DNA of 64,000 bases, taken from positions 372,001 to 436,000 of the forward strand of contig NZ_FQUT01000003.1 of assembly GCF_900129245.1 (NCBI RefSeq), given 5' to 3'. Every line of letters starts with the position of its first letter. The stretch's first letter is position 1. Origin of the DNA: Chryseobacterium arachidis. Lineage in GTDB: Bacteria > Bacteroidota > Bacteroidia > Flavobacteriales > Weeksellaceae. The notes under the pieces are model-generated. The model did not search any database and was not told where the DNA came from. It saw only the letters and a list, made by a program, of their open reading frames with translations. Shown here piece after piece: positions 1-64,000 of the stretch. A program made the translations under genes and the position numbers.

Positions 1-306
1 TCTATGTGGGGCGCATTTTTTCTGATCATGTCGGCATTGATTATTGTGAGTGGTTACACCTCAATTAATGCAGTGGTAAAAGCTGAACTTTTTCCTTCAG
101 AAGTAAGAGCTTTGGGAGTAGGATTGCCTTATGCATTAACGGTTGCCATTTTCGGCGGAACTGCAGAGTACATTGCTCTTTGGTTTAAGCAGGAGCATGT
201 AGAACATTATTTTTACTGGTATATTACAATTTGTATTTTATTTTCATTTGTGGTGTATGTACAAATGAAAGACACAAAGAAAACCTCAACATTGGATCGG
301 GATTAA
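1..306 (+). CDS. MFS transporter, metabolite:H+ symporter type, C-terminal part (5' end outside window)
   Basis: The frame is open from the first base, so only about the last 100 residues are seen. They hold about three hydrophobic segments and the element ELFPSEVRALGVGLPYA, which resembles the loop motif of the metabolite:H+ symporter branch of the major facilitator superfamily (KgtP/ProP-like permeases). The protein would be an inner-membrane proton symporter for an organic acid or osmolyte. The substrate cannot be told from this fragment. A strong hairpin terminator follows the stop codon. The ATG at position 4 is internal to the gene, not its start. Confidence 0.75.
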   Translation, partial: SMWGAFFLIMSALIIVSGYTSINAVVKAELFPSEVRALGVGLPYALTVAIFGGTAEYIALWFKQEHVEHYFYWYITICILFSFVVYVQMKDTKKTSTLDRD

Positions 307-324
307 TTGTGTTACAGCATAAAG

Positions 325-360
325 AAGCGTGCGGCTCAGGAAACCTGAGCCGCACGCTTT
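325..360. terminator. bidirectional hairpin terminator
   Basis: A perfect inverted repeat has arms 325-340 and 344-360 around an AAA loop, with a GC-rich core (GCGGCTCAGG) and A/T tracts on both sides. It lies between the convergent MFS fragment (+) and the small gene ending at 365 (-), so it probably ends both transcripts. Confidence 0.85.
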
Positions 361-364
361 ATTT

Positions 365-577
365 TTAATGATAGGCTTGCTTAAATTTTGCCAGAATATT
401 GTCCAGATTATGTCGCTGAACATACACACTCTTCACATCTTCATACCTTGGCGACTTGTAAAAAACTTCGTGGAAATCCATACTGCCATTTCCTACTTTC
501 ACCACTTTTTGTACTTCGATATTTAATTTTCTCAGTTCGTCTTTAAAAACCTGAAATTCATCTTGGATATTCTTCAT
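365..577 (-). CDS. small hypothetical protein (70 aa)
   Basis: This is a short, charged, soluble 70-residue protein that begins MKNIQDEFQVFKDELRK. It has no signal peptide or membrane segment and a probably helical N-terminus. The stop codon abuts the bidirectional hairpin at 325-360, which supports a real gene. I recognise no family. There is no clear TAnnTTTG element upstream, and the start has no ribosome-binding site, which is common in this phylum. Confidence 0.5.
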   Translation of the reverse strand: MKNIQDEFQVFKDELRKLNIEVQKVVKVGNGSMDFHEVFYKSPRYEDVKSVYVQRHNLDNILAKFKQAYH

Positions 578-917
578 CTATATTTTTGGGATTTAATTAA
601 AATTACCTTTTTATATCAAACACCCTACCATTTTACAGGGGTGGTGTTCAAATTCTGATTAAAGTTAATAAATTTATTAATACAAACACAACATTTGGTT
701 AACATTTTTGTAATTTTATTTAAAATAAAGAATCAATTTCGCAACATATTCTTAATTTATTTAGATTTACTTTGTTTAAAAAAAATTAAATGCTCTTGCA
801 AAAGCTTTACCACAGACGCTTCTTGAAGAATACATCCTATTATTAAGAACAACAAAAAATGATATTGATGTTGTAACAAAACCCCTTTCAGCAGAACATA
901 TAAGGAAAAAATTTTCC
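578..917. other. gene-free AT-rich interval with an open frame running into the CPBP gene
   Basis: No separate gene is recognised. From 780 the frame of the downstream CPBP gene is already open and has coding-like content (for example LPQTLLEEYI) but holds no ATG, GTG or TTG. An ATG at 790 lies in a different frame and stops after 18 codons. See the findings for a possible frameshift. Confidence 0.5.
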
Positions 918-1790
918 GTGAATTACTTTTTAAGATTAAAGAACGATACTGTTGATTTATTACAATTCATTAAAAGGCCAAATGATGTGCAGATAAAACT
1001 TTCCGTAAAAGAAAAGTTTTTATTTATCTTTAATTTATTGATGATTGAGATTATTTTCTTTCTGATCTTTGTATTTCCGTTAAATTATATCGCTGAAAAA
1101 CTGATTACTTTAAAGCAGTCCGAAGCTTTTGAAAATTTGGGTTGGTACGAAGCTGTTTTTTTGTTTGTAATCGTTGCTCCTGTGTTGGAAGAATGGATTT
1201 TCCGATATTCTCTGAGATATAACAGTTTATTTTCAAAATTGGTCAGCCGGGAAAAATGGAATAAAATTTTCCCGTTCTTAGTGTATATTTTATCTTCCGT
1301 TTTCGGATTGGTTCATCTGGATAATTATATGAATGATTCGTGGAAGTTCTATGCCTTATCACCTTTAATTGTTGCGTCTCAGTTGTCAGGAGGTCTTATT
1401 TTAAGCTTTATCCGGGTGAGATTGAATATTTTCTGCAGTATGCTTTATCATGCGATATGGAATCTGTTGTTTGGTATTACAATTCCTTGTGTCATGGCAT
1501 TTTTCATCAATCCATACATTGACCACGGAAAAAATTACAATCTCCACATTGAACAAAAAGTGTTTATTAATAAAGATGAGCCTGTTCTTATTGACGTTAA
1601 TAGCAAAGATGATACGATCTACAAAGTGGAAGCAAAACAATATCAGTTTCAAAACTTACTGAATCATATTTACGGAAAGGACAAACATACTACTGATGAG
1701 GGTTTAATCAATATTAATTTCCAATCGAAAGAAGGAATTTCCAAACAGGAATTTTTGGAAATCTTACAGAAAGAATATATGATCAAATAA
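918..1790 (+). CDS. CPBP family intramembrane glutamic protease
   Basis: This 290-residue membrane protein carries the CPBP/CAAX-protease motifs: EEWIFR (EExxxR, catalytic Glu pair near residue 92), a histidine in FGLVHLDNY, and a histidine in LYHAIWN. Several hydrophobic segments lie before and around them, and a soluble tail of about 100 residues follows, which is longer than the core family. Such enzymes cleave within membranes or process prenylated-type peptides; no substrate is indicated. The start is a GTG with AAGGAAAAA 10-16 bases upstream. No ATG is available in frame for another 40 codons, so either GTG is used or the true N-terminus was lost to a frameshift upstream. Confidence 0.8.
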   Translation: MNYFLRLKNDTVDLLQFIKRPNDVQIKLSVKEKFLFIFNLLMIEIIFFLIFVFPLNYIAEKLITLKQSEAFENLGWYEAVFLFVIVAPVLEEWIFRYSLRYNSLFSKLVSREKWNKIFPFLVYILSSVFGLVHLDNYMNDSWKFYALSPLIVASQLSGGLILSFIRVRLNIFCSMLYHAIWNLLFGITIPCVMAFFINPYIDHGKNYNLHIEQKVFINKDEPVLIDVNSKDDTIYKVEAKQYQFQNLLNHIYGKDKHTTDEGLININFQSKEGISKQEFLEILQKEYMIK

Positions 1791-1828
1791 AAAAACGGTT
1801 AAAATCGACGTCGATTTTAACCGTTTTT
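1791..1828. terminator. bidirectional hairpin terminator
   Basis: A perfect 19-base inverted repeat (arms 1791-1809 and 1810-1828) with AAAAA at the left edge and a T run at the right. It separates the convergent CPBP gene (+) and ABC exporter gene (-) and can terminate in both directions. Confidence 0.85.
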
Positions 1829-1845
1829 TTTATGCTTTAATGATG

Positions 1846-3603
1846 TTATTGTGAACTTTCTTCTTCTATTTCCACTTCATGTCTCAACTGGGCTTTATAC
1901 AGTGTGGAATAATATCCGTTTTTGTCCAAAAGTTCCAGATGTTTTCCTTCTTCTACAATTTTACCGTGCTCCATGACGATAATTTTATCCGCTTTTTCAA
2001 TTGTGGAAAGTCTGTGCGCAATGATTATTGATGTCCTGTTTTTGGTAATTTTTTCCGTAGCTCTCTGGATTAATTTTTCACTTTCGTGGTCGATGGAAGA
2101 TGTTGCCTCATCTAAAATTAAAATCTTCGGATCTGATAAATAAGCTCTTAAAAATGACAGAAGCTGTCTCTGTCCCAAAGAAATCGACGAACCTCTTTCA
2201 CTTACCACATAATCATAACCGCCGGGAAGCTGTTCTATGAACTGGTCGACTTCAATTTCTTTTGCTCCTGCTTTTATTTTATCTAAAGTAATGCTCTCAT
2301 CACCAAAGGAAAGATTCTCGAAAATACTCCCGTGGAAAAGAAAAACGTCCTGCAATACCACCCCGATGTGGCTTCTCAGGTTATACAATTCGTAGTCTTT
2401 TAAATCCACATCATCAATGAGAATATTTCCTGAATTAATGTCGTACAATCTTGTAATCAAGCTGATAATCGTAGATTTTCCTGCTCCGGTTGCTCCTACA
2501 ATGGCGACGGTTTCTCCCGGATTTACTTTAAAATCAATCCCTTTTAAAACCTCCTGTTTATCATCATACGCGAAACGAACTCCTTTGAATTCAATTTTTC
2601 CGTCGAACTGATCTTTTTCCACTTTCCCGGTATTTGGCATCGCATTATCTTCATCCATCAATCCCAACACTCTTTCTGCCCCAACAATCCCTCTCTGAAT
2701 ATTGTTAAATCGGTCTGCAATCTGTCTTAAAGGACGAATCAGCATCGAAATATATTGGATAAATGCAATGACAACCCCGGCACTGATCGTAATATATCCT
2801 CCGTAGAAAAGAATAAATCCGATAAACAGCGAAGAAATCAATTCCACCACAGGGAAAAATAAAGAGAATATGAAAACCGTTCTTAGCAGGGCGGCTTTTA
2901 GTGTGATGTTGATATCATCAAATTTCTTAAACTCAGATTCCTGTCTGTTGAACACCTGAATAATTGGCATTCCTGCTAATCTTTCCTGAACAAAAGAGTT
3001 TTGATTGGATGTCCAGTTTCTTTCATCTCCGAAAGCCGTTTTCAGTCTTTTCTGGAAAAATCTTGTGATAACCACCATTAAAGGTAAAATTGCCAGTGTA
3101 ATATAACTTAGATGAACATTTGTGCTGAACATCATTACCAACACAAAAATAATTCTTAACACATCTCCGAAAACCATCAGGAATCCGTCTGTATAAACGG
3201 TAGCAATGGTTTCTACATCACCCACAGCTCTTGTTACCAATTGACCGATCGGTGTTTTATCGAAAAATGAGGTTTTAAAATAAATCAGTTTGTTATATAA
3301 TCTTTCTCTGATGTCCCTGATTACGTTCTGCGAAATATAATTGGAGAAATACACCAGGAAAAAGTTTAAAATGGTCTCGGCAAAAACCAATCCCACCAAA
3401 ATATAGATATGTTTCATCATCAAAGCCTTATCTTTCAGCTTTGTGATGTCATTATCCACCACTTCCATGGTAAGATATGGGCGATAAGTGGAAACTACAG
3501 CCAATATCACGGAGATGATTAAAGTAAGGATGAACCACGAACGAAACTTCATTCCGATAAAGAACAGCCTCTTTACAATTCCCCAGGTATCTTGTTTTTT
3601 CAT
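1846..3603 (-). CDS. ABC transporter, fused permease and ATPase (MsbA/MdlB-like exporter)
   Basis: This 585-residue half-transporter has about six transmembrane helices in its first 310 residues. The nucleotide-binding domain shows Walker A GATGAGKST, signature SLGQRQL, Walker B ILILDEAT and the H-loop IIAHRLST. It should act as a homodimer exporting lipids or drugs across the inner membrane. Length and architecture match type IV exporters (MsbA, LmrA, MdlB); sequence alone does not give the substrate. A TATTTTTG -7 element lies on the minus strand at 3643-3650, about 40 bases before the ATG. Confidence 0.9.
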   Translation of the reverse strand: MKKQDTWGIVKRLFFIGMKFRSWFILTLIISVILAVVSTYRPYLTMEVVDNDITKLKDKALMMKHIYILVGLVFAETILNFFLVYFSNYISQNVIRDIRERLYNKLIYFKTSFFDKTPIGQLVTRAVGDVETIATVYTDGFLMVFGDVLRIIFVLVMMFSTNVHLSYITLAILPLMVVITRFFQKRLKTAFGDERNWTSNQNSFVQERLAGMPIIQVFNRQESEFKKFDDINITLKAALLRTVFIFSLFFPVVELISSLFIGFILFYGGYITISAGVVIAFIQYISMLIRPLRQIADRFNNIQRGIVGAERVLGLMDEDNAMPNTGKVEKDQFDGKIEFKGVRFAYDDKQEVLKGIDFKVNPGETVAIVGATGAGKSTIISLITRLYDINSGNILIDDVDLKDYELYNLRSHIGVVLQDVFLFHGSIFENLSFGDESITLDKIKAGAKEIEVDQFIEQLPGGYDYVVSERGSSISLGQRQLLSFLRAYLSDPKILILDEATSSIDHESEKLIQRATEKITKNRTSIIIAHRLSTIEKADKIIVMEHGKIVEEGKHLELLDKNGYYSTLYKAQLRHEVEIEEESSQ

Positions 3604-3797
3604 TGTACGAATTGAAGAAAAGAATTAAAATAAAATTCCCTGCAAAAATAAGACTTTATAATTTCTCCGCCTTTACAAGTTTGTGAAATCCCCATGAAAA
3701 ATACAGATTGATGTTATTTATGGTATAGATGATTTGGGATTGACAATTGTTTTTATCACTCATTTTTAGAAGCTTTTTCCAGCTTTCCGCACTCGCT

Positions 3798-3854
3798 ATT
3801 TTCTAATTTTTAGGCTGCGGCGGCTTCGCCGCCGCAGCCTAAAAATTAGAAAAT
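3798..3854. repeat. long perfect palindrome with GC-rich core
   Basis: Two 26-27 base complementary arms meet around TTCG: the arm begins ATTTTCTAATTTTTAGGC, runs into GCGGCGGC, and mirrors exactly to 3854. It lies in the 430-base intergenic region 3604-4035. The flanks (AGCTTTCCGCACTCGCT and TGCAATCTGGGCTAGGG) look like part of a dispersed intergenic palindromic element. It has no T run beyond the stem, so it is probably not a simple terminator. Nothing else except a terminator is seen in this gap. Confidence 0.8.
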
Positions 3855-3975
3855 GAGCTCAGACAAATGCTGCAATCTGGGCTAGGGTTGCAGTCTGTTG
3901 TTATTAAGATAGACAAAGTGAAGAAATAATCTCAAGAAAAAAAACAGTGTCCATTTTTCTTGTTTCTACAACACT

Positions 3976-4012
3976 AAAAAGCCGTGTCAAGGTTTAAAAC
4001 CTTGACACGGCT
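3976..4012 (-). terminator. terminator of the alpha/beta hydrolase gene
   Basis: The arms AGCCGTGTCAAGGTTT and its complement pair around a short loop. Read on the minus strand, the stem is followed by a T run (AAAAA at 3976-3980 on the plus strand). Confidence 0.85.
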
Positions 4013-4035
4013 CATCAATTGATAATTACTATTTT

Positions 4036-4806
4036 TTAACTTACTTTCTTCAGCCATTCCAAAACATATCCCGCAACTTCTTCCCAGTTTTTTTCACCAG
4101 CGATAAAGTGACTTCTTCCTGGGAACGCTTTAAAATCTACGATACTGTTTTTATCTTTATAAGATTCTGCGATTTTTCTTGAGAAATTGGCTGCAAAAAT
4201 ATGATCATTTTCTCCTGCAATAAACAATAATGGTTCGTGAGGTTTCTTTAAATCTAATTGAGCTGATGATTTAAATAAAGGATCTCTTGCCAGTTTTCTG
4301 CTTTCAGGAGCCGCAACGGTTTCATATAATTTATCACTTTCCTCTCTGGTATAATTATTGAAAAATGCTTTGTGATACCATTCTTTAGATCCCATAAATA
4401 CGGTGTTTCCTTTAAAGAAATTCACCACGGGCCAAACCACTTTCACGGTTGCAAAGGGAGCAACAATATTTTTAGGAGGAGCTCCGTCGATGCTTACTCC
4501 GGCAACAGCTTTCCCCATATCGATCAGCTTCTGAACCATCAATCCTCCGAAAGAATGTCCTACAACAATCGGTTTTTCGGGAAGGGTGTCTATAAATCTT
4601 GATAAATAATCTACTACATCATCAAATCCTACATCTTTTAAATCTGCCGGAATATTTTTCTTCAAATCAACAGGGTTCCCGGCGTGTCCCGGATTGGCAG
4701 GAGTGTGTACCGTGTAACCTTGTGCTTCAAAATAAGTTTTCCATTCTTTCCAGCTTGTATTGTTCACAAATAATCCATGAATTAATACGATAGTTTTTGT
4801 TTTCAT
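4036..4806 (-). CDS. alpha/beta hydrolase
   Basis: This 256-residue soluble protein opens with IVLIHGLFVNNTSW (oxyanion-hole HG). It has the nucleophile elbow GHSFGG near residue 83 and a late histidine in GRSHFIAG that completes the Ser-Asp-His triad; the acid is probably in GENDHIF. No signal peptide is present, so it is cytoplasmic. It resembles small esterases and lipases of the alpha/beta fold; the substrate is not predictable. The gene is followed by its own terminator. The Crp-like regulator just upstream is in the same direction and could control it. Confidence 0.85.
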   Translation of the reverse strand: MKTKTIVLIHGLFVNNTSWKEWKTYFEAQGYTVHTPANPGHAGNPVDLKKNIPADLKDVGFDDVVDYLSRFIDTLPEKPIVVGHSFGGLMVQKLIDMGKAVAGVSIDGAPPKNIVAPFATVKVVWPVVNFFKGNTVFMGSKEWYHKAFFNNYTREESDKLYETVAAPESRKLARDPLFKSSAQLDLKKPHEPLLFIAGENDHIFAANFSRKIAESYKDKNSIVDFKAFPGRSHFIAGEKNWEEVAGYVLEWLKKVS

Positions 4807-4891
4807 AACTTTTATTTTTTGTTGGTTTTAAATTATGAGACAAAGTTCCGCGAATTAAATGAGGATAATTTTAACCTTGGTTAAAATCGTA

Positions 4892-5479
4892 TTATTTACC
4901 CGAAATTCTTTTTCGGATTCTGCTTAGAGAAGGCCCCTGAATGCCTAAATAAGAAGAAATATGATACAAGGGAACATTATTGAAAATATCAGGATGCTGT
5001 TTAATCAAATCCAGATAACGTTCTTCGGGGGATTTTAAAATAAAACCTTCGATTCTGCTCATCGTTACATTAAAAGCTTCTTGAGCCAGCAATCTTCCAA
5101 ATTTTTCCCAACGGTGCGATTGGTGATACAGCGCCAACAAATCGGTATATCGGATATAAATAATAGAAGCATCCGTAAGAGCCTGAGTATGATAATCACA
5201 AGGCATCTGATTGATAAAACTTTTAAAAGAAACCACAAAACCGTTGGCAGAATACAGGAAAACATTCTTTTCCTCCCCTGTTTTTTCATCAATGGTATAA
5301 GAACGGAAAACGCCATCCACAATAAATCCAAAATAGGTACAAACCGTTCCTCTCAGGTTGTAAAAATCTCCTTTTTTATAATTTTTAGGAAGCCAGCAAT
5401 CTTCAGATAATTTAAAATCCTCTTCCGTAAGTCCTGCAAAATGATTGAGGGCAAAGGCCAGCTTTTCAATTTCATCCAT
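4892..5479 (-). CDS. Crp/Fnr-family transcriptional regulator
   Basis: This 195-residue protein has an N-terminal cyclic-nucleotide-binding-like beta roll (about residues 25-120) and a short C-terminal helix-turn-helix (ISSYLGIQGPSLSRIRKR) ending the protein. It lacks the CRP recognition pattern RExxxR and belongs to the abundant Bacteroidota group of shorter Crp-like regulators. The ligand is unknown. It precedes the alpha/beta hydrolase by 85 bases in the same orientation, which may mean linked regulation. Confidence 0.85.
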   Translation of the reverse strand: MDEIEKLAFALNHFAGLTEEDFKLSEDCWLPKNYKKGDFYNLRGTVCTYFGFIVDGVFRSYTIDEKTGEEKNVFLYSANGFVVSFKSFINQMPCDYHTQALTDASIIYIRYTDLLALYHQSHRWEKFGRLLAQEAFNVTMSRIEGFILKSPEERYLDLIKQHPDIFNNVPLYHISSYLGIQGPSLSRIRKRISGK

Positions 5480-5617
5480 GGTTTTAGTTTTTTAAATTAA
5501 AAATGGTGACTTTGATACATCAAGCCACCATCATTATATTTTCATTTTCTCTGATAAAGTTAAGTATTTTTCTTCCAAAAATATTTGAGAGATGAAAACC
5601 GAGATCATAATTTTTAT

Positions 5618-6349
5618 TTAAAAATCATACCCCACATCCACCAAATACAATCCATGCGCCGGCGCAGAAGTTCCTGCAGAATTACGGTGTTTGTCTTCAA
5701 TTACTTTTCGTAAATCTTCAGGTTTCAGTTTTCCTGAACCAATTTCAACCATTGTTCCCACAATCGCTCTCACCATATTTCTTAAAAAACGATTTGCAGA
5801 AACCGTGAATTTCAGCTCACTTCCGTTTTGTTCCCATTCCGCTTTGTACATTTTGCAAAGATTGGTCTTATTGTCGGTGTGAAGTTTTGCAAAACTTGTA
5901 AAATCTTCATATTCAAATAAAATTTTACAGGCTTCATTCATTTTGGTAATATCCAAAGGTTTTCTCCAATGCTGCCATGCCGATTCTTCCGTGAAAGGAT
6001 TTTTTTCCAGTGAAATATAATACTCATACGTCCTGAAAGTAGCGTCAAAACGGGCATGAAAATCATCTTTCACCTGAAAAATTCTTTTAATGGAAATATC
6101 CGCCGGAAGGAAGCTGTTCAATCTTCTCGGCAGTTCTTCATCCAATACTTTTTCTGTATTAAAATGGGCAAAAATTTTTTTTGCATGAACACCTGTATCT
6201 GTCCTGCCCGCCCCTGTCGTTTTAATTTCTTCTCTTAAAATCGTGGAAAGTGCTTTTTCCAGTTCTTCCTGCACGGAAACAGCATTCGGCTGAATCTGAT
6301 AACCGAAATAATTTTTGCCGTTGTAGGAAAATTCAATAAAATACCTCAA
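5618..6349 (-). CDS. truA: tRNA pseudouridine(38-40) synthase TruA
   Basis: This enzyme isomerises uridines 38-40 in the anticodon arm of many tRNAs. The 243-residue protein has the family's signature GAGRTDTGVHA with the catalytic aspartate, an N-terminal RYFIEFSYNGKNYFGYQ strand, and the conserved RNRFLRNMVR-like element (here ANRFLRNMVRAIVG). The length is normal for TruA. It is a free-standing gene with no neighbour in a shared operon. Confidence 0.95.
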   Translation of the reverse strand: MRYFIEFSYNGKNYFGYQIQPNAVSVQEELEKALSTILREEIKTTGAGRTDTGVHAKKIFAHFNTEKVLDEELPRRLNSFLPADISIKRIFQVKDDFHARFDATFRTYEYYISLEKNPFTEESAWQHWRKPLDITKMNEACKILFEYEDFTSFAKLHTDNKTNLCKMYKAEWEQNGSELKFTVSANRFLRNMVRAIVGTMVEIGSGKLKPEDLRKVIEDKHRNSAGTSAPAHGLYLVDVGYDF

Positions 6350-6715
6350 TGTAATAAAAATAAATATCTGTTGTTCATCTCGATATATAAATCAGTTTGT
6401 ATTTCTTTCATAAACGAAGTGGCTTTGTTTGACTTAAAAAGTTCTGTTTTAATAAGACTTTGTTTAACCCTGCGAGAAATTAAACGCAAAGACAAATAAA
6501 GATTTGTATTTATCTAAAATTTCTCCAATATCTTAAAGATAAACAAAGGTGTTTCACTTAATATAGAAAGACAAGTTAAAATACACAACGGATTATAACT
6601 CTACAAAAATACTTTAATTTAATGATAATCAATTATTGATTTTTTTAAATAAATATAGAAAAGTAGCTACCATATTAAGTCAAATCCCTCCGAAAATTCC
6701 TATTTTTGCAAACGT
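6350..6715. other. intergenic region with degenerate repeat and lpxK -7 element
   Basis: No gene is seen between truA and lpxK. Around 6475-6560 there are words (AAACGCAAAGAC, AAAGGTGTTTCACTTAA) that recur at 46045-46115 as ACACAAAGGGCGCAAAG and AAAGGCGTTTCACTTAA. This suggests a degenerate dispersed repeat. A TATTTTTG -7 element is at 6701-6708. Confidence 0.5.
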
Positions 6716-7741
6716 ATGAAAAGATGGTACCTCTATCCTTTTTCCCTCGGTTATCACATGGTAACGGGTATCCGAAACACAATGTATGATCTGGGAATTT
6801 TTAAATCTACGAAATTCAAAACACCGATAATCTGTGTCGGCAACCTTTCTGTGGGCGGAAGCGGGAAATCGCCGATGGTGATGTACCTTGCCCAGTTTTT
6901 ATCCAAACATTACAGAACAGGAGTCCTTTCCCGGGGTTATGGAAGACTGACAAAAGGCTATGCCGTGACCAACTATGACAGTAATTATAAAATGGTAGGC
7001 GATGAAGCGATGCAGTTATTTGAGCGCTTCAAAAACCGTTTTGTGATCGCTGTTTCCGAAGAAAGAGTTCCCGGAGCCAAAAAAGTGATCGATGATATGG
7101 ATCTTGATGTTCTGGTACTGGATGATGCCATGCAGCACAGAGCCATTAAACCGGGTTTCAATATTCTGATGACCGATTTTAATGATCCTTATTTTAAAGA
7201 CCATCTTTTGCCTGCCGGAGATTTAAGAGAGTCAAGAAACGGGGCAAAAAGGGCGGATATTATTATGGTAAGCAAATGTCCGGATGAACTGACGGAGGAA
7301 ACCAAGCAATATTATGTTTCAAGAATAAGGCCGGATCGTACCCAAAAAGTATTCTTTTCATCCATTGGATACGACGAAAATGTGTACGGGAAAGAGAAAA
7401 TACTTCCTGATAACAACCTGAATTATTACGACATTCTTTTGATCACAGGAATTGCCAATCCGAAACCGTTGCTGACCCATCTTGCCAAATTTTCGCAAAG
7501 GGTAAAACATTTAAAATTCAGGGATCATCATAATTTTACAGATGCGGATATTAAGAATATCATTGCAGAATATAAAAAGTTAGGTGAATATAAATTAATC
7601 TTAACAACCGAGAAAGACTACGTTCGTCTTAAAAGTTTTGACTATCTTAGAGATATTGTTTACTACTGGCCTATCAATGTGATCATTGATAAAAAGGAAG
7701 AATTCAACCAAATCATCTTAGATTATGTTAGAAAAAATTAA
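6716..7741 (+). CDS. lpxK: tetraacyldisaccharide 4'-kinase LpxK
   Basis: This inner-membrane kinase phosphorylates the 4' position of tetraacyldisaccharide-1-phosphate to form lipid IVA. The 341-residue protein has an N-terminal hydrophobic stretch, a P-loop GNLSVGGSGKSP near residue 43, and the family element VLDDAMQHRAI. A perfect TAnnTTTG -7 element (TATTTTTG, 6701-6708) ends only seven bases before the ATG, so the mRNA may be leaderless or nearly so. Its 3' end overlaps the start of the nucleoside phosphorylase gene by 17 bases, so the two are co-transcribed. Confidence 0.95.
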   Translation: MKRWYLYPFSLGYHMVTGIRNTMYDLGIFKSTKFKTPIICVGNLSVGGSGKSPMVMYLAQFLSKHYRTGVLSRGYGRLTKGYAVTNYDSNYKMVGDEAMQLFERFKNRFVIAVSEERVPGAKKVIDDMDLDVLVLDDAMQHRAIKPGFNILMTDFNDPYFKDHLLPAGDLRESRNGAKRADIIMVSKCPDELTEETKQYYVSRIRPDRTQKVFFSSIGYDENVYGKEKILPDNNLNYYDILLITGIANPKPLLTHLAKFSQRVKHLKFRDHHNFTDADIKNIIAEYKKLGEYKLILTTEKDYVRLKSFDYLRDIVYYWPINVIIDKKEEFNQIILDYVRKN

Positions 7742-8549
7742 GGAAGCTGCCGGGTTCATCAAAAACATCATTAAAGAAACTCCTGATTTCGCTATCGTTT
7801 TAGGTTCGGGATTAGGAAAATTGCAGTACGAAGTTGAAGCCATTCATACTTTGGAGTATCATGAAATTCCTAACTTTCCTCAAACTACGGTTGCCGGTCA
7901 TGGCGGAAAACTAATTTACGGAATTCTTGAAGGCAAAAAAGTATTGATGATGAGTGGCCGTTTTCATTATTATGAAGGTCATTCTATCGAAACCGTTGTT
8001 TTCCCTATCCGAGTTTTTCATTTATTAGGAATTCAAAATTTAATTCTTTCCAATGCTTCCGGTGGTGTTAATTCAAATTACAGCGTTGCCGACATTGCCA
8101 TTTTAAAGGATCATATCAATATGATGCCTGAACATCCGCTGCGTGGTAAAAATATCGATGAATTCGGACCCCGTTTTGTAGATATGAGTGAACCTTACAG
8201 CAGAAAAATGATTGCTGTTGCCGAACAGGTTGCCTCTGAAAATAGTATTAAAATTCATCAGGGCGTTTACGTTGCTTTACAAGGGCCCACTTTCGAAACT
8301 CCCGCAGAATACGGAATGATCAAAGCAATCGGTGGCGATATGGTCGGGATGAGTACTGTTCCTGAAGTGATCGTTGCCAAACACATGAATATGAATGTTT
8401 TCGGAATATCTGTAATTACAGATTTAGGTGGACCAGATATTGCGTTTGCCGTTTCTCACGAAGAAGTTTTAAATGCAGCGAATAAAGCCATGCCAAGTGT
8501 AATCACCGTAGTAAAGGGTTTGGTGAAAAATTACTCTTCATCTTTATAG
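7725..8549 (+). CDS. purine-nucleoside phosphorylase, type I
   Basis: This enzyme cleaves purine nucleosides with phosphate to free base and ribose-1-phosphate in purine salvage. The 274-residue protein matches the trimeric PNP family: VLGSGLGKL near the N-terminus, TVAGHGGKL, SGRFHYYEGH, the base-binding NASGGVN, and GPTFETPAE followed by VGMSTVPE. It overlaps the end of lpxK by 17 bases, which suggests coupled translation. This neighbour pair is metabolically unrelated but looks like one operon. Confidence 0.93.
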   Translation: MLEKIKEAAGFIKNIIKETPDFAIVLGSGLGKLQYEVEAIHTLEYHEIPNFPQTTVAGHGGKLIYGILEGKKVLMMSGRFHYYEGHSIETVVFPIRVFHLLGIQNLILSNASGGVNSNYSVADIAILKDHINMMPEHPLRGKNIDEFGPRFVDMSEPYSRKMIAVAEQVASENSIKIHQGVYVALQGPTFETPAEYGMIKAIGGDMVGMSTVPEVIVAKHMNMNVFGISVITDLGGPDIAFAVSHEEVLNAANKAMPSVITVVKGLVKNYSSSL

Positions 8550-8615
8550 AATTTCTCAATTTCATAAATTTTTATTAATTCATACAAAATCAGTTTCAAA
8601 TTGCATTTCATTGTT

Positions 8616-8623
8616 TAGATTTG
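8616..8623 (+). promoter_or_regulatory. -7 promoter element of the TlpA-like gene
   Basis: TAGATTTG is an exact match to TAnnTTTG. It overlaps a TTG codon at 8621 that could be taken as a start, so that start is excluded and the gene must begin at 8630 or 8642. Confidence 0.6.
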
Positions 8624-8641
8624 CACAAAATGATATTGAAT

Positions 8642-9157
8642 ATGAAAAAGCCGTTGTTATTATTAATGATGGGATTTTTTGGATTGAGCTGTTCACAGCA
8701 GGTTCCTGAAGTTCTGAAAACAAGTTTTTCCAAAGAAGCTTTAGCACAGAAACTGGAAGATGAAGAAGGGAAAAATATTACAATCCAACAAATTTTAGAT
8801 CAGCATAAAGGAAAAGTTTTGGTGATTGATTTCTGGGCAGGTTGGTGCAGAGACTGTCTGAAAGCACTTCCAAAAGCCAAAGAATTAGAAGAAAACAATA
8901 AAAATATAGATTTTGTTTTCCTTTCTTTAGACCGTTCAAAAGAAGGTTTTGATAAAAATCTTGAACGATTTGAAATGAAAGACAAAGAAAATTACTGGTT
9001 TGCTTCTGGCTGGAAAAATGACTTCAATAATTATGTTGATTTAAACTGGATTCCCAGATATATGGTGATCGATCAAAAGTCTGCGATTGCAAAATACTAC
9101 GCCATTACTCCTGAAGACCCCGAAATTCAAGCTACAATTGATAAACTTTTAAAATAA
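8642..9157 (+). CDS. TlpA-like thioredoxin-fold lipoprotein
   Basis: This is a predicted periplasmic thiol-disulfide oxidoreductase anchored as a lipoprotein. The signal MKKPLLLLMMGFFGLSC ends in a lipobox cysteine. The thioredoxin fold carries WAGWCRDCLKA, a CxxC redox centre near residue 65 of this start. The C-terminal part has the cis-proline region NWIPRYMVID. Length (171 aa) is typical of TlpA/ResA proteins. I chose ATG 8642 because it gives a compact lipoprotein signal about 18 bases after the -7 element; ATG 8630 is also possible. The partner is not indicated by the neighbours. Confidence 0.85.
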   Translation: MKKPLLLLMMGFFGLSCSQQVPEVLKTSFSKEALAQKLEDEEGKNITIQQILDQHKGKVLVIDFWAGWCRDCLKALPKAKELEENNKNIDFVFLSLDRSKEGFDKNLERFEMKDKENYWFASGWKNDFNNYVDLNWIPRYMVIDQKSAIAKYYAITPEDPEIQATIDKLLK

Positions 9158-9358
9158 CGACATAGGAAATGGGGACGTTAAGAAAATAAAATCTGTGAAC
9201 GTTAAAAAAATTCTTCTGTTTGAGCGCGAGACAAATTTCGAATCGAATAACAAAATCTCAAATTCGCGCGAGTTTAGAATTTTTAGAGAACAGAATTTAT
9301 TTTTAGTCGGAATTTCCAAGTCTTGAACTTTTGTTTCTTTTGTTTCAAGACAAAAGAA
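9157..9358 (+). repeat. dispersed intergenic repeat, copy 1 (about 200 bp)
   Basis: This stretch is homologous, in reverse orientation, to 17203-17403. Shared blocks in order include ACGACATAGGAAA, GTGAACGTTAA, CTGTTTGAG, ATTTTTAGAGAACA, TTTCCAAGTCTTGAACTTTT and TTTTGTTTCAAGACAA. The last two blocks hold a conserved stem GTCTTGAA/TTCAAGAC. Both copies begin just after a stop codon. No protein product is evident. Confidence 0.85.
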
Positions 9359-9380
9359 ATTATTTAAAATAATGAATCCA

Positions 9381-9388
9381 TATCTTTG
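9381..9388 (+). promoter_or_regulatory. -7 promoter element of dinB
   Basis: TATCTTTG matches TAnnTTTG exactly and ends five bases before ATG 9393. It lies inside the longer open frame that starts at 9372, so ATG 9393 is the better start. Confidence 0.55.
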
Positions 9389-9392
9389 CGAT

Positions 9393-10487
9393 ATGGATTT
9401 TCCTTTTCCTATCCGCAAAATAATTCATGTTGATATGGATGCATTTTATGCTTCCGTGGAGCAGCATGATAATCCTGCATTGAAAGGAAAAGCCATTGCT
9501 GTAGGCGGTGGACACCGGGGTGTTGTTTCGGCGGCGAGTTACGAAGCGAGAAAATTTGGAGTTCGTTCTGCCATGCCCAGTAAAACGGCTAAAGAAAAAT
9601 GTCCTCATCTTATTTTCGTTCCGCCGAGATTCCCTCGTTATAAAGAGATTTCGCGAAAAATCAGAGAAATTTTTTATGAATATACAGATCTTGTAGAACC
9701 GCTTTCGCTGGACGAAGCTTATCTTGATGTCACCGAGAACAAAAAAGGAATAGAATCTGCCAATCAGATTGCCAAGGAGATTCGTCAGAAAATATTTAAC
9801 GAAACGGGCTTAACCGCTTCAGCAGGAATTTCTGTGAACAAGTTTTTAGCTAAAGTTGCTTCAGATATCAACAAACCTAACGGACAAAAAACGATCCATC
9901 CCGACAAAATTGAAGGTTTTTTAGAAGAACTGCCTGTCGAAAAATTTTACGGTGTTGGAAAAGTTACAGCTAACAAAATGTTTAGTTTAGGGATTTACAA
10001 AGGAAAAGATTTAAAGAAAAGATCTATTGAAGATTTAACAAGAATGTTCGGAAAATCCGGAGCGTATTATTATAACGTCGTCCGTGGAATTCATACTTCC
10101 GAAGTAAAACCTCATCGTATCCAGAAAAGTGTTGCCGTAGAAAGAACTTTTTTTGAAGACCTTTTTGATGAAAATCAGGTCAACGAAAAGCTGGAAAATC
10201 TAAGCGAAGAACTTCATACCCGTTTACAGAAAAACAATATTCTCGGAAGAACATTGACCTTAAAAATCAAGTATAAAGACTTCTCCTTATTCACCCGGAG
10301 CATTACCAAAGAAGAATACTTTTCATCTGCTGAACAATATTTAAAAACAGGAAAAAAACTTTGGGAACTCCGCCCGTTCGATAAACCCGTAAGATTATTG
10401 GGATTGTCTCTATCTCAACTTAATACCGAAGAAAAAAAACTTGTATCCGTTCAACTAAAAATACCGTTTAAAGAATTTGAAGATTGA
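9393..10487 (+). CDS. dinB: DNA polymerase IV (Y family)
   Basis: This is an error-prone translesion polymerase. The protein is 364 residues from ATG 9393. It has the catalytic motif HVDMDAFYASVE at the N-terminus, SLDEAYLDV near residue 105 with the catalytic Asp-Glu pair, the HhH region YGVGKVTANKM, and a C-terminal little-finger domain. The length is normal for DinB. An ATG at 9372 would add seven residues but lies upstream of a perfect -7 element (9381-9388), so I prefer 9393. The mRNA would have almost no leader. No LexA-type site was recognised. Confidence 0.93.
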   Translation: MDFPFPIRKIIHVDMDAFYASVEQHDNPALKGKAIAVGGGHRGVVSAASYEARKFGVRSAMPSKTAKEKCPHLIFVPPRFPRYKEISRKIREIFYEYTDLVEPLSLDEAYLDVTENKKGIESANQIAKEIRQKIFNETGLTASAGISVNKFLAKVASDINKPNGQKTIHPDKIEGFLEELPVEKFYGVGKVTANKMFSLGIYKGKDLKKRSIEDLTRMFGKSGAYYYNVVRGIHTSEVKPHRIQKSVAVERTFFEDLFDENQVNEKLENLSEELHTRLQKNNILGRTLTLKIKYKDFSLFTRSITKEEYFSSAEQYLKTGKKLWELRPFDKPVRLLGLSLSQLNTEEKKLVSVQLKIPFKEFED

Positions 10488-10535
10488 TAATCCGGATTTT
10501 TTTCACTACATTGTAGTTACCAAATTTTACAATTT

Positions 10536-12008
10536 ATGAATGAAACGATGATTCAATTTTTCCACTGGTATTCAGAAGGAGACGGGAAACTTTGGAAAGA
10601 AGCCCAAAATCAGGCAGATTATTTATCAGAACTCGGGATTACTTCAGTCTGGTTTCCTCCCGCTTACAAAGGAACAAATGGGGGATATTCGATAGGTTAC
10701 GACGCCTACGACTTATTCGATTTAGGTGAGTTTGATCAGAAAGGATCCATTCCCACCAAATACGGAACAAAAGATGATTATACTCATGCTATTAAAGCTT
10801 TAAAAGATAAAAACATCCAGGTTATTGTTGATATTGTGCTGGGTCACAAAGCAGGCGGTGACGAATTAGAAACTTTTAAAGCCCTGAAAGTGGATGAAGA
10901 AAACAGAGAAAAAATAATTTCCAATGAGATAGAAATACAATCGTATACCAAATTTACATTTCCGGGACGCAAAAAAAAATATTCCGATTTTGAATGGAAT
11001 TACACGTGTTTCAGCGGAGTAGATTATGCAGAAGGAATGGATTCTCATATTTTCAAAATTAAAAATGAATACGGAACCGACTGGGAAGAGATGATTGATG
11101 ATGAAAAAGGAAATTATGATTATCTGATGTTTAATGATGTGGAGCACCGCAATCCGTTTGTACGGGAAGAACTGAATAATTGGGCCACATGGTATTTCGA
11201 ACAAACCGATTTTGATGGGGTAAGATTAGATGCGTTAAAACACATTTCCTTTGATTTTTATAAAGAATGGATCACCTTATTGCGTTCCAATTCAGGGAAA
11301 AATATTTTTGCGGTTGGAGAATATTGGGCTCCGGGATATTTAAATTTATTACAAAAATATATTGAAGTGACAGAGGGCTGCATGAGTTTATTTGACAGTT
11401 CCTTACAAAACAATTTTCACACGGCTTCCAAAGAAGGCGGTTCTTACGATTTACGGAGAATTTTTGACGAAACCCTTACACAGGCAGATCCTTTTCATTC
11501 GGTAAGTCTGGTTGACAATCACGATACGCAGCCTTTACAGGATTTGGAGGCACCTGTTGAAGAATGGTTCAAGCCTTTGGCGTATGCTCTTATTTTGTTG
11601 AGGAAAGACGGTTATCCTTGTGTTTTTTATCCTGATTTGTATGGTGCACATTATGTGGATAAAGATAGAGAAGGCAACGATCAGGAAATATTTCTAAATA
11701 AGGTCGATGGAATTGAAGAATTGTTAAAAGCCAGAAAAAATAATGCTTACGGCAACCAAAGAGATTATTTTGAAGACGCCAATTGTCTGGGCTGGGTTCG
11801 TGAAGGAGATGAAGAACATTCCGGATGTGCTGTCGTTTTAAGCAATAAAGAAGCCTACGAAAAACCTATGGAAATGGGAGAAAAATATATTGGAAAAACA
11901 TTTTATGATGCATTAGGACGATTTGAAGATAAAGTTACCATAGACGAAAACGGTTGGGGGAACTTTCCTGTTCCGGCGGGAAATGTAAGTGTTTGGCTTG
12001 CTGAATAG
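10536..12008 (+). CDS. cytoplasmic alpha-amylase, GH13
   Basis: This enzyme hydrolyses alpha-1,4-glucan bonds. The 490-residue protein has no signal peptide, so it acts inside the cell on glycogen or imported maltodextrins. The GH13 regions are visible: VDIVLGHKAG (region I), GVRLDALKHI with the nucleophile Asp (II), FAVGEYW with the acid/base Glu (III), and LVDNHDTQ with the transition-state Asp (IV). Length and sequence fit the AmyA/AmyS cytoplasmic subfamily. It starts 48 bases after dinB, but I see no functional link to it. Confidence 0.93.
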   Translation: MNETMIQFFHWYSEGDGKLWKEAQNQADYLSELGITSVWFPPAYKGTNGGYSIGYDAYDLFDLGEFDQKGSIPTKYGTKDDYTHAIKALKDKNIQVIVDIVLGHKAGGDELETFKALKVDEENREKIISNEIEIQSYTKFTFPGRKKKYSDFEWNYTCFSGVDYAEGMDSHIFKIKNEYGTDWEEMIDDEKGNYDYLMFNDVEHRNPFVREELNNWATWYFEQTDFDGVRLDALKHISFDFYKEWITLLRSNSGKNIFAVGEYWAPGYLNLLQKYIEVTEGCMSLFDSSLQNNFHTASKEGGSYDLRRIFDETLTQADPFHSVSLVDNHDTQPLQDLEAPVEEWFKPLAYALILLRKDGYPCVFYPDLYGAHYVDKDREGNDQEIFLNKVDGIEELLKARKNNAYGNQRDYFEDANCLGWVREGDEEHSGCAVVLSNKEAYEKPMEMGEKYIGKTFYDALGRFEDKVTIDENGWGNFPVPAGNVSVWLAE

Positions 12009-12077
12009 TTCTCGGGCTGGAAGATGGATGTTAGAAGCTTGAAATTTGATAGGTTCATATTTCATAACATTTCTCAT

Positions 12078-12135
12078 TCCGTAGGAATTTAGGCTAATAT
12101 TTTTATCTCTAATACTACGCTTGGATTCCTACGGA
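12078..12135. repeat. inverted repeat TCCGTAGGAAT / ATTCCTACGGA
   Basis: Perfect 11-base arms at 12078-12088 and 12125-12135 lie in the gap between the convergent amylase and esterase genes. Related palindromes with TCCTAC/TATGGA cores occur at 48755-48815, so this may belong to a dispersed repeat family. It could also help terminate transcription, but there is no T run. Confidence 0.6.
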
Positions 12136-12194
12136 GTGACAAATATTATGGGTATTTTATTCGTGTAAAAATTCGTGTTATTTGTTGTTTTAAA

Positions 12195-13520
12195 TTAAAC
12201 TTTTCGGAGTTCCAGAACTTCCGGTCTTTCGAAATCTTCTGATATGCTTCCGTTTCTGGCAAATTCTGCCCAAAGCGCCCGCAGCTTTTTCCCATTTTCC
12301 TGAATATATTCCCACGGAACATCTTTTAGTAATCCGGCAGATTTCCATTCAGCTTCATTTTCAAAAATAAAAGGAAGATCGATGCAGTGCGAGGCTCCGA
12401 TATAGTGATTTTTTATTGTTGAATTTATTTTGTACTGATAAATATTTCCCCCACCCTCTTTGTAGTTCTGAGCAAAAATATCGATAGGTTTTCCGTAAAT
12501 TGATTTTGTCGTAACGCTTACGATTTTATCTAAAATTGTTGAAGGTAAATACGTATAAATTCCTTTTTCAGCAGTTTTTACATAAAAAGCCGTTTCATCA
12601 TTATTAAAACCAATTAAGACATCATATTTTTTGGCGTTTTCTTTCCATTTTGGAAGACTTTCTTCTTCCTTACATAAAGGTGAATGCCCGTATTGTGTAC
12701 AGAAAGGCATAGCTGTTTTCAAACCATATTTTCTAAAAGACGGCAAAAAATTCACATACTGATCGACCATATTCATCGGGTCCGATTCATCTTTTAAAAA
12801 TTGTGTCTTTTGAAAAAAATCGGCGGACATGGCTGTTCTTTTAATCCGAAAACCCAAAGGTGCACTTTGAATAATCGCTCTCTGAAATAAATCATCCACA
12901 CCTTCCGAGATCATCAGATGTGCAATGGCATCACCTCCTGACGACTGTCCGAAAAGCGTAATATTTTCAGGGTTTCCACCAAAACTATGAATATTTTTCT
13001 TAATCCATTTTATAGATTCTATAATGTCAAATAAACCTAAATTGGCAGGCCGGTCTTCATCACCGCCCAAAAATCCGAAAACACCTAAACGATAAGTTAC
13101 CGCCACAACCATAATATGCTGTTCTTGCACCCAAACCGAAGGATCTGAAGTCGGCAAATCTCCACCTCCAATTTCATACGAACCTCCATGAATCCATACA
13201 ACCACAGGAAGCCTTTCGTTTTCATCATAATTTTCCGGACGAGTGATTGTGAGAAACTGCGGTGATTCATCTGAAATAAATTGATTAACATCTGTTTTAC
13301 CAATTAACCTCTCCAAAAACGGGCTCACATGTTGCGGGCACACCGGAATTTTATCGGAAATCTCAAAATCTGCCGTTTGCACAGGAACAGGTTTTTTAAA
13401 ACGCTCAGAACGGGCATAACGAATATTTTTTACCCGGATAACTCCATTTTCTCTTAATCCTAAAATCTTTCCGAAAGGAGTTTCAAAAGTATGGGTTACA
13501 ATGTTTTGCTGTATCGTCAT
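12195..13520 (-). CDS. carboxylesterase family (type B) protein
   Basis: This 441-residue protein shows the type B carboxylesterase signature: the oxyanion segment VVWIHGGSYEIGGG near residue 108 and the nucleophile elbow FGQSSGGDA near residue 190. A second catalytic histidine is likely in the HCIDLPFIFENE region near residue 390. It is somewhat shorter than the common 500 residues, and no signal peptide is seen, so it is probably cytoplasmic. It hydrolyses unknown esters. It ends close to the convergent amylase gene and is followed upstream by an AraC regulator in the same direction. Confidence 0.87.
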   Translation of the reverse strand: MTIQQNIVTHTFETPFGKILGLRENGVIRVKNIRYARSERFKKPVPVQTADFEISDKIPVCPQHVSPFLERLIGKTDVNQFISDESPQFLTITRPENYDENERLPVVVWIHGGSYEIGGGDLPTSDPSVWVQEQHIMVVAVTYRLGVFGFLGGDEDRPANLGLFDIIESIKWIKKNIHSFGGNPENITLFGQSSGGDAIAHLMISEGVDDLFQRAIIQSAPLGFRIKRTAMSADFFQKTQFLKDESDPMNMVDQYVNFLPSFRKYGLKTAMPFCTQYGHSPLCKEEESLPKWKENAKKYDVLIGFNNDETAFYVKTAEKGIYTYLPSTILDKIVSVTTKSIYGKPIDIFAQNYKEGGGNIYQYKINSTIKNHYIGASHCIDLPFIFENEAEWKSAGLLKDVPWEYIQENGKKLRALWAEFARNGSISEDFERPEVLELRKV

Positions 13521-13578
13521 CTGGTAGATTTAAATTTCATTGATGCATACAATTTACAAATTTTGTTTCTTATACATT

Positions 13579-14481
13579 TTAATTAAGAGTTTTATATTCA
13601 CTTGGTGAAACGCCTACTTTACTCTTGAATAATCTTGTAAAATGCTGAGGATATTTGAAACCTAAATCATAAGAAATTTCACTGATGGATTTTGCCGGAT
13701 CGAAAATCTGGTCTTTAGCCACATCAATCAGTTTATTGTGAATATATTCCTGTGCGGAAATTCCGAGTTCTTTTTTCATTAGATCACCGAAATAGTTCGC
13801 AGAAAGATTAAGTTGTTCCGCAAAATAATTGACCATTGGCAAACCGATATATTTAGGCTTATCAGATTGTAAATATTCATCCAGTAAATTATCAAATTTC
13901 CCGATAAATCCCTGATTCACGTGGTCTCTTGTAATAAACTGACGGTCGTAGAAACGCATGCAGTAATTCAAAAACAATTCGATATTATTGACAATTAAAG
14001 ACTTACTATGCTTGTCTATAGATTGCTCGAGTTCCAGTTTTATATTTTTAAAACATTCCAAGACAATTTCTCTCTCTTTTTCGGAAAGGTGTAAAGCTTC
14101 ATGAACTTCATACGAGAAAAAATTATAATCTTTGATGTTCTTACCGAGATTGGTTCCCTTCAGTAAATCCGGATGAAAAATTAACGCAAAACCTGCAGGC
14201 TGAATGTAAGTGTCTGCATTATAAAGTCCATAGGTCTGTCCGGGAGCAATAAAAACCAATGTCCCTTCCTGATAATCATAGCTGTGTTTGCCGTACTGCA
14301 TATCTCCGCACATCACATCTTTCAGAAAAACAGTGTAAAAACCAAATGTTCTTTTGAATTGGCAAATGGGATCAGATTTAGAAAAATCAATCACACTTAC
14401 CAACGGATGCTTCGTCTCATGCTTCAGCATTTTATTGTATTCTGAAACACTGTTATATATTTCAATACCCGGATTTTCCAT
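13579..14481 (-). CDS. AraC-family transcriptional regulator
   Basis: This is a 300-residue regulator with an N-terminal sensor domain and a C-terminal double helix-turn-helix (about residues 205-300) containing KSISEISYDLGFKYPQHFTR and FKSKVGVSPSEYK. I chose the ATG at 14481 (MENPGIEIY) because a perfect -7 element on the minus strand (TAATTTTG, 14503-14510) lies between it and the more upstream ATG at 14529. It is divergent from the alcohol dehydrogenase gene, with 176 bases between, which suggests that it controls that gene and perhaps the esterase. Confidence 0.88.
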   Translation of the reverse strand: MENPGIEIYNSVSEYNKMLKHETKHPLVSVIDFSKSDPICQFKRTFGFYTVFLKDVMCGDMQYGKHSYDYQEGTLVFIAPGQTYGLYNADTYIQPAGFALIFHPDLLKGTNLGKNIKDYNFFSYEVHEALHLSEKEREIVLECFKNIKLELEQSIDKHSKSLIVNNIELFLNYCMRFYDRQFITRDHVNQGFIGKFDNLLDEYLQSDKPKYIGLPMVNYFAEQLNLSANYFGDLMKKELGISAQEYIHNKLIDVAKDQIFDPAKSISEISYDLGFKYPQHFTRLFKSKVGVSPSEYKTLN

Positions 14482-14502
14482 AAAGTATATTTTATCAATA
14501 TT

Positions 14503-14510
14503 CAAAATTA
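14503..14510 (-). promoter_or_regulatory. -7 promoter element of the AraC-type gene
   Basis: On the minus strand this reads TAATTTTG, a perfect TAnnTTTG. It decides the start codon of the regulator, since it lies inside the longer open frame. Confidence 0.55.
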
Positions 14511-14657
14511 CCACTTTCCGAGCGGACATTTTACAGTGTCGGTAAAATTGGTAAATCTTTCCGTAATTTATATAAGTATTGTTAACTTTAAACTGACGAA
14601 TTTTGTATCAGGAAAAGATTGAAACATTTAAAATTAAACTAAAACTTTAAAAGACCA

Positions 14658-15713
14658 ATGAACACATTTACAGTAAAAGCTTACGGAGCAGAATCTAAAA
14701 CTGCTGATTTACAGGAATTACATATTGAAAGAAGAGAAGTAACGCCCAAAGACGTAGAAATCGAAATTCTATATTGCGGTGTTTGCCACTCGGATCTTCA
14801 CACAGCGAGAAACGATTGGGGCGGATCGATGTATCCGGCAGTTCCGGGACACGAAATTGTGGGAAGAATTACCAACATAGGAAGTGAAGTTTCTAAATTT
14901 AAAATAGGAGATTTAGCAGCAGTAGGCTGTATGGTAGATTCTTGCGGACATTGCGACAGCTGTAAACATGCCCTGGAGCAATATTGCCAAAACGGATTTA
15001 CCGGAACCTACAATGGAAAAGACAAGCATCTGGGAGGTCATACTTTCGGTGGATATTCTCAGAAAGTGGTAGTTGATGAACATTTTGTATTAAGTGTTCC
15101 GGAAAACTTAGACTTAGCAGCAGTAGCCCCCCTTCTCTGTGCAGGGATCACAACCTGGTCACCTCTTAGACACTGGAATGTTGGACCCAACTCTAAAGTT
15201 GCTGTCGTAGGTTTAGGAGGTTTGGGACACATGGCGATCAAATTAGCAAAAGGTTTAGGCGCTGAAGTGACTTTATTCTCAAGAACTCCGGGAAAAACTG
15301 AAGATGCTAAAAACTTAGGAGCAGATTATGTGGTTATCTCAACTGAGCAGGACCAAATGGATGCTGTAAAAGGGAAATTTGATGTGATTATTGATACTGT
15401 TCCTTATGAGCATGATATCAATCCATATATGCAGACAGTTGCCTTAAACGGAACCCTGGTATTGGTAGGATTTGTAGGCGAATTTGAAAACGAATCTCCA
15501 AGCACAAGACCTATGATCTTCCAACGTCGTTCCGTAGCAGGATCATTAATCGGTGGTATTGCTGAGACTCAGGAGCTGCTAGACTTCTGTGGAAAACATA
15601 ACATCGTTTCTGATATTGAATTAATCAAAATGCAGGACATCAATGAAGCGTATGAAAGAATGCTGAAAAGCGACGTAAAATACCGTTTCGTGATTGATAT
15701 GCAATCTTTATAA
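14658..15713 (+). CDS. zinc-dependent NAD(P) alcohol dehydrogenase (CAD/YahK type)
   Basis: This enzyme reduces aldehydes or oxidises alcohols with NAD(P). The 351-residue protein has the catalytic zinc ligands in CGVCHSDLHTA and PGHEIVG, and four structural-zinc cysteines in CMVDSCGHCDSCKH...C. Its Rossmann motif is VGLGGLGHMA near residue 180. It belongs to the cinnamyl-alcohol dehydrogenase/YahK subgroup, which acts on many aldehydes. It is transcribed divergently from the AraC regulator, a usual arrangement for control by the neighbour. A hairpin terminator follows. Confidence 0.93.
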   Translation: MNTFTVKAYGAESKTADLQELHIERREVTPKDVEIEILYCGVCHSDLHTARNDWGGSMYPAVPGHEIVGRITNIGSEVSKFKIGDLAAVGCMVDSCGHCDSCKHALEQYCQNGFTGTYNGKDKHLGGHTFGGYSQKVVVDEHFVLSVPENLDLAAVAPLLCAGITTWSPLRHWNVGPNSKVAVVGLGGLGHMAIKLAKGLGAEVTLFSRTPGKTEDAKNLGADYVVISTEQDQMDAVKGKFDVIIDTVPYEHDINPYMQTVALNGTLVLVGFVGEFENESPSTRPMIFQRRSVAGSLIGGIAETQELLDFCGKHNIVSDIELIKMQDINEAYERMLKSDVKYRFVIDMQSL

Positions 15714-15731
15714 TTCTTCGTCTTTTTTAAT

Positions 15732-15764
15732 GCTAAGGCTCTTCGGTTTCGGAGAGTCTTTTTT
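15732..15764 (+). terminator. terminator of the alcohol dehydrogenase gene
   Basis: The arms CTAAGGCTCT and AGAGTCTT pair (one G-T wobble) around TCGGTTTCGG, followed by a TTTTTT run. Confidence 0.7.
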
Positions 15765-15765
15765 G

Positions 15766-15807
15766 GGTTTAAGGTTTAAGGTTTAAGGTTTAAGGTTTAA
15801 GGTTTAA
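15766..15807 (+). repeat. tandem heptamer GGTTTAA, six copies
   Basis: There are six uninterrupted copies of GGTTTAA, plus a partial copy. It lies between the 3' ends of two convergent genes, so a phase-variable role in expression is unlikely, although copy number may vary between strains. Confidence 0.95.
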
Positions 15808-15841
15808 GGAAATTACATTTTATGATTCTTAAATGGCTATA

Positions 15842-16207
15842 TTAAATATCATATTTTCCGTCCATATCTTTAAAAGCCCATTCTGCCATTGCGTGGATGA
15901 CGGGAATTAAACCTTTCCCAGCCTCACTCAATTCATACGTTACATGTGGCGGAACAACAGGCTTTGCTGTTCTTATCACTAATCCGTCAGATTCCAATTG
16001 TTTTAAATGCTGGATCAGCATTTTTTCCGTAACAGCAGGAATGGCACGTTTCAATTCACTATACCTTTTATCACCGCTTGAAAGATGATATAAAATAATA
16101 GGTTTCCAAAATCCACCGATTTTTTCCATGACATACGTTACCGGGCAGGAATCCAATGCGTATTTCTTATTCTGCTGAATGGTTGATGATTCTTTAATGG
16201 CTGTCAT
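15842..16207 (-). CDS. HxlR-family transcriptional regulator
   Basis: This 121-residue winged-helix protein has the HxlR layout: a conserved Cys in CPVTYVMEKIGGFWKPIIL, then KRYSELKRAIPAVTEKMLIQHLKQLESDGLV. Such regulators often sense electrophiles or oxidants through the N-terminal cysteine. The gene is divergent from the NmrA-like oxidoreductase gene. The shared intergenic region has the direct repeat GTAAGTAC (16223-16230 and 16241-16248), a plausible operator overlapping the neighbour's promoter. Confidence 0.9.
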   Translation of the reverse strand: MTAIKESSTIQQNKKYALDSCPVTYVMEKIGGFWKPIILYHLSSGDKRYSELKRAIPAVTEKMLIQHLKQLESDGLVIRTAKPVVPPHVTYELSEAGKGLIPVIHAMAEWAFKDMDGKYDI

Positions 16208-16222
16208 AATACATACTTTAGG

Positions 16223-16248
16223 GTAAGTACTTGTATAAAAGTAAGTAC
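16223..16248. promoter_or_regulatory. putative HxlR operator: direct repeats GTAAGTAC
   Basis: Two exact GTAAGTAC words start 18 bases apart between the divergent HxlR and NmrA-like genes. They lie between and around the -33 and -7 elements of the NmrA-like gene, where binding would block RNA polymerase. The assignment is an inference. Confidence 0.45.
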
Positions 16249-16261
16249 AAATATACCTTTG
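16231..16261 (+). promoter_or_regulatory. promoter of the NmrA-like gene
   Basis: TTG at 16231-16233, a 20-base spacer, and a perfect TACCTTTG at 16254-16261 match the Bacteroidota promoter. It lies across an apparent upstream start at 16259, so translation must begin at ATG 16310. Confidence 0.65.
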
Positions 16262-16309
16262 TTTTCAGAAATAAAAAAAATATTTATTAACAAACAATAC
16301 AAAATTATT

Positions 16310-17194
16310 ATGAAAATTGTAATCACGGGTTCATTAGGAAACGTTGCAAAACCTCTTGCTCAACAATTAATTGCAGAAGGACACGATATTACTGTCATTA
16401 GCAGTAACGAAACTAAGAGAAATGAAATTGAAAATTCAGGAGCAAAATCAGCGATCGGTTCCATTACAGACTTAGATTTTTTAATTCAGACTTTTAAAGG
16501 TGCTGATGCAGCATTTTTGATGACGCCACCGAATATGGGCGGCATGAATATTGTTGAAAATACCATTGCCGTAGGGAAAAATTATGCAGAAGCCATCAAA
16601 CAAACCGGGGTTAAAAGAATTGTCATGCTAAGCAGCATCGGTGTGGAATCTCCTGTTGAAAACGGGCCGATCAAAGGGCTTCATTTTATTGAAAAATTCT
16701 ACAATGAATTGGAAAATACTTCTGTCACTTTCTTAAGAGCCGGGTATTTCTATCTAAATTTCTTCAATGATATTCCATTAATTAAAAATGCCGGAATTAT
16801 CGGAGCTAACTTCCCTGCAACCGCAACCATTCCATTGGTTCATCCAAACGATATTGCGAAAGCAGCTGCAAAAGAATTGACTGAAAACTCTGAAGGTAAA
16901 AATGTGAAATATATTGTGAGTGACGTTCATCCCGCTTCTGATTTTGCCACAGTTTTTGGAAATGCAATTGGAAAACCTGAACTTCCGTGGATCGAGTTTA
17001 AAGATGAAGATTCTTTAAACGGAATGCTTCAGGCAGGAGTTCCACAGGAAATGGCCGAATTGTATACTGAAATGGGAAGAGGAATCAGAACAGGTGTTGT
17101 ACAAAAGGATTTTATTGAACATGGTTCCGAGGTTAGCGGAGAAGTTAAGCTGGAAGAATTTGCGAAGGAGTTTGCGGATAAATTTAATGTTTGA
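16310..17194 (+). CDS. NmrA/NAD(P)H-binding SDR-family protein
   Basis: This 294-residue protein has an N-terminal nucleotide-binding Rossmann motif (MKIVITGSLGNVAKPLA, GxxGxxG-like) and the atypical SDR layout of NmrA and quinone-reductase-like proteins, with LMTPPNMGG and VMLSSIGVES near the active site. It may be an NAD(P)H-dependent quinone or azo-type reductase or a redox sensor. The divergent HxlR regulator fits an electrophile-response pair, as known for HxlR/quinone-reductase pairs in other bacteria. The start was moved to ATG 16310 because the promoter covers the earlier one. Confidence 0.85.
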   Translation: MKIVITGSLGNVAKPLAQQLIAEGHDITVISSNETKRNEIENSGAKSAIGSITDLDFLIQTFKGADAAFLMTPPNMGGMNIVENTIAVGKNYAEAIKQTGVKRIVMLSSIGVESPVENGPIKGLHFIEKFYNELENTSVTFLRAGYFYLNFFNDIPLIKNAGIIGANFPATATIPLVHPNDIAKAAAKELTENSEGKNVKYIVSDVHPASDFATVFGNAIGKPELPWIEFKDEDSLNGMLQAGVPQEMAELYTEMGRGIRTGVVQKDFIEHGSEVSGEVKLEEFAKEFADKFNV

Positions 17195-17202
17195 TTAGTC
17201 CT

Positions 17203-17403
17203 CTTGTCTTGAAACAAAAGAACGAAAAGTTCAAGACTTGGAAACTTTCGCTAAAAAATAATTTTGTTCTCTAAAAATCCCAAAACTCGTGCGGATTAAA
17301 TATGGGTTCTTCGGTTCTACAGTTATCTCGCACTCAAACAGTGGGATTTTCTTAACGTTCACAAAAATATTTTTCTTAACGCTTCATTTTCCTATGTCGT
17401 TTT
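17203..17403 (-). repeat. dispersed intergenic repeat, copy 2 (about 200 bp)
   Basis: Read on the minus strand, it carries the same ordered blocks as copy 1 at 9157-9358, including ACGACATAGGAAA, GTGAACGTTAAG, CTGTTTGAG, ATTTTTAGAGAACAAAAT and CCAAGTCTTGAACTTTT. The middle of the element diverges. It too starts right after a stop codon, of the NmrA-like gene. Confidence 0.85.
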
Positions 17404-17417
17404 AATTACAGTCATTA

Positions 17418-17466
17418 TACAATAGTTTCGGCGAGCCAAAGGCTCGCCGAAACTATTGTATTTTTT
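17418..17466 (+). terminator. strong hairpin with T run
   Basis: A perfect 20-base inverted repeat (17418-17437 and 17441-17460, AAA loop, GC-rich core GGCGAGCC) is followed by TTTTTT. It ends the plus-strand transcript from the NmrA-like gene, just after the repeat element. The gap 17195-17529 holds nothing else. Confidence 0.75.
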
Positions 17467-17529
17467 ATTATATTGTTGATAGGGTTTTACCCTATCCTTT
17501 AGTAAGTCGTCCCTTTGGGACTCCCGATT

Positions 17530-18807
17530 TTATTTCTTTAGAATTTCTTTTAATACTTTTAATTTTCCATCGATGGGCTGGTCGATTTTCAGACCTAAAA
17601 TTTCTGCAATCAGAGGATATACATTAATATTCTGGAATTCATCAATTTCAAGATTATTTTTAAATTCCGGTCCCCAGGCAAAAAAAGTAGCTTTCATTTC
17701 AGGAACTTCTTTCGGATTGTAACCGTGCTTCCCAACAGACGTTTTCTTTCCTTTTTCCAAGAAAATCTTTGGAGCTTTTGGAATTAACAAAATCTGCCCG
17801 ATCCTGTTATACTTATCATCTTTTGTTGCAAAGTGAAGATATTTTGGCAATTTTTTATCTAAATATACTTCATAGTCCTCCGTTTTATTTGCTTTTAATT
17901 CTTTGTAAGTGCTTTTTACCTCTGCAGGATTTTTAACGTAAATCCTTAACAAGGTCTGAGAATTATAGTAATCAAATTTATCTTTATTAAAAAGCATAGC
18001 AGGAATTTCAAGAGGATTTCCGCCATCCACTTTTATCATTCCGTGATCGGAGACGAAAACAAAATTTACATTTTTCAATCCTAAAGCATTTACTTTCTGT
18101 ACCAATTCACCGATTGCATTATCCACCAAATGAACCGCAGTTTCTGTTTCTTGGGTATCCGGGCCGAAATGATGTCCGCTTCCATCTACCTCAGGAAAAT
18201 ATAATGAAATAAAATGTGGTCTTTTATCCACAGGCAATTTCAGCCAGTTCACCACTTTTTCCACTTTTTCAGATGGCGTGAATTTTTCGTGATAAGGATA
18301 ATAATACGTCGGTCTTTTTCCTCCCGCTTCACTTGCTGAGCCTACCCACATGAGAGAAGCAGAAACCATTCCCTGCTTTTCAGCCAATGCCCAAAGCGGA
18401 GTTCCGCCGTACCAGCTTCCGTCTTCCGCATTTTGCTTATTGCTCATGGCATAGGATTGCTTTCTTTTATAATCGTAAAAAAAATTGTCAATCAAACCAT
18501 GATGAGAAGGATATAAACCTGTCATTAAAGTCCAGTGATTCGGAAACGTAATACTTGGATAACTTGGAATCATTGCTTTTGCCTGCACTCCTCCATTTGA
18601 AAGCTTCAAAAGATTTTCTGCATTATATTTTTTAGCATAATCATAGCGGAAGCCGTCTGTAGAAATCATAATCACATAAGGTTTTGTCTGGGCTTCAACA
18701 CTATTATGTCTGTCCGGAATAACTACCTGAGCCGTATCTGCATTTTCTTTCTGAGCAAAAACTGTCAATGACAATATCAACAGTAAGAATTGTAATCCTC
18801 GCTTCAT
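17530..18807 (-). CDS. exported nucleotide pyrophosphatase/phosphodiesterase (alkaline phosphatase superfamily)
   Basis: This 425-residue protein has a signal peptide (MKRGLQFLLLILSLTVFAQ). It also has the two-metal phosphodiesterase motifs of ecto-nucleotide pyrophosphatases: ISTDGFRYDY (metal Asp), PSITFPNHW with the nucleophile Thr, TGLYPSHHG, EVDGSGHHFGP and VSDHGM with metal ligands. It should hydrolyse nucleotide phosphodiester or pyrophosphate bonds in the periplasm or at the surface. It has its own promoter, with TTG and TAACTTTG separated by 18 bases. Confidence 0.93.
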   Translation of the reverse strand: MKRGLQFLLLILSLTVFAQKENADTAQVVIPDRHNSVEAQTKPYVIMISTDGFRYDYAKKYNAENLLKLSNGGVQAKAMIPSYPSITFPNHWTLMTGLYPSHHGLIDNFFYDYKRKQSYAMSNKQNAEDGSWYGGTPLWALAEKQGMVSASLMWVGSASEAGGKRPTYYYPYHEKFTPSEKVEKVVNWLKLPVDKRPHFISLYFPEVDGSGHHFGPDTQETETAVHLVDNAIGELVQKVNALGLKNVNFVFVSDHGMIKVDGGNPLEIPAMLFNKDKFDYYNSQTLLRIYVKNPAEVKSTYKELKANKTEDYEVYLDKKLPKYLHFATKDDKYNRIGQILLIPKAPKIFLEKGKKTSVGKHGYNPKEVPEMKATFFAWGPEFKNNLEIDEFQNINVYPLIAEILGLKIDQPIDGKLKVLKEILKK

Positions 18808-18822
18808 TATTTAAATTTTCTG

Positions 18823-18851
18823 CAAAGTTACTTCCCGCAGGTCTCACACAA
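18823..18851 (-). promoter_or_regulatory. promoter of the phosphodiesterase gene
   Basis: On the minus strand TTG (18849-18851), an 18-base spacer and TAACTTTG (18823-18830) fit TTG-N17-23-TAnnTTTG. The start codon is 15 bases further on. Confidence 0.7.
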
Positions 18852-18940
18852 AAGTTTCGCGAGTTAAAAAAACATTAAAAACATTTTTTAGAATTAATGT
18901 ACATAGAAGAATATTTATATTTGATTTAAAACAAAAAATA

Positions 18941-19123
18941 ATGGAATTCTTCTTTGACATTTTAGGAAATTTTGTTCGTTGGATTGTTATTTATCGATGT
19001 GATACAAAGCAAATGAACAAAATATATACTACTAACCCAAAATCCGAGGGATTAAAAAACTCTTTGGCAGGGATTTTATTATTGGTTTTAATCGTAATTA
19101 CAGGAGTCGCTTTATTTCAATAA
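18941..19123 (+). CDS. small membrane protein (60 aa)
   Basis: This 60-residue protein has a hydrophobic N-terminus (MEFFFDILGNFVRWIVIY) and a C-terminal transmembrane helix (GILLLVLIVITGVALF). The middle is polar. A perfect -7 element TATATTTG at 18916-18923 lies 17 bases before the ATG, which supports a real gene despite its size. No family is recognised. It lies alone between two minus-strand genes. Confidence 0.65.
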   Translation: MEFFFDILGNFVRWIVIYRCDTKQMNKIYTTNPKSEGLKNSLAGILLLVLIVITGVALFQ

Positions 19124-19148
19124 AAAAGCCACTTTTCAGTGGCCTTTC
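19122..19148 (-). terminator. terminator of the DOMON-like/ankyrin/YceI operon
   Basis: GCCACT (19128-19133) and AGTGGC (19138-19143) form a stem; on the minus strand a T run follows (A tract at 19122-19127). It lies right beyond the stop of the last operon gene. Confidence 0.75.
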
Positions 19149-19150
19149 AT

Positions 19151-19939
19151 TTATTCTTTAATTAATTGTTCAAAAGAGGTTGATCCGTCTTTCAAGGTAA
19201 TTTCCAGATAATAATTTCCGGATTTCAACTCAGAAATACTGATGTCTTTTCCTTCACCAACTATCGATTTTACTTTTCTTCCTGTAGATTCGTAAATATC
19301 GACAGATTTTATTTTATCTGCATTTTTAAAACTAATAGATTCTTTTGCAGGATTAGGATAAAGAACTACTTTTTTACTTTCTGCTGCAACATCATTTGTT
19401 GCTAATACTGTAGAAAAGGTTCCATTTGTAACAGCAGTATTTGCAGCTCCTCCATGGGGTGCTATTGATAAACCTGCAGAACTTGTAATAACACATTTCG
19501 TGGTAATACTACTTGCTGTAGCATAATTAAACTGATAATCATTGGCTCCATCTGCCGTCGTTAAATTACGTTCATAAGACATTGAAACTGTTCCTCCAGA
19601 TATTGAAGGTGCATTTATTACTGTCCAATCCTGGGTATCTGAATTATAAACTCCAATGCCACCAAGATTCCTGTCAGTAAATCCAGCATCACTAAATGTT
19701 AAAGCATCGGTAGGCGCTCCGGACATACCTGCATTTGCTGCACTTCTAAAAGTAAATCCAAACCATCTGTCGGAAGGCCCTGTTAAATCCAATCTCACTT
19801 TGTTTGTGGTATTATTCAAGGTAATATTAGCCGTTACCGATCTTGTACCCACTGTACATGTCATCACTCCTGTAGATTTCAGTTGAGAAGTCCCCCAAAA
19901 TCCTACAATTAATAGTAAAGAAGATAATATTTGTTTCAT
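19151..19939 (-). CDS. DOMON-like exported protein with T9SS type A sorting domain
   Basis: This 262-residue exported protein has a signal peptide followed by a domain of about 170 residues. That domain contains RWFGFTFRSAANAGM and ALTFSDAGF, resembling DOMON domains, which bind heme or sugars. The C-terminal 75 residues (VLYPNPAKESISF, VDIYESTGRKVK, LKSGNYYLEI) are a typical type A sorting domain, so it is secreted through T9SS and attached to the surface. It is the last gene of an operon with a cytochrome c, so a redox or heme role is possible. The DOMON call is by pattern only. Confidence 0.8.
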   Translation of the reverse strand: MKQILSSLLLIVGFWGTSQLKSTGVMTCTVGTRSVTANITLNNTTNKVRLDLTGPSDRWFGFTFRSAANAGMSGAPTDALTFSDAGFTDRNLGGIGVYNSDTQDWTVINAPSISGGTVSMSYERNLTTADGANDYQFNYATASSITTKCVITSSAGLSIAPHGGAANTAVTNGTFSTVLATNDVAAESKKVVLYPNPAKESISFKNADKIKSVDIYESTGRKVKSIVGEGKDISISELKSGNYYLEITLKDGSTSFEQLIKE

Positions 19940-19941
19940 AA

Positions 19942-20469
19942 TTAATTTTTTAATAAGTTAATAATTTCCTGATTTTTAGAGAAGATAGCATATTCAAATG
20001 CTGTTTTTCCTTGTTTATCTGCTAAGTTTTTATTTGCTTTATTTTCCAATAATATTTTCACCAAATCTTTGTCCTGAAGCTGTACTGCATAAATTAAAGG
20101 AGTTACCCCATTACTGTCCGCAAGATTAGCGTTGGCGCCATTTGCCAATAATTTCTGAGTGAGTTCTTTGTTATTTTTAAAAACCGAAGCTGTAAGTGCA
20201 GAGCCTTGAGCACTCCCAGAATTAATATCTTTTACATTTTTCATTAAAAATTCTGCAACAGCTATATTTCCTCTGTAGCAAGCTAAGATTAAAGGAGAGA
20301 AGCCCCCTTCATTGGTCTGATTGATAATATCTGGGTTCTGTTTCATCAGTTCTTTTACTTCTTCTACAGATCCGCTTCTTGCAACATCAAAAATAGATTT
20401 TGCTTTTTCCTGAGCCGATAAGAATGAAAAACTCAGTAAAATCCCCATCAATAAAATTAATTTTCTCAT
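19942..20469 (-). CDS. exported ankyrin-repeat protein
   Basis: This 175-residue protein has a signal peptide (MRKLILLMGILLSFSFLSAQ) and about four ankyrin repeats with the usual GxTPLxxA and LLxxGAxxN words (GFSPLILACYRGN, LLANGANANLADSNG, GVTPLIYAVQ). It is probably a periplasmic protein-binding module. Its start overlaps the stop of the YceI gene by four bases, and the DOMON-like gene follows 2 bases later, so translation is coupled. The binding partner is unknown. Confidence 0.85.
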   Translation of the reverse strand: MRKLILLMGILLSFSFLSAQEKAKSIFDVARSGSVEEVKELMKQNPDIINQTNEGGFSPLILACYRGNIAVAEFLMKNVKDINSGSAQGSALTASVFKNNKELTQKLLANGANANLADSNGVTPLIYAVQLQDKDLVKILLENKANKNLADKQGKTAFEYAIFSKNQEIINLLKN

Positions 20470-21011
20470 TGTTTTGAAAGGATATAATTATATTGAACAT
20501 TTACATTTTCAGCAATCTTTTTGGACACCATTTTCGGAATTGTCACCTTATGATCTGCAGTTTTTGCAACAAATCCGCCCGACATATAAATCTTCCCGTC
20601 TTTGGCATAAACGGTAGCCGTAGAATTGTATGCTTTATCTACTCCGTGAAAATTTAAAGTTCCCTGAACTGTATATTTCTGTGGCGATGCAGATAATTTA
20701 GATTTATCAAAATTCAAGATCTTTCCGGTAAAAGTTGCTTTCGGATATTTTGCAGTTTCGGCATAGCTTTCGTTGAAATGTTCTTCCATTAATTTAGTTT
20801 TGAAATGAAAGTTTTTAACAGCTGAAACAGAGGCAAAATCTCCATTATCCGAATTAATAACAGCAATGTTGTTGTCATCCTGGGCAAAAACATCTTCAAA
20901 TAAAGGCACAGATGCCTCAAACGTTACTTTACCTGTTTTAGTCGTATATTTCTGAGCAAAAACAAGATTGGTAAAAAGCAACGAAGCGGTAAGTAATACT
21001 AGCTTTTTCAT
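20466..21011 (-). CDS. YceI-family periplasmic protein
   Basis: This 181-residue protein has a signal peptide (MKKLVLLTASLLFTNLVFAQ) and the YceI lipocalin-like fold, with SAVKNFHFKTKLMEEHFNESYAETAKYPKATFTGKI as the family core in broken pieces. YceI proteins bind long isoprenoid or amide lipids in a beta-barrel pocket. It sits in the middle of a five-gene operon with a cytochrome c and a DUF5777 barrel. The gene overlaps the next one by four bases. Confidence 0.88.
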   Translation of the reverse strand: MKKLVLLTASLLFTNLVFAQKYTTKTGKVTFEASVPLFEDVFAQDDNNIAVINSDNGDFASVSAVKNFHFKTKLMEEHFNESYAETAKYPKATFTGKILNFDKSKLSASPQKYTVQGTLNFHGVDKAYNSTATVYAKDGKIYMSGGFVAKTADHKVTIPKMVSKKIAENVNVQYNYILSKQ

Positions 21012-21018
21012 ATTAATT

Positions 21019-21357
21019 TTAGTTTTCCAGAAGCCCGTCGGCTTTCCATTTTGTGATGATGTTAATTTGTGTCGGCGATAAGCTTCCTCCCTGTGGCATT
21101 TTCAGAGGATCTCCTGTCGGTCTGCTTATTCTGTTGATAATATTGTCAATATTATTTTTCACCTGGCCGTAATCCGTAAGCGCTTGTGACCCGGGAGAAT
21201 GGCAGCTGATGCAGTTGGCATCGATAATAGGCTTTACATCTTTATTGAAAGTCACCTGCTCTGCGACCGGAGTTTTATCTGAAATTTCTTCATACGTTCT
21301 GCTTTCACAGGCAATTAGTAAAACCGCCGATGAAATGATATACATATACTTTTTCAT
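21019..21357 (-). CDS. single-heme cytochrome c lipoprotein
   Basis: This 112-residue lipoprotein has a lipobox ending SAVLLIAC and one c-type heme site, CISCHSPG near residue 49. A later KMPQGG may provide the methionine ligand. It should carry electrons in the periplasm or at the outer membrane. It is preceded by the DUF5777 gene with a 2-base gap and followed by YceI. Its role in this operon may be electron delivery to or from the other exported members. Confidence 0.88.
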   Translation of the reverse strand: MKKYMYIISSAVLLIACESRTYEEISDKTPVAEQVTFNKDVKPIIDANCISCHSPGSQALTDYGQVKNNIDNIINRISRPTGDPLKMPQGGSLSPTQINIITKWKADGLLEN

Positions 21358-21359
21358 AA

Positions 21360-22205
21360 TTAAAAGACTCTATAAAGATTAAACCCAAAGAAAATCTGCC
21401 CTTTTTCCCATTTTCCGGCTGCATTGGTGAGATAACCGATGTCCGAATTAAGCTGAGAATTGGTGAATAAAAGCTGGAACACGTGTCCCCCGGTTTCTAT
21501 ATCCATTCCCAGAGAGAGCGGATTTTTGTAGAAACTGTGACTGTCGAAATTCACAAAGTATTCCGCATTGATCGAAATTCTTTTTGAAATTTTATATCTT
21601 CCGCCTAATCCTGCCAGAAACTGATTTTTATCCTCGATTAAAGGCTCATAAAGATTTTTGTGGACATAAGAGGGAGTCAGCTGTAAAGAAAAGCCATCGC
21701 TGAATCTTCTCGAAATCAATGCCTGAGTGAGGTACGAAAGTCTGTCTCCAAACTGAAGATGCGGATAATTGTCTTTGCTGAGGTCCGTATTTACCGCCAT
21801 CACATTGTATCCCACAATATCAACCGGAAATTTTTCGTTTTGCTTTACAAGCTTGTACTTTACCCCACCTTCGAAAGTTTTGAGATTGGTCTCCCTGGAA
21901 AGACTGACGGAAATATTGTCTGTGACCCCATAGATAACCCCTAATTTGGTTGAAGCATCATCCAGTCCGAAAAAATCTTTGAATCCTTTGCTTACATCCC
22001 CAAAGCGGTGAGCTACGACAACATACCATTCATTCTTCGCAGATAGTTTTGTAGACTGTCCTGTGACGATCTGCAATGCTTTAAAAGCAGGCGGCGAGAT
22101 TTCGGTATTTTTTGTTTGAATGGTGTCAATATCCTTCAACAGATCTTCCTGTGAATAGGCAAAACCTGAAGCTAACATCGACAAAAATAAGAGAGTTTTT
22201 GTCAT
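21360..22205 (-). CDS. DUF5777-family outer-membrane beta-barrel protein
   Basis: This protein of about 281 residues has a signal peptide (MTKTLLFLSMLASGFAYS) and alternating beta-strand sequence ending in FGFNLYRVF, a typical outer-membrane barrel terminus with a final Phe. The sequence (VVVAHRFGDVSKGFKDFFGLD) matches what I recall as DUF5777. It begins the operon; an ATG six bases upstream (22211) is an alternative start. A -7 element and a CRP-like site lie just upstream, so expression probably depends on the adjacent regulator. Confidence 0.8.
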   Translation of the reverse strand: MTKTLLFLSMLASGFAYSQEDLLKDIDTIQTKNTEISPPAFKALQIVTGQSTKLSAKNEWYVVVAHRFGDVSKGFKDFFGLDDASTKLGVIYGVTDNISVSLSRETNLKTFEGGVKYKLVKQNEKFPVDIVGYNVMAVNTDLSKDNYPHLQFGDRLSYLTQALISRRFSDGFSLQLTPSYVHKNLYEPLIEDKNQFLAGLGGRYKISKRISINAEYFVNFDSHSFYKNPLSLGMDIETGGHVFQLLFTNSQLNSDIGYLTNAAGKWEKGQIFFGFNLYRVF

Positions 22206-22229
22206 ACACATTTATTTAAATTAGTATGG

Positions 22230-22237
22230 CAAACTTA
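22230..22237 (-). promoter_or_regulatory. -7 element of the DUF5777 operon, without a -33 element
   Basis: On the minus strand this reads TAAGTTTG, a perfect TAnnTTTG. No TTG is present at the normal distance, which fits a promoter that needs an activator. Confidence 0.6.
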
Positions 22238-22259
22238 TAGAGTTAAAACTTCAAAATTG

Positions 22260-22275
22260 TGTGATAAAAGTCACC
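22260..22275. promoter_or_regulatory. CRP-type operator TGTGA-N6-TCACC
   Basis: TGTGATAAAAGTCACC is an almost perfect CRP palindrome (consensus TGTGA-N6-TCACA). Its centre is about 41 bases upstream of the start of transcription predicted from the -7 element at 22230-22237, the class II activator position. The adjacent regulator has the CRP-type recognition helix pattern RExxxR (SREVISR). Confidence 0.7.
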
Positions 22276-22332
22276 GGACAGATTGTTTTTATCAATTATA
22301 TTGTTAAATTAATTAAATATTATTTATTAGTC

Positions 22333-22977
22333 TTATCTAACATTTTCATTTACAGGCATTTTTATCCCCTCTTTTGTCTGAATAATTTCGCCTTCGTTTT
22401 CAACTTTTTTCAAAACACGACTTATCACTTCCCTTGAAGTTCCCAGACTGTTGGCAATTTCCCGGTGGGTAAGCTTAATCGGATTATTGCCGCGTATTGT
22501 GATCTGCTGTTTGATATAGTTCAAAACTCTTTTGTCGAGCCGATGGAAAACAGCATCATTTACCATATTCATGACATCTAAGAATCTTTTATCATATTCG
22601 TAGTAAAAAAGCCTGTTGATTTCAGGAAACCTGATCAGCCATTCATGGACAACGGAAATGGGTACAAGCAACACATCGGAATCTTCTTCGGCTACCGCAT
22701 AAATTCTGCTGGTACAATCTGTAAAAATTGACGAAAATGTCATCAGACAGCTGTCGTTCTCCCTGATATAATAATAGATGAGTTCCCGCCCATCATTCAG
22801 CGTGAAAACCCTTATAGAACCTTTGATAAGAAACGGAACAAATTTGTTCTTCTGCCCCTCTCTTACAATTTCAGTTTTTGCTTTTATTTTGCTGGCAACA
22901 GCATGCTGATGAAACTCAATTAAAAATTCTTCACCCAAAAAACCGAATTTATTATTAATAAATGGATCATTTATCAT
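22333..22977 (-). CDS. Crp/Fnr-family regulator with CRP-type recognition helix
   Basis: This 214-residue protein has an N-terminal effector-binding beta roll, a long dimerisation helix, and a C-terminal winged helix with LTHREIANSLGTSREVISRVLKK. The positions equivalent to Arg180, Glu181 and Arg185 of E. coli CRP read R, E and R, so it should recognise TGTGA half-sites. No N-terminal cysteine cluster is seen, so it is not a classical Fnr. A TATATTTG -7 element lies on the minus strand at 23001-23008. It is just upstream of the DUF5777 operon, whose promoter has a matching site. Confidence 0.88.
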   Translation of the reverse strand: MINDPFINNKFGFLGEEFLIEFHQHAVASKIKAKTEIVREGQKNKFVPFLIKGSIRVFTLNDGRELIYYYIRENDSCLMTFSSIFTDCTSRIYAVAEEDSDVLLVPISVVHEWLIRFPEINRLFYYEYDKRFLDVMNMVNDAVFHRLDKRVLNYIKQQITIRGNNPIKLTHREIANSLGTSREVISRVLKKVENEGEIIQTKEGIKMPVNENVR

Positions 22978-23364
22978 ATCTGTTGTATCATTTTCAACAA
23001 CAAATATATAAAATTAGAGAATCCGTATGACAGATTTTTTATCTATTAATATTATTTAATGATAAAGAAAAAATAATAAGCATTTTGCAACGGAAATATC
23101 GTTTTAGCAATAAACTTGTTTAAATTTTTGACATAACCACATGTCACATTAGTTTGTAGTTTAAGCCGTGAAAAAATAAAGATCACATAAGAGAAAATCG
23201 AAAATTTCAAAACTAATGTGTTCTAATAGGCAGGTTAACAGTCATTTTAAAATCTTATGTGACTGATGCAATTAAATTAAAAAATAGTTTAAACAGACTT
23301 AATATATATTTTATAGCATAATTAAATTATAGAAAAGTATTATTTCGAAATTTTCCTGCAATAA
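22978..23364. other. gene-free region with four CACAT/ATGTG words in interleaved inverted repeats
   Basis: No protein gene is seen. Two inverted repeats are interleaved: CACATTAGTTTG (23145-23156) with CAAAACTAATGTG (23208-23220), and TCACATAAG (23183-23191) with CTTATGTGA (23254-23262). A TTG-N18-TTAGTTTG sequence (23128-23156) resembles a plus-strand promoter with one mismatch. This could be a cluster of regulator half-sites or a small structured RNA. Confidence 0.45.
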
Positions 23365-23392
23365 AAAATGCCCCAGTAAAACTGAGGCATTC
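23365..23392 (-). terminator. terminator of the rpoBC-DUF3467 operon
   Basis: The stem AATGCCCCAGT/ACTGAGGCATT (one G-T pair) is followed on the minus strand by a run of T (A tract at 23363-23368). Confidence 0.8.
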
Positions 23393-23414
23393 TTATGTAT
23401 GATTAAGAAAAATC

Positions 23415-23720
23415 TTAAGCTTGTACGTTGTTTCCACCTAATACGAAAGGCTCAACTTCTTTGATTTCTCCGAATTGCTGCTCGTAGTTAGCAATGTTTT
23501 GTTGAAGAGCAGTAAGTACTCTCTTAGCGTGAAGTGGAGCAAGAATGATTCTTGATCTTACTTTAGCCTGTTGTACACCTGGCATTAACTGGATGAAATC
23601 TACTACGAATTCTGATGGAGAGTGGTTTACCAAAGCAAGGTTAGCATAAACTCCTGCAGCTACCATTTCATTTAATTCGATGTTGATGTTTCCGTCTTGT
23701 GGATTCTGATTGTTGTCCAT
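23415..23720 (-). CDS. DUF3467 domain protein
   Basis: This is a 101-residue soluble protein with the family core GVYANLALVNHSPSEFVVDFIQLMPG. It follows rpoC by 86 bases in the same direction, an arrangement I recall as conserved in Bacteroidota. The function is unknown; co-occurrence with rpoC suggests a role linked to transcription. A terminator follows immediately. Confidence 0.88.
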   Translation of the reverse strand: MDNNQNPQDGNINIELNEMVAAGVYANLALVNHSPSEFVVDFIQLMPGVQQAKVRSRIILAPLHAKRVLTALQQNIANYEQQFGEIKEVEPFVLGGNNVQA

Positions 23721-23806
23721 TGTTATAAAATATTTTTTTATTCGAAATTTTGAGGTTGTGAAAATATAAAAATAATTTCAAACCTCAAATTTCCGAATCA
23801 TTAATT

Positions 23807-26800
23807 TTAGTTAAGATCTTCGAATTCTTTCTTAGAACCTACGATCACGTTTTGGTATTCTTTAAGACCTGTACCTGCAGGGATTCTGTGTCCTACAATT
23901 ACATTTTCTTTAAGACCGTTCAGATCATCTACTTTACCAGCTACCGCCGCTTCGTTTAGAACCTTAGTTGTTTCCTGGAATGATGCAGCAGACATGAATG
24001 ACTTAGTCTGAAGAGCTGCTCTTGTAATACCTTGTAATACAGGCGTTGCTGTAGCCGGTAAAGCTTCTCTTACTTCAACTAAAGCCTGATCTTCACGCTT
24101 CAATTTAGAATTTTCGTCTCTTAGTTCTCTTGCAGTAATCATCTGACCTGGCTGGAATACTTTAGAATCACCAGCATCAACAACTACTTTAAGACCGAAT
24201 ACTCTGTTGTTTTCTTCTAAGAAGTCATACTTGTGCTCAAGAGCTCCTTCAAGGAATTGAGTATCACCTCCGTCAACGATAGATACTTTTGTCATCATCT
24301 GTCTTACGATGATTTCGAAGTGTTTGTCGTCGATCTTCACCCCTTGTAGACGGTAAACTTCCTGAATCTCGTTTACCAAGTATTCCTGAACCGCCGTTGG
24401 ACCTTTGATTCTTAAGATATCGTCTGGAGTAATTGAACCGTCAGAAAGTGGCGAACCAGCTCTTACGAAGTCATTCTCCTGTACCAAGATCTGGTTTGAT
24501 AATTTAACTAAATAAATTTTTCTTTCACCAGTTTTAGCTTCAACGATCAATTCTCTGTTACCTCTCTTGATTTTTCCGTAAGAAACTACCCCATCGATTT
24601 CTGTAACAACCGCCGGGTTTGAAGGGTTTCTTGCTTCGAATAATTCGGTAACTCTCGGAAGACCTCCGGTGATATCCCCTGCTTTTGCAGATTTTCTTGG
24701 GATCTTAATTAAAACTTTACCCGCTTTAATTTTTTCACCATCGTTTACCATTAAGTGGGCTCCTACCGGTAAGTTGTAAGCTTTCTGCTCAACACCTTTA
24801 GAATCCACCACTTTCAAGGTAGGTACGGCTTTCTTATTTCTAGATTCAGAGATTACTTTCTCTTCAAATCCTGTTTGTTCGTCAATTTCAAGTTGGAATG
24901 AAATACCCTGGATGATATCCTCGTATTCTACCTTACCTGAAGTTTCTGCAATAATAACCGCGTTATACGGATCCCATCTACAGATTGTATCTCCTTTGCT
25001 TACTTTATCACCTGGTTTTACAGATAATATAGATCCGTAAGGTACGTTAGCTACCATTAATGGAGTTCTGGACTCATTATCAGCAACCAATCTGAATTCT
25101 GTTGAACGAGACACTACAACCTCAGCTGTATTACCGTTTTCATCTTCAGAAGTAATTGTTCTTACTTCATCCATTTCAACGATACCATCTCTTCTTGCAA
25201 CGATTGACGGGTTTTCTGATACGTTTCCTGCAGTACCCCCTTGGTGGAAAGTTCTCAACGTAAGCTGAGTTCCAGGTTCCCCAATTGACTGTGCTGCAAT
25301 TACACCTACCGCTTCACCCATGTGAATCATTTTACCTGTAGCCAAGTTTCTACCGTAGCATTTCGCACAGATACCTTTCTTAGCTTCACAAGTCAATGGT
25401 GAACGAACTTCAACAGCTTCTAATCCAGCTTCCTCAATTCTCTTAGCTAATGCCTCAGTAATCACCTGGTCAGCTTCAGCAATTAATTCATCTGTTTCAG
25501 GATCGTAAACATTATGTAAAGAAACTCTACCTAAGATTCTTTCAGAGATTTTTTCAACAATCTCGTCATTTTTCTTAAGTGCAGTAACTTCTGTACCTCT
25601 TAGCGTTCCACAGTCGTCTTCTGTAACGATAACGTCCTGTGCAACATCTACCAATCTTCTCGTTAAGTAACCAGCATCGGCAGTCTTAAGAGCGGTATCC
25701 GCAAGACCTTTACGGGCACCGTGGGTAGAGATAAAGTATTCTAGGATGGAAAGACCCTCCTTAAAGTTTGCAAGGATCGGGTTTTCAATGATCTCCGCAC
25801 CGGTGGAACCAGCTTTCTGCGGTTTCGCCATCAAACCTCTCATCCCTGATAACTGACGAATCTGTTCCTTAGAACCCCTCGCTCCAGAGTCAAGCATCAT
25901 GTATACAGAGTTGAAACCACCTTGGTCGGTTTTCATTCTGCTCATGATCATTTCAGTTAATCCAGCGTTGGTATTTGTCCAAACGTCGATTACCTGGTTA
26001 TAACGTTCTGTATCGGTAATTAGACCCATGTTATAGTTAGCTCTAATTTCGTCTACTGTTTCGATTGATTGTGCAATCATCTGTTTTTTCTCAACAGGAA
26101 CTACAATATCCCCTAATGAGAAAGAAAGACCTCCTTTGAATGCATTTGAATAACCTAAGTCTTTCATTGCATCCAGGAACTTCACTGTTGTAGGGAAATC
26201 CGTATCCGCAAGAATTCTACCGATAACGTTTCTTAATGATTTCTTGGTTAAAAGTTCATTAATATATCCCGACTGTTTAGGTACAATCTGGTTGAATAAA
26301 ATTCTACCTACAGAAGTTTCGATTAATCTTGTAACGATTTGTCCGTCTTCTTTAACAGGAAGTCTACATCTTACTTTAGCATTTAAAGATACTCTACCTT
26401 CAGCATAAGCGATTTCCGCTTCTTCAGGAGAATAGAATGCAAGACCTTCACCCAAAACTTTTCTGTCTTCTGTAGAGCTCAATTCTTTAGTCATGAAATA
26501 AAGACCAAGAACCATGTCCTGAGAAGGTACCGTAATCGGAGAACCGTTTGCAGGGTTCAAGATGTTTTGAGAACCTAACATCAATAACTGAGCTTCAAGG
26601 ATCGCTTCAGGACCTAACGGTAAATGTACCGCCATCTGGTCACCGTCGAAATCGGCGTTGAATGCTGTTGTTACCAACGGGTGCAGCTGGATTGCCTTAC
26701 CTTCGATCATCTTAGGTTGGAAAGCCTGGATACCCAGTCTGTGAAGCGTAGGTGCTCTGTTCAATAGAACAGGGTGACCTTTCATCACATTTTCTAGGAT

Positions 26801-28072
26801 ATCATAAACTACCGGTTCTTTTCTATCAATAATTCTCTTTGCAGATTTTACTGTTTTTACAATACCTCTTTCAATTAGTTTTCTAATGATGAATGGTTTG
26901 TAAAGTTCAGCTGCCATATCTTTAGGAATACCACATTCGTGAAGCTGTAAGTTTGGACCTACAACAATTACCGAACGCGCAGAGTAATCTACCCTTTTCC
27001 CTAGTAAGTTCTGACGGAAACGACCTTGCTTACCTTTCAATGAATCTGAAAGAGATTTCAATGGTCTGTTTGATTCAGATTTTACAGCTGAAGATTTTCT
27101 TGTATTATCGAATAATGAATCTACTGATTCCTGAAGCATACGCTTCTCGTTTCTCAAGATTACTTCCGGAGCTTTGATCTCCAATAATCTCTTCAAACGG
27201 TTGTTTCTGATAATAACTCTTCTGTAAAGGTCATTCAAATCGGAAGTAGCGAAACGTCCACCATCCAACGGAACCAATGGTCTTAGTTCTGGTGGGATAA
27301 CTGGAAGTACACGCATGATCATCCACTCCGGTCTGTTGATCATTCTTGTATTAGCACCTCTCAATGCTTCTACAACGTTCAATCTTTTTAGAGCTTCAGT
27401 TCTTCTTTGTTTTGAACCTTCGTTGTGAGCTTTGTGTCTCAAGTCGAAAGACAATGCGTCAAGATCGATTCTTTTTAATAATTCCTCAACAGCTTCAGCA
27501 CCCATTTTAGCGATGAATTTGTTTGGATCAGAATCGTCAAGATATTGGTTCTCGATCGGAAGAGTTTCCATGATATCCAGGTACTCTTCTTCTGTTAAGA
27601 ACTCCATATTTTCGAAATCAGAACCGTCTAATTTCTTAGCAATACCTTGTTGGATCACCACATATCTTTCGTAGTAGATGATCATATCTAATTTCTTAGA
27701 AGGAATTCCTAAAAGGTAACCGATTTTGTTCGGTAAAGAACGGAAATACCAGATGTGAGCGATAGGAACAACAAGGTTGATGTGCCCGATTCTCTCTCTT
27801 CTTACTTTTTTCTCCGTAACCTCTACACCACAACGGTCACAAACGATCCCTTTGTAACGAATTCTCTTGTATTTACCACAAGCACATTCGTAATCCTTTA
27901 CAGGACCGAAGATCTTTTCACAGAACAAACCGTCTCTTTCAGGTTTATGCGTTCTGTAGTTAATAGTTTCCGGCTTAAGCACCTCCCCTCTTGAGTCTTG
28001 TAAAATAGACTCCGGTGAAGCTAAACCGATGGTTATTTTATTAAATCTACTTGATTTATTTTTATTTGACAT
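23807..28072 (-). CDS. rpoC: DNA-directed RNA polymerase subunit beta'
   Basis: This is the largest subunit of RNA polymerase, 1421 residues. The active-site Mg motif [12 protein letters not shown] is present near residue 465. The N-terminal zinc ribbon (CACGKYK...CDRCG) and second zinc site ([13 protein letters not shown]) are complete, as are the clamp and trigger-loop regions. The length matches flavobacterial beta'. It follows rpoB with a 107-base gap and is co-transcribed with it and DUF3467. Confidence 0.98.
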
Positions 28073-28179
28073 AATTTTATTTTTGATTATAAAGATTAAA
28101 GATTGAAAGCTGTTACACTTTCGCTCTTATCATCTCGGAGTTAATTAATACTTTAATTTTTAAATAATTAAATCTTAAT

Positions 28180-31100
28180 TTACTCCTCCAATCTTACGTC
28201 TAATCCAAGACCTTGTAACTCGTGAAGTAATACATTGAATGATTCAGGAATACCAGGTTCTGGCATAGATTCACCTTTTGCAATTGCTTCGTAAGTTTTT
28301 GCTCTACCAATCACGTCATCCGACTTCACAGTAAGGATCTCTCTAAGGATATTCGATGCTCCGAATGCTTCAAGAGCCCAAACCTCCATCTCTCCGAATC
28401 TCTGACCTCCGAACTGAGCTTTACCTCCTAACGGCTGCTGAGTAATCAATGAGTAAGGACCGATAGAACGTGCGTGCATCTTATCATCAACCATGTGTCC
28501 TAGTTTCAACATGTAGATGATACCTACTGTCGCAGCCTGAGTAAATCTTTCTCCGGTACCACCATCATAAAGGTGAGTGTGACCGAATTTAGGAAGACCT
28601 GCTTTCTCAGTGTACTCAGTGATTTGATCCAAGCTTGCTCCATCGAAGATTGGTGTAGCGAACTTCAATCCTAATTTCTGACCAGCCCATCCAAGAACTG
28701 TTTCATAAATCTGACCGATGTTCATACGAGATGGTACCCCAAGTGGATTCAATACGATATCTACTGGTGTTCCGTCTTCCAGGAATGGCATATCTTCTTC
28801 ACGAACGATTCTCGAAACGATACCTTTGTTACCGTGACGACCCGCCATTTTATCCCCTACATTCAGCTTACGTTTTTTAGCGATGTACACTTTAGCCAAC
28901 TTCATGATCCCTGCTGGAAGCTCATCTCCGATTGAAATTGCGAATTTCTCACGGTTTTTAACTCCTTGAATATCGTTGAACTTGATTTTGTAGTTGTGAA
29001 TTAATTGTTTGATTAATTCGTTTTTATCGTTATCAACAGTCCAGTCTGAACCGCTAACGTTTACGTAATCTTCAACTGAAGTCAATAATTTGTGAGTGAA
29101 CTTCACACCTTTACCGATAATTTCTTCGTCTAGGTCATTTTTCACCCCTTGAGAAGTTTTACCGCTTACCAGTGTATTTAATTTTTCAATTAAAGTATTT
29201 CTCAAATCATCAAACTTAGCCTTGTAAGTGTTTTCAATTTCTTCAAGTTTAAGTTTTTCTTCAGTTCTCTTCTTTTTATCTTTAATGTTTCTTGAGAACA
29301 ATTTTTTGTTGATCACAACACCTCTTAATGAAGAGTCTGCTTTCAATGAAGCATCCTTTACATCACCAGCTTTGTCACCGAAGATTGCTCTCAAAAGTTT
29401 TTCTTCAGGAGTCGGGTCAGATTCACCTTTTGGAGTGATCTTACCGATCATGATATCTCCAGGCTTCACTTCAGCACCGATTCTGATCATACCGTTTTCG
29501 TCAAGATCTTTAGTAGCTTCTTCAGAAACGTTTGGAATATCTGCTGTAAGCTCTTCCATACCTAATTTGGTATCACGAACTTCAAGAGAATATTCATCCA
29601 CGTGGATTGAAGTAAACCAGTCTTCACGAACCACTTTTTCGTTGATTACGATCGCATCCTCGAAGTTATATCCTTTCCAAGGCATGAACGCAACTACTAA
29701 GTTTCTACCAAGAGCCAATTCTCCTTTTTCAGTAGCATAACCGTCGCAAAGTACCTGTCCTTTTTCCACTACATCACCTACTCTTACGTTTGGTCTTAGG
29801 GTAATAGTTGTACTCTGGTTAGTTTTTCTAAACTTAGTAAGGTTATATGTTTTAGTAGCAGACTCGAATTGTACTAAATCTTCGTCTTCACTTCTTTCAT
29901 ATTTAATAACAATTTTGTCAGCATCTACATACTCTACAGTACCAGTACCTTCAGCATTGATCAAAATTCTAGAATCTCTTGCAACCTGCTGCTCAAGCCC
30001 TGTACCTACGATTGGAGCTTGTGGCTTCAATAGAGGAACTGCCTGACGCATCATGTTAGATCCCATCAATGCACGGTTCGCATCATCATGCTCCAAGAAA
30101 GGAATCAATGAAGCTGAAATACCAGAGATCTGGTTTGGTGCAACGTCGATTAGGTTCACCTGAGCTGGCTCAACTACCGGGTAGTCACCATCCAATCTTG
30201 CAATAATTCTGTCTGTTAAGAAATCACCATTATCACTCAATTCAACGTTTGCCTGAGCAATTACTTTGTCTTCTTCGTCCTCAGCATTTAAGTAGATAGG
30301 ATCCGCAGCAAGATCAATCTTACCATCTTCTACTTTTCTGTACGGAGTTTCGATGAAACCTAGTCTGTTGATTTTAGCATAAATACCTAAAGATGAAATC
30401 AAACCGATGTTTGGTCCTTCCGGAGTTTCAATCGGACAAATTCTTCCGTAGTGCGTATGGTGAACGTCTCGAACCTCGAAACCTGCTCTTTCTCTTGATA
30501 AACCTCCAGGTCCTAGTGCAGAAAGTCTACGCTTGTGCGTGATTTCTGATAGTGGGTTGGTTTGGTCCATAAACTGAGAAAGCTGGTTGGTACCAAAGAA
30601 TGAGTTGATTACTGATGTTAAAGTTTTAGCATTAACAAGGTCAAGCGGAGTAAAGATTTCGTTATCTCTAACGTTCATTCTTTCCTTGATCGTTCTTGCA
30701 ATTCTCGAAAGACCTACACCGAACTGCCCAGCCAATTGCTCACCCACAGTTTTAATTCTTCTGTTTGATAAGTGGTCGATATCATCAACCTCAGCTTTAG
30801 AGTTTACCAACTCGATCAAGTGTCTTACGATCGCGATGATATCTTCTTTTGTAAGAACCTCAGTATCTGTAGGAATGTTAAGACCTAATTTTTTGTTTAG
30901 TCTGTAACGTCCCACTTCACCTAATGAATATCTTTGCTCAGAGAAGAATAATTTTTCAATAATTCCTCTTGCAGTTTCCTCATCTGGTGGATCTGCGTTT
31001 CTTAACTGACGATAGATGTACTCTACTGCTTCTTTTTCAGAGTTAGTAGGGTCTTTCTGTAATGTATTCTGGATGATAGAGAATTCATTGCTGTTTTCTT

Positions 31101-32001
31101 TGTGAATCAAGATAGATTTCACACCAGCATCCAAGATAAGATCTAAATGTTCTTTTTCAAGAATCGTTTCTCTATCCAAGATGATTTCGTTTCTTTCGAT
31201 AGAAACAACCTCACCGGTATCTTCGTCTACGAAATCCTCGAACCAAGTGTTCAATACTCTCGCAGCCAATGTTCTTCCTTCTACTTTTTTAAGGGCAGCT
31301 TTAGAAACTTTCACTTCTTCAGCAAGGTCGAAGATCTGAAGGATATCCTTATCAGACTCATAACCGATCGCTCTTAATAAAGTTGTTAATGGTAACTTTT
31401 TCTTACGGTCGATATACGCGTACATTACGCTGTTGATATCTGTCGTAAATTCCATCCAAGATCCTTTGAAAGGGATAATTCTTGAATAATACAATTTGGT
31501 TCCGTTTGCGTGGTAAGTCTGTCCGAAGAATACACCAGGTGAACGGTGTAACTGCGTAACGATAACTCTCTCTGCACCATTGATGATGAAAGATCCACTT
31601 GGCGTCATGTAAGGAACCGGCCCTAAATATACATCCTGAACTACCGTTTGGAAATCCTCGTGCTCAGGGTCTGTACAATACAATTTAAGTCTTGCTTTAA
31701 GAGGCACTGAATATGTCAATCCTCTTTCCACACACTCATCGATTGAATAACGTGGAGAATCTACCAAATAATCTAAGAATTCCAATACGAACTGGTTTCT
31801 AGAATCGGTAATCGGGAAATTTTCCTGGAAGGTTTTGTACAAACCTTCGTCAGTTCTGTCTTCAGGAAGAGTATCTAATTGAAAAAACTCACTGAAAGAC
31901 TCGATTTGGATATCCAAGAAGTCCGGAGTGATGATCTTTCCTTTCGCTGAAGAGAAGTTTACTCTCTGATTTCCCCTAATTGTAGGTGTTGTTTTACTCA
32001 T
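28180..32001 (-). CDS. rpoB: DNA-directed RNA polymerase subunit beta
   Basis: This is the second large RNA polymerase subunit, 1273 residues from ATG 32001 ([16 protein letters not shown]). It contains the rifampicin-binding region [18 protein letters not shown] with wild-type-looking residues, and the conserved [12 protein letters not shown] element. An apparent upstream ATG at 32058 adds 19 residues unlike other RpoB proteins and is not used here. The gene has its own promoter about 325 bases upstream and is separated from rplL by a two-gene insertion. Confidence 0.98.
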
Positions 32002-32325
32002 AAAACTTTTAAGAAAGGTTAAAAAATATTTTGATTCATTAAAAAATATCAGAAACAAGAGTTTGAAAATAAAGAAAAGATAAAAACCTTATAATGTTTG
32101 GCGCTATTAGAAATAGTCTTTATTTTTTTCTATTGATTTTCAGAACCTTAATCCTAACTGCAACACTGGTATATCTTTTCACAGCGTAATGCAAAATATT
32201 TTTATTACTTTTGAGGCAGAGTCGCCGCAATATCTATATACAAGAAAGCCCTTTCATTCTCATGAAAGAGGTCATTTTCAATATTTTATAGATTTACAAA
32301 CAATTATTCGCGCCAAAAGAGACTG

Positions 32326-32356
32326 CAAATTTACAATTAATTATTCATATTTACAA
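32326..32356 (-). promoter_or_regulatory. promoter of rpoBC
   Basis: On the minus strand TTG (32354-32356), a 20-base spacer and TAAATTTG (32326-32333) fit the phylum consensus. It lies just past the terminator of the upstream surface-protein cassette and gives rpoB a leader of roughly 320 nt. The interval 32002-32325 holds no gene; one short stem TTTCAT/ATGAAA is at 32252-32267. Confidence 0.7.
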
Positions 32357-32360
32357 ATAA

Positions 32361-32384
32361 AAACCACTTCATTTTGAAGTGGTT
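32361..32384 (-). terminator. terminator of surface cassette 1
   Basis: AACCACTTCA and TGAAGTGGTT form a perfect stem followed on the minus strand by TTTTATTT. It isolates the cassette from rpoB transcription. Confidence 0.8.
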
Positions 32385-32412
32385 AATTATTTACAACAGT
32401 AAATTTTATTTT

Positions 32413-32955
32413 TTATTGTTTCCAGAAAGTCCATGCAGTCCCATTAAACACCGCAAGCTGTTTATCGGTAGTATCATATACCATCATCCCGGGTGATGGG
32501 TTGATGATATTAAGATGAGGGCTTGCTACTTTGGGTAAGACCATAGCTTTATTGGCATCTTCAAGCACAAGAATTCCCGGTGTAGAAGTAAGAGCACCAA
32601 TAGCTACCTTAGCAGTGGTATTTTCATTCTCTGAATTTTGTATCAAAACTCCGTCGATAGATGTTACAGGGTCTACTGTTGTCCCTGTGGCAGCATTGAT
32701 AGAAAGATCCTTCCACGAAGCAGCATATTTTACTTTTACTTTCTTATCTGCTAAATCATAAATCATAGTTCCGTTTACAACTCCGGTGACATTGGCTGCG
32801 GATGTAACCCAGGGCAGGATCATCCCCCTGTTTGCCGTTCCAAACTCCAAAGAAACCGAAGCTGAAGAGACCGAGGTCTTTCCTATTGCAACCTGAGAAA
32901 ATATACTGCCTGAAAAAACTGCAAATATGATGATTGTTATCTTTTTCATTTCCAT
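32413..32955 (-). CDS. exported protein of surface cassette 1 (paralogue of 61188-61709)
   Basis: This 180-residue exported protein has a signal peptide ending SGSIFSQ. It contains a repeated unit: RGMILPWV then GTMIYDLADKKVKV, and later KAMVLPKV then GMMVYDTTDKQLAVFNGTAWTFW. The same order and words occur in the protein at 61188-61709. The GM-x-YD...NGTxW element is common in Bacteroidota surface proteins and recalls fibre-like folds. It lacks a T9SS sorting domain. It lies 19 bases after a large surface protein gene. The function is unknown; I infer that it forms a secreted pair with its neighbour. Confidence 0.8.
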   Translation of the reverse strand: MEMKKITIIIFAVFSGSIFSQVAIGKTSVSSASVSLEFGTANRGMILPWVTSAANVTGVVNGTMIYDLADKKVKVKYAASWKDLSINAATGTTVDPVTSIDGVLIQNSENENTTAKVAIGALTSTPGILVLEDANKAMVLPKVASPHLNIINPSPGMMVYDTTDKQLAVFNGTAWTFWKQ

Positions 32956-32974
32956 TTTTTTTAATTATTAATCA

Positions 32975-34939
32975 TTAGTTTGTAGGACAAGTCTGGGTAT
33001 TAAAACAAGCCCATCCCGCGGGAGTCCCTGTTGTATTCACCTGGATACAGTCTAATGTTGTATTGTAGATCATCATTCCTTCCACAAGGTTTGCAGCCGG
33101 AATCAGATCTCTCTGTGCCGTTGTTAATCTGTTCAGTACAAAACCTTTTGTTTTAGATTCTAAGGCTGTCCACGCCCCTTTTCTTACCGTTGGCCAATTA
33201 TCAGCCTGAGAGCCTGCTCTTCCTAAAGATGTGATCCCTTGAGGTGTGTTAAGAACAGACCCGGCCGGCGTAGTAACTACCGGTTTGTAACAATAGCATG
33301 CAGATATTAAAGCATTTTGAGAATCACCAATTCCCTGCCCCTGAGTTCCTGACGTATCTGCCAACCCTCCTGCATTTACCTGATTAGGAACCCCGCCAGC
33401 ATTCACACACGATGCTGTAGCACAAAGATTTTGATTAGCCGCGGAAGAACCTGCACCGACACTTAGTCCCATTGCTGCATTTACCAACATACTTGTTGCA
33501 ACATTTTCATTTCCTTCCATGGTATCCAGACATCCGTCATTATCAGAATCGAGATCTAGCTCATTAGAAATACCATCACCATCAGGATCACAAAAACCAT
33601 GTTTCACCCCTTTTCCGTTTCCTGTAATATAGGTTGTATTAACAACATGCTGTTTCAGCACAACAGTATTGCTTCCTGTATGGCTCCAATTAACCGTATT
33701 GAAATGATTTCCCTGATAAAGTTCTAATGGATACGAATTTCCGTTTGAAGACTTACTTCCATACATTTCCACACTCCCGTTTTTATGGATAATTATTCTC
33801 ACCAAAGGATTAGTTGCATTACCTGTCATCTGATAGATCTGCGGAACTCCTCCATTTCCGTAACGAGACCCGTCTTTAAATCTTACATTATCTGTCTGAT
33901 CCGGCTGGAACTCAATTTCATTTACTGCAAGGTCGACACCGTTAATTGTAAGATTGAAAGAATTATCGAGCGTATAAACATCGAAAACAAATCCTAAATC
34001 TGCTGCTGGAGCTGAGAAAGTAACTGTATTGCCATTGGTAGAACTGAAATCTGTATCAACTACAATATCCGCACATTCATCTAAATCTAAAATACCGTCA
34101 TTATCAGAATCCAGATCCATATCATTTGTAATACCATCGCCGTCTGTATCGACAATAACTTCGTTGACAGGGCAGGTAAACGTAAAATCAGTTATACCCG
34201 GCTGTGCAGATAATTTTGTAACACTAATGTCATCGATGTAATAATCATTTCCTGCGCCCCCCTGAAAAATATTTTGTAAAGATAATTTGGCAACTGTATT
34301 CTGGCAGCTTAAAGACGGTGTTTTAAAATGCAGCTTAAATTCTTGCCAATTGGTGGATTGTGATCCTATTGATCCTGTAGAAATCCCACCAAGCTCTACT
34401 CCTGAAACCGGATCTTTAATGGCTAATTTCACCTGTGTAGTGGGATTTACAACATACATCCAAAATGATACTTCATAATAAGAATCTTGTATAAAACTGA
34501 AGTTCCTTTCATAGAAAGCCGTATTGGGTGTTTGTGCATTAATGGCTAAAACTGCACCATGAATATCTCCGGATATATGATCTTCAGCATATCTGTTTGC
34601 TCCTTCAAATGGTGTTGTAGATGGATCAGGCAACGTCCAGAAATAATATCCGGGAATTACTCCGGAATAGATAAATTCCGGGGCAATAACTGCATAATAT
34701 GAGTTATCAATATTGCTCGCTTCGAAATTTGTGGTGTTTGCTTTAGAAGTTCCAAAGGCAAAATTACCTATTGGCACATAATCTGATTTTTTTCTTCCAT
34801 AATCGTTACCCGCACTTGGAGCCGGGCTTACACCGAAATCATCAAAAAATACAGTTTGTGCATAATGATTTTTACTTAAAAGACAAAAAAGAAATAGGGC
34901 AATACTTCTTGCAGTCAGTTCGAATGTTTTCTCTTTCAT
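32975..34939 (-). CDS. large exported protein with thrombospondin type 3 repeats (surface cassette 1)
   Basis: This 654-residue protein from ATG 34939 has a signal peptide ending NHYAQ. The N-terminal region (about 30-260) looks like a lectin or carbohydrate-binding domain (NTAFYERNFSFIQDSYYEVSFWMYV). It is followed by two calcium-binding thrombospondin type 3 units (DTDGDGITNDMDLDSDNDG and DPDGDGISNELDLDSDNDG). The C-terminal domain begins CYKP, continues TALESKTKGFVLNR and VEGMMIYN, and ends with CFNTQTC; it is shared with the protein at 59134-61185. The 5' end was trimmed to MKEKTFEL, since an in-frame ATG 63 bases upstream gives a poor signal. It has its own promoter. Confidence 0.82.
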   Translation of the reverse strand: MKEKTFELTARSIALFLFCLLSKNHYAQTVFFDDFGVSPAPSAGNDYGRKKSDYVPIGNFAFGTSKANTTNFEASNIDNSYYAVIAPEFIYSGVIPGYYFWTLPDPSTTPFEGANRYAEDHISGDIHGAVLAINAQTPNTAFYERNFSFIQDSYYEVSFWMYVVNPTTQVKLAIKDPVSGVELGGISTGSIGSQSTNWQEFKLHFKTPSLSCQNTVAKLSLQNIFQGGAGNDYYIDDISVTKLSAQPGITDFTFTCPVNEVIVDTDGDGITNDMDLDSDNDGILDLDECADIVVDTDFSSTNGNTVTFSAPAADLGFVFDVYTLDNSFNLTINGVDLAVNEIEFQPDQTDNVRFKDGSRYGNGGVPQIYQMTGNATNPLVRIIIHKNGSVEMYGSKSSNGNSYPLELYQGNHFNTVNWSHTGSNTVVLKQHVVNTTYITGNGKGVKHGFCDPDGDGISNELDLDSDNDGCLDTMEGNENVATSMLVNAAMGLSVGAGSSAANQNLCATASCVNAGGVPNQVNAGGLADTSGTQGQGIGDSQNALISACYCYKPVVTTPAGSVLNTPQGITSLGRAGSQADNWPTVRKGAWTALESKTKGFVLNRLTTAQRDLIPAANLVEGMMIYNTTLDCIQVNTTGTPAGWACFNTQTCPTN

Positions 34940-35109
34940 AGAGCTAAAGTGTGTTTTTTTGTTTAAGATTTGAAAAATAATTCTATCCCTACCTATACAC
35001 ATATTGAAAGCTTAAAATTAAGTATGAAACATTCTTACCTATTAGAAAACTAAAAGGTTTAAGTTTCGAGGATTATTAGTTAGGGATTGTGAAATGAATT
35101 TTTCGGATG

Positions 35110-35138
35110 CAAAAGTACAATAATGCAATCGGTTACAA
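35110..35138 (-). promoter_or_regulatory. promoter of surface cassette 1
   Basis: On the minus strand TTG (35136-35138), an 18-base spacer and TACTTTTG (35110-35117) form a perfect Bacteroidota promoter. It lies between the rplL terminator and the cassette, so the cassette is transcribed independently of the ribosomal genes, with a leader of about 165 nt. Confidence 0.75.
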
Positions 35139-35171
35139 TCAATTTATGATGAGAACTACTATACATTGCAT

Positions 35172-35202
35172 AAAAAAAGCAACTACATCTCTGTAGTTGC
35201 TT
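35172..35202 (-). terminator. terminator after rplL
   Basis: AAGCAACTACA and TGTAGTTGCTT pair around TCTC; on the minus strand a T run follows (A tract 35172-35178). It closes the rplKAJL transcript before the inserted cassette and rpoB. Confidence 0.85.
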
Positions 35203-35223
35203 CTTATATTTAAAAATTGAAAA

Positions 35224-35592
35224 TTATTTCAATTCTACTTCAGCACCAGCTTCTTCTAATTGCTTCTTAAGAGCTTCAGCTTCGTCTTTAGAGATACCTT
35301 GCTTCAATGGAGCAGGAGCACCGTCTACGATATCTTTAGCTTCTTTAAGACCAGCACCAGTTAAATCTTTTACCAATTTAACGATAGCTAATTTAGAAGC
35401 ACCTGCAGACTTAAGAATTACGTCGAATTCAGTCTTTTCTTCAGCAGCTTCACCTGCACCACCTGCAGCAACTACTACAGCAGCAGCAGCTGGCTCAATT
35501 CCGTACTCATCCTTAAGGATAGCAGCTAATTCGTTTACGTCTTTTACTGTTAGGTTTACTAGCGTTTCAGCTAAATTTTTTAAATCTGACAT
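35224..35592 (-). CDS. rplL: 50S ribosomal protein L7/L12
   Basis: This 122-residue stalk protein recruits translation factors to the ribosome. It has the Ala-rich hinge ([13 protein letters not shown]) and the conserved C-terminal domain ([39 protein letters not shown]). It lies 47 bases after rplJ in the same operon and is followed by a terminator. Confidence 0.98.
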
Positions 35593-35639
35593 TGTTGTAA
35601 TGTTTTTTTGTTGATTATTGATTATTTTTTGAGTGTAAA

Positions 35640-36236
35640 TTATTCAGCAGCTGGCGTTTCGTCAGTGCTTTCTGCAGCAGGAGCTTCTGGAGCAGCCTCA
35701 GCAGGAGTTTCTTCTACTGCAGGAGCAGCAACTTCTTCAGTTGTAGCTTCTCCAGCTTCAGATTTGTTTTGAAGAGCAGAAACAACTCTCTGGATTGGAG
35801 ACTGAAGCAATCCGATGATTTCACCGATCATTTCTTCTCTAGACTTGATGCTTACTAAAGTATCCAAGTTTTCGTCACCAACATAGAAAGTTTCCTGAAC
35901 GAAAGCAGACTTTAATGCCGGCTTCTCATCCTTCTTTCTGAAGTCTTTGATTAATTTCGCAGGAGCGTTAGCCGTCTCAGAAATCATGATCGCTGAGTTT
36001 CCTTTGAAAGACTGGAACATCTCAGAGTAATCTACTCCTTCGATTTGCTCCATTGCTTTTTGTAAAAGTGTATTTTTTACAACTTTTACTTTAATATTTT
36101 GCTTGAAAGCCTGTCTTCTGAAATCAGAAGCTTTACCAGCGTTCAAACCTTCTAGATCTGCTACGTAAACTACTTTTGCATCCTGAAGCAAATCTTTGAT
36201 CTCTTGTATTGCTACAACTTTTTGGTCTTTTGTCAT
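35640..36236 (-). CDS. rplJ: 50S ribosomal protein L10 with long Ala/Glu/Pro tail
   Basis: L10 anchors the L7/L12 stalk. This 198-residue protein has the normal core (about 165 residues, for example [20 protein letters not shown]) followed by a tail of about 35 residues rich in Ala, Glu, Pro and Thr ([20 protein letters not shown]). The tail is unlike the short C-terminus in E. coli. It lies 17 bases after rplA and 47 before rplL. Confidence 0.97.
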
Positions 36237-36253
36237 TGTCTTAGGATTTATTA

Positions 36254-36946
36254 TTAGTTAACAGATTTAGTATCGATTGCAATACCAGGACTCATTGTAG
36301 AAGATAAATAGATAGACTTCACATAAGTACCTTTAGCAGCAGTTGGCTTCATTTTGATCAAAGTAGAGATCAATTCCTGAGCATTCTCCTTGATTTTAGC
36401 AGCATCGAAAGATACTTTACCAATACCAGCGTGGATAATACCGTATTTGTCTACTTTAAAGTCAATTTTACCCGCTTTTACCTCAGTTACTGCTTTACCA
36501 ATTTCCATTGTTACAGTACCTGATTTAGGGTTTGGCATAAGACCTCTTGGTCCTAATACTCTACCTAATGGTCCTAATTTACCCATAACAGCCGGCATAG
36601 TAACGATAACGTCTACATCTGTCCAACCGTCTTTGATTTTTTGTAAATATTCATCTAGACCTACATAGTCAGCGCCAGCTTCTTTAGCTTCTGCTTCTTT
36701 ATCCGGAGTTACTAAAGCCAAAACTTTAACATCTTTACCAGTTCCGTGAGGAAGAGATACAACACCTCTTACCATTTGGTTTGCTTTTCTTGGATCTACA
36801 CCCAATCTTACAGCGATATCTACAGAAGCATCAAACTTTGCAGTGTTCACTTCTTTTACAAGAGCTGAACCTTCTTCAAGGTTATAGATTCTTCCTTTTT
36901 CTACTTTGCTTAAAGCTTCCTTTTGCTTTTTAGTTAATTTTGCCAT
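36254..36946 (-). CDS. rplA: 50S ribosomal protein L1
   Basis: This 230-residue protein forms the L1 stalk and in other bacteria represses its own operon by binding the leader RNA. It has the family words [28 protein letters not shown] and [11 protein letters not shown]. It follows rplK by 14 bases. Confidence 0.98.
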
Positions 36947-36960
36947 TTCTTCTTTAAGTA

Positions 36961-37407
36961 TTAAGCGTTAAAAGTTGGTTTAGTTCCTGTTACTCTTAAT
37001 CCCATAGATCTAGCAGTACCTGCTACCATAGAAACAGCAGAATCTAATGTAAAGCAGTTAAGGTCAGTCATCTTGTCTTCAGCGATCTTTTGAACCTGAG
37101 CCCAAGACACAGCACCTACTTTGTTTCTATTAGGTTCCCCAGAACCACCCTTGATTTTAGCCGCATCCATCAACTGGATTGCTGCAGGAGGAGTTTTGAT
37201 AACGAATTCAAAAGATTTGTCTTCGTATACTGTAATTACTACAGGTAAAACTTGTCCTGGCTTATCTTGAGTTCTTCCGTTAAATTGCTTACAAAACTCC
37301 ATGATGTTCACACCCGCAGAACCCAATGCTGGACCTACTGGTGGAGAAGGGTTAGCAGCGCCACCTTTCACCTGAAGCTTTACCATTTTAAAGACTTTTT
37401 TAGCCAT
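36961..37407 (-). CDS. rplK: 50S ribosomal protein L11
   Basis: This 148-residue protein lies at the GTPase-associated centre and is needed for stringent-response activation. It has the signature [20 protein letters not shown] at the N-terminus and the C-terminal RNA-binding domain ([12 protein letters not shown]). It is the first gene of rplKAJL. A complete promoter is found about 100 bases upstream, with a leader hairpin between. Confidence 0.98.
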
Positions 37408-37463
37408 TGTTTGTTTTTTAAATTTGAATAATTAATGAGTTTGGAAGCATTTATTATTCAGCA

Positions 37464-37492
37464 GGTTATCTATTCTCACCTTAGATAATCCT
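37464..37492 (-). promoter_or_regulatory. leader hairpin upstream of rplK
   Basis: Read on the minus strand, AGGATTATCT and AGATAACCT can pair around a short loop within the about 95-nt leader of rplKAJL. Such leader structures are binding sites for ribosomal proteins in autoregulation; here that role is inferred only. Confidence 0.4.
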
Positions 37493-37505
37493 ACTTTTCG
37501 GACTG

Positions 37506-37535
37506 CAAAATTATGAAATATTTTTGAAATAGCAA
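37506..37535 (-). promoter_or_regulatory. promoter of rplKAJL
   Basis: On the minus strand TTG (37533-37535), a 19-base spacer and TAATTTTG (37506-37513) form a perfect Bacteroidota promoter. Confidence 0.75.
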
Positions 37536-37629
37536 ATCGAAATGATTGATTTTTAGAAAGATTTGAAAATATTTTTATCATTCATCTTTTACGTAAAGAT
37601 TAAGCAAACCTATCAGAATAATTAACTCA

Positions 37630-38772
37630 TTAATGATGATGAAAAAATTTAGAAAAATAATATTCCTGTACTTTCTGTAGAGAAAGCCCTCTGGCGTCAT
37701 ATTGTATATGAATAAAAAAGAAGATAAAAAATATAATATTAAAGATAAAAAACCTTTTTAGGAAAGGGTTTCGATTCCATGAAACCTTGTTCCTATTTTC
37801 ATTATCCGGCAAGACCATCATTACAATAATGAATAAAAGCATAGCATATATATGATCCCAACGATACCAGTCTATCCCTAAAATATATAATGGTGCTACC
37901 CAAATAAAACTTGCAATAACAAACTTTAGCAAACCATAGAATTTGTTTCTATAAAATAAATACACATAATATAAAAACATGGAAACACCGATAAGAAGCT
38001 CTAAAATGAATAAAAGATAAGAAACCATTTCTTTTTTCATCAGATCTACACCATCCGAAAAGTTAAACAGGAAAATGTTGTTTCTACCAAAAACGACTCC
38101 CCTCTTTTCAAGAATTTCTAAACTCTTACCACAGTTAATATCTTTTCCGAAGAAAAATAAAATCCCCATTACGACACTTGATAAAACAAAAAGAAGTATC
38201 CAGAAGGAGTATTTCCTTTTCCCGGTTTTAAGAGTATGTATAGCTATAAAAAACGGCAGAAAGAAATAAAACATTTCATGGATCAGTAGTCCAACGCAGA
38301 ATAAGACTAAAAAAACTCTTTCCTTAAGAATACTCATTTTACCTAAAGCAAAATAAGCTGCAAGTGCAAAAAGAATAATTTCCCTTTTCCCTGAATATGA
38401 TAAATTAATCGGAAAATACATAAAACACAGTGGAGAACACAGCAATACCAAAATATTCCAATCTATTTTCTTTGTAAGCAATAGTTTAAAATAAGCATAG
38501 AAAACCAGACCATAAAAAATTACCTGAACAATAAAAACTTGAACAGGCAACGATATACCGAATAGATCTTGCACCGTAAAAAAAACAGTTCCAGTAATTC
38601 CTCTACGTTTAAAACCCCCATCTTCGTAATTTACCAGCCAGTCAGACATCGTCCATTCATGAACAGACAATGTTGCCTTTCCGTATAATTTTAAAATGAT
38701 GTACAGGAAGAGTACAGCTAAAAAAACGCAATACAATAGAAAACTATTATTTTTTCTCGCAGATAATATCAC
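37630..38772 (-). CDS. polytopic membrane protein, EpsG/glycosyltransferase-like
   Basis: This 380-residue protein has about nine hydrophobic helices and resembles bacterial polysaccharide polymerases of the EpsG/Wzy kind, although no firm motif can be named. A basic stretch (GGFKRRGITG) follows the first periplasmic loop. It is unusually placed between nusG and rplK. A terminator separates it from nusG, and the rplK promoter lies past its end, so it is probably transcribed on its own; no clear promoter was found for it. Confidence 0.7.
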   Translation of the reverse strand: MILSARKNNSFLLYCVFLAVLFLYIILKLYGKATLSVHEWTMSDWLVNYEDGGFKRRGITGTVFFTVQDLFGISLPVQVFIVQVIFYGLVFYAYFKLLLTKKIDWNILVLLCSPLCFMYFPINLSYSGKREIILFALAAYFALGKMSILKERVFLVLFCVGLLIHEMFYFFLPFFIAIHTLKTGKRKYSFWILLFVLSSVVMGILFFFGKDINCGKSLEILEKRGVVFGRNNIFLFNFSDGVDLMKKEMVSYLLFILELLIGVSMFLYYVYLFYRNKFYGLLKFVIASFIWVAPLYILGIDWYRWDHIYAMLLFIIVMMVLPDNENRNKVSWNRNPFLKRFFIFNIIFFIFFFIHIQYDARGLSLQKVQEYYFSKFFHHH

Positions 38773-38791
38773 ACTCTTGATTTTTACAAAT

Positions 38792-38820
38792 GAAAAAAGG
38801 TCACTTTTTCAAGTAACCTT
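38792..38820 (-). terminator. terminator after nusG
   Basis: AAGGTTACTT and AGTGACCTT pair on the minus strand with one mismatch and are followed by TTTTTT. It ends the secE-nusG transcript before the inserted membrane gene. Confidence 0.7.
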
Positions 38821-38841
38821 TATATATTTAAGAATAATATC

Positions 38842-39384
38842 TTATACTTTTTCAACCTGCATGTAGCTCAATTCCATTGGAGTTTTTCTACCGAAGATCA
38901 AAACAGAAACTTCGATTTTCTTTTTATCTTCCAAAATTTTCTCTACAGTCCCGTTGAATCCGTTGAATGGTCCGTCAATTACTTTAACGTTTTCACCCAC
39001 TACGTAAGGAATTTCAACATCGCTTGCAAATTCTGAAAGCTCATCCATTCTTCCTAGCATTCTGTTGACTTCAGACTTTCTCATTGGAACCGGATCTCCT
39101 CCTTTTGTTAAGCTTAAGAAAGAAATAACTCCGGGAATGTTCTTGATAACGTGAGGAATCTCCCCCATCAAATCAGCTTCAATCATTAAGTATCCAGGAT
39201 AGTAAGGTCTTTCTTTAGGAACTTTTTTTCCGTTTCTAATCTGAATTACCTTTTCCATAGGAATAACCACTTGAGTAACGTACTGCTCAAACCCTAAACG
39301 TTTGATTTCTGTCTCAATATAGTTTTTCACTTTATTTTCCTGTCCGCTGATTGCTTTCAGCACATACCATTTCAATTCGCTCAT
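38842..39384 (-). CDS. nusG: transcription termination/antitermination protein NusG
   Basis: This 180-residue RNA polymerase elongation factor has the N-terminal NGN domain (KWYVLKAISGQENKV, YYPGYLMIEADL) and the C-terminal KOW domain (GENVKVIDGPFNGFNGTVE). It follows secE by 21 bases. The length is normal. Confidence 0.97.
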   Translation of the reverse strand: MSELKWYVLKAISGQENKVKNYIETEIKRLGFEQYVTQVVIPMEKVIQIRNGKKVPKERPYYPGYLMIEADLMGEIPHVIKNIPGVISFLSLTKGGDPVPMRKSEVNRMLGRMDELSEFASDVEIPYVVGENVKVIDGPFNGFNGTVEKILEDKKKIEVSVLIFGRKTPMELSYMQVEKV

Positions 39385-39405
39385 TTTGGGAAAATACTTT
39401 TATTA

Positions 39406-39612
39406 TTAATTGAACAAGTTGATTAGCATTCCTATGATGTTGCTGATTGCTTTAGAAAACAATTCGTCAACGCCGAAAGTAAATAGTGCCAAGATCACTG
39501 TTGCAACCGTTACTACAATTGTAGAAGACTGCAGATCAGCCCATTTTGGCCATTCAACTTTATGTCTGAATTCGTTATAAGAACCTTTTAAAAAATCGAC
39601 AAATGAACTCAT
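39406..39612 (-). CDS. secE: preprotein translocase subunit SecE
   Basis: This 68-residue single-span membrane protein stabilises SecY in the Sec translocase. It starts at ATG 39612 (MSSFVDFLKGSYNEFRHKVEWPKW). The conserved amphipathic helix with KVEWP is followed by the transmembrane helix (TVATVILALFTFGV). A longer frame continuing upstream overlaps tRNA-Trp and is not coding. It sits between tRNA-Trp and nusG, the standard order. Confidence 0.95.
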   Translation of the reverse strand: MSSFVDFLKGSYNEFRHKVEWPKWADLQSSTIVVTVATVILALFTFGVDELFSKAISNIIGMLINLFN

Positions 39613-39625
39613 AATTGTTATTTGC

Positions 39626-39694
39626 ACGGGCACAAGGATTCGAACCCTGATCAACGGTTTTGGAGACCGGTATCCTACCATTGGACGATGCCCG
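39626..39694 (-). tRNA. tRNA-Trp (CCA)
   Basis: The minus strand folds into a cloverleaf: acceptor CGGGCAT/GTGCCCG, anticodon loop CTCCAAA with anticodon CCA, and the T arm with GGGTTCGAATCC. No 3' CCA is encoded. It lies between tuf and secE, the conserved place for tRNA-Trp. Confidence 0.93.
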
Positions 39695-39700
39695 TAGATT

Positions 39701-39732
39701 AAAAAGCTTCCGAGAGTTTCCTTTCGGAAGCC
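39701..39732 (-). terminator. terminator after tuf
   Basis: GCTTCCGA (39706-39713) and TCGGAAGC (39724-39731) form the stem; on the minus strand a T run follows. It separates tuf from tRNA-Trp. Confidence 0.8.
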
Positions 39733-39750
39733 TTATTTATTTTAAGATGA

Positions 39751-40956
39751 TTAGTCTAAGATTTCAGTTACCTGACCCGAACCAACTGTTCTACCACCTT
39801 CTCTGATCGCGAATCTAAGACCCTCGTTAAGAGCGATTGGTTGTAACAATTCTACAGTGATCTCTAAGTTATCACCAGGCATTACCATTTCTACACCTTC
39901 TGGTAAGAAGATCTCACCTGTAACGTCAGTAGTTCTTACGTAGAACTGAGGACGATATTTGTTGTGGAATGGAGTGTGACGTCCACCTTCTTCTTTAGAA
40001 AGGATATATACAGATGCTTTGAATTTTTTGTGTGGCTTCACAGAATCTTTCTTAGCGATTACCATACCTCTCTTGATGTCAGTTTTTTCAATACCTCTCA
40101 ACAATAGACCTACGTTATCACCAGCTTCACCTCTGTCTAGGATTTTTCTGAACATCTCAACCCCTGTAATTGTAGAAGTTAATTTTTCATCACCCATACC
40201 TACGATATCTACAGGATCACCAGTGTTGATGATACCAGCTTCGATTCTACCAGTTGCTACAGTACCTCTACCTGTAATAGAGAATACGTCTTCGATTGGC
40301 ATCAAGAATGGCTTATCTGTATCTCTTGTTGGCTCTTCGATCCACTCGTCAACAGCATCCATCAATTGCTCAACAGTTTTAAACCACTTGTCATCAGAAT
40401 TACCTTCTGTAGCAGCAGTAAGTGCACCAAGAGCAGAACCTTGGATTACTGGAGAGTTATCTCCGTCGAATTCATAAGTAGATAATAAGTCTCTAAGCTC
40501 CATTTCAACAAGCTCTAATAACTCAGCATCATCCACCATGTCAACTTTATTCATGAAAACAACAATTCTAGGTACGTTTACCTGACGGCAAAGTAGGATG
40601 TGTTCTCTTGTTTGAGGCATTGGTCCATCAGTTGCAGCACATACTACGATAGCTCCATCCATCTGAGCAGCACCAGTTACCATGTTCTTAACATAGTCGG
40701 CGTGACCTGGACAGTCAACGTGAGCATAGTGTCTTTTTTCAGTTTCGTATTCGATGTGAGCAGTATTGATAGTGATACCTCTTTCTTTTTCTTCTGGAGC
40801 AGAGTCAATTGCAGAGAAGTCTTTTTTCTCAGCAAGACCTTTGCTAGCTAATACAGCAGAAATAGCAGCTGTAAGAGTAGTTTTACCATGGTCAACGTGA
40901 CCAATAGTACCAATGTTCAAGTGTGGTTTGTTACGATTAAACGTTTCCTTTGCCAT
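39751..40956 (-). CDS. tuf: elongation factor Tu
   Basis: This GTPase delivers aminoacyl-tRNA to the ribosome. The 401-residue protein has the P-loop GHVDHGKTT, switch region [20 protein letters not shown] and the guanine-specifying NKVD. It begins the tuf, tRNA-Trp, secE, nusG order. Confidence 0.98.
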
Positions 40957-41229
40957 GATTTAAAATTATTTATTTATTGTTTTTCAAATTTTCGGTGTGC
41001 AAATATAATGAATTTTTACATACCAAAACCTTTTTATTAAAAAAAGTTTCAATATTTACATTCAATGAAGTACAAACCTTATATTTCAACATATTGAGAC
41101 TGCAAATTTACACATTTTTCTCAATTGAAAAAATCATTGCCAAACCTTTTGAACAAATTATGAACTATCTCTTTAATTCTTAATAATATAAAATCAGCAG
41201 AATATTTAGTTTTTAAATTTTTACTCTTA
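40957..41229. other. tuf upstream region with two minus-strand -7 elements
   Basis: No gene is seen. On the minus strand TATATTTG (41000-41007) and TAAATTTG (41103-41110) are perfect TAnnTTTG elements, the first with a TTG-like word 16 bases upstream. They are candidate tuf promoters. Confidence 0.5.
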
Positions 41230-41258
41230 GGAAAAACCGCCGTTCACTTTTTGTCGTA
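41230..41258 (+). promoter_or_regulatory. putative ECF-sigma promoter of the DUF4394 gene
   Basis: GGAAAAACC (41230-41238) is followed, with a 17-base spacer between AAC and CGT, by CGTA (41255-41258). This resembles ECF sigma promoters (GGAAC...CGTnn) and not the TAnnTTTG type. The start codon is 35 bases further on. Confidence 0.4.
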
Positions 41259-41292
41259 GATACCAATACGAACCATTAAAAAAAATAATATT

Positions 41293-42795
41293 ATGAGAAA
41301 ACTATTACACATCTGCACCATGCTGTTCAGCATTTCGATTTTATTTTCATGCGACGATTCTAATGATATGATTGATATGATGTCGCCGGATATGACTGCA
41401 CAGGGGCCCGACCTTATGGTATATGGGATTACAGCTAATAACGAACTGGTAGCTTTCAATTCGAAAAATCCTAAGAATTTCAGTTCCAAAACAGCCGTTT
41501 CAGGAATTGTTTCCGGAGAAAAACTATTAAGCATTGACTTTAGACCTGCTACAGGAGAACTGTATGCTTTATCTAATGCAAGTAAACTGTATATTATTAA
41601 CACTTCCAATTCTTCAGCAAGAGTGGTGAGTACCACAGCATTTTCCCCTGCCCTTTCAGGAACTATTGCTTCGATAGATTTTAATCCAACCGTTGACAGA
41701 ATACGTTTGGTAAGCAATACAGGACAAAATCTGAGATTACATCCTGAGACAGGAGCTGTTGCAGGTACGGATATTAATATTGCCAGCACTGCATCTATCA
41801 GCGGAGTCGCTTATACAAACAGTAAAGCAGGAGCCTCTTCCACCATTCTTTATGATATTGATGTTACTTCAGGGAAATTATTTAAACAAGATCCACCGAA
41901 TAACGGAACTTTGGTAGAAGTCGGAAGCTTAGGAACCACTTTTACAGGACAAGCCGCGTTTGATATTAAATATGATAACAGTACCGCTTTATTGGCTTTA
42001 AATAATAATCTTCATGTATTGGACCTCAACACAGGCAAAGCCACCAATATCGGAATGCTTCAACAGCAAATTCTTGATCTTGCAATCCCGACAGAACCTG
42101 TGGCGTACGCTGTGGATAACTCCAACAATCTGCAAATCTTTAATCCGAACAGTCCGATGCCTGTTTCAAAATCAATAGCAGGACTTCAAAGCGGTGAAAA
42201 TATTCTGGGGATTGATTTCAGACCGGCAAACGGACAATTGTATGCCTTGGGAAGTTCAAGCAGAATATACACCATCAATTTAGGAACAGGAGCTGCAACC
42301 GCAGTAGGATCTTCTCCTTTCAGTACTTTGCTGGCAGGAGCAGATTTTGGGTTTGATTTTAATCCTACAGTTGATAAAATAAGAGTGGTAAGCAATACAG
42401 GACAAAACCTTCGTCTGGATCCAGTAACGGGCGGAATTACCGCAACGGATGTTGCTTTGAATCCTGCCGGAGCCATGGTAAGTGCCGCAGCTTACACGAA
42501 TAATTTTGCAGGGGCTACCTCCACTACCTTATTTGTTGTGGATCACAATACAGATAAGCTGTACCAGCAAAATCCGCCGAACAACGGAACTTTGGTAGAA
42601 ACGGGTTCTTTAGGCATTAATATTACCAATGCAAATGGATTTGACATCGGAAGCGTGAGTCAGAAAGCTTATCTGGTGGCAACCGTAGGTACGGCAACTA
42701 AAATCTACAGCATAAATACGTCAACAGGAGCCGCAACGTCAGTTTCAGATTTCCCGAATGCTGTGAGAGGTTTTGCCGTAGGATTAGGTTTTTAA
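41293..42795 (+). CDS. DUF4394 lipoprotein with duplicated beta-propeller-like domain
   Basis: This 500-residue lipoprotein has a lipobox ending SILFSC. Two tandem copies of a domain of about 230 residues follow. Each contains IDFRPATGELYAL or IDFRPANGQLYAL, then DFNPTVDRIRLVSNTGQNLR or DFNPTVDKIRVVSNTGQNLR, and PPNNGTLVE. These match DUF4394 as I know it. It is probably surface- or periplasm-exposed; no function is established. A very strong hairpin terminator follows. Confidence 0.87.
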   Translation: MRKLLHICTMLFSISILFSCDDSNDMIDMMSPDMTAQGPDLMVYGITANNELVAFNSKNPKNFSSKTAVSGIVSGEKLLSIDFRPATGELYALSNASKLYIINTSNSSARVVSTTAFSPALSGTIASIDFNPTVDRIRLVSNTGQNLRLHPETGAVAGTDINIASTASISGVAYTNSKAGASSTILYDIDVTSGKLFKQDPPNNGTLVEVGSLGTTFTGQAAFDIKYDNSTALLALNNNLHVLDLNTGKATNIGMLQQQILDLAIPTEPVAYAVDNSNNLQIFNPNSPMPVSKSIAGLQSGENILGIDFRPANGQLYALGSSSRIYTINLGTGAATAVGSSPFSTLLAGADFGFDFNPTVDKIRVVSNTGQNLRLDPVTGGITATDVALNPAGAMVSAAAYTNNFAGATSTTLFVVDHNTDKLYQQNPPNNGTLVETGSLGINITNANGFDIGSVSQKAYLVATVGTATKIYSINTSTGAATSVSDFPNAVRGFAVGLGF

Positions 42796-42824
42796 ACTAA
42801 CTCATAATAATTATTTCAATAGTG

Positions 42825-42860
42825 AGAGGCGCGGAAAACTTCGTTTTCCGCGCCTCTTTT
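42825..42860 (+). terminator. terminator of the DUF4394 gene
   Basis: A perfect 15-base stem (AGAGGCGCGGAAAAC and its complement) with loop TTC is followed by TTTT. It probably also stops transcripts from the convergent efflux operon. Confidence 0.88.
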
Positions 42861-42887
42861 AATTAATATAATCAATGAAAGAAATGA

Positions 42888-45800
42888 TTAAATCTGCTGA
42901 GACTTTTTGGTTCTGTTGAAGATCCAGAAGATAATCGGGAAAATCAACAATGTTAAAACTGTCGCCGTAATCAAGCCTCCAATAATTACAATTGCTAAAG
43001 GTTTTTGGGATTCCGAGCCGATACCTGTTGACAATGCAGCCGGCATTAGCCCAATGGATGCCATCAAAGCCGTCATGATTACCGGACGTGTCCTGGATTT
43101 TACCCCATTTAAAATAGCTTCGTCCAGATTCAGGCTGTTTTTAACATTCTGATGGAATTCCGTGATTAGAATTACCCCATTCTGAATACAGATCCCGAGA
43201 AGTGCGATCATCCCCACTCCCGCGGAAATCCCGAAATTCATGTGGGTAAGATGCAGTGCAATGATTCCACCAATTAAAGCAAAAGGAACATTAGCCAATA
43301 CCAAAAGAGAATCTTTCATATTACCGAAAAGAATGAATAACAGGAAGAAAATTCCTAAAATACTGATCGGAACAACCTGCGCCAGTCTTTTGGAGGCTCG
43401 CTGCTGGTTTTCAAACTGGCCGGTCCACCCTATAGAATATCCGTCCGGAATATCAATTTTGGCAACCGCTTTCTGGGCATCAGCAATGGTTCCTCCCAAA
43501 TCTCGGTCACGAATCGAGAATTTAACCCCGATATACCTTTTAATATCATCACGGTAAATAAATGCAGCTCCATTATCTTTTACAATCGTCCCGATTTCCT
43601 TCAACGGAATCTGAGATCCATCCTGAGTCGGAATCATCAATGAGGCAATATCACTCTCATTTTTCCTGTATTCCTGCGAATAACGGAGACGAATCGGGAA
43701 TTTTCTTTCTCCTTCGAACATTTCCGAAGCTGTTTTTCCTCCAAACGCCATTTCGAGAACGGTTTGAGCGTCTTCAGGCATCACGCCGTAAGCCGCCATT
43801 TTATCCCGGTCCCAGACGACATTCACTTCGGGCTGCCCGATATTTTTAATGATTCCGGCATCTTTTACCCCTTGAATGTCTTTAATTTGTTTTAAGACCT
43901 CATCAGCAAGTTTATCCAATGTCTGAAGATTATCACCATATATTTTAATTCCGTTTTCTGCTTTGAAACCTGCTACAGCTTCCGCAACATTGTCGGAAAT
44001 CGGTTGTGAATAATTGAAGGTAATTCCCTGATAATTTCTCAGTTTTTTATCAATCTCATCAATTAAATCTTCATAACTTATCTTTCTTTTCCACTCATCT
44101 TTAGGCTGAAGATTTACGGCAAACTGTACAAATCCGAATCCGTTCGGGTCGGTTCCGTCATTACTTCTCCCCGTTTGTGCAAGAACGTCCGTCACTTCGG
44201 GAAAACTCATAATGTCTTTCTTTAGAAGATCTGCGGTTTTTAATGATTCTTTTAAGGATGAGCTCATCGGCATTTCAGCAGTGATCCACAGTGAACCTTC
44301 ATTTAATTGAGGTAAAAATTCGGTTCCTAAGAATTTTCCTGAAAATAATGTAACAGCAAGAAAAGACAATGATACTATTAAGCTTAATTTTTTATGTTTA
44401 AATGTAAAATGAAAACCTTTCAAAACAATTCTGTCCCAGAAATTCACAAAAGGATTGTTCTTTTCTTTAACATTTTTATTTAAAAGGATGTGTGAAAGAA
44501 CAGGAACCAATGTCAAAGTAAAAATCAATGCTCCCATTAGAGCAAAACCTAATGTAAAGGCCAATGGTGAAAACATTTTCCCTTCTACTTTCTGGAATGA
44601 GAAAATAGGGATTAATGAAGTGATGATGATTAATTTTGAAAAGAAGATCGCTTTTCCTAAGCCTGTTCCGGTCTGTTTAATCCAGCCGGCTTTTGCCATT
44701 TTATTAAACTTTTCATCCCCATATTTATGGGCTTTGTGATCGAGCATTACGAAGAGTCCTTCTACCATGACGACGGCTCCGTCGATTATAATACCAAAGT
44801 CAACCGCTCCGAGCGACAATAAATTGGCGCTCATTCCTGCCATTTTTAAACATAAAAATGCAAATAATAAGGATAATGGGATGATGATGGAAACAATTAA
44901 GGTAGTCCGCCAGTCTGCCATGAAAATCAGAACGATGACCGTTACCAGAACGATTCCTTCCAATAAATTATGCATTACCGTTTCTGTGGTGAAATCCATC
45001 AGATTATCACGGTCGTAAAAAGTGACCATTTTTACATCTTTAGGAAGAATCTTTTCGTTAAGCTCTTTAATTTTAGCTTTTACATTGACCAAAACTTCAC
45101 GAGGATTTTCCCCTTTTCTCATCACCACAATTCCTTCAACGGTGTCATCCTGATTATTTAATCCTGCCTGCCCCACTCTAGGTCTTTCACTTTCATGAAC
45201 TTCGGCAACGTTTTTTACTAAAATCGGGTTTCCATTATCATTATGAATCGTAATATTCTGAATATCGCTGATCGATTTCACCAAACCGATTCCTCTTACC
45301 ACATACGCCTGGCCATTTTTTTCAATAACATCACCTCCGACATTCAAATTGCTTTTCGTAACGGCATCATATACCTGAAGCGGTGTCAAATTGTATTTAT
45401 CCAAGGCTCTCGGATCGATGCTTAATTCGAAAACTTTGTCCTGTCCTCCGAAAACGTTGATATCTGCAACTCCGGGGACTCCTCTTAAAGCACGGTCGAT
45501 TACCCAGTTTTGTAAGGTTAATAACTCACGGGAATCTTTGGTTTTGCTTTCCAGGGTATATCGGAAAATTTCTCCAGTTGGTCCGTAGGGTGGCTGAACT
45601 TCTGGGTCTACCTCATCAGGAAGGCTGACCGTTCTTAATTGGTTATTAACCTGATTTCTGGCAAACATATCATCCACCCCATCATCAAAAAGAATTTTCA
45701 CGATAGAGAGCCCAAACATCGTGGTACTTCTTACACTGGTTTTCTTCTGAACCGGGCTCATTGCCAATTCGATGGGCGTTGTGACAAAACGTTCTACTTC

Positions 45801-45986
45801 TTCTGCGCTTCGCCCATTCCATTGGGTAATGATAACAATCTGGGTATTGGTAACGTCGGGAAAAGCTTCAATAGGCATATTTTTGAAACTTATAAATCCT
45901 GCAACCGCCAAAATAGCTACCCAAATAAAGGTAAATGCTTTATTTTTTAATGAAAAAGCAATTATATTTTTTATGAATTTATTCAT
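42888..45986 (-). CDS. CusA/CzcA-type heavy-metal RND efflux transporter
   Basis: This 1032-residue inner-membrane proton antiporter expels metal cations. It has 12 expected transmembrane helices, two large periplasmic loops, and the heavy-metal RND signature DFGIIIDGAVVMVEG in helix 4. Its length fits CzcA/CusA. It is encoded after its adaptor (46152-47237) and TolC-like partner (47241-48497), giving a complete tripartite pump. The metal (for example cobalt, zinc, cadmium or copper) is not determined. A 165-base gap with a degenerate repeat separates it from the adaptor gene. Confidence 0.92.
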   Translation of the reverse strand: MNKFIKNIIAFSLKNKAFTFIWVAILAVAGFISFKNMPIEAFPDVTNTQIVIITQWNGRSAEEVERFVTTPIELAMSPVQKKTSVRSTTMFGLSIVKILFDDGVDDMFARNQVNNQLRTVSLPDEVDPEVQPPYGPTGEIFRYTLESKTKDSRELLTLQNWVIDRALRGVPGVADINVFGGQDKVFELSIDPRALDKYNLTPLQVYDAVTKSNLNVGGDVIEKNGQAYVVRGIGLVKSISDIQNITIHNDNGNPILVKNVAEVHESERPRVGQAGLNNQDDTVEGIVVMRKGENPREVLVNVKAKIKELNEKILPKDVKMVTFYDRDNLMDFTTETVMHNLLEGIVLVTVIVLIFMADWRTTLIVSIIIPLSLLFAFLCLKMAGMSANLLSLGAVDFGIIIDGAVVMVEGLFVMLDHKAHKYGDEKFNKMAKAGWIKQTGTGLGKAIFFSKLIIITSLIPIFSFQKVEGKMFSPLAFTLGFALMGALIFTLTLVPVLSHILLNKNVKEKNNPFVNFWDRIVLKGFHFTFKHKKLSLIVSLSFLAVTLFSGKFLGTEFLPQLNEGSLWITAEMPMSSSLKESLKTADLLKKDIMSFPEVTDVLAQTGRSNDGTDPNGFGFVQFAVNLQPKDEWKRKISYEDLIDEIDKKLRNYQGITFNYSQPISDNVAEAVAGFKAENGIKIYGDNLQTLDKLADEVLKQIKDIQGVKDAGIIKNIGQPEVNVVWDRDKMAAYGVMPEDAQTVLEMAFGGKTASEMFEGERKFPIRLRYSQEYRKNESDIASLMIPTQDGSQIPLKEIGTIVKDNGAAFIYRDDIKRYIGVKFSIRDRDLGGTIADAQKAVAKIDIPDGYSIGWTGQFENQQRASKRLAQVVPISILGIFFLLFILFGNMKDSLLVLANVPFALIGGIIALHLTHMNFGISAGVGMIALLGICIQNGVILITEFHQNVKNSLNLDEAILNGVKSRTRPVIMTALMASIGLMPAALSTGIGSESQKPLAIVIIGGLITATVLTLLIFPIIFWIFNRTKKSQQI

Positions 45987-46029
45987 TGTAGATTTTTTGA
46001 TGACTTAAAAAAGTCGTTGAAAGAAACTT

Positions 46030-46130
46030 TTTATTCTTCAGTTTTTTAACACAAAGGGCGCAAAGTTTTTTTGACAAACTATATGTTTTTAAGTTCGCAA
46101 AGGCGTTTCACTTAACAAAGCGCGCTAAGA
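46030..46130. repeat. degenerate dispersed repeat
   Basis: ACACAAAGGGCGCAAAG and AAAGGCGTTTCACTTAAC here recall AAACGCAAAGAC and AAAGGTGTTTCACTTAA at 6475-6560. It lies between two genes of the efflux operon. Confidence 0.4.
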
Positions 46131-46151
46131 AATTATTTAGAAAAAATAATT

Positions 46152-47237
46152 TTAACTATTCAAAGAGCGGTAAATCAACAATTGGTTGTTGGTGATCACC
46201 TCTTCTCCTTCTGATAGCCCTTCGGAAACGTAAGTTGTTTCTCCTACCTGCTTTAAGACTTTTATTTCTTTCACTTTGATATCGGTTCTGGATTTGTAGA
46301 TCACCACAAAACTTCTGTTGTCATCAAAAATGACGGCTTTCGACGGAAGCGTTAATGCCATCGTATTCTCTGAACTCGTCACTTTTATCGTTGCCTTACT
46401 TTCAGGAATTAATAATCCGTTGGCATTATCCAAAACAACTCTTGCCTGCATGGCGTTGGTTTCTGGGTCGATAATTTTAAAGATTTTATCGATTTTACCA
46501 TCAAAAACCTTGTCCGGATAAGACAATGTGGAAACCTGAGCTTTCATTCCCAGACTGATTTTGTCAATGTCAGACTCATTCACGTTCATAATAGCCCAGA
46601 CATTGGTTGTATTGGCAACATCGAAAATATTTTCGCTTCTGTCGCTTCTCAGCTGCATGTCTTTATTAATATTTTTCTGAACGATGTATCCGCTGATTGG
46701 TGCCACAACACTGTAAATATTTCCTTTTTTCACATTATAAACGGTACTCACCGCGCCGGCTCTCTGCATTTGGTCTTGTGCTTTCTGCAACTGGCTTTTG
46801 GCTTCCAGGACATCTCTTTCGGTATTCAGTTTTCCTTCATACATTTCTTTTGCAACACGCAGATTATTTTGAGCAACGACTAAATCTGTTCTTGCATCGC
46901 TTACATCTTTCTGAACTTCTGCCAGCTCCGTACTTCTTATGGTTGCCAAAACCTGCCCCTTCTTCACATAATCTCCCAACTCCACATTTACACTTAAAAC
47001 ATTTCCTCCGACCAGCGGATAAACATCAATATAACTGTTTTTATCTGCCGAAATTTTTCCGTAGAAATTGTAATCGTCTTCTATATATTTTTTCTCAACT
47101 TTCGCCAAAGAAATAGACTGCAGCATCGTATTGCTCAGTTCAAAACCTTTTTTTGCCTGTGGTTTTGCTTCCTCCTCTTTTTTGGAACAAGACAAAACGG
47201 ACAAAGCTATCATTACCGGGATTATATACTTTTTCAT
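46152..47237 (-). CDS. RND efflux periplasmic adaptor (CzcB/CusB-like)
   Basis: This 361-residue membrane-fusion lipoprotein links the RND pump to the outer-membrane channel. It has a lipobox (IALSVLSC), a biotinyl-lipoyl-like domain (GGNVLSVNVELGDYVKKGQVLATI), a coiled-coil hairpin (about residues 110-165), and beta-barrel domains. No His-rich metal-binding domain is seen. It follows the TolC-like gene by 3 bases. Confidence 0.92.
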   Translation of the reverse strand: MKKYIIPVMIALSVLSCSKKEEEAKPQAKKGFELSNTMLQSISLAKVEKKYIEDDYNFYGKISADKNSYIDVYPLVGGNVLSVNVELGDYVKKGQVLATIRSTELAEVQKDVSDARTDLVVAQNNLRVAKEMYEGKLNTERDVLEAKSQLQKAQDQMQRAGAVSTVYNVKKGNIYSVVAPISGYIVQKNINKDMQLRSDRSENIFDVANTTNVWAIMNVNESDIDKISLGMKAQVSTLSYPDKVFDGKIDKIFKIIDPETNAMQARVVLDNANGLLIPESKATIKVTSSENTMALTLPSKAVIFDDNRSFVVIYKSRTDIKVKEIKVLKQVGETTYVSEGLSEGEEVITNNQLLIYRSLNS

Positions 47238-47240
47238 TGT

Positions 47241-48497
47241 TTAATAGAAGATTTTCGTTTGTATGAGTTGATTCAATTGTTCTGCGGATTCCATGATCTC
47301 GTTTTTCATATCATAGATCTGAAGTGCCGTTTCTCTGTAACTGTCCATAAAATCGGCAAATTCAATAAGGCTGATATTTCCTTTTCTAAAGTTTTTCAGC
47401 ATTCCGTTGTATACCAGTTCCATATTATCAAGATCTGTGGTTTTGATTTCCTGAAGCTGGTCATACTGAGTTTTCCAGATTTTATAAGCCGACTGAACTT
47501 TTGTTTCAAGATTTAATTTCTGGAAATCTGCACTTTTTTGATTTTGCTGAATGGCGTACTTGGCTTTTTCAACGTTTCCTTTATTCGATTTCCATAACGG
47601 CAGAGGAATTCCGACGGTCAGATTAATTTCATTTTTAAAAGTTCCGCTGTTCTGATCCCATTGTGCTCCTACATTAAGATCGGGAACGTTCAAAGATTTT
47701 TGCCATTGTGCATACAGCTTGCTGTTATCAATCAATTTTAAATTATATAAATAATCAGCGTTATTTTCCAATGCTTTTTTCTGTAATTCGCCAGCATCGC
47801 CAAAAGGTTGCAACGCTAAAATATCTTTTGCCTCAGATTCGGAAAGCTGTGGTTCGATATCTTCTGTAATACCTGTAAGGACTTTCAGGTTTTGTTCGAA
47901 TTCAAGAATATTTTTATTGATTCCAAGCTTATCATTATTCAACTGGATGACGATACTCTGAAGCCTTACTTCATCCTTCAACGAAACATTTCCTTTGGCA
48001 GACTGTATTTTATATGCCGCCAAAAGATCATTCATATAATCCAATTGCTTTTTGGTATTGTCCAGCTTTAATTTTTCGTAGTAAAGATTGAAATAAGCCG
48101 TACGCAGCTGAGATTTCAGATCAACAAGAAGTTGAGAAAACTGAAGCTGAGCCAGCTCCTTGTTAGATTTTGCAAAAGCAATTTCGTTTTTCTTTTTTCC
48201 ACCCATGTAGATGAGCTGACTAATTTCGGCACCTTTTGCCTGCCCTACATCAAAAGCTTTTCTGCCTTCGGGATTGTACGCATTGATGTATCCGCTCATC
48301 TGCGGAAGCTCCCAGATTTTAGCCTGCAAAATATCTGCATCAGCCATATTAATATTGTACTGTTCGGCAAGCAGCTGGAGATTGTTCTTTTGAAAAGCTT
48401 CTTCACAATCCAAAAGTGACATCTGCTGTTGTGCTGTCATCAGAGAGGAAAAGACAACAAACAGCCCTGCAATTTTGTTTATTTTCTCAATTTTCAT
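47241..48497 (-). CDS. TolC-family outer-membrane channel (CzcC-like)
   Basis: This 418-residue protein has a signal peptide (about 22 residues) and two long coiled-coil repeats typical of TolC-like proteins, for example KNEIAFAKSNKELAQLQFSQ and NLNVGAQWDQ in the barrel region. It forms the outer-membrane exit of the pump. It is first in the operon. The response regulator and kinase genes lie upstream in the same direction. Confidence 0.9.
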   Translation of the reverse strand: MKIEKINKIAGLFVVFSSLMTAQQQMSLLDCEEAFQKNNLQLLAEQYNINMADADILQAKIWELPQMSGYINAYNPEGRKAFDVGQAKGAEISQLIYMGGKKKNEIAFAKSNKELAQLQFSQLLVDLKSQLRTAYFNLYYEKLKLDNTKKQLDYMNDLLAAYKIQSAKGNVSLKDEVRLQSIVIQLNNDKLGINKNILEFEQNLKVLTGITEDIEPQLSESEAKDILALQPFGDAGELQKKALENNADYLYNLKLIDNSKLYAQWQKSLNVPDLNVGAQWDQNSGTFKNEINLTVGIPLPLWKSNKGNVEKAKYAIQQNQKSADFQKLNLETKVQSAYKIWKTQYDQLQEIKTTDLDNMELVYNGMLKNFRKGNISLIEFADFMDSYRETALQIYDMKNEIMESAEQLNQLIQTKIFY

Positions 48498-48971
48498 GAG
48501 ACAAAAATGCCCTTCTGTGATTAAAATGCTCTTAAAGAATCCTTAAAAAAAAATTAAATTTGGTCAGAAATAGCGGATAAAATGCTGATTTAATGAAATG
48601 TTGATGAAAAATTAATGGTTTAAATATAAACTTGGAGAGAGATTAAAAAGTTAAAATATTGGGCTTATTTCTTTTCCCACAGATTGCACAATTTTCACAG
48701 ATGATGATATCAGTTTTATTGATAGCGACCCTGTGAACTAATAATTATCAGCTCGTTCCTACGGAACTCATCTTAACTCACATTTCATTCTATTAACAGG
48801 ATGCTCCTATGGAGCCCGAAATTATCTGAAGAAAATAAATTTTAGAACATTAGTAGAGTTTTACAGTCTGTATAAATTGGGTCTAAAAAGGTATAAGGTT
48901 TCAACAAACTTAGCAGCCGTTGAAATCAATACAATAAAAGCATTTTAATAAAATTTAACAGACTCTTGATA
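48498..48971. other. intergenic region with two short perfect palindromes
   Basis: No gene is seen. GTTCC-TAC-GGAAC (48755-48767) and GCTCC-TAT-GGAGC (48803-48815) are perfect palindromes of the same kind as the TCCTAC repeat at 12078-12135. They look like remains of a dispersed repeat. No clear promoter of the efflux operon was found. Confidence 0.5.
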
Positions 48972-50336
48972 TTACTTATTAAAAGTCACACTGAATTTAT
49001 TTAGCAAATCTGCCGGAGAAGTATATCGGATTTCGGCGCCATGATATTCAAGAATCCTTTTAACAATCCTTAACCCAAGACCGGAACCGGAAATATTCTG
49101 GGAATTATTCCCTCTCATAAACGCCTCAAATAATTTTGTTCGCTCCTCCTGTGGTATCGTGTTCCCGTGAGAAATGATATCAACAATAAGATTCTCATCG
49201 GTTTCGGTAATTAAAACATTCACTTCGGTATCATCAGAATATACGGCTGCATTCTTAAACAAATTAATGAAAACAATATCCAGCAGTGACTGGATCCCTT
49301 TTATCGTCAGCAAAGCGTCTTCGGAAGTATCTTCAGAAATCAGGAAATCCATTTTCAGTTTCGGATAACTTTTTTCTACTGCTTCAAAAGATTCAAAAAT
49401 GACTTCATCAATTCTTACTTCTTCGTAAATACTCTGAATATTTTCTTTATCAAATTTCGTTAAAAGCAACAAGGAGTTCGTTAAATCAGACAATTGATAC
49501 ACATCTCTCTGTATTTGTTTTAATGAAGACAGAGTTTCGGGAGAATGCTGTTCAAGTTTAATTAAATTTTCCAGCTGAAAAGCCATTCTGGTAATCGGTG
49601 TCCTTATTTCATGAGAAGCGCTTGCCGTAAAATCCTTCTGCGACTGAAAAACATCGTCCAGCCTTGCAATCATCGTGTTGAAAGATTTAGCCAAAACATC
49701 AATCTCATCATTAGAATCTCTTACAGGAATCTGTGTTGTTAATTTATGAGCCGTAACCTCCGAAATTTCCTTATTCAGATCTTCCAAAGGACGCAGGAAC
49801 TGTCCCATAAAATAATAACTGAAAAAACCGATAAGAAGCGTACTCATCACATAGGCTGTTATCAAAAGGTATTTCAGGTAAGAAAGCTTGGAATTTCCGT
49901 TGGTATCGAAAGCACTTGTCAGAATATAATAGTTTTCTCCGTTGATCGTTTTCAGTGCCGCATAGATTTCGGGAACCGTCTTTTCGGAATAAATAACTTT
50001 CTTTACATCAAGCTCTTTCAACAAGCCATTATCCCAGGTTACATTTCTGTCTTTGATGGTGCTGTAGATTAATTCTTTTTGACCGTTAAAAATTAAAATA
50101 GTTTCATTTAAAAGAATATTATCCGAATTTTCATTAAAAAATACAGGAGCTTCCTCTTCAAAATCTTTTGACTTGGCAATAAAATGTGAAGTAAATTCTA
50201 ATCTCTGCCTGAATCTTTCCTTAAATTCTTCTCTTCGGAAATCATTAAAAGACATATAAATTACTGCCATCACAATACCAAAAAGCAATGAAAAGGCAAT
50301 ACTGAGATTGAGGGCTATCTTCCTTTTTAAAGACAT
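48972..50336 (-). CDS. sensor histidine kinase
   Basis: This 454-residue membrane kinase has two transmembrane helices (about residues 10-30 and 150-172) around a periplasmic sensor, then a HAMP domain. The HisKA domain has the phospho-acceptor in ASHEIRTPITRM, and the ATPase domain has VFINLFKNAAVYS and GSGLGLRIV. Its start codon directly abuts the stop of the response regulator, so they form a translationally coupled pair. Placement beside the metal efflux operon suggests that it senses metal ions (as CusS or CzcS). Confidence 0.92.
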   Translation of the reverse strand: MSLKRKIALNLSIAFSLLFGIVMAVIYMSFNDFRREEFKERFRQRLEFTSHFIAKSKDFEEEAPVFFNENSDNILLNETILIFNGQKELIYSTIKDRNVTWDNGLLKELDVKKVIYSEKTVPEIYAALKTINGENYYILTSAFDTNGNSKLSYLKYLLITAYVMSTLLIGFFSYYFMGQFLRPLEDLNKEISEVTAHKLTTQIPVRDSNDEIDVLAKSFNTMIARLDDVFQSQKDFTASASHEIRTPITRMAFQLENLIKLEQHSPETLSSLKQIQRDVYQLSDLTNSLLLLTKFDKENIQSIYEEVRIDEVIFESFEAVEKSYPKLKMDFLISEDTSEDALLTIKGIQSLLDIVFINLFKNAAVYSDDTEVNVLITETDENLIVDIISHGNTIPQEERTKLFEAFMRGNNSQNISGSGLGLRIVKRILEYHGAEIRYTSPADLLNKFSVTFNK

Positions 50337-51017
50337 CTATAACGGGCTTAAATAATATCCAAATCCTGAACGGGTATGAATAAGTTTCACTTTAAAATCT
50401 TTATCTATTTTCTTTCTTAAAAAATTGATATAAACCTCTACGGTATTTGTATTGGTATTGAAATTATGCTCCCATACATGTTCTGTAATCTGCTGCTTCG
50501 AAACAGTTCTTCCCTGCGCTTCCGCCAGATAAACCAATAATTGGAATTCTTTTAAGGTTAAGCTGATTTCATTTCCGCCACGGTAGACTTTTTGCTCGGT
50601 TTTATTAACAATGAGATCATCAATCCTGATAATTTCCTGATCTGTTGCTTCAGAAGGTGCTTTTCTCCTCAACAAAGAATTCATCCGCAGCAGCAATTCT
50701 TCAAACTGAAACGGTTTCACCAGATAATCATCCGCCAATCTTGTGAAAGCATCCTTCTTATCCGAAAGATCGCCGTAAGCAGAGATAATAATAATCGGTG
50801 TATTTTTATCGAAAGAGCGAATCGTCTGACAAACGTCAAGCCCATTAATTTTCGGAACATTGATGTCCAGCAGATACAAATCGTAAGTATTGTTCTTGAT
50901 CTGACGAAGAAAAGTTTCCCCATCGTATATTTTGTCACACGTAAAATTATTTGACTCCAAAAACTTACAAAGTTCTGCAGAAAGAATTAAATCATCTTCC
51001 AATAAAAGAATGTTCAT
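50337..51017 (-). CDS. OmpR-family response regulator
   Basis: This 226-residue regulator has a receiver domain (phospho-acceptor Asp in LYLLDINVPKING, near residue 51, and the Lys in YLVKPF) and a C-terminal winged helix (ISLTLKEFQLLVYLAE, VEVYINFLRKKID). It is the partner of the kinase that follows, with no bases between them. It probably activates the neighbouring metal efflux operon. Confidence 0.93.
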   Translation of the reverse strand: MNILLLEDDLILSAELCKFLESNNFTCDKIYDGETFLRQIKNNTYDLYLLDINVPKINGLDVCQTIRSFDKNTPIIIISAYGDLSDKKDAFTRLADDYLVKPFQFEELLLRMNSLLRRKAPSEATDQEIIRIDDLIVNKTEQKVYRGGNEISLTLKEFQLLVYLAEAQGRTVSKQQITEHVWEHNFNTNTNTVEVYINFLRKKIDKDFKVKLIHTRSGFGYYLSPL

Positions 51018-51220
51018 CGAAAATTATTTTATACGAATGTAACGAAATTTTTTATGATGGTAAAGGATTTGAAATACCCGAGAAACAGTTTTAATTGAAT
51101 TTTAAGGTTGAAGATTTTTATTAAAAATGGATATTTTTTCAAAGCTCAGGCTGTCAGTTTTTCGGATCAATCCTAAAAATATTAATAGTTCAAATAAAAT
51201 TCAGACAAAAAAGTTTGAGC

Positions 51221-51250
51221 AAAAAAATATCCCGAAGAAATCGGGATTAA
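51221..51250 (-). terminator. terminator of the tRNA operon
   Basis: ATCCCGA (51229-51235) and TCGGGAT (51241-51247) form the stem, followed on the minus strand by a T run (A tract 51221-51227). Confidence 0.8.
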
Positions 51251-51256
51251 AACGAG

Positions 51257-51328
51257 AGCCAACTACGGGACTTGAACCCGTGACCTCTTCCTTACCAAGG
51301 AAGCACTCTACCGCTGAGCTAAGTCGGC
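51257..51328 (-). tRNA. tRNA-Thr (GGT)
   Basis: The minus strand has acceptor GCCGACT/AGTTGGC (one G-T), anticodon arm CTTCC-TTGGTAA-GGAAG with anticodon GGT, and T arm with GGGTTCAAGTCCC. It is the last gene of the tRNA cluster. Confidence 0.93.
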
Positions 51329-51371
51329 CTGAAACAAAAAAATCACACTAAATATAGAGTGATTTTTGTTG

Positions 51372-51444
51372 AGCGGAAGACGAGGGTCGAACTCGCGACA
51401 TTCAGCTTGGAAGGCTGACGCTCTACCAACTGAGCTACTTCCGC
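51372..51444 (-). tRNA. tRNA-Gly (TCC), copy 1
   Basis: Acceptor GCGGAAG/CTTCCGC, anticodon arm TCAGC-CTTCCAA-GCTGA with anticodon TCC. The gene is identical to the one at 51795-51867. Confidence 0.93.
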
Positions 51445-51532
51445 AATTTTGTTTCCAAAATTATTGGTAAACGCTTTGCAAAACTAAGAAAATTTCTTGA
51501 ATCCTGCAAGTTTTTTTTTCTAATATAAAACG

Positions 51533-51613
51533 TGGGGAGAGCAGGATTCGAACCTACGAAGCCGAAGCAACTGAGTTACAGTCAGTCCCATTTAGCCACT
51601 CTGGAATCTCCCC
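51533..51613 (-). tRNA. tRNA-Tyr (GTA), copy 1
   Basis: Acceptor GGGGAGA/TCTCCCC, anticodon arm ACTGA-CTGTAAC-TCAGT with anticodon GTA, and the long variable arm of class II tRNAs. It is identical to the gene at 51955-52035. Confidence 0.93.
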
Positions 51614-51631
51614 AGATATTTTATATTAATG

Positions 51632-51705
51632 AGCTTCCAGAGGGATTCGAACCCACGACCCCGAGATTACAAATCACGTGCTCTGGCCAACTGAGCTATG
51701 GAAGC
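51632..51705 (-). tRNA. tRNA-Thr (TGT), copy 1
   Basis: Acceptor GCTTCCA/TGGAAGC, anticodon loop TTTGTAA with anticodon TGT. The anticodon stem has one T-T mismatch (CGTGA/TCTCG), present in both copies. Confidence 0.9.
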
Positions 51706-51794
51706 GTTTTAATATTATAGGCTGAAAGCTTTTGAGAAAATTCTACTCTGAGCTTTTCAGTAGTTAAAAAAATACTCTACTGAGTATTTTATTG

Positions 51795-51867
51795 AGCGGA
51801 AGACGAGGGTCGAACTCGCGACATTCAGCTTGGAAGGCTGACGCTCTACCAACTGAGCTACTTCCGC
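51795..51867 (-). tRNA. tRNA-Gly (TCC), copy 2
   Basis: Same sequence as copy 1: acceptor GCGGAAG/CTTCCGC, anticodon TCC in CTTCCAA. Confidence 0.93.
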
Positions 51868-51954
51868 AATTTTGTTTCCAAAATCATTGGTAACGGTTTG
51901 CAAATCTAAGAAGAATTCTTGAAACCTGCAAGTCTTTTTTTAATAAAAAAACTG

Positions 51955-52035
51955 TGGGGAGAGCAGGATTCGAACCTACGAAGCCGAAGCAACTGAGTTA
52001 CAGTCAGTCCCATTTAGCCACTCTGGAATCTCCCC
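51955..52035 (-). tRNA. tRNA-Tyr (GTA), copy 2
   Basis: Same sequence as copy 1: acceptor GGGGAGA/TCTCCCC, anticodon GTA in CTGTAAC, long variable arm. Confidence 0.93.
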
Positions 52036-52055
52036 AGGTTTTTTATCTTAAAATG

Positions 52056-52129
52056 AGCTTCCAGAGGGATTCGAACCCACGACCCCGAGATTACAAATCA
52101 CGTGCTCTGGCCAACTGAGCTATGGAAGC
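52056..52129 (-). tRNA. tRNA-Thr (TGT), copy 2
   Basis: Same sequence as copy 1: acceptor GCTTCCA/TGGAAGC, anticodon TGT in TTTGTAA. It is the first gene of the tRNA cluster, about 110 bases after hpf in the same direction. Confidence 0.9.
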
Positions 52130-52238
52130 ATTTAAAAAAAAGAATTCAAAAGAACGCTGTTCCCTTTTTGCGAGTGCAAATATAGAACGGTTTTTTTGAA
52201 TTCTCAAATTTTTTAATGACTTTTTTTATCTTTTTTTT

Positions 52239-52529
52239 CTACGCCATTTCTTTTTTCTTGATTAGTAGCTTTTTAGCAGTATCAACGCATAGGTCTAAAC
52301 TTTCTTCAAAACTTGTAGTCGTCTTCTTTACTACGATATCATCTCCCGGAACCGCCAGAATTAGCTCGGCAGTTTTGTTAGCTTTATCCGAGTTATTTTC
52401 TACTTTTAAAAATATTTTACACTCTTGGATCTTGTCATAGAAAGTATCCAATTTGCTCACTTTTTTTTCAATGTGGGATTCTAGTGGTTCGTGTGGAGTT
52501 AAACCAATTGATTGTACTGTGATCTTCAT
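52239..52529 (-). CDS. hpf: ribosome hibernation-promoting factor HPF/RaiA
   Basis: This 96-residue protein binds the ribosome and stabilises inactive ribosomes in stationary phase. It has the S30AE fold (MKITVQSIGLTPHEPLESHIEKKVSKLD), in the short form without the C-terminal dimerisation domain. Its start overlaps the stop of the recombinase gene by four bases. Confidence 0.92.
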   Translation of the reverse strand: MKITVQSIGLTPHEPLESHIEKKVSKLDTFYDKIQECKIFLKVENNSDKANKTAELILAVPGDDIVVKKTTTSFEESLDLCVDTAKKLLIKKKEMA

Positions 52530-53413
52530 AATTCTTCTTTTTTAGATGCTCTTGGATGAGCCTGATTAAACACTTTTTTCAATTGTTCGATATTGGCATT
52601 CGTATAGACTTGAGTACTGGCAAGACTGGAATGTCCTAATATTTTTTTTACTTTTGAGATCTCTGCCCCATTATCCAAAACGTGTGTAGCAAAGCTATGC
52701 CGAAGGATGTGAGGACTTCTTTTTTCTTTTGTTGTTATAAGACTAAGGTACTTATTAACTACCACATAAACAAATTTTTCAGTCAGTTTTTTCCCCTTCT
52801 TATTGACAAAAAAATAGATTTCATATTCTTTTTGTGGCTTTCTTATTTCTGTATAACTTTTAAGCAGCTGTACCAGATTTTCGGATATGGGAATATATCT
52901 TTCTTTGTTACCTTTCCCAATAATCTTGAGTTGGTTTCCGCTTAAGTTTACATTCTCAAAAGTCATACCACAAAGCTCAGCTTTACGAATTCCCGTCTGG
53001 TAAAGGACTTCCATAATGCATTTCTCCAACACATCGTGAACCTGAGCAAAAACCTCATCATTAAGCTTTTGCATTTCTTCTTCAGACATCGGGATCTGCT
53101 TTTCCGGATAAAATTTTAATGAAGAAATATTTTCTGTAGGTGAAACTTTAATTTCGCCGATTTTTAAAAGGAAGAGATAAAAGCTGCGAAGAGATGATAA
53201 TTTGCGATTGATACTTCGTTTTGAAATATCATTTTCACTCAGTTCAACGATAAAATTCCGGATGATTTTTTTGTCTGCCTTGGAAATATCTTCTGAAGAT
53301 TCAGTTTTAAGATAGAAATGAGAAAAATCTTCAAGATCTTTTCTGTAACTTGTAATGGTGTGAGGAGAATACCTCTTTTCGAGTTCTAAATATTCTAAAA
53401 ATTTATTTAGCAT
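52526..53413 (-). CDS. tyrosine recombinase XerC-like
   Basis: This 295-residue site-specific recombinase has an N-terminal SAM-like domain and the catalytic residues R (TGIRKAEL), K, HxxR (HILRHSFATH), H (LGHSSLASTQ) and Y (QVYTNAN). It probably resolves chromosome dimers at dif. Clustering with hpf, tRNAs and rpsU is a housekeeping context, so XerC is more likely than a mobile-element integrase. Confidence 0.9.
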   Translation of the reverse strand: MLNKFLEYLELEKRYSPHTITSYRKDLEDFSHFYLKTESSEDISKADKKIIRNFIVELSENDISKRSINRKLSSLRSFYLFLLKIGEIKVSPTENISSLKFYPEKQIPMSEEEMQKLNDEVFAQVHDVLEKCIMEVLYQTGIRKAELCGMTFENVNLSGNQLKIIGKGNKERYIPISENLVQLLKSYTEIRKPQKEYEIYFFVNKKGKKLTEKFVYVVVNKYLSLITTKEKRSPHILRHSFATHVLDNGAEISKVKKILGHSSLASTQVYTNANIEQLKKVFNQAHPRASKKEEL

Positions 53414-53550
53414 GTTATTTTTTTGAATATTGCTTTACTTGTGACGGTCTTTACCAAAAAGTCACTAAGCTTTTTTATCAACAAAGACCGAAGCATTTTG
53501 TATTATGGTAGCAAATTATGGTTCTAAATACTATTTAGGTATAAAAACAA

Positions 53551-53590
53551 AAATTCACTCTTCAAATATAACTATTTAAAGAGTGAATTT
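53551..53590 (-). terminator. terminator of rpsU
   Basis: AAATTCACTCTT and AAGAGTGAATTT form a 12-bp stem; on the minus strand TTTTGTTTTT follows. Confidence 0.8.
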
Positions 53591-53612
53591 AGTATGTGTT
53601 TAAGAAAATTTC

Positions 53613-53810
53613 TTAAGCCTGTTCTTCTTTGCTAAGATTTCTTTGCTTGTGAGCAGCTTTCAATCTAGCTTGTCTTAAAGTTACTGAAGGCTTGATAAAC
53701 TGTTGTCTAGCTCTTAACTGACGAACTGTACCCGTTTTATCAAATTTTCTTTTATATTTCTTTAATGCTCTGTCGATAGACTCTCCGTCTTTTACTGGAA
53801 TTATTAACAT
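53613..53810 (-). CDS. rpsU: 30S ribosomal protein S21
   Basis: This 65-residue basic protein (MLIIPVKDGESIDRALKKYKRKFDKTG) matches S21 in length and sequence. It is monocistronic, with its own promoter and terminator. S21 has been linked to initiation without Shine-Dalgarno pairing in Bacteroidota. Confidence 0.96.
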   Translation of the reverse strand: MLIIPVKDGESIDRALKKYKRKFDKTGTVRQLRARQQFIKPSVTLRQARLKAAHKQRNLSKEEQA

Positions 53811-53833
53811 ATATTACATCTCATTTTGGACTG

Positions 53834-53863
53834 CAAAAGTAAACATTATTTATTAAACTACAA
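53834..53863 (-). promoter_or_regulatory. promoter of rpsU
   Basis: On the minus strand TTG (53861-53863), a 19-base spacer and TACTTTTG (53834-53841) form a perfect Bacteroidota promoter. The remaining gap up to 54143 holds only a plus-strand -7 element, TAGATTTG at 54015-54022, for the next gene. Confidence 0.75.
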
Positions 53864-54143
53864 AACTTTATCATACAAATACTTACTTTAAAACTTACTT
53901 ACCATTAAAAGAACCTTTAATAAAAATGCTTTTTAAGAGTTTATTCACAATAATTTTTAAACATTTATAAAATAATAGACAATAAAATATCTACTCTTAT
54001 ATTATTAATTTAATTAGATTTGCATTTTATTTCAAAATGTTAAAAACAGCTAACTATAAATACTCCTGTTATTACCAATCATCATATTGCATGATAAAGT
54101 AAGATTAACCCTAATTATCTTTAAAGCAATCTCCCCTACCCTT

Positions 54144-57100
54144 ATGCTAAAAAAATTACTTTTTCCCGTTTTCCTGATTCTTTATATCTCCACTTTTGCC
54201 CAGGAAGACTGTGCTTCTGCCATTACAGTTTGCGGAAACTCCAATATTAACTATACTCCGGTTGGAATCGGAAGCACCAACGAAACCCTCGGAGGCTGCC
54301 TTTCTTATGAAAACCATTCGGTATGGTATAAATTTACTATTGCCACAAGCGGAACCCTTACTTTCGATCTTGCTCCCACGGGACCTGTAGATTATGACTG
54401 GGCGATCTATGGACCTAATGTAACCTGCGCCAACAGAGGAACTCCTGTACGATGTAATGCATCTGGCTACTTTGTAAATACCGGAATGAATATGACCAAC
54501 ACCAATACCTCATCCGGAGCAGGAAATACAGATCCTTACTGTAAATATATGGATGTTGTGGCAGGTGAGACTTATTATTTATATATCGACAACTGGTCTT
54601 CAACAGTATATACCTTTAATCTGACCTGGGGAGGAACGGCCACTTTTGTATCACCTTTTACCAATTCCACACTTGCGCCTAACCCGTTTATTGCACCGGG
54701 AAATCCGGGACCATCTGCAAATTCTCCAAGGGAAATAAATATTTGCTCGAATTCATCTACCTTTGATTTCAACACCTTATCGCCCGGGATTTTAAACGGA
54801 AACCCAAATTTCTCTGTATCCTATTATAGCAGTGCCAATAACGCAGCCACAGGAAGCAATCCTATCACTGCACCAATCGCAGTAAACACAGGCAGCACTT
54901 ATTATTATAATATAAGCTATCAAGATCCGAACAATCCGAATAATTCTATTAATTCCTGTAAACAGACGAATGCAATTGTTTTTAAAGATAAAAGCTTAAC
55001 CGCTACCATCAATGCTTCGTCCACAAAACTGTGCCCGAATGGAAATATTACATTAACCTCAAGTAACGCAACCGGAAATACATGGTCAACAGGTGCAACA
55101 ACACAATCCATTACCGTAACAACTCCCGGAACTTATACTTTAACAAGCACCAACGGAATATGTACCAGCCCTCAGACTTCTGTGACGATAACCCAAGATA
55201 CAAATCCGAATCCTCAAATTTCAGGAAATCTTATATTATGTGATTCTCCTTCCACTATTCTAACAGCAACCTCTACAGGAACAGGAAATACCTATTTATG
55301 GTCTACAGGAGCTACCACAGCCACAATCACTGTTACAACTCCGGGAATTTATACCGTCACCGTGAAAACTCCTGCGAATTGCCAATACACCCAATATGCA
55401 ACTGTGATACAGGGTGACATTCCGACAGCTCAAAATGCATCATTAACGAATTGCTCCAATACCGCTAATGCCACTTTTGATTTAACAACTGCTCAACCAA
55501 ACATCAGTACAACTTCAGGGGTTACCTTTGATTACTACGTCAACCAGGCAGATGCTCTTGCCGGAAATACCAGTACCATTGCGACTCCCACAACTTATAA
55601 CACAGGAAACACAACAATTTATGTAAGAGTAAAATCTGCAACCTGTGCAAAGGTGGTTTCATTACAATTAAATGTTACTCTTCTGGCATCACCAACGATT
55701 ACAAGCTCATCCTCAACCATTTGTTTTGGAGGAACCGTAGTTTTGACATCAAGCGCCACAAGCGGAAACACATGGTCGAACGGTGCAACCACCCAATCAA
55801 TCACTGTAAATTCCGCAGGAACTTATTCTCTAACTAATTCCAATGGAACCTGTACAAGCGCAGCAGTATCAGCTACAATTACAGCAGAAAGTAACCCTAA
55901 CCTTCAAATATCAGGTAATTTAACTGCCTGCGGAGCTTCCACTTTATTAACAGCCACCTCCAACGGAACTGGAAATACTTACACTTGGTCAACAGGAGCC
56001 ACAACAGCTGCCATTAATGCTACCGCTTCAGGAACTTACACGGTAACAATGACCACTCCGGCAAACTGCCAATACACAAAATCCGTAACAGTAACTCTGG
56101 ATCCACCCATTACAGTAAATATTGCAGCTCCATTACAAATTAACTGTACCACTTCACAAATAACCCTGAACGCTACAGCTTCAATTTATCAGCCGGGGGC
56201 AACATTTTTATGGACTGCAACCGGCGGTGGAAATATTGTTTCAGGAGCCAATACATTAACTCCGATTGTCAATAACTCAGGAACGTATACTTTAACGATC
56301 ACCAGCGCAACTCCGAACGGATGTATAGCACAAAGCTCAGTAATCGTTATTAAAAATATCACGCCACCCATCATTAGTATTTCGGCTCCCAAATTATCAA
56401 TCTGTAAAGGAGAATCTATTACGCTTACAGCAACAGGAGCATCCACTTATACTTGGACGGGATTAACAGGAAGCGGAAACACACAGACCGTATCGCCCAC
56501 CTCAACCACAACATATACTGTAACAGGCATTGGCACAAATGGCTGTCCAGCAACAACTCCGGCAACAATTACCATTACAGTAGTTTCGGAAATTATATCA
56601 ACCTTGCAAAATATTGAAATCTGCAAAGGCGATAAGGGCACATTAAATGCCGGAAGCGGACCCAACTACACGTACTCATGGAGCAACGGAGCAACCACAC
56701 AAACCATTGATGTAGATACACCAGGAACCTATTCGGTAACCATAAACAATGGAGTCTGTTCGAAGATCTTTACTGCAACAGTGGCTTATACTATTACTCC
56801 TCAGATAAAAGAAATTATTTACAACGATAATCTTTTAACCATTGTCGTTCAGAACCAGGGGAATGTTCCTTTGGAATATTCTATTGACGGAGGGGTGACC
56901 TGGCAAGTCTACAATGTTTTCAACGTTCTTCGAAATACAAAATATTCAATAAAAGTAAGAAACAGAGGCGCAACCTGTTATACAACTGCAGAATACTACA
57001 CCTTCTTTATGGCTAACGTAATTACACCGAATAGTGACGGCATCAATGACGTCATTGATTTTAGTGAAATCAGCAAATACGGGAATTTTGAAGGCGGTAT

Positions 57101-57281
57101 TTTCGACAGGTACGGAAAAGAGATATTCAAACCTACTACAAACACTCCGATTTGGGACGGAAAATACTTGAGAAACCCTCTCCCTACAGGAACTTATTGG
57201 TACAAATTACAATGGGAAGACAGAGTAAATAAAAAGCCCATACATCTTTCCGGATGGATTCTCTTGAAGAACAGGGATTAG
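54144..57281 (+). CDS. large Ig-like repeat surface protein with T9SS type B sorting domain
   Basis: This 1045-residue protein from ATG 54144 has a signal peptide (MLKKLLFPVFLILYISTFAQ). An N-terminal jelly-roll-like domain (NHSVWYKFTIATSGTLTFDL) is followed by about six Ig-like repeats of 75-90 residues with the words ITLTSSNATGNTWSTGATTQ and GTYTLTSTNG. The last 95 residues (NVITPNSDGINDVIDF, GIFDRYGKEIF, GTYWYKL) are a type B sorting domain (gliding-motility C-terminal family). It is a probable adhesin. An upstream ATG (54087) gives a poor signal peptide and was not chosen. Confidence 0.9.
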   Translation: MLKKLLFPVFLILYISTFAQEDCASAITVCGNSNINYTPVGIGSTNETLGGCLSYENHSVWYKFTIATSGTLTFDLAPTGPVDYDWAIYGPNVTCANRGTPVRCNASGYFVNTGMNMTNTNTSSGAGNTDPYCKYMDVVAGETYYLYIDNWSSTVYTFNLTWGGTATFVSPFTNSTLAPNPFIAPGNPGPSANSPREINICSNSSTFDFNTLSPGILNGNPNFSVSYYSSANNAATGSNPITAPIAVNTGSTYYYNISYQDPNNPNNSINSCKQTNAIVFKDKSLTATINASSTKLCPNGNITLTSSNATGNTWSTGATTQSITVTTPGTYTLTSTNGICTSPQTSVTITQDTNPNPQISGNLILCDSPSTILTATSTGTGNTYLWSTGATTATITVTTPGIYTVTVKTPANCQYTQYATVIQGDIPTAQNASLTNCSNTANATFDLTTAQPNISTTSGVTFDYYVNQADALAGNTSTIATPTTYNTGNTTIYVRVKSATCAKVVSLQLNVTLLASPTITSSSSTICFGGTVVLTSSATSGNTWSNGATTQSITVNSAGTYSLTNSNGTCTSAAVSATITAESNPNLQISGNLTACGASTLLTATSNGTGNTYTWSTGATTAAINATASGTYTVTMTTPANCQYTKSVTVTLDPPITVNIAAPLQINCTTSQITLNATASIYQPGATFLWTATGGGNIVSGANTLTPIVNNSGTYTLTITSATPNGCIAQSSVIVIKNITPPIISISAPKLSICKGESITLTATGASTYTWTGLTGSGNTQTVSPTSTTTYTVTGIGTNGCPATTPATITITVVSEIISTLQNIEICKGDKGTLNAGSGPNYTYSWSNGATTQTIDVDTPGTYSVTINNGVCSKIFTATVAYTITPQIKEIIYNDNLLTIVVQNQGNVPLEYSIDGGVTWQVYNVFNVLRNTKYSIKVRNRGATCYTTAEYYTFFMANVITPNSDGINDVIDFSEISKYGNFEGGIFDRYGKEIFKPTTNTPIWDGKYLRNPLPTGTYWYKLQWEDRVNKKPIHLSGWILLKNRD

Positions 57282-57824
57282 TAAAATTGAGAGAGGCTAA
57301 GATTAGTGCAGATAAGTGTCGGAGAAATTCGGCACTTTATTGTTGTATGGATGAATTACAAATTGCAACTAGGTTTCTTAAAACTTTTTAAGGGTTTATT
57401 TAAATTTATAATTTACTTCTAACATTAAGGAATTAAGAATATTTAGCCTAAAAAACTTAATAAAAATCAATTATTGATTCCTTAACCTAAAATACCTTAA
57501 TTAACTGAATTTCTTAATTTTAACAAAAAAAAGAGCTATAAAAATTTATTAAATAAAATTTAAAACGGCTCTAAATTTTTCTTCAATTAACGAAAATTCT
57601 ATCTCCTGAATTTGTAAGTTTGGAAGATGTTGTGAATATTTGTCCATATTTGATTAACCGACTGCTTCCTTAGCCCCGATTGCAGTGAAAATCCCGCAAT
57701 GGAGCGGCGGAACGAAGTGGAGCCGCGCAATGAGGAATTGCAACGGAAAGCGGGATTAAGCTCCTGATAAAATTTAATATCAAAAAAGCTACAGGTAATA
57801 TTAATAGAATTTAAACAAAAGTAG
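57282..57824. other. AT-rich intergenic region with GC-rich dispersed repeat
   Basis: No gene is seen. At 57660-57765 a GC-rich insert (TTAGCCCCGATTGCAGTG ... GGAGCGGCGGAACG ... AACGGAAAGCGGGATTAAGC) stands out from the AT-rich surroundings. CCCCGATT and its near-complement GCGGGATT frame it. I recall similar elements as repeated between genes in Chryseobacterium genomes. Confidence 0.5.
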
Positions 57825-57832
57825 TATCTTTG
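57825..57832 (+). promoter_or_regulatory. -7 promoter element of ssrA
   Basis: TATCTTTG matches TAnnTTTG exactly and ends 16 bases before the mature 5' end of tmRNA. No TTG was found at the usual distance. Confidence 0.55.
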
Positions 57833-57848
57833 CATTCACTTTATTCAC

Positions 57849-58247
57849 GGGGTTGACTGGTTTCGACAGCAAGGTCAGTGGATAAGTAAGCATGCAGAGA
57901 ACCGTAGCGCGATCTCTATAATCCCTTGCTACAAAATTTTAACTGGCAACGAAGAGTTCGCTCTTGCAGCTTAATATCGAAGTATAGTAGATCAAGCGTT
58001 TCCCTGAAGACTTTAGTAAGGGAGCAAGATATTCCACAAATGCTCTGTTCTGCGGCATTTGATCCTGGGATATAGGAATGCGGAAATAAGTCTCGTTTCA
58101 CTTCGCGACGAGATCGAAAACCTCAGAAGATAAGCTGGAAGTTGGGTGTCTGCTCTCTGCTTCCAGTCGAAAACCAATAGTAGAATAAGCATGTAGAAAG
58201 CTTATGTATTGCTTGTTTGGACGAGGGTTCGAATCCCTCCAACTCCA
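57849..58247 (+). ncRNA. ssrA: transfer-messenger RNA (tmRNA)
   Basis: The 5' end GGGGTTGACTGGTTTCGAC and the 3' end with GGGTTCGAATCCC and CAACTCCA form the tRNA-like domain. About 90 bases in, a short reading frame ends GAA GAG TTC GCT CTT GCA GCT TAA, giving a tag that ends GNEEFALAA (frame 57945-57974). It rescues stalled ribosomes with SmpB. The length of about 399 nt is normal. Confidence 0.97.
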
Positions 58248-58250
58248 CTA

Positions 58251-58284
58251 AAAAACCTGTAAATCATTGATTTACAGGTTTTTT
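58251..58284 (+). terminator. terminator of ssrA
   Basis: AAAAACCTGTAAATCA and its complement form a nearly perfect stem followed by TTTTTT. Confidence 0.85.
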
Positions 58285-59133
58285 ATTTTTTGAGTACTAC
58301 TGTAGGTGCTAATTTCCTTCCGGGTTTATATATATCCTGATTTAGAAAATATTATTGTTTTTCTGGCTTAATCCTCCTCATTTCCTCTAGAATGTATACT
58401 TCCGCTTTCTTTAGACAAATAAAGAAGTAATGCAGTAAATACAAATTCACTCTCAGTTCGATTGACTTATATCCGCATATAAGAAACAGATTTTGGCAAT
58501 TAAGGAATTAAATTATAGGAGATTTTTTGTAAGCCGTTGAAAATGCAAGTTAAGAATACTTATAATTACATTTTTATTATGATTTAATAATATTTTTATT
58601 ATTTTTACTTGATAACTAACTTAGATTATGTTGTGCAATCGAATAAATTCCCTTCTCTATGAAATATTTAACATTGCAAAGCTGCCATTTTATTACTTTA
58701 AAAAAGGTCAGACCGAAACTCTCAAGAAGTCCTTAAATGACATTTAATATAAAGATTTATTGCAACTTATTAATAATGCAGCTAGTTGACGAAATTTAAA
58801 ATTTTACTTTATTTTTTATTAACTATTTCAGTAAGTTGAACTCAACAACGTTCATGCATTTTTTATATTATTAATATATATGGTGCACAACTGGAACAGA
58901 GTAATACAGATTCTAATGACACAATAAACATGAAAACGCAATATGCAAAAAACCTCTTTTGTATATTGCTTTTGCCTTACTCGAAAACTGCCCTTTCATA
59001 ATTAAAAAAGTATTGCAGCTACAATACTGAGCGACAAAAACCTAATGTACGTCGGATTACTTACTAATAATTGGTTAAAGGACGTAGATGATATTAAAAT
59101 AAAATTGATTACCATAACTTACATATTCATAGA
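58285..59133 (+). other. gene-poor 850-base stretch with a signal-peptide-like micro-ORF
   Basis: No conserved gene is seen. At 58930-59001 an ATG opens a 23-codon frame (MKTQYAKNLFCILLLPYSKT) that looks like a signal peptide and then stops, perhaps the remnant of an exported protein. No TAnnTTTG element was found that clearly belongs to the following gene. Confidence 0.4.
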
Positions 59134-61185
59134 ATGAAAAAAATTAACTTTTTAATTGTGCTCTTTTTCACACAATTATTTTACTCACAGCTTGATAATA
59201 TACATTATCTACAACCCCTAATTTTTGGAGCCTACGGTACCGGAGCGGCAACTATTACGGAAGAGTACATTTATTTATCAACCCCATCTACAAATAATAT
59301 CAATGTAACTGTACGAATGGCTGATGGAGCAACAATACCTAGACTTTCCGTCTACAGTATTAATGCTGGTACTACAGCAATTGTAACCAATGGCGTAATA
59401 ACATTCAGTAACACAACTCCTGTAAGAATCGCAGTTATAAATGCTTCAAATGTTGTTTTAACACCCGGAACCTCACCAATGACACGGCCTACAACTGCGG
59501 CAGGAACTATTATTCCAGCCAACGTCGGTGGGATGATATTTCAGTCAGCAGCAGACTTTTTTGTCAATTACAGGGGTTCAGACCCTTCTCAGGCAGGATC
59601 TGTTCTCACTAAAGGACGTGTGGCATTAGGGAAAAATTTTTTCTGGGGCGGAACACCTACTGAATTTACCACAATTGTTCCTGAAATTGGAAATATGGCT
59701 TCTATAATGGCAACAGAAGACAATACTGTAGTTACTATTAATAATATTGACGCCGGAACAGAATTTATCAATGGAGCCAATGCGACCCCGATCACAGGAA
59801 CGTCTATTACAAGAACGCTTCAAAAGGGACAATCCTTTGTTCTTTATGCTAAAGTAAAAGTGAATACATTCAGTTTACAAGATAGAGGCTGGCTGGGAGC
59901 AAAAATAACATCCACTAAAGATATTGCCGTTACGACAGGAGGATTAATGCAACAAGGAAGTATAGAAACAGGAACTGTTTCAAACTCCCGTGACATGGCC
60001 GTCGATCAGCTAGTACCCGTAGAACAGCTTGGAAACGAATATGTAGTAATGCAGGGGAACGGAGGAACCTACGAAAGAGTAATCGTAATTGCCACGCAAG
60101 CTAATACAACGATAACTATGAATGCCAATGTTAATCCAAGTTATACATTAGCCAATGCGGGGGACTATGTAATTGTACCCGCCACTTTTTTTACCAATAA
60201 AAATATGTATATTAAAACCAATAAAGCAGTTTATGTTTTCCATAAGATCTTTGGGAGCAGCAACCTTGCAACCAACAGCTTTATGTTTATACCACCTCTC
60301 ACATGTTTCGGACAGACAGCAGTAAACATGATACCAGATGCAAAACAGATTGGGACCACCGTATACGACAATACAGAACTTGCAGTATTAGCAGCAACAG
60401 GAACAGCAAATATACCGGTGGTAACAGTGAGCGGGACATCTCAAGCCCCGTTAGTGGCCAATGGCACAGCCGTACCGGGAAATCCCAACTGGAGAAGCTA
60501 TAGATATGATATTGCAAATGCTACCGGTGGAACCGCAACTGTAAAGAACATCAGGGTAAGCTCAGCAGGAACCATACAGGCTGAACTTATCGGAGCCAGT
60601 GGAGTCGCAGGGTTTGGGGGATATTATTCAGGTTTTGGAACCGCACCGATTGTTACCATTAATGTAGCCAATAGCCCTACTACAAGACCTTGTACGGGGA
60701 CAACAGGAAGCTCAACCTTGTCATTATCCGTAACTCCCGGCTTAGGTACTTACCAATGGTATAAGGATGGTGTTGCCATTTCCGGAGCAAATACCAGTAA
60801 CTATTCTATCCCAATAACTGATAATTCTGCAGCGGAATACAATGTAGTGGTAACTCCACCGGGAGGTTGTGTTATTTATTCCAATGTCGTTAAATCTTAT
60901 GCCTGCCCATGTTACAAACCAGGGGTTGTAGGAACTCCGGAAATTACGAAAGTCGGAATTTCAACAAGAGCTTCCAAAAGCACGATTAATTTCCCTGCAG
61001 ATGTTAACAACGGATTTATCGCCTTGGAATCTAATGATAAAGGATTAGTAATCACAAGAGTATCGGATCCGGAAATTTCAATTACCAATCCTGTTGACGG
61101 AATGATGGTTTTCGACACAGACGATGTCTGCCTGAAAATCTATGATGGAACAAAATGGAGCTGTATTAACCAAACATGCAATTAA
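59134..61185 (+). CDS. IgGFc-binding-like exported protein (surface cassette 2)
   Basis: This 683-residue protein has a signal peptide (MKKINFLIVLFFTQLFYSQ). The middle (about residues 130-400) resembles the IgGFc-binding N-terminal domain: MATEDNTVVTI, LQKGQSFVLYA, GWLGAKITSTKDIAVTTGG. An Ig-like segment with YQWYKDGVAISGA follows. The last 90 residues start CYKPGVVG, continue FIALESNDKGLVITR and VDGMMVFD, and end CINQTC, the same domain as in the protein at 32975-34939. It is followed 2 bases later by a small exported protein gene. The binding target is unknown. Confidence 0.82.
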   Translation: MKKINFLIVLFFTQLFYSQLDNIHYLQPLIFGAYGTGAATITEEYIYLSTPSTNNINVTVRMADGATIPRLSVYSINAGTTAIVTNGVITFSNTTPVRIAVINASNVVLTPGTSPMTRPTTAAGTIIPANVGGMIFQSAADFFVNYRGSDPSQAGSVLTKGRVALGKNFFWGGTPTEFTTIVPEIGNMASIMATEDNTVVTINNIDAGTEFINGANATPITGTSITRTLQKGQSFVLYAKVKVNTFSLQDRGWLGAKITSTKDIAVTTGGLMQQGSIETGTVSNSRDMAVDQLVPVEQLGNEYVVMQGNGGTYERVIVIATQANTTITMNANVNPSYTLANAGDYVIVPATFFTNKNMYIKTNKAVYVFHKIFGSSNLATNSFMFIPPLTCFGQTAVNMIPDAKQIGTTVYDNTELAVLAATGTANIPVVTVSGTSQAPLVANGTAVPGNPNWRSYRYDIANATGGTATVKNIRVSSAGTIQAELIGASGVAGFGGYYSGFGTAPIVTINVANSPTTRPCTGTTGSSTLSLSVTPGLGTYQWYKDGVAISGANTSNYSIPITDNSAAEYNVVVTPPGGCVIYSNVVKSYACPCYKPGVVGTPEITKVGISTRASKSTINFPADVNNGFIALESNDKGLVITRVSDPEISITNPVDGMMVFDTDDVCLKIYDGTKWSCINQTCN

Positions 61186-61187
61186 TT

Positions 61188-61709
61188 ATGAACTTAAATA
61201 TAAAAATACTCGCTATATCTCTTTTCATATCGGCTTTTGCAAGTGCCCAAGTTGGATTTGAAAAAACATCTGTCGACGGAAGCGGTCTCGTAGATTTTCC
61301 TTCCGGAACTACAAAAGGAATTATTCTTCCGCAAGTAAGCAACAATACAAATATGACAACTGTAGCTGAAGGAACATTTGTTTTTGACGGTGCGACTTCA
61401 AAAGTAAAATATTATAACGGTACTGAATGGATAGAGCTTACGGGAGAGGCGGGTTCTTCAAGAACACTGCTTGCAGGGGGGGAAAATAGCCAATCTAAAG
61501 GAATAATTATCGGCGCTTCCGATTCTCCTGCAGAAAAAGGAGTTTTGATTCTGGAATCTCAAGATAAGGCAATGATATTACCGAAAGTGATCGACCCCGC
61601 AACAAACGTAAAATCACCAAGCGCAGGAATGATGTGCTATGACCCGGTTGCAAAACTGGTTTGTTTTTATAACGGAACCAGTTGGGCATTTTGGGGAAAT
61701 ATTGAGTAA
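61188..61709 (+). CDS. small exported protein of surface cassette 2 (paralogue of 32413-32955)
   Basis: This 173-residue protein has a signal peptide ending SAFASAQ. It has the same two-unit layout as the cassette 1 protein: KGIILPQV then GTFVFDGATSKVKYYNGTEW, and later KAMILPKV then GMMCYDPVAKLVCFYNGTSWAFW. It starts 2 bases after the large protein gene, so translation is coupled. I chose ATG 61188, not 61176, because the latter overlaps the upstream gene and weakens the signal peptide. Function unknown. Confidence 0.82.
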   Translation: MNLNIKILAISLFISAFASAQVGFEKTSVDGSGLVDFPSGTTKGIILPQVSNNTNMTTVAEGTFVFDGATSKVKYYNGTEWIELTGEAGSSRTLLAGGENSQSKGIIIGASDSPAEKGVLILESQDKAMILPKVIDPATNVKSPSAGMMCYDPVAKLVCFYNGTSWAFWGNIE

Positions 61710-61743
61710 TTAAAAGCATTACAAATAAAATAATAAAAAGCTG

Positions 61744-61775
61744 AAAAGCCATTAGAAAACGATGGCTATTTTTGC
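61744..61775 (+). terminator. terminator of surface cassette 2
   Basis: AGCCAT (61747-61752) and ATGGCT (61762-61767) form a stem flanked by A and T runs. Confidence 0.65.
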
Positions 61776-61941
61776 TTTTTTATCCGCTAATGGCCTTGCA
61801 GTACCGAAAGTCTGTAATTTGTTTTCCTAATAAACTCTTGGACACTTAAAAGAGCTAATTATCGTATTACTAAATAGGTTTTATAGTGTCCCAAATTATT
61901 TATATTCCAAAAAATTTTCATTTTTAACAAAACAAAAACGG

Positions 61942-62251
61942 GGCTGTCTCAAAAGTGAGGCAGCTTTTTTTTATGAAAAAGGTAAGCCTTGGCTGAAGTG
62001 TCAATATGTGGAACTTGTTTTTGCAGAGCTGAAACACAACAAAAATTTTAAACGCTTCATGCTTCTGGGAAAAAACAAAGTCGAAGTAGATATAGGCATA
62101 CTCGCTATTGCCCATAACATGAAAAAAATCAAAAAAGCAGCCTGAAACAGCCAGCTTTTTTGATTTTTTTTAATCCGCTCTTAAGACGATTGCATATGAA
62201 AGTTGATTTTCTAACGAACACAAAAAAAAGAGACTGCCTTTTGAGACAGCC
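61942..62251 (+). mobile_element. internally deleted IS1182-like element (about 310 bp)
   Basis: Perfect 14-base terminal inverted repeats, GGCTGTCTCAAAAG at 61942-61955 and its complement at 62238-62251, enclose only the 3' end of a transposase gene. The element is probably immobile alone, but a full copy elsewhere could move it. No clear target duplication was found. Confidence 0.75.
61972..62145 (+). pseudogene. transposase C-terminal remnant (IS1182-like)
   Basis: The frame reads VELVFAELKHNKNFKRF, LLGKNKVEVDIGILAIAHN and MKKIKKAA before a TGA at 62143. This resembles the end of DDE transposases of the IS1182/IS5 kind. There is no start codon, and the N-terminal and catalytic parts are missing. 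Confidence 0.75.
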
Positions 62252-62256
62252 TTATT

Positions 62257-62490
62257 TTATTCATTTATGAGATTAAAAAATTGTTCAAGGGTAATTTTTC
62301 TTGCTTTGCAAATTCTATACAGTGTTTCAACAGGAATTCTATATGTATTATCACTCTTTATTTTTCTTACGGTACTTTCTTCTATATCGTGACTTTTAGC
62401 AAACGAGTTCTGTGACTTATTTTCTTTAAGCCAAGGAATCAACCAATTTTTAGTTATATACGAACAGATTTTCTCGTTTATGTCAATCAT
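62257..62490 (-). CDS. small helix-turn-helix protein (77 aa)
   Basis: This 77-residue protein from ATG 62490 (MIDINEKICSYITKNW) holds an XRE-like helix-turn-helix: NSFAKSHDIEESTVRKIKSDNTYRIPVETLYRICKARKITLEQF in broken form. An ATG at 62514 is an alternative start. It ends 5 bases from the deleted IS element. A perfect palindrome lies about 30 bases upstream of its start, between it and the divergent RNA-guided module, and may be its operator. It could regulate the module, or be a passenger of the IS. Confidence 0.75.
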   Translation of the reverse strand: MIDINEKICSYITKNWLIPWLKENKSQNSFAKSHDIEESTVRKIKSDNTYRIPVETLYRICKARKITLEQFFNLINE

Positions 62491-62520
62491 ATAACAAAAG
62501 AAATATTTTGACATTGAAAT

Positions 62521-62542
62521 ATTACGGTCGTTCGACCGTAAT
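62521..62542. promoter_or_regulatory. perfect palindrome, putative HTH operator
   Basis: ATTACGGTCG-TT-CGACCGTAAT is a perfect 10-base inverted repeat. It is much richer in GC than its surroundings. It lies between the HTH gene and the promoters of the divergent guide RNA/sigma module. Confidence 0.65.
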
Positions 62543-62561
62543 TAAATTATTTTTATTATAT

Positions 62562-62592
62562 TTGGAATAAATTATTTATAAAAGTAATTTTG
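62562..62592 (+). promoter_or_regulatory. promoter of the structured RNA/sigma/Cas12f-like operon
   Basis: TTG at 62562-62564, a 20-base spacer and TAATTTTG at 62585-62592 fit the phylum promoter. A second -7 element, TATATTTG, is at 62557-62564. The predicted RNA start is near 62597, just before the first stem of the structured RNA. Confidence 0.65.
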
Positions 62593-62596
62593 CGAT

Positions 62597-62830
62597 AGTT
62601 CAAAGAAATATAGAAGCTATTGCTTAGATTCTCGACTGGAAAACTGGCACTTTTCAAAAAGCAACGAGAGGATAAGTAAATGTGCCCACGACTTCGGCGT
62701 GGGCTCACTTATCGTTGCTTGGTATGCCAGTACCACCGGTCGGTAAGATGAGTTCCACGCCTTTCTTTTGGTGAAAATATAGTGAGTGAGTAATTTTCAA
62801 TGCTATAGCGAATTCATGTTATTAATCGAA
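62597..62830 (+). ncRNA. putative Cas12f-type guide RNA (scaffold plus guide)
   Basis: The strand folds into nested stems: CGACTGG (62633) with CCGGTCG (62736); ACTGGCA (62643) with TGCCAGT (62725); AAGCAAC (62659) with GTTGCTT (62714); GATAAGT (62671) with ACTTATC (62707); GCCCACG (62684) with CGTGGGC (62698) around ACTTCGG. After the outer stem comes CGGTAAGATG, similar from memory to the CGGTAAG segment of Cas12f tracrRNAs. A further stem TGAAAAT/ATTTTCA (62772, 62793) may be the joined repeat/anti-repeat. A guide could begin near 62808. It lies between a promoter and the sigma factor gene. The exact ends are uncertain. Confidence 0.65.
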
Positions 62831-62869
62831 GCAGTTCTTCAAGCGATAATCAGCTCAAATACACTGCTT

Positions 62870-63685
62870 ATGAAAAGAACAAACTCCTTACCCCGAATGC
62901 TTAACGAGCATCAGCTATATGAACTGCTGAAAAAAGGCAATCCTGAATCATTAGAATATATTCATTTCCGGTACAAAAGACTCCTTTTCTGGATTGGTAA
63001 ACAAATGCTTGACGATGATTTTGTCGTGGAAACACTTGTGCAGGATACATTTCTTAAACTCTGGTTACACCGTGATTCCATCGAAACTCCAAATCATATT
63101 CTTGGCTTTTTACGGTTTGTTCTGAAAAGAGACTGCATAACTTATTTCAATACTCCAAAAAATAAATTCGCACGCTTAACAGCTTCACTTGAAAGTTTTG
63201 AAAATTATCAGGATTATCTTATCGGATATGATCCTCTACAAGACAAAGAACAGCTACTTCAGCAGGAATCCGATCAAAAAAATTTTGATGAAGTCAATAA
63301 GGTCTTAAAGGTAATAAATCCCAAAAGAAAGCATCTGATTGAGCTATGCCTTCAGTATGGCTTTAGATACAAACCTATTTCAGAAGCAATGGGAAGCAGT
63401 GTCAAAGATATCAGCAATGAGGTAAGTAGGGCAATAGATGATTTAAGAAACATCCTAAAGGAAAAAGGTAATGACAAGCCACCTATTAAATCGCAGAGAA
63501 ATGAGGCTCATCAAGATGAACTCAGCAGTCAACAAATTGAAATTTTAAACAGAAGATTTGAACAGAAATCTTCATTTGCTGTAATTGCAAGAGAACTCAA
63601 ACTTTCTGAAAAAGAAGTGCATCAAGAGTTTCTTTGTGCCTATCAATATTTACAGAATCGAAACAACTCTGAAATACCTGTTTGA
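62870..63685 (+). CDS. ECF-like sigma factor with additional C-terminal HTH, linked to Cas12f-like gene
   Basis: This 271-residue protein from ATG 62870 (MKRTNSLPRMLNEHQLYELL) has a sigma region 2 (about residues 18-85: YIHFRYKRLLFWIGKQ, VQDTFLKLWLHRDS) and a sigma region 4 (about 140-200: INPKRKHLIELCLQYGF, ISEAMGSSVKDISNEV). A tail of about 70 residues then holds another helix-turn-helix (FAVIARELKLSEKEVHQEF). Common ECF factors end after region 4. The start at 62786 was rejected because those codons overlap the structured RNA. It is one base from the Cas12f-like gene. No anti-sigma gene is seen. Confidence 0.8.
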   Translation: MKRTNSLPRMLNEHQLYELLKKGNPESLEYIHFRYKRLLFWIGKQMLDDDFVVETLVQDTFLKLWLHRDSIETPNHILGFLRFVLKRDCITYFNTPKNKFARLTASLESFENYQDYLIGYDPLQDKEQLLQQESDQKNFDEVNKVLKVINPKRKHLIELCLQYGFRYKPISEAMGSSVKDISNEVSRAIDDLRNILKEKGNDKPPIKSQRNEAHQDELSSQQIEILNRRFEQKSSFAVIARELKLSEKEVHQEFLCAYQYLQNRNNSEIPV

Positions 63686-63686
63686 T

Positions 63687-64000
63687 ATGGAAAAATCTAC
63701 GATGACACTTACCCGAAAAATTCAGTTGTTGGTCGATGTTCCATCTGATCAAAAAAATGAAATGTGGGAAAAACTTTATCGTTATCAAAACCGTTGTTTC
63801 CGAGCGGCAAACTTAATCGCTTCCCATTTGTATGTTCAGGAAATGATTAAGGATTTTTTTTACCTTACGGAAGAAATACAGTATAAGTTAGCTGATGAAA
63901 AAAAAGATGAGATGGGAATGTTTAACCGTTCGAAAACTGGCACTACGGCACGAATGGTATTTGACCGTTTCAAAGGAGAAATCCCTACAGACATTTTGGG
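63687..64000 (+). CDS. Cas12f/TnpB-like RNA-guided protein, N-terminal 104 residues (3' end outside window)
   Basis: The frame is open to the window edge. It starts MEKSTMTLTRKIQLLVDVP, continues with helical wedge/recognition-type sequence (YRYQNRCFRAANLIASHLY) and contains RMVFDRFKGEIPTDIL. This order matches what I know of Cas12f (type V-F) proteins. The start is one base after the sigma gene stop (ATG 63702 is an alternative). The RuvC catalytic residues and zinc finger are beyond the window, so activity cannot be judged. No cas1, cas2 or CRISPR array is visible. An ordinary TnpB is possible but less likely, given the guide-like RNA and sigma gene. Confidence 0.72.
   Translation, partial: MEKSTMTLTRKIQLLVDVPSDQKNEMWEKLYRYQNRCFRAANLIASHLYVQEMIKDFFYLTEEIQYKLADEKKDEMGMFNRSKTGTTARMVFDRFKGEIPTDIL

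Follow-up and report, generated by a model that had tools for sequence, protein, structure and literature searches.

A dCas12f-sigma factor module of Chryseobacterium and its predicted RNA guidance to a multi-copy structured element

We find at the end of the window, the whole 64,000-nucleotide stretch that was analysed (C14:372001-436000 of a 4.95-Mb draft genome), a locus that we read, with a probability of roughly 0.7, as an RNA-guided module: a nuclease-dead Cas12f (dCas12f) and a sigma factor would be led by a guide RNA (gRNA) encoded downstream to the DNA of a structured RNA element, which lies before the module itself and before susC-susD, and would likely start transcription there. Homology places the module, as a new member, among the recently described dCas12f-sigma systems for RNA-guided transcription. 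The 2025 preprints of Hoffmann et al. and Xiao et al. reportedly describe dCas12f-RpoE complexes for RNA-guided transcription, and the PDB entries 9n9c, 9n9m, 9n9o and 9n9q are, we take it, the complexes of these preprints.

Results

Layout of the locus

The window edge cuts through the dCas12f gene. Read past the edge, the gene order is a divergent small HTH gene, a promoter, a structured RNA, a sigma factor (271 aa) and a Cas12f-like protein (364 aa), followed 3' by a short conserved non-coding piece and then by the neighbourhood of a DRT2-like reverse transcriptase. The features are given below in window coordinates, unless a contig is named.

62257..62514, minus strand: small HTH_26 (XRE-like) protein of 85 aa, divergent from the RNA element (Pfam HTH_26, E=2e-7)
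62561..62592, plus strand: promoter of the structured RNA, TTTG at 62561-62564 and TAATTTTG at 62585-62592, 20-base spacing (from the sequence)
62605..62762, plus strand: structured RNA element of a multi-copy family (model R1 match at L003:4606-4763, 175 bits, a score for a copy that was itself in the model's alignment)
62684..62690, plus strand: 5' arm of the apical hairpin, GCCCACG (fold, sequence)
62696..62707, plus strand: 3' arm of the apical hairpin, GGCGTGGGCTCA; within the module's own leader, the predicted DNA target (own-genome search)
62735..62750, plus strand: predicted RNA-guided transcription start region
62749..62761, plus strand: 3' block TGAGTTCCACGCC, complementary to 62696-62707, alternative helix (pairing counts)
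62870..63685, plus strand: ECF-type sigma factor of 271 aa with two region-4-like domains (9n9q_C; Pfam)
63687..64000, plus strand: first 314 bases of dCas12f, which runs on to C14:436781 and has 364 aa in total (9n9c_A match)
C14:436792-436870, past the window edge, 3' of the dCas12f stop codon: predicted guide RNA (conserved scaffold and guide)

The spacing of TTTG and TAATTTTG fits the -33/-7 boxes of the Bacteroidota promoter consensus, and similar boxes are present in related loci; a promoter 5' of the structured RNA had been proposed by the sequence-only reading. In the cross-locus comparison the own-locus copies L001, L002, L005 and L072 were set aside and identical rows merged (71 to 54). 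Small divergent ORFs, several of them HTH-like, also adjoin other element copies in the contexts that we read. In many copies, L013 included, the -33 and -7 boxes flank a palindrome of the GTTAC...GTAAC type, possibly the operator of a shared regulator. A small inverted repeat, AAGCAG...CTGCTT (62829-62869), abuts the sigma start codon here and in many loci and may serve translation control.

The surroundings contain several further features. Directly before the module (61940-62257) lies what is likely the remnant of an IS, recognised by eye from its inverted ends (GGCTGTCTC ... GAGACAGCC). The reverse transcriptase 3' of the guide RNA (L003:6937-10167) is of the DRT2-like defence type and has an RTasWYL-YodC-like neighbour. 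The window also holds a tRNA cluster with a repeated Gly-Tyr-Thr order (51256-52129) and a tmRNA (57849-58248).

A predicted nuclease-dead Cas12f follows a sigma factor

A Cas12f-like N-terminus had been noted one base after the sigma gene, and reading past 64000 bears this out: the sigma ORF ends at 63685, the next ORF starts at 63687, and its 364-aa product is Cas12f-like throughout, matching PDB 9n9c_A ("Nuclease-deactivated Cas12f") over its full length (1-364, E=1.4e-158), with a much weaker next-best Cas12f chain (9nzo_B, E=5.8e-38). RuvC columns were defined by aligning the window protein to 9nzo_B and inspected in 59 full-length homologues, which come from 54 of 61 loci and, in five cases, from another family, with 7 broken dCas12f frames excluded. 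The RuvC-I Asp column holds Ser in 55/59 homologues and Asp in none; the RuvC-II Glu column holds Lys in 52/59 and Glu in none; and all 59 proteins end where RuvC-III would start, leaving no room for it. By its sequence, the protein is a Cas12f homologue with a presumably inactive RuvC, all three catalytic acids being lost.

The sigma factor matches 9n9q_C ("RpoE") with residues 17-264 (E=4e-82). Pfam assigns it Sigma70_r2, Sigma70_r4_2 and a second Sigma70_r4 at the C-terminus, and this second region-4-like domain is what had looked like an unusual C-terminus. We predict that it is the partner of dCas12f. Because of the full-length matches to 9n9c_A and 9n9q_C and the loss of the RuvC acids, the class assigned earlier, nuclease-dead Cas12f with an ECF sigma factor, is right.

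Related systems share some of these traits. The window protein belongs by sequence to the family of the Cas12f/TnpB nucleases (PDB 9nzo; NF040570); unlike them, it is without the RuvC acids and the C-terminal part. It scores 45 bits against the TnpB family NF040570, whose cut-off is 100, and has none of the intact RuvC residues of an IS200/IS605-type TnpB transposon. Neither the array nor the adaptation genes of type V-F CRISPR-Cas immunity were found: a Pfam scan of the seven other L003 proteins gave no cas1 or cas2, and L003:4000-9000 holds no direct repeats of at least 20 bases within 120 bases, in line with what had been seen in the letters alone. dCas12f, with a few fragments counted in, occurs in 45/173 genomes of the genus and in 23/395 genomes drawn from the order, five of the 23 in another family at 59-65% identity.

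A predicted guide RNA lies 3' of dCas12f

Across 61 loci, the sequence behind the dCas12f stop codon is conserved, with L018 lacking the guide end. Its scaffold reads GAGGGTGCTTGTACACCC...GGTGAGG...CTCACTAAATACT...AGTATATACAAC, forms three short hairpins and is usually followed by GGCGTGGG, which starts the guide in 59/64 gRNA copies from these loci. When the 173 genus genomes were searched at up to three mismatches, the scaffold pattern was found in 43/45 dCas12f genomes (not in G077 and G082) and in 0/128 others, the reversed control gave 0, and the own genome held a single copy. A gRNA-like piece with a 3' guide stands behind dCas12f in 60/61 loci; a first pattern had found none in L018, L056, L069 and L071, and a wider one missed L018 only. 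We predict from this conservation that the piece is a guide RNA with its guide at the 3' end. Searched against Rfam, the guide RNA stretches gave no match, and one sub-threshold match fell elsewhere in L160.

Some loci carry two to four tandem gRNA copies with other guides. L139, L143, L154, L147 and L148 have three to four tandem guide RNAs 3' of dCas12f, with differing guides, and in L143 the repeat takes in a copy of the dCas12f gene end.

The upstream RNA is a widespread structured family

Is the upstream RNA itself the guide RNA, as the sequence-only reading had it? That 62597-62830 is highly structured stands: its fold has -71.8 kcal/mol, where shuffled sequences average -53.7 (z -3.8; 0/200 shuffles as good), and its family shows covariation. 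We built a covariance model from 25 sequences, reduced from 49 by leaving out near-identical ones and five without a recognisable 3' block (L044, L027, L056, L051, L057). It finds the RNA in 152/173 genus genomes, with 1-8 copies each: in 44/45 genomes with dCas12f and in 108/128 without. Outside the genus, it matches all 10 dCas12f genomes tried. The RNA is structured, has its own promoter and stands 5' of sigma and dCas12f in most loci, as a guide RNA might; however, its presence in those 108 dCas12f-less genomes and the gRNA-like piece behind dCas12f in 60/61 loci make a guide function very improbable. Of the RNA-guided transcription module proposed earlier, the class of system (9n9c_A, 9n9q_C, RuvC loss) is thus retained and the RNA assignment withdrawn. 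The upstream RNA is probably a separate multi-copy family of leader or switch RNAs.

Candidate guides inside the upstream RNA were also tried and rejected. Three candidates at its 3' end, taken from two copies and searched in the own genome at up to three mismatches, had no matches besides themselves other than the C22 copy and a single site on C17, both at three mismatches, and controls were equal in one search. The variable part after CCAGTACC is a covarying stem.

The nested structure of the element is paired in 95.2% over 70 distinct copies, with 250 double-change cells versus 62 in shuffles. Pairs with a double change number 11 versus 9.3 in shuffles (reached by 20/500) and further pair types 33 versus 34.6 (reached by 442/500); two of five covariation measures are not clearly above shuffles, and the alignments used (A4, A3, A2) were fitted to the nested model. 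Two model pairs fail in 63 and 33 of the 70 rows, the one failing in 63 lying in an outer helix. Read from the copies, the typical apical hairpin is CACG, a bulged A, C-YNNG-G and CGTG.

A second helix, formed by 62696-62707 with 62749-62761, is mutually exclusive with the apical hairpin. It is paired in 99.0% of 839 cells, versus 29-62% in slid controls, and shows 13 double-change cells versus 3.8 in shuffles, which fall in just 2/12 pairs, a count reached by 118/500 shuffles; in an alignment that covers Flavobacteriaceae as well, double changes occur in five pairs, a count equalled in 2/500 shuffles. Because this mutually exclusive helix is conserved, the element is a probable switch. Rows from dCas12f-less genomes make up 43/80 of the first of these two alignments, so the alternative helix is independent of dCas12f; the 60 orphan copies added to the alignments were the first among the matches listed, not a random draw.

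With its conserved, mutually exclusive helices, the leader-like element recalls RNAs of the riboswitch or attenuator type; unlike these, it has no Rfam 15 match at the thresholds used. No family matched it in 16 stretches holding 15 different copies, and weak matches lay outside the element. We found no description of it in Rfam 15 or in a literature search of limited depth. Structured 5' regions have been reported for Flavobacterium psychrophilum transcripts (PMC9723704), none of them identifiable with the element in the part of that source available to us.

The guide equals the predicted switching strand of the element

The guide GGCGTGGGCTCT equals the strand common to both helices, the 3' arm of the apical hairpin. 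In the 4.95 Mb of the own genome this 12-mer occurs exactly only in the gRNA itself and in the element copy on C12. It matches the arm of the window element in 11/12 bases and that of the diverged C22 element in 10/12; two other one-mismatch sites, C14:219383 and C25:590525, fall in long open frames. At up to two mismatches the own genome holds 67 matches versus 74 for the control, and with no excess only the position of the best match is informative. The C12 arm lies ~430 nt upstream of a susC-susD-peptidase S9 operon, and a guide target upstream of susC-susD is predicted both here and in genome G465 (below).

Several features were noted beside these copies. Adjoining the C12 element are genes for an AAA_21 (AbiEii/AriA-like) ATPase and a DUF4276 protein (L004:11769-13632). 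The strongly diverged C22 copy is a third one (L104:1347-1530; z -6.2), and the 75-aa ORF behind it is Imm_superinfect-like, just below the Pfam cut-off.

Since the guide equals the shared strand, it could pair with either partner, and the gRNA might act in trans on RNA, pairing with the transcript of the element at its 5' arm or its 3' block and flipping the switch, with DNA targeting secondary. That the guide is precisely the strand common to two conserved alternative helices favours such a role. Against it, Cas12f proteins act on DNA, and the target-adjacent motif of dCas12f-sigma systems is a 5'-G, which the G before GCGTGGGC at three own-genome sites fits and the A before the G465 match does not. 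The G465 guide, moreover, matches a susC-proximal leader and not the element. We therefore consider action on RNA quite unlikely and retain DNA of the element as the predicted target.

Guide and element change together in some genomes

Across loci, 35/62 gRNAs find their best match in the linked element and at no more than two places, and 41/62 do so without the place limit, versus 23/1240 shuffled guides, a control counted more loosely. For 27/62 gRNAs the best match lies outside the element or in more than two places, and guides of the GGCGTGAGC class show mismatches to their linked element. The element is absent from the stretch in 11/68 loci by two methods, two of the 11 being cut upstream; thus, self-targeting is not universal.

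The guide might resemble the element through descent only, having been copied from it, with natural targets elsewhere. The arm is conserved in 29/36 copies from dCas12f genomes (counting L302 of G077, which has only a dCas12f remnant) and in 30/43 from dCas12f-less ones (Fisher p=0.31). It is about equally conserved with and without dCas12f, so in the genus it is not kept for dCas12f, and we rejected the idea of an arm maintained for that protein. Conservation without dCas12f and the shortness of the matches (10-12 nt) would both suit mere descent. However, within 4.95 Mb the 12-mer recurs exactly just once beyond the gRNA, at a site in an element, and guide and arm show matched changes in G511 and G487, which makes mere descent improbable; we keep the element as the predicted target.

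These matched changes are seen in two cases. (i) In G511, GGCGTGGGCTTA is found in both guide and element, changed together; for this genome's second guide, the stretches read hold no convincing target. (ii) In G487, a guide with GCGTGACAT matches the one element of that genome with that arm: the second of four guides (GCGTGACATC) fits the one element with arm GCGTGACATT, the 3' block of which is changed to match too. Guide 3 matches 47 and 50 nt ahead of two susC start codons, distances at which a leader would hardly fit. Convincing targets of guides 1 and 4 are absent from the stretches read, and none of the genome's own guides matches the linked element over more than 7 nt. A further 15-nt match of guide 3 lies on the other (minus) strand near a divergent HTH gene (L160) and is unexplained.

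In G465, 15 nt that agree exactly with the guide AAAAGCCTTCCCGCG lie 84 nt ahead of a susC start codon, and this susC is itself preceded by an element; the search covered one 15-kb stretch, picked for holding that element. The stretch read around the G465 sigma gene shows no element before it.

Genes behind orphan elements

Among 20 orphan elements, which were the first among the matches listed and not a random draw, eight precede susC relatives of 46-95% identity. One of the 20, L200, is followed by a gene of 433 aa and, at 24% identity, a weak relative of susC. A ~175-aa protein (MKKNRTDF...-like, grouped by eye) lies behind 11 of the 20 (L195-L214; for example L195:4582-5145); the one member scanned had no Pfam match, and the protein is a possible second regulon member. 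Genes upstream of orphan elements differ from copy to copy. Element stretches of ~330 bases are identical in four genomes (L039, L042, L043, L046), which suggests recent horizontal spread of the module.

Discussion

What would the module do at the element? In the reading that we favour, dCas12f would bind the gRNA from the piece 3' of its gene as guide, the complex of dCas12f, gRNA and sigma would bind the DNA of the element's 3' arm, forming an R-loop, and sigma would recruit RNA polymerase. According to a preprint on dCas12f-sigma systems, RNA-guided transcription is said to start some tens of bases past the target. Here the start would fall between the stem and the 3' block, downstream of the element's hairpin. 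An RNA-guided transcript without the shared strand cannot form the switch, and a transcript from this new start would skip the RNA switch that the arm forms with its two alternative partners. With its own element copy in front, the module would activate itself, and one short guide would act on the whole leader family. A conserved guide makes sense as the address of an entire leader family.

Alternatively, element-bound dCas12f could be a roadblock that represses the leader rather than activating genes. The target lies ~100 nt inside the predicted transcribed region of the RNA, and repression is what TldR proteins, nuclease-dead relatives of TnpB, exert: according to the part of PMC13418256 available to us, TldR is a nuclease-dead TnpB repressor (Wiegand 2024) and represses a flagellin gene. 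Judged from the proteins, the window module resembles TldR in being a probably exapted RNA-guided DNA binder without nuclease activity; unlike TldR as described in that part of PMC13418256, it has a dedicated sigma factor. This sigma factor, encoded alongside dCas12f, has its match in the RpoE of a solved complex, which speaks against a roadblock because a repressor would need none. We regard repression as the main function as unlikely, and repression and activation could coexist.

The favoured reading, activation at the element, places the window module close to the dCas12f-RpoE complexes, with which it shares a homologous dCas12f and sigma factor, the loss of catalytic residues, an adjoining gRNA-like piece and guide matches upstream of susC. 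Its own feature is that a near-invariant short guide matches a multi-copy structured RNA, often before its own operon. More tentatively, at somewhat less than even odds, the guide may copy the switching strand of a widespread RNA-switch family so that the module overrides every member, the uptake operons and its own gene alike, by starting transcription beyond the switch, while the tandem gRNAs of Flavobacteriaceae may address single switches through their differing arms.

For Chryseobacterium, these results predict a natural RNA-guided activator, a natural CRISPRa, and name concrete targets for it, the module's own operon and a susC-susD-peptidase operon. They also uncover a structured RNA family that is widespread, lies before outer-membrane uptake operons and has an alternative helix built in. 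Since the guide copies the switching strand of this element, the module would join two layers of RNA control in one regulon.
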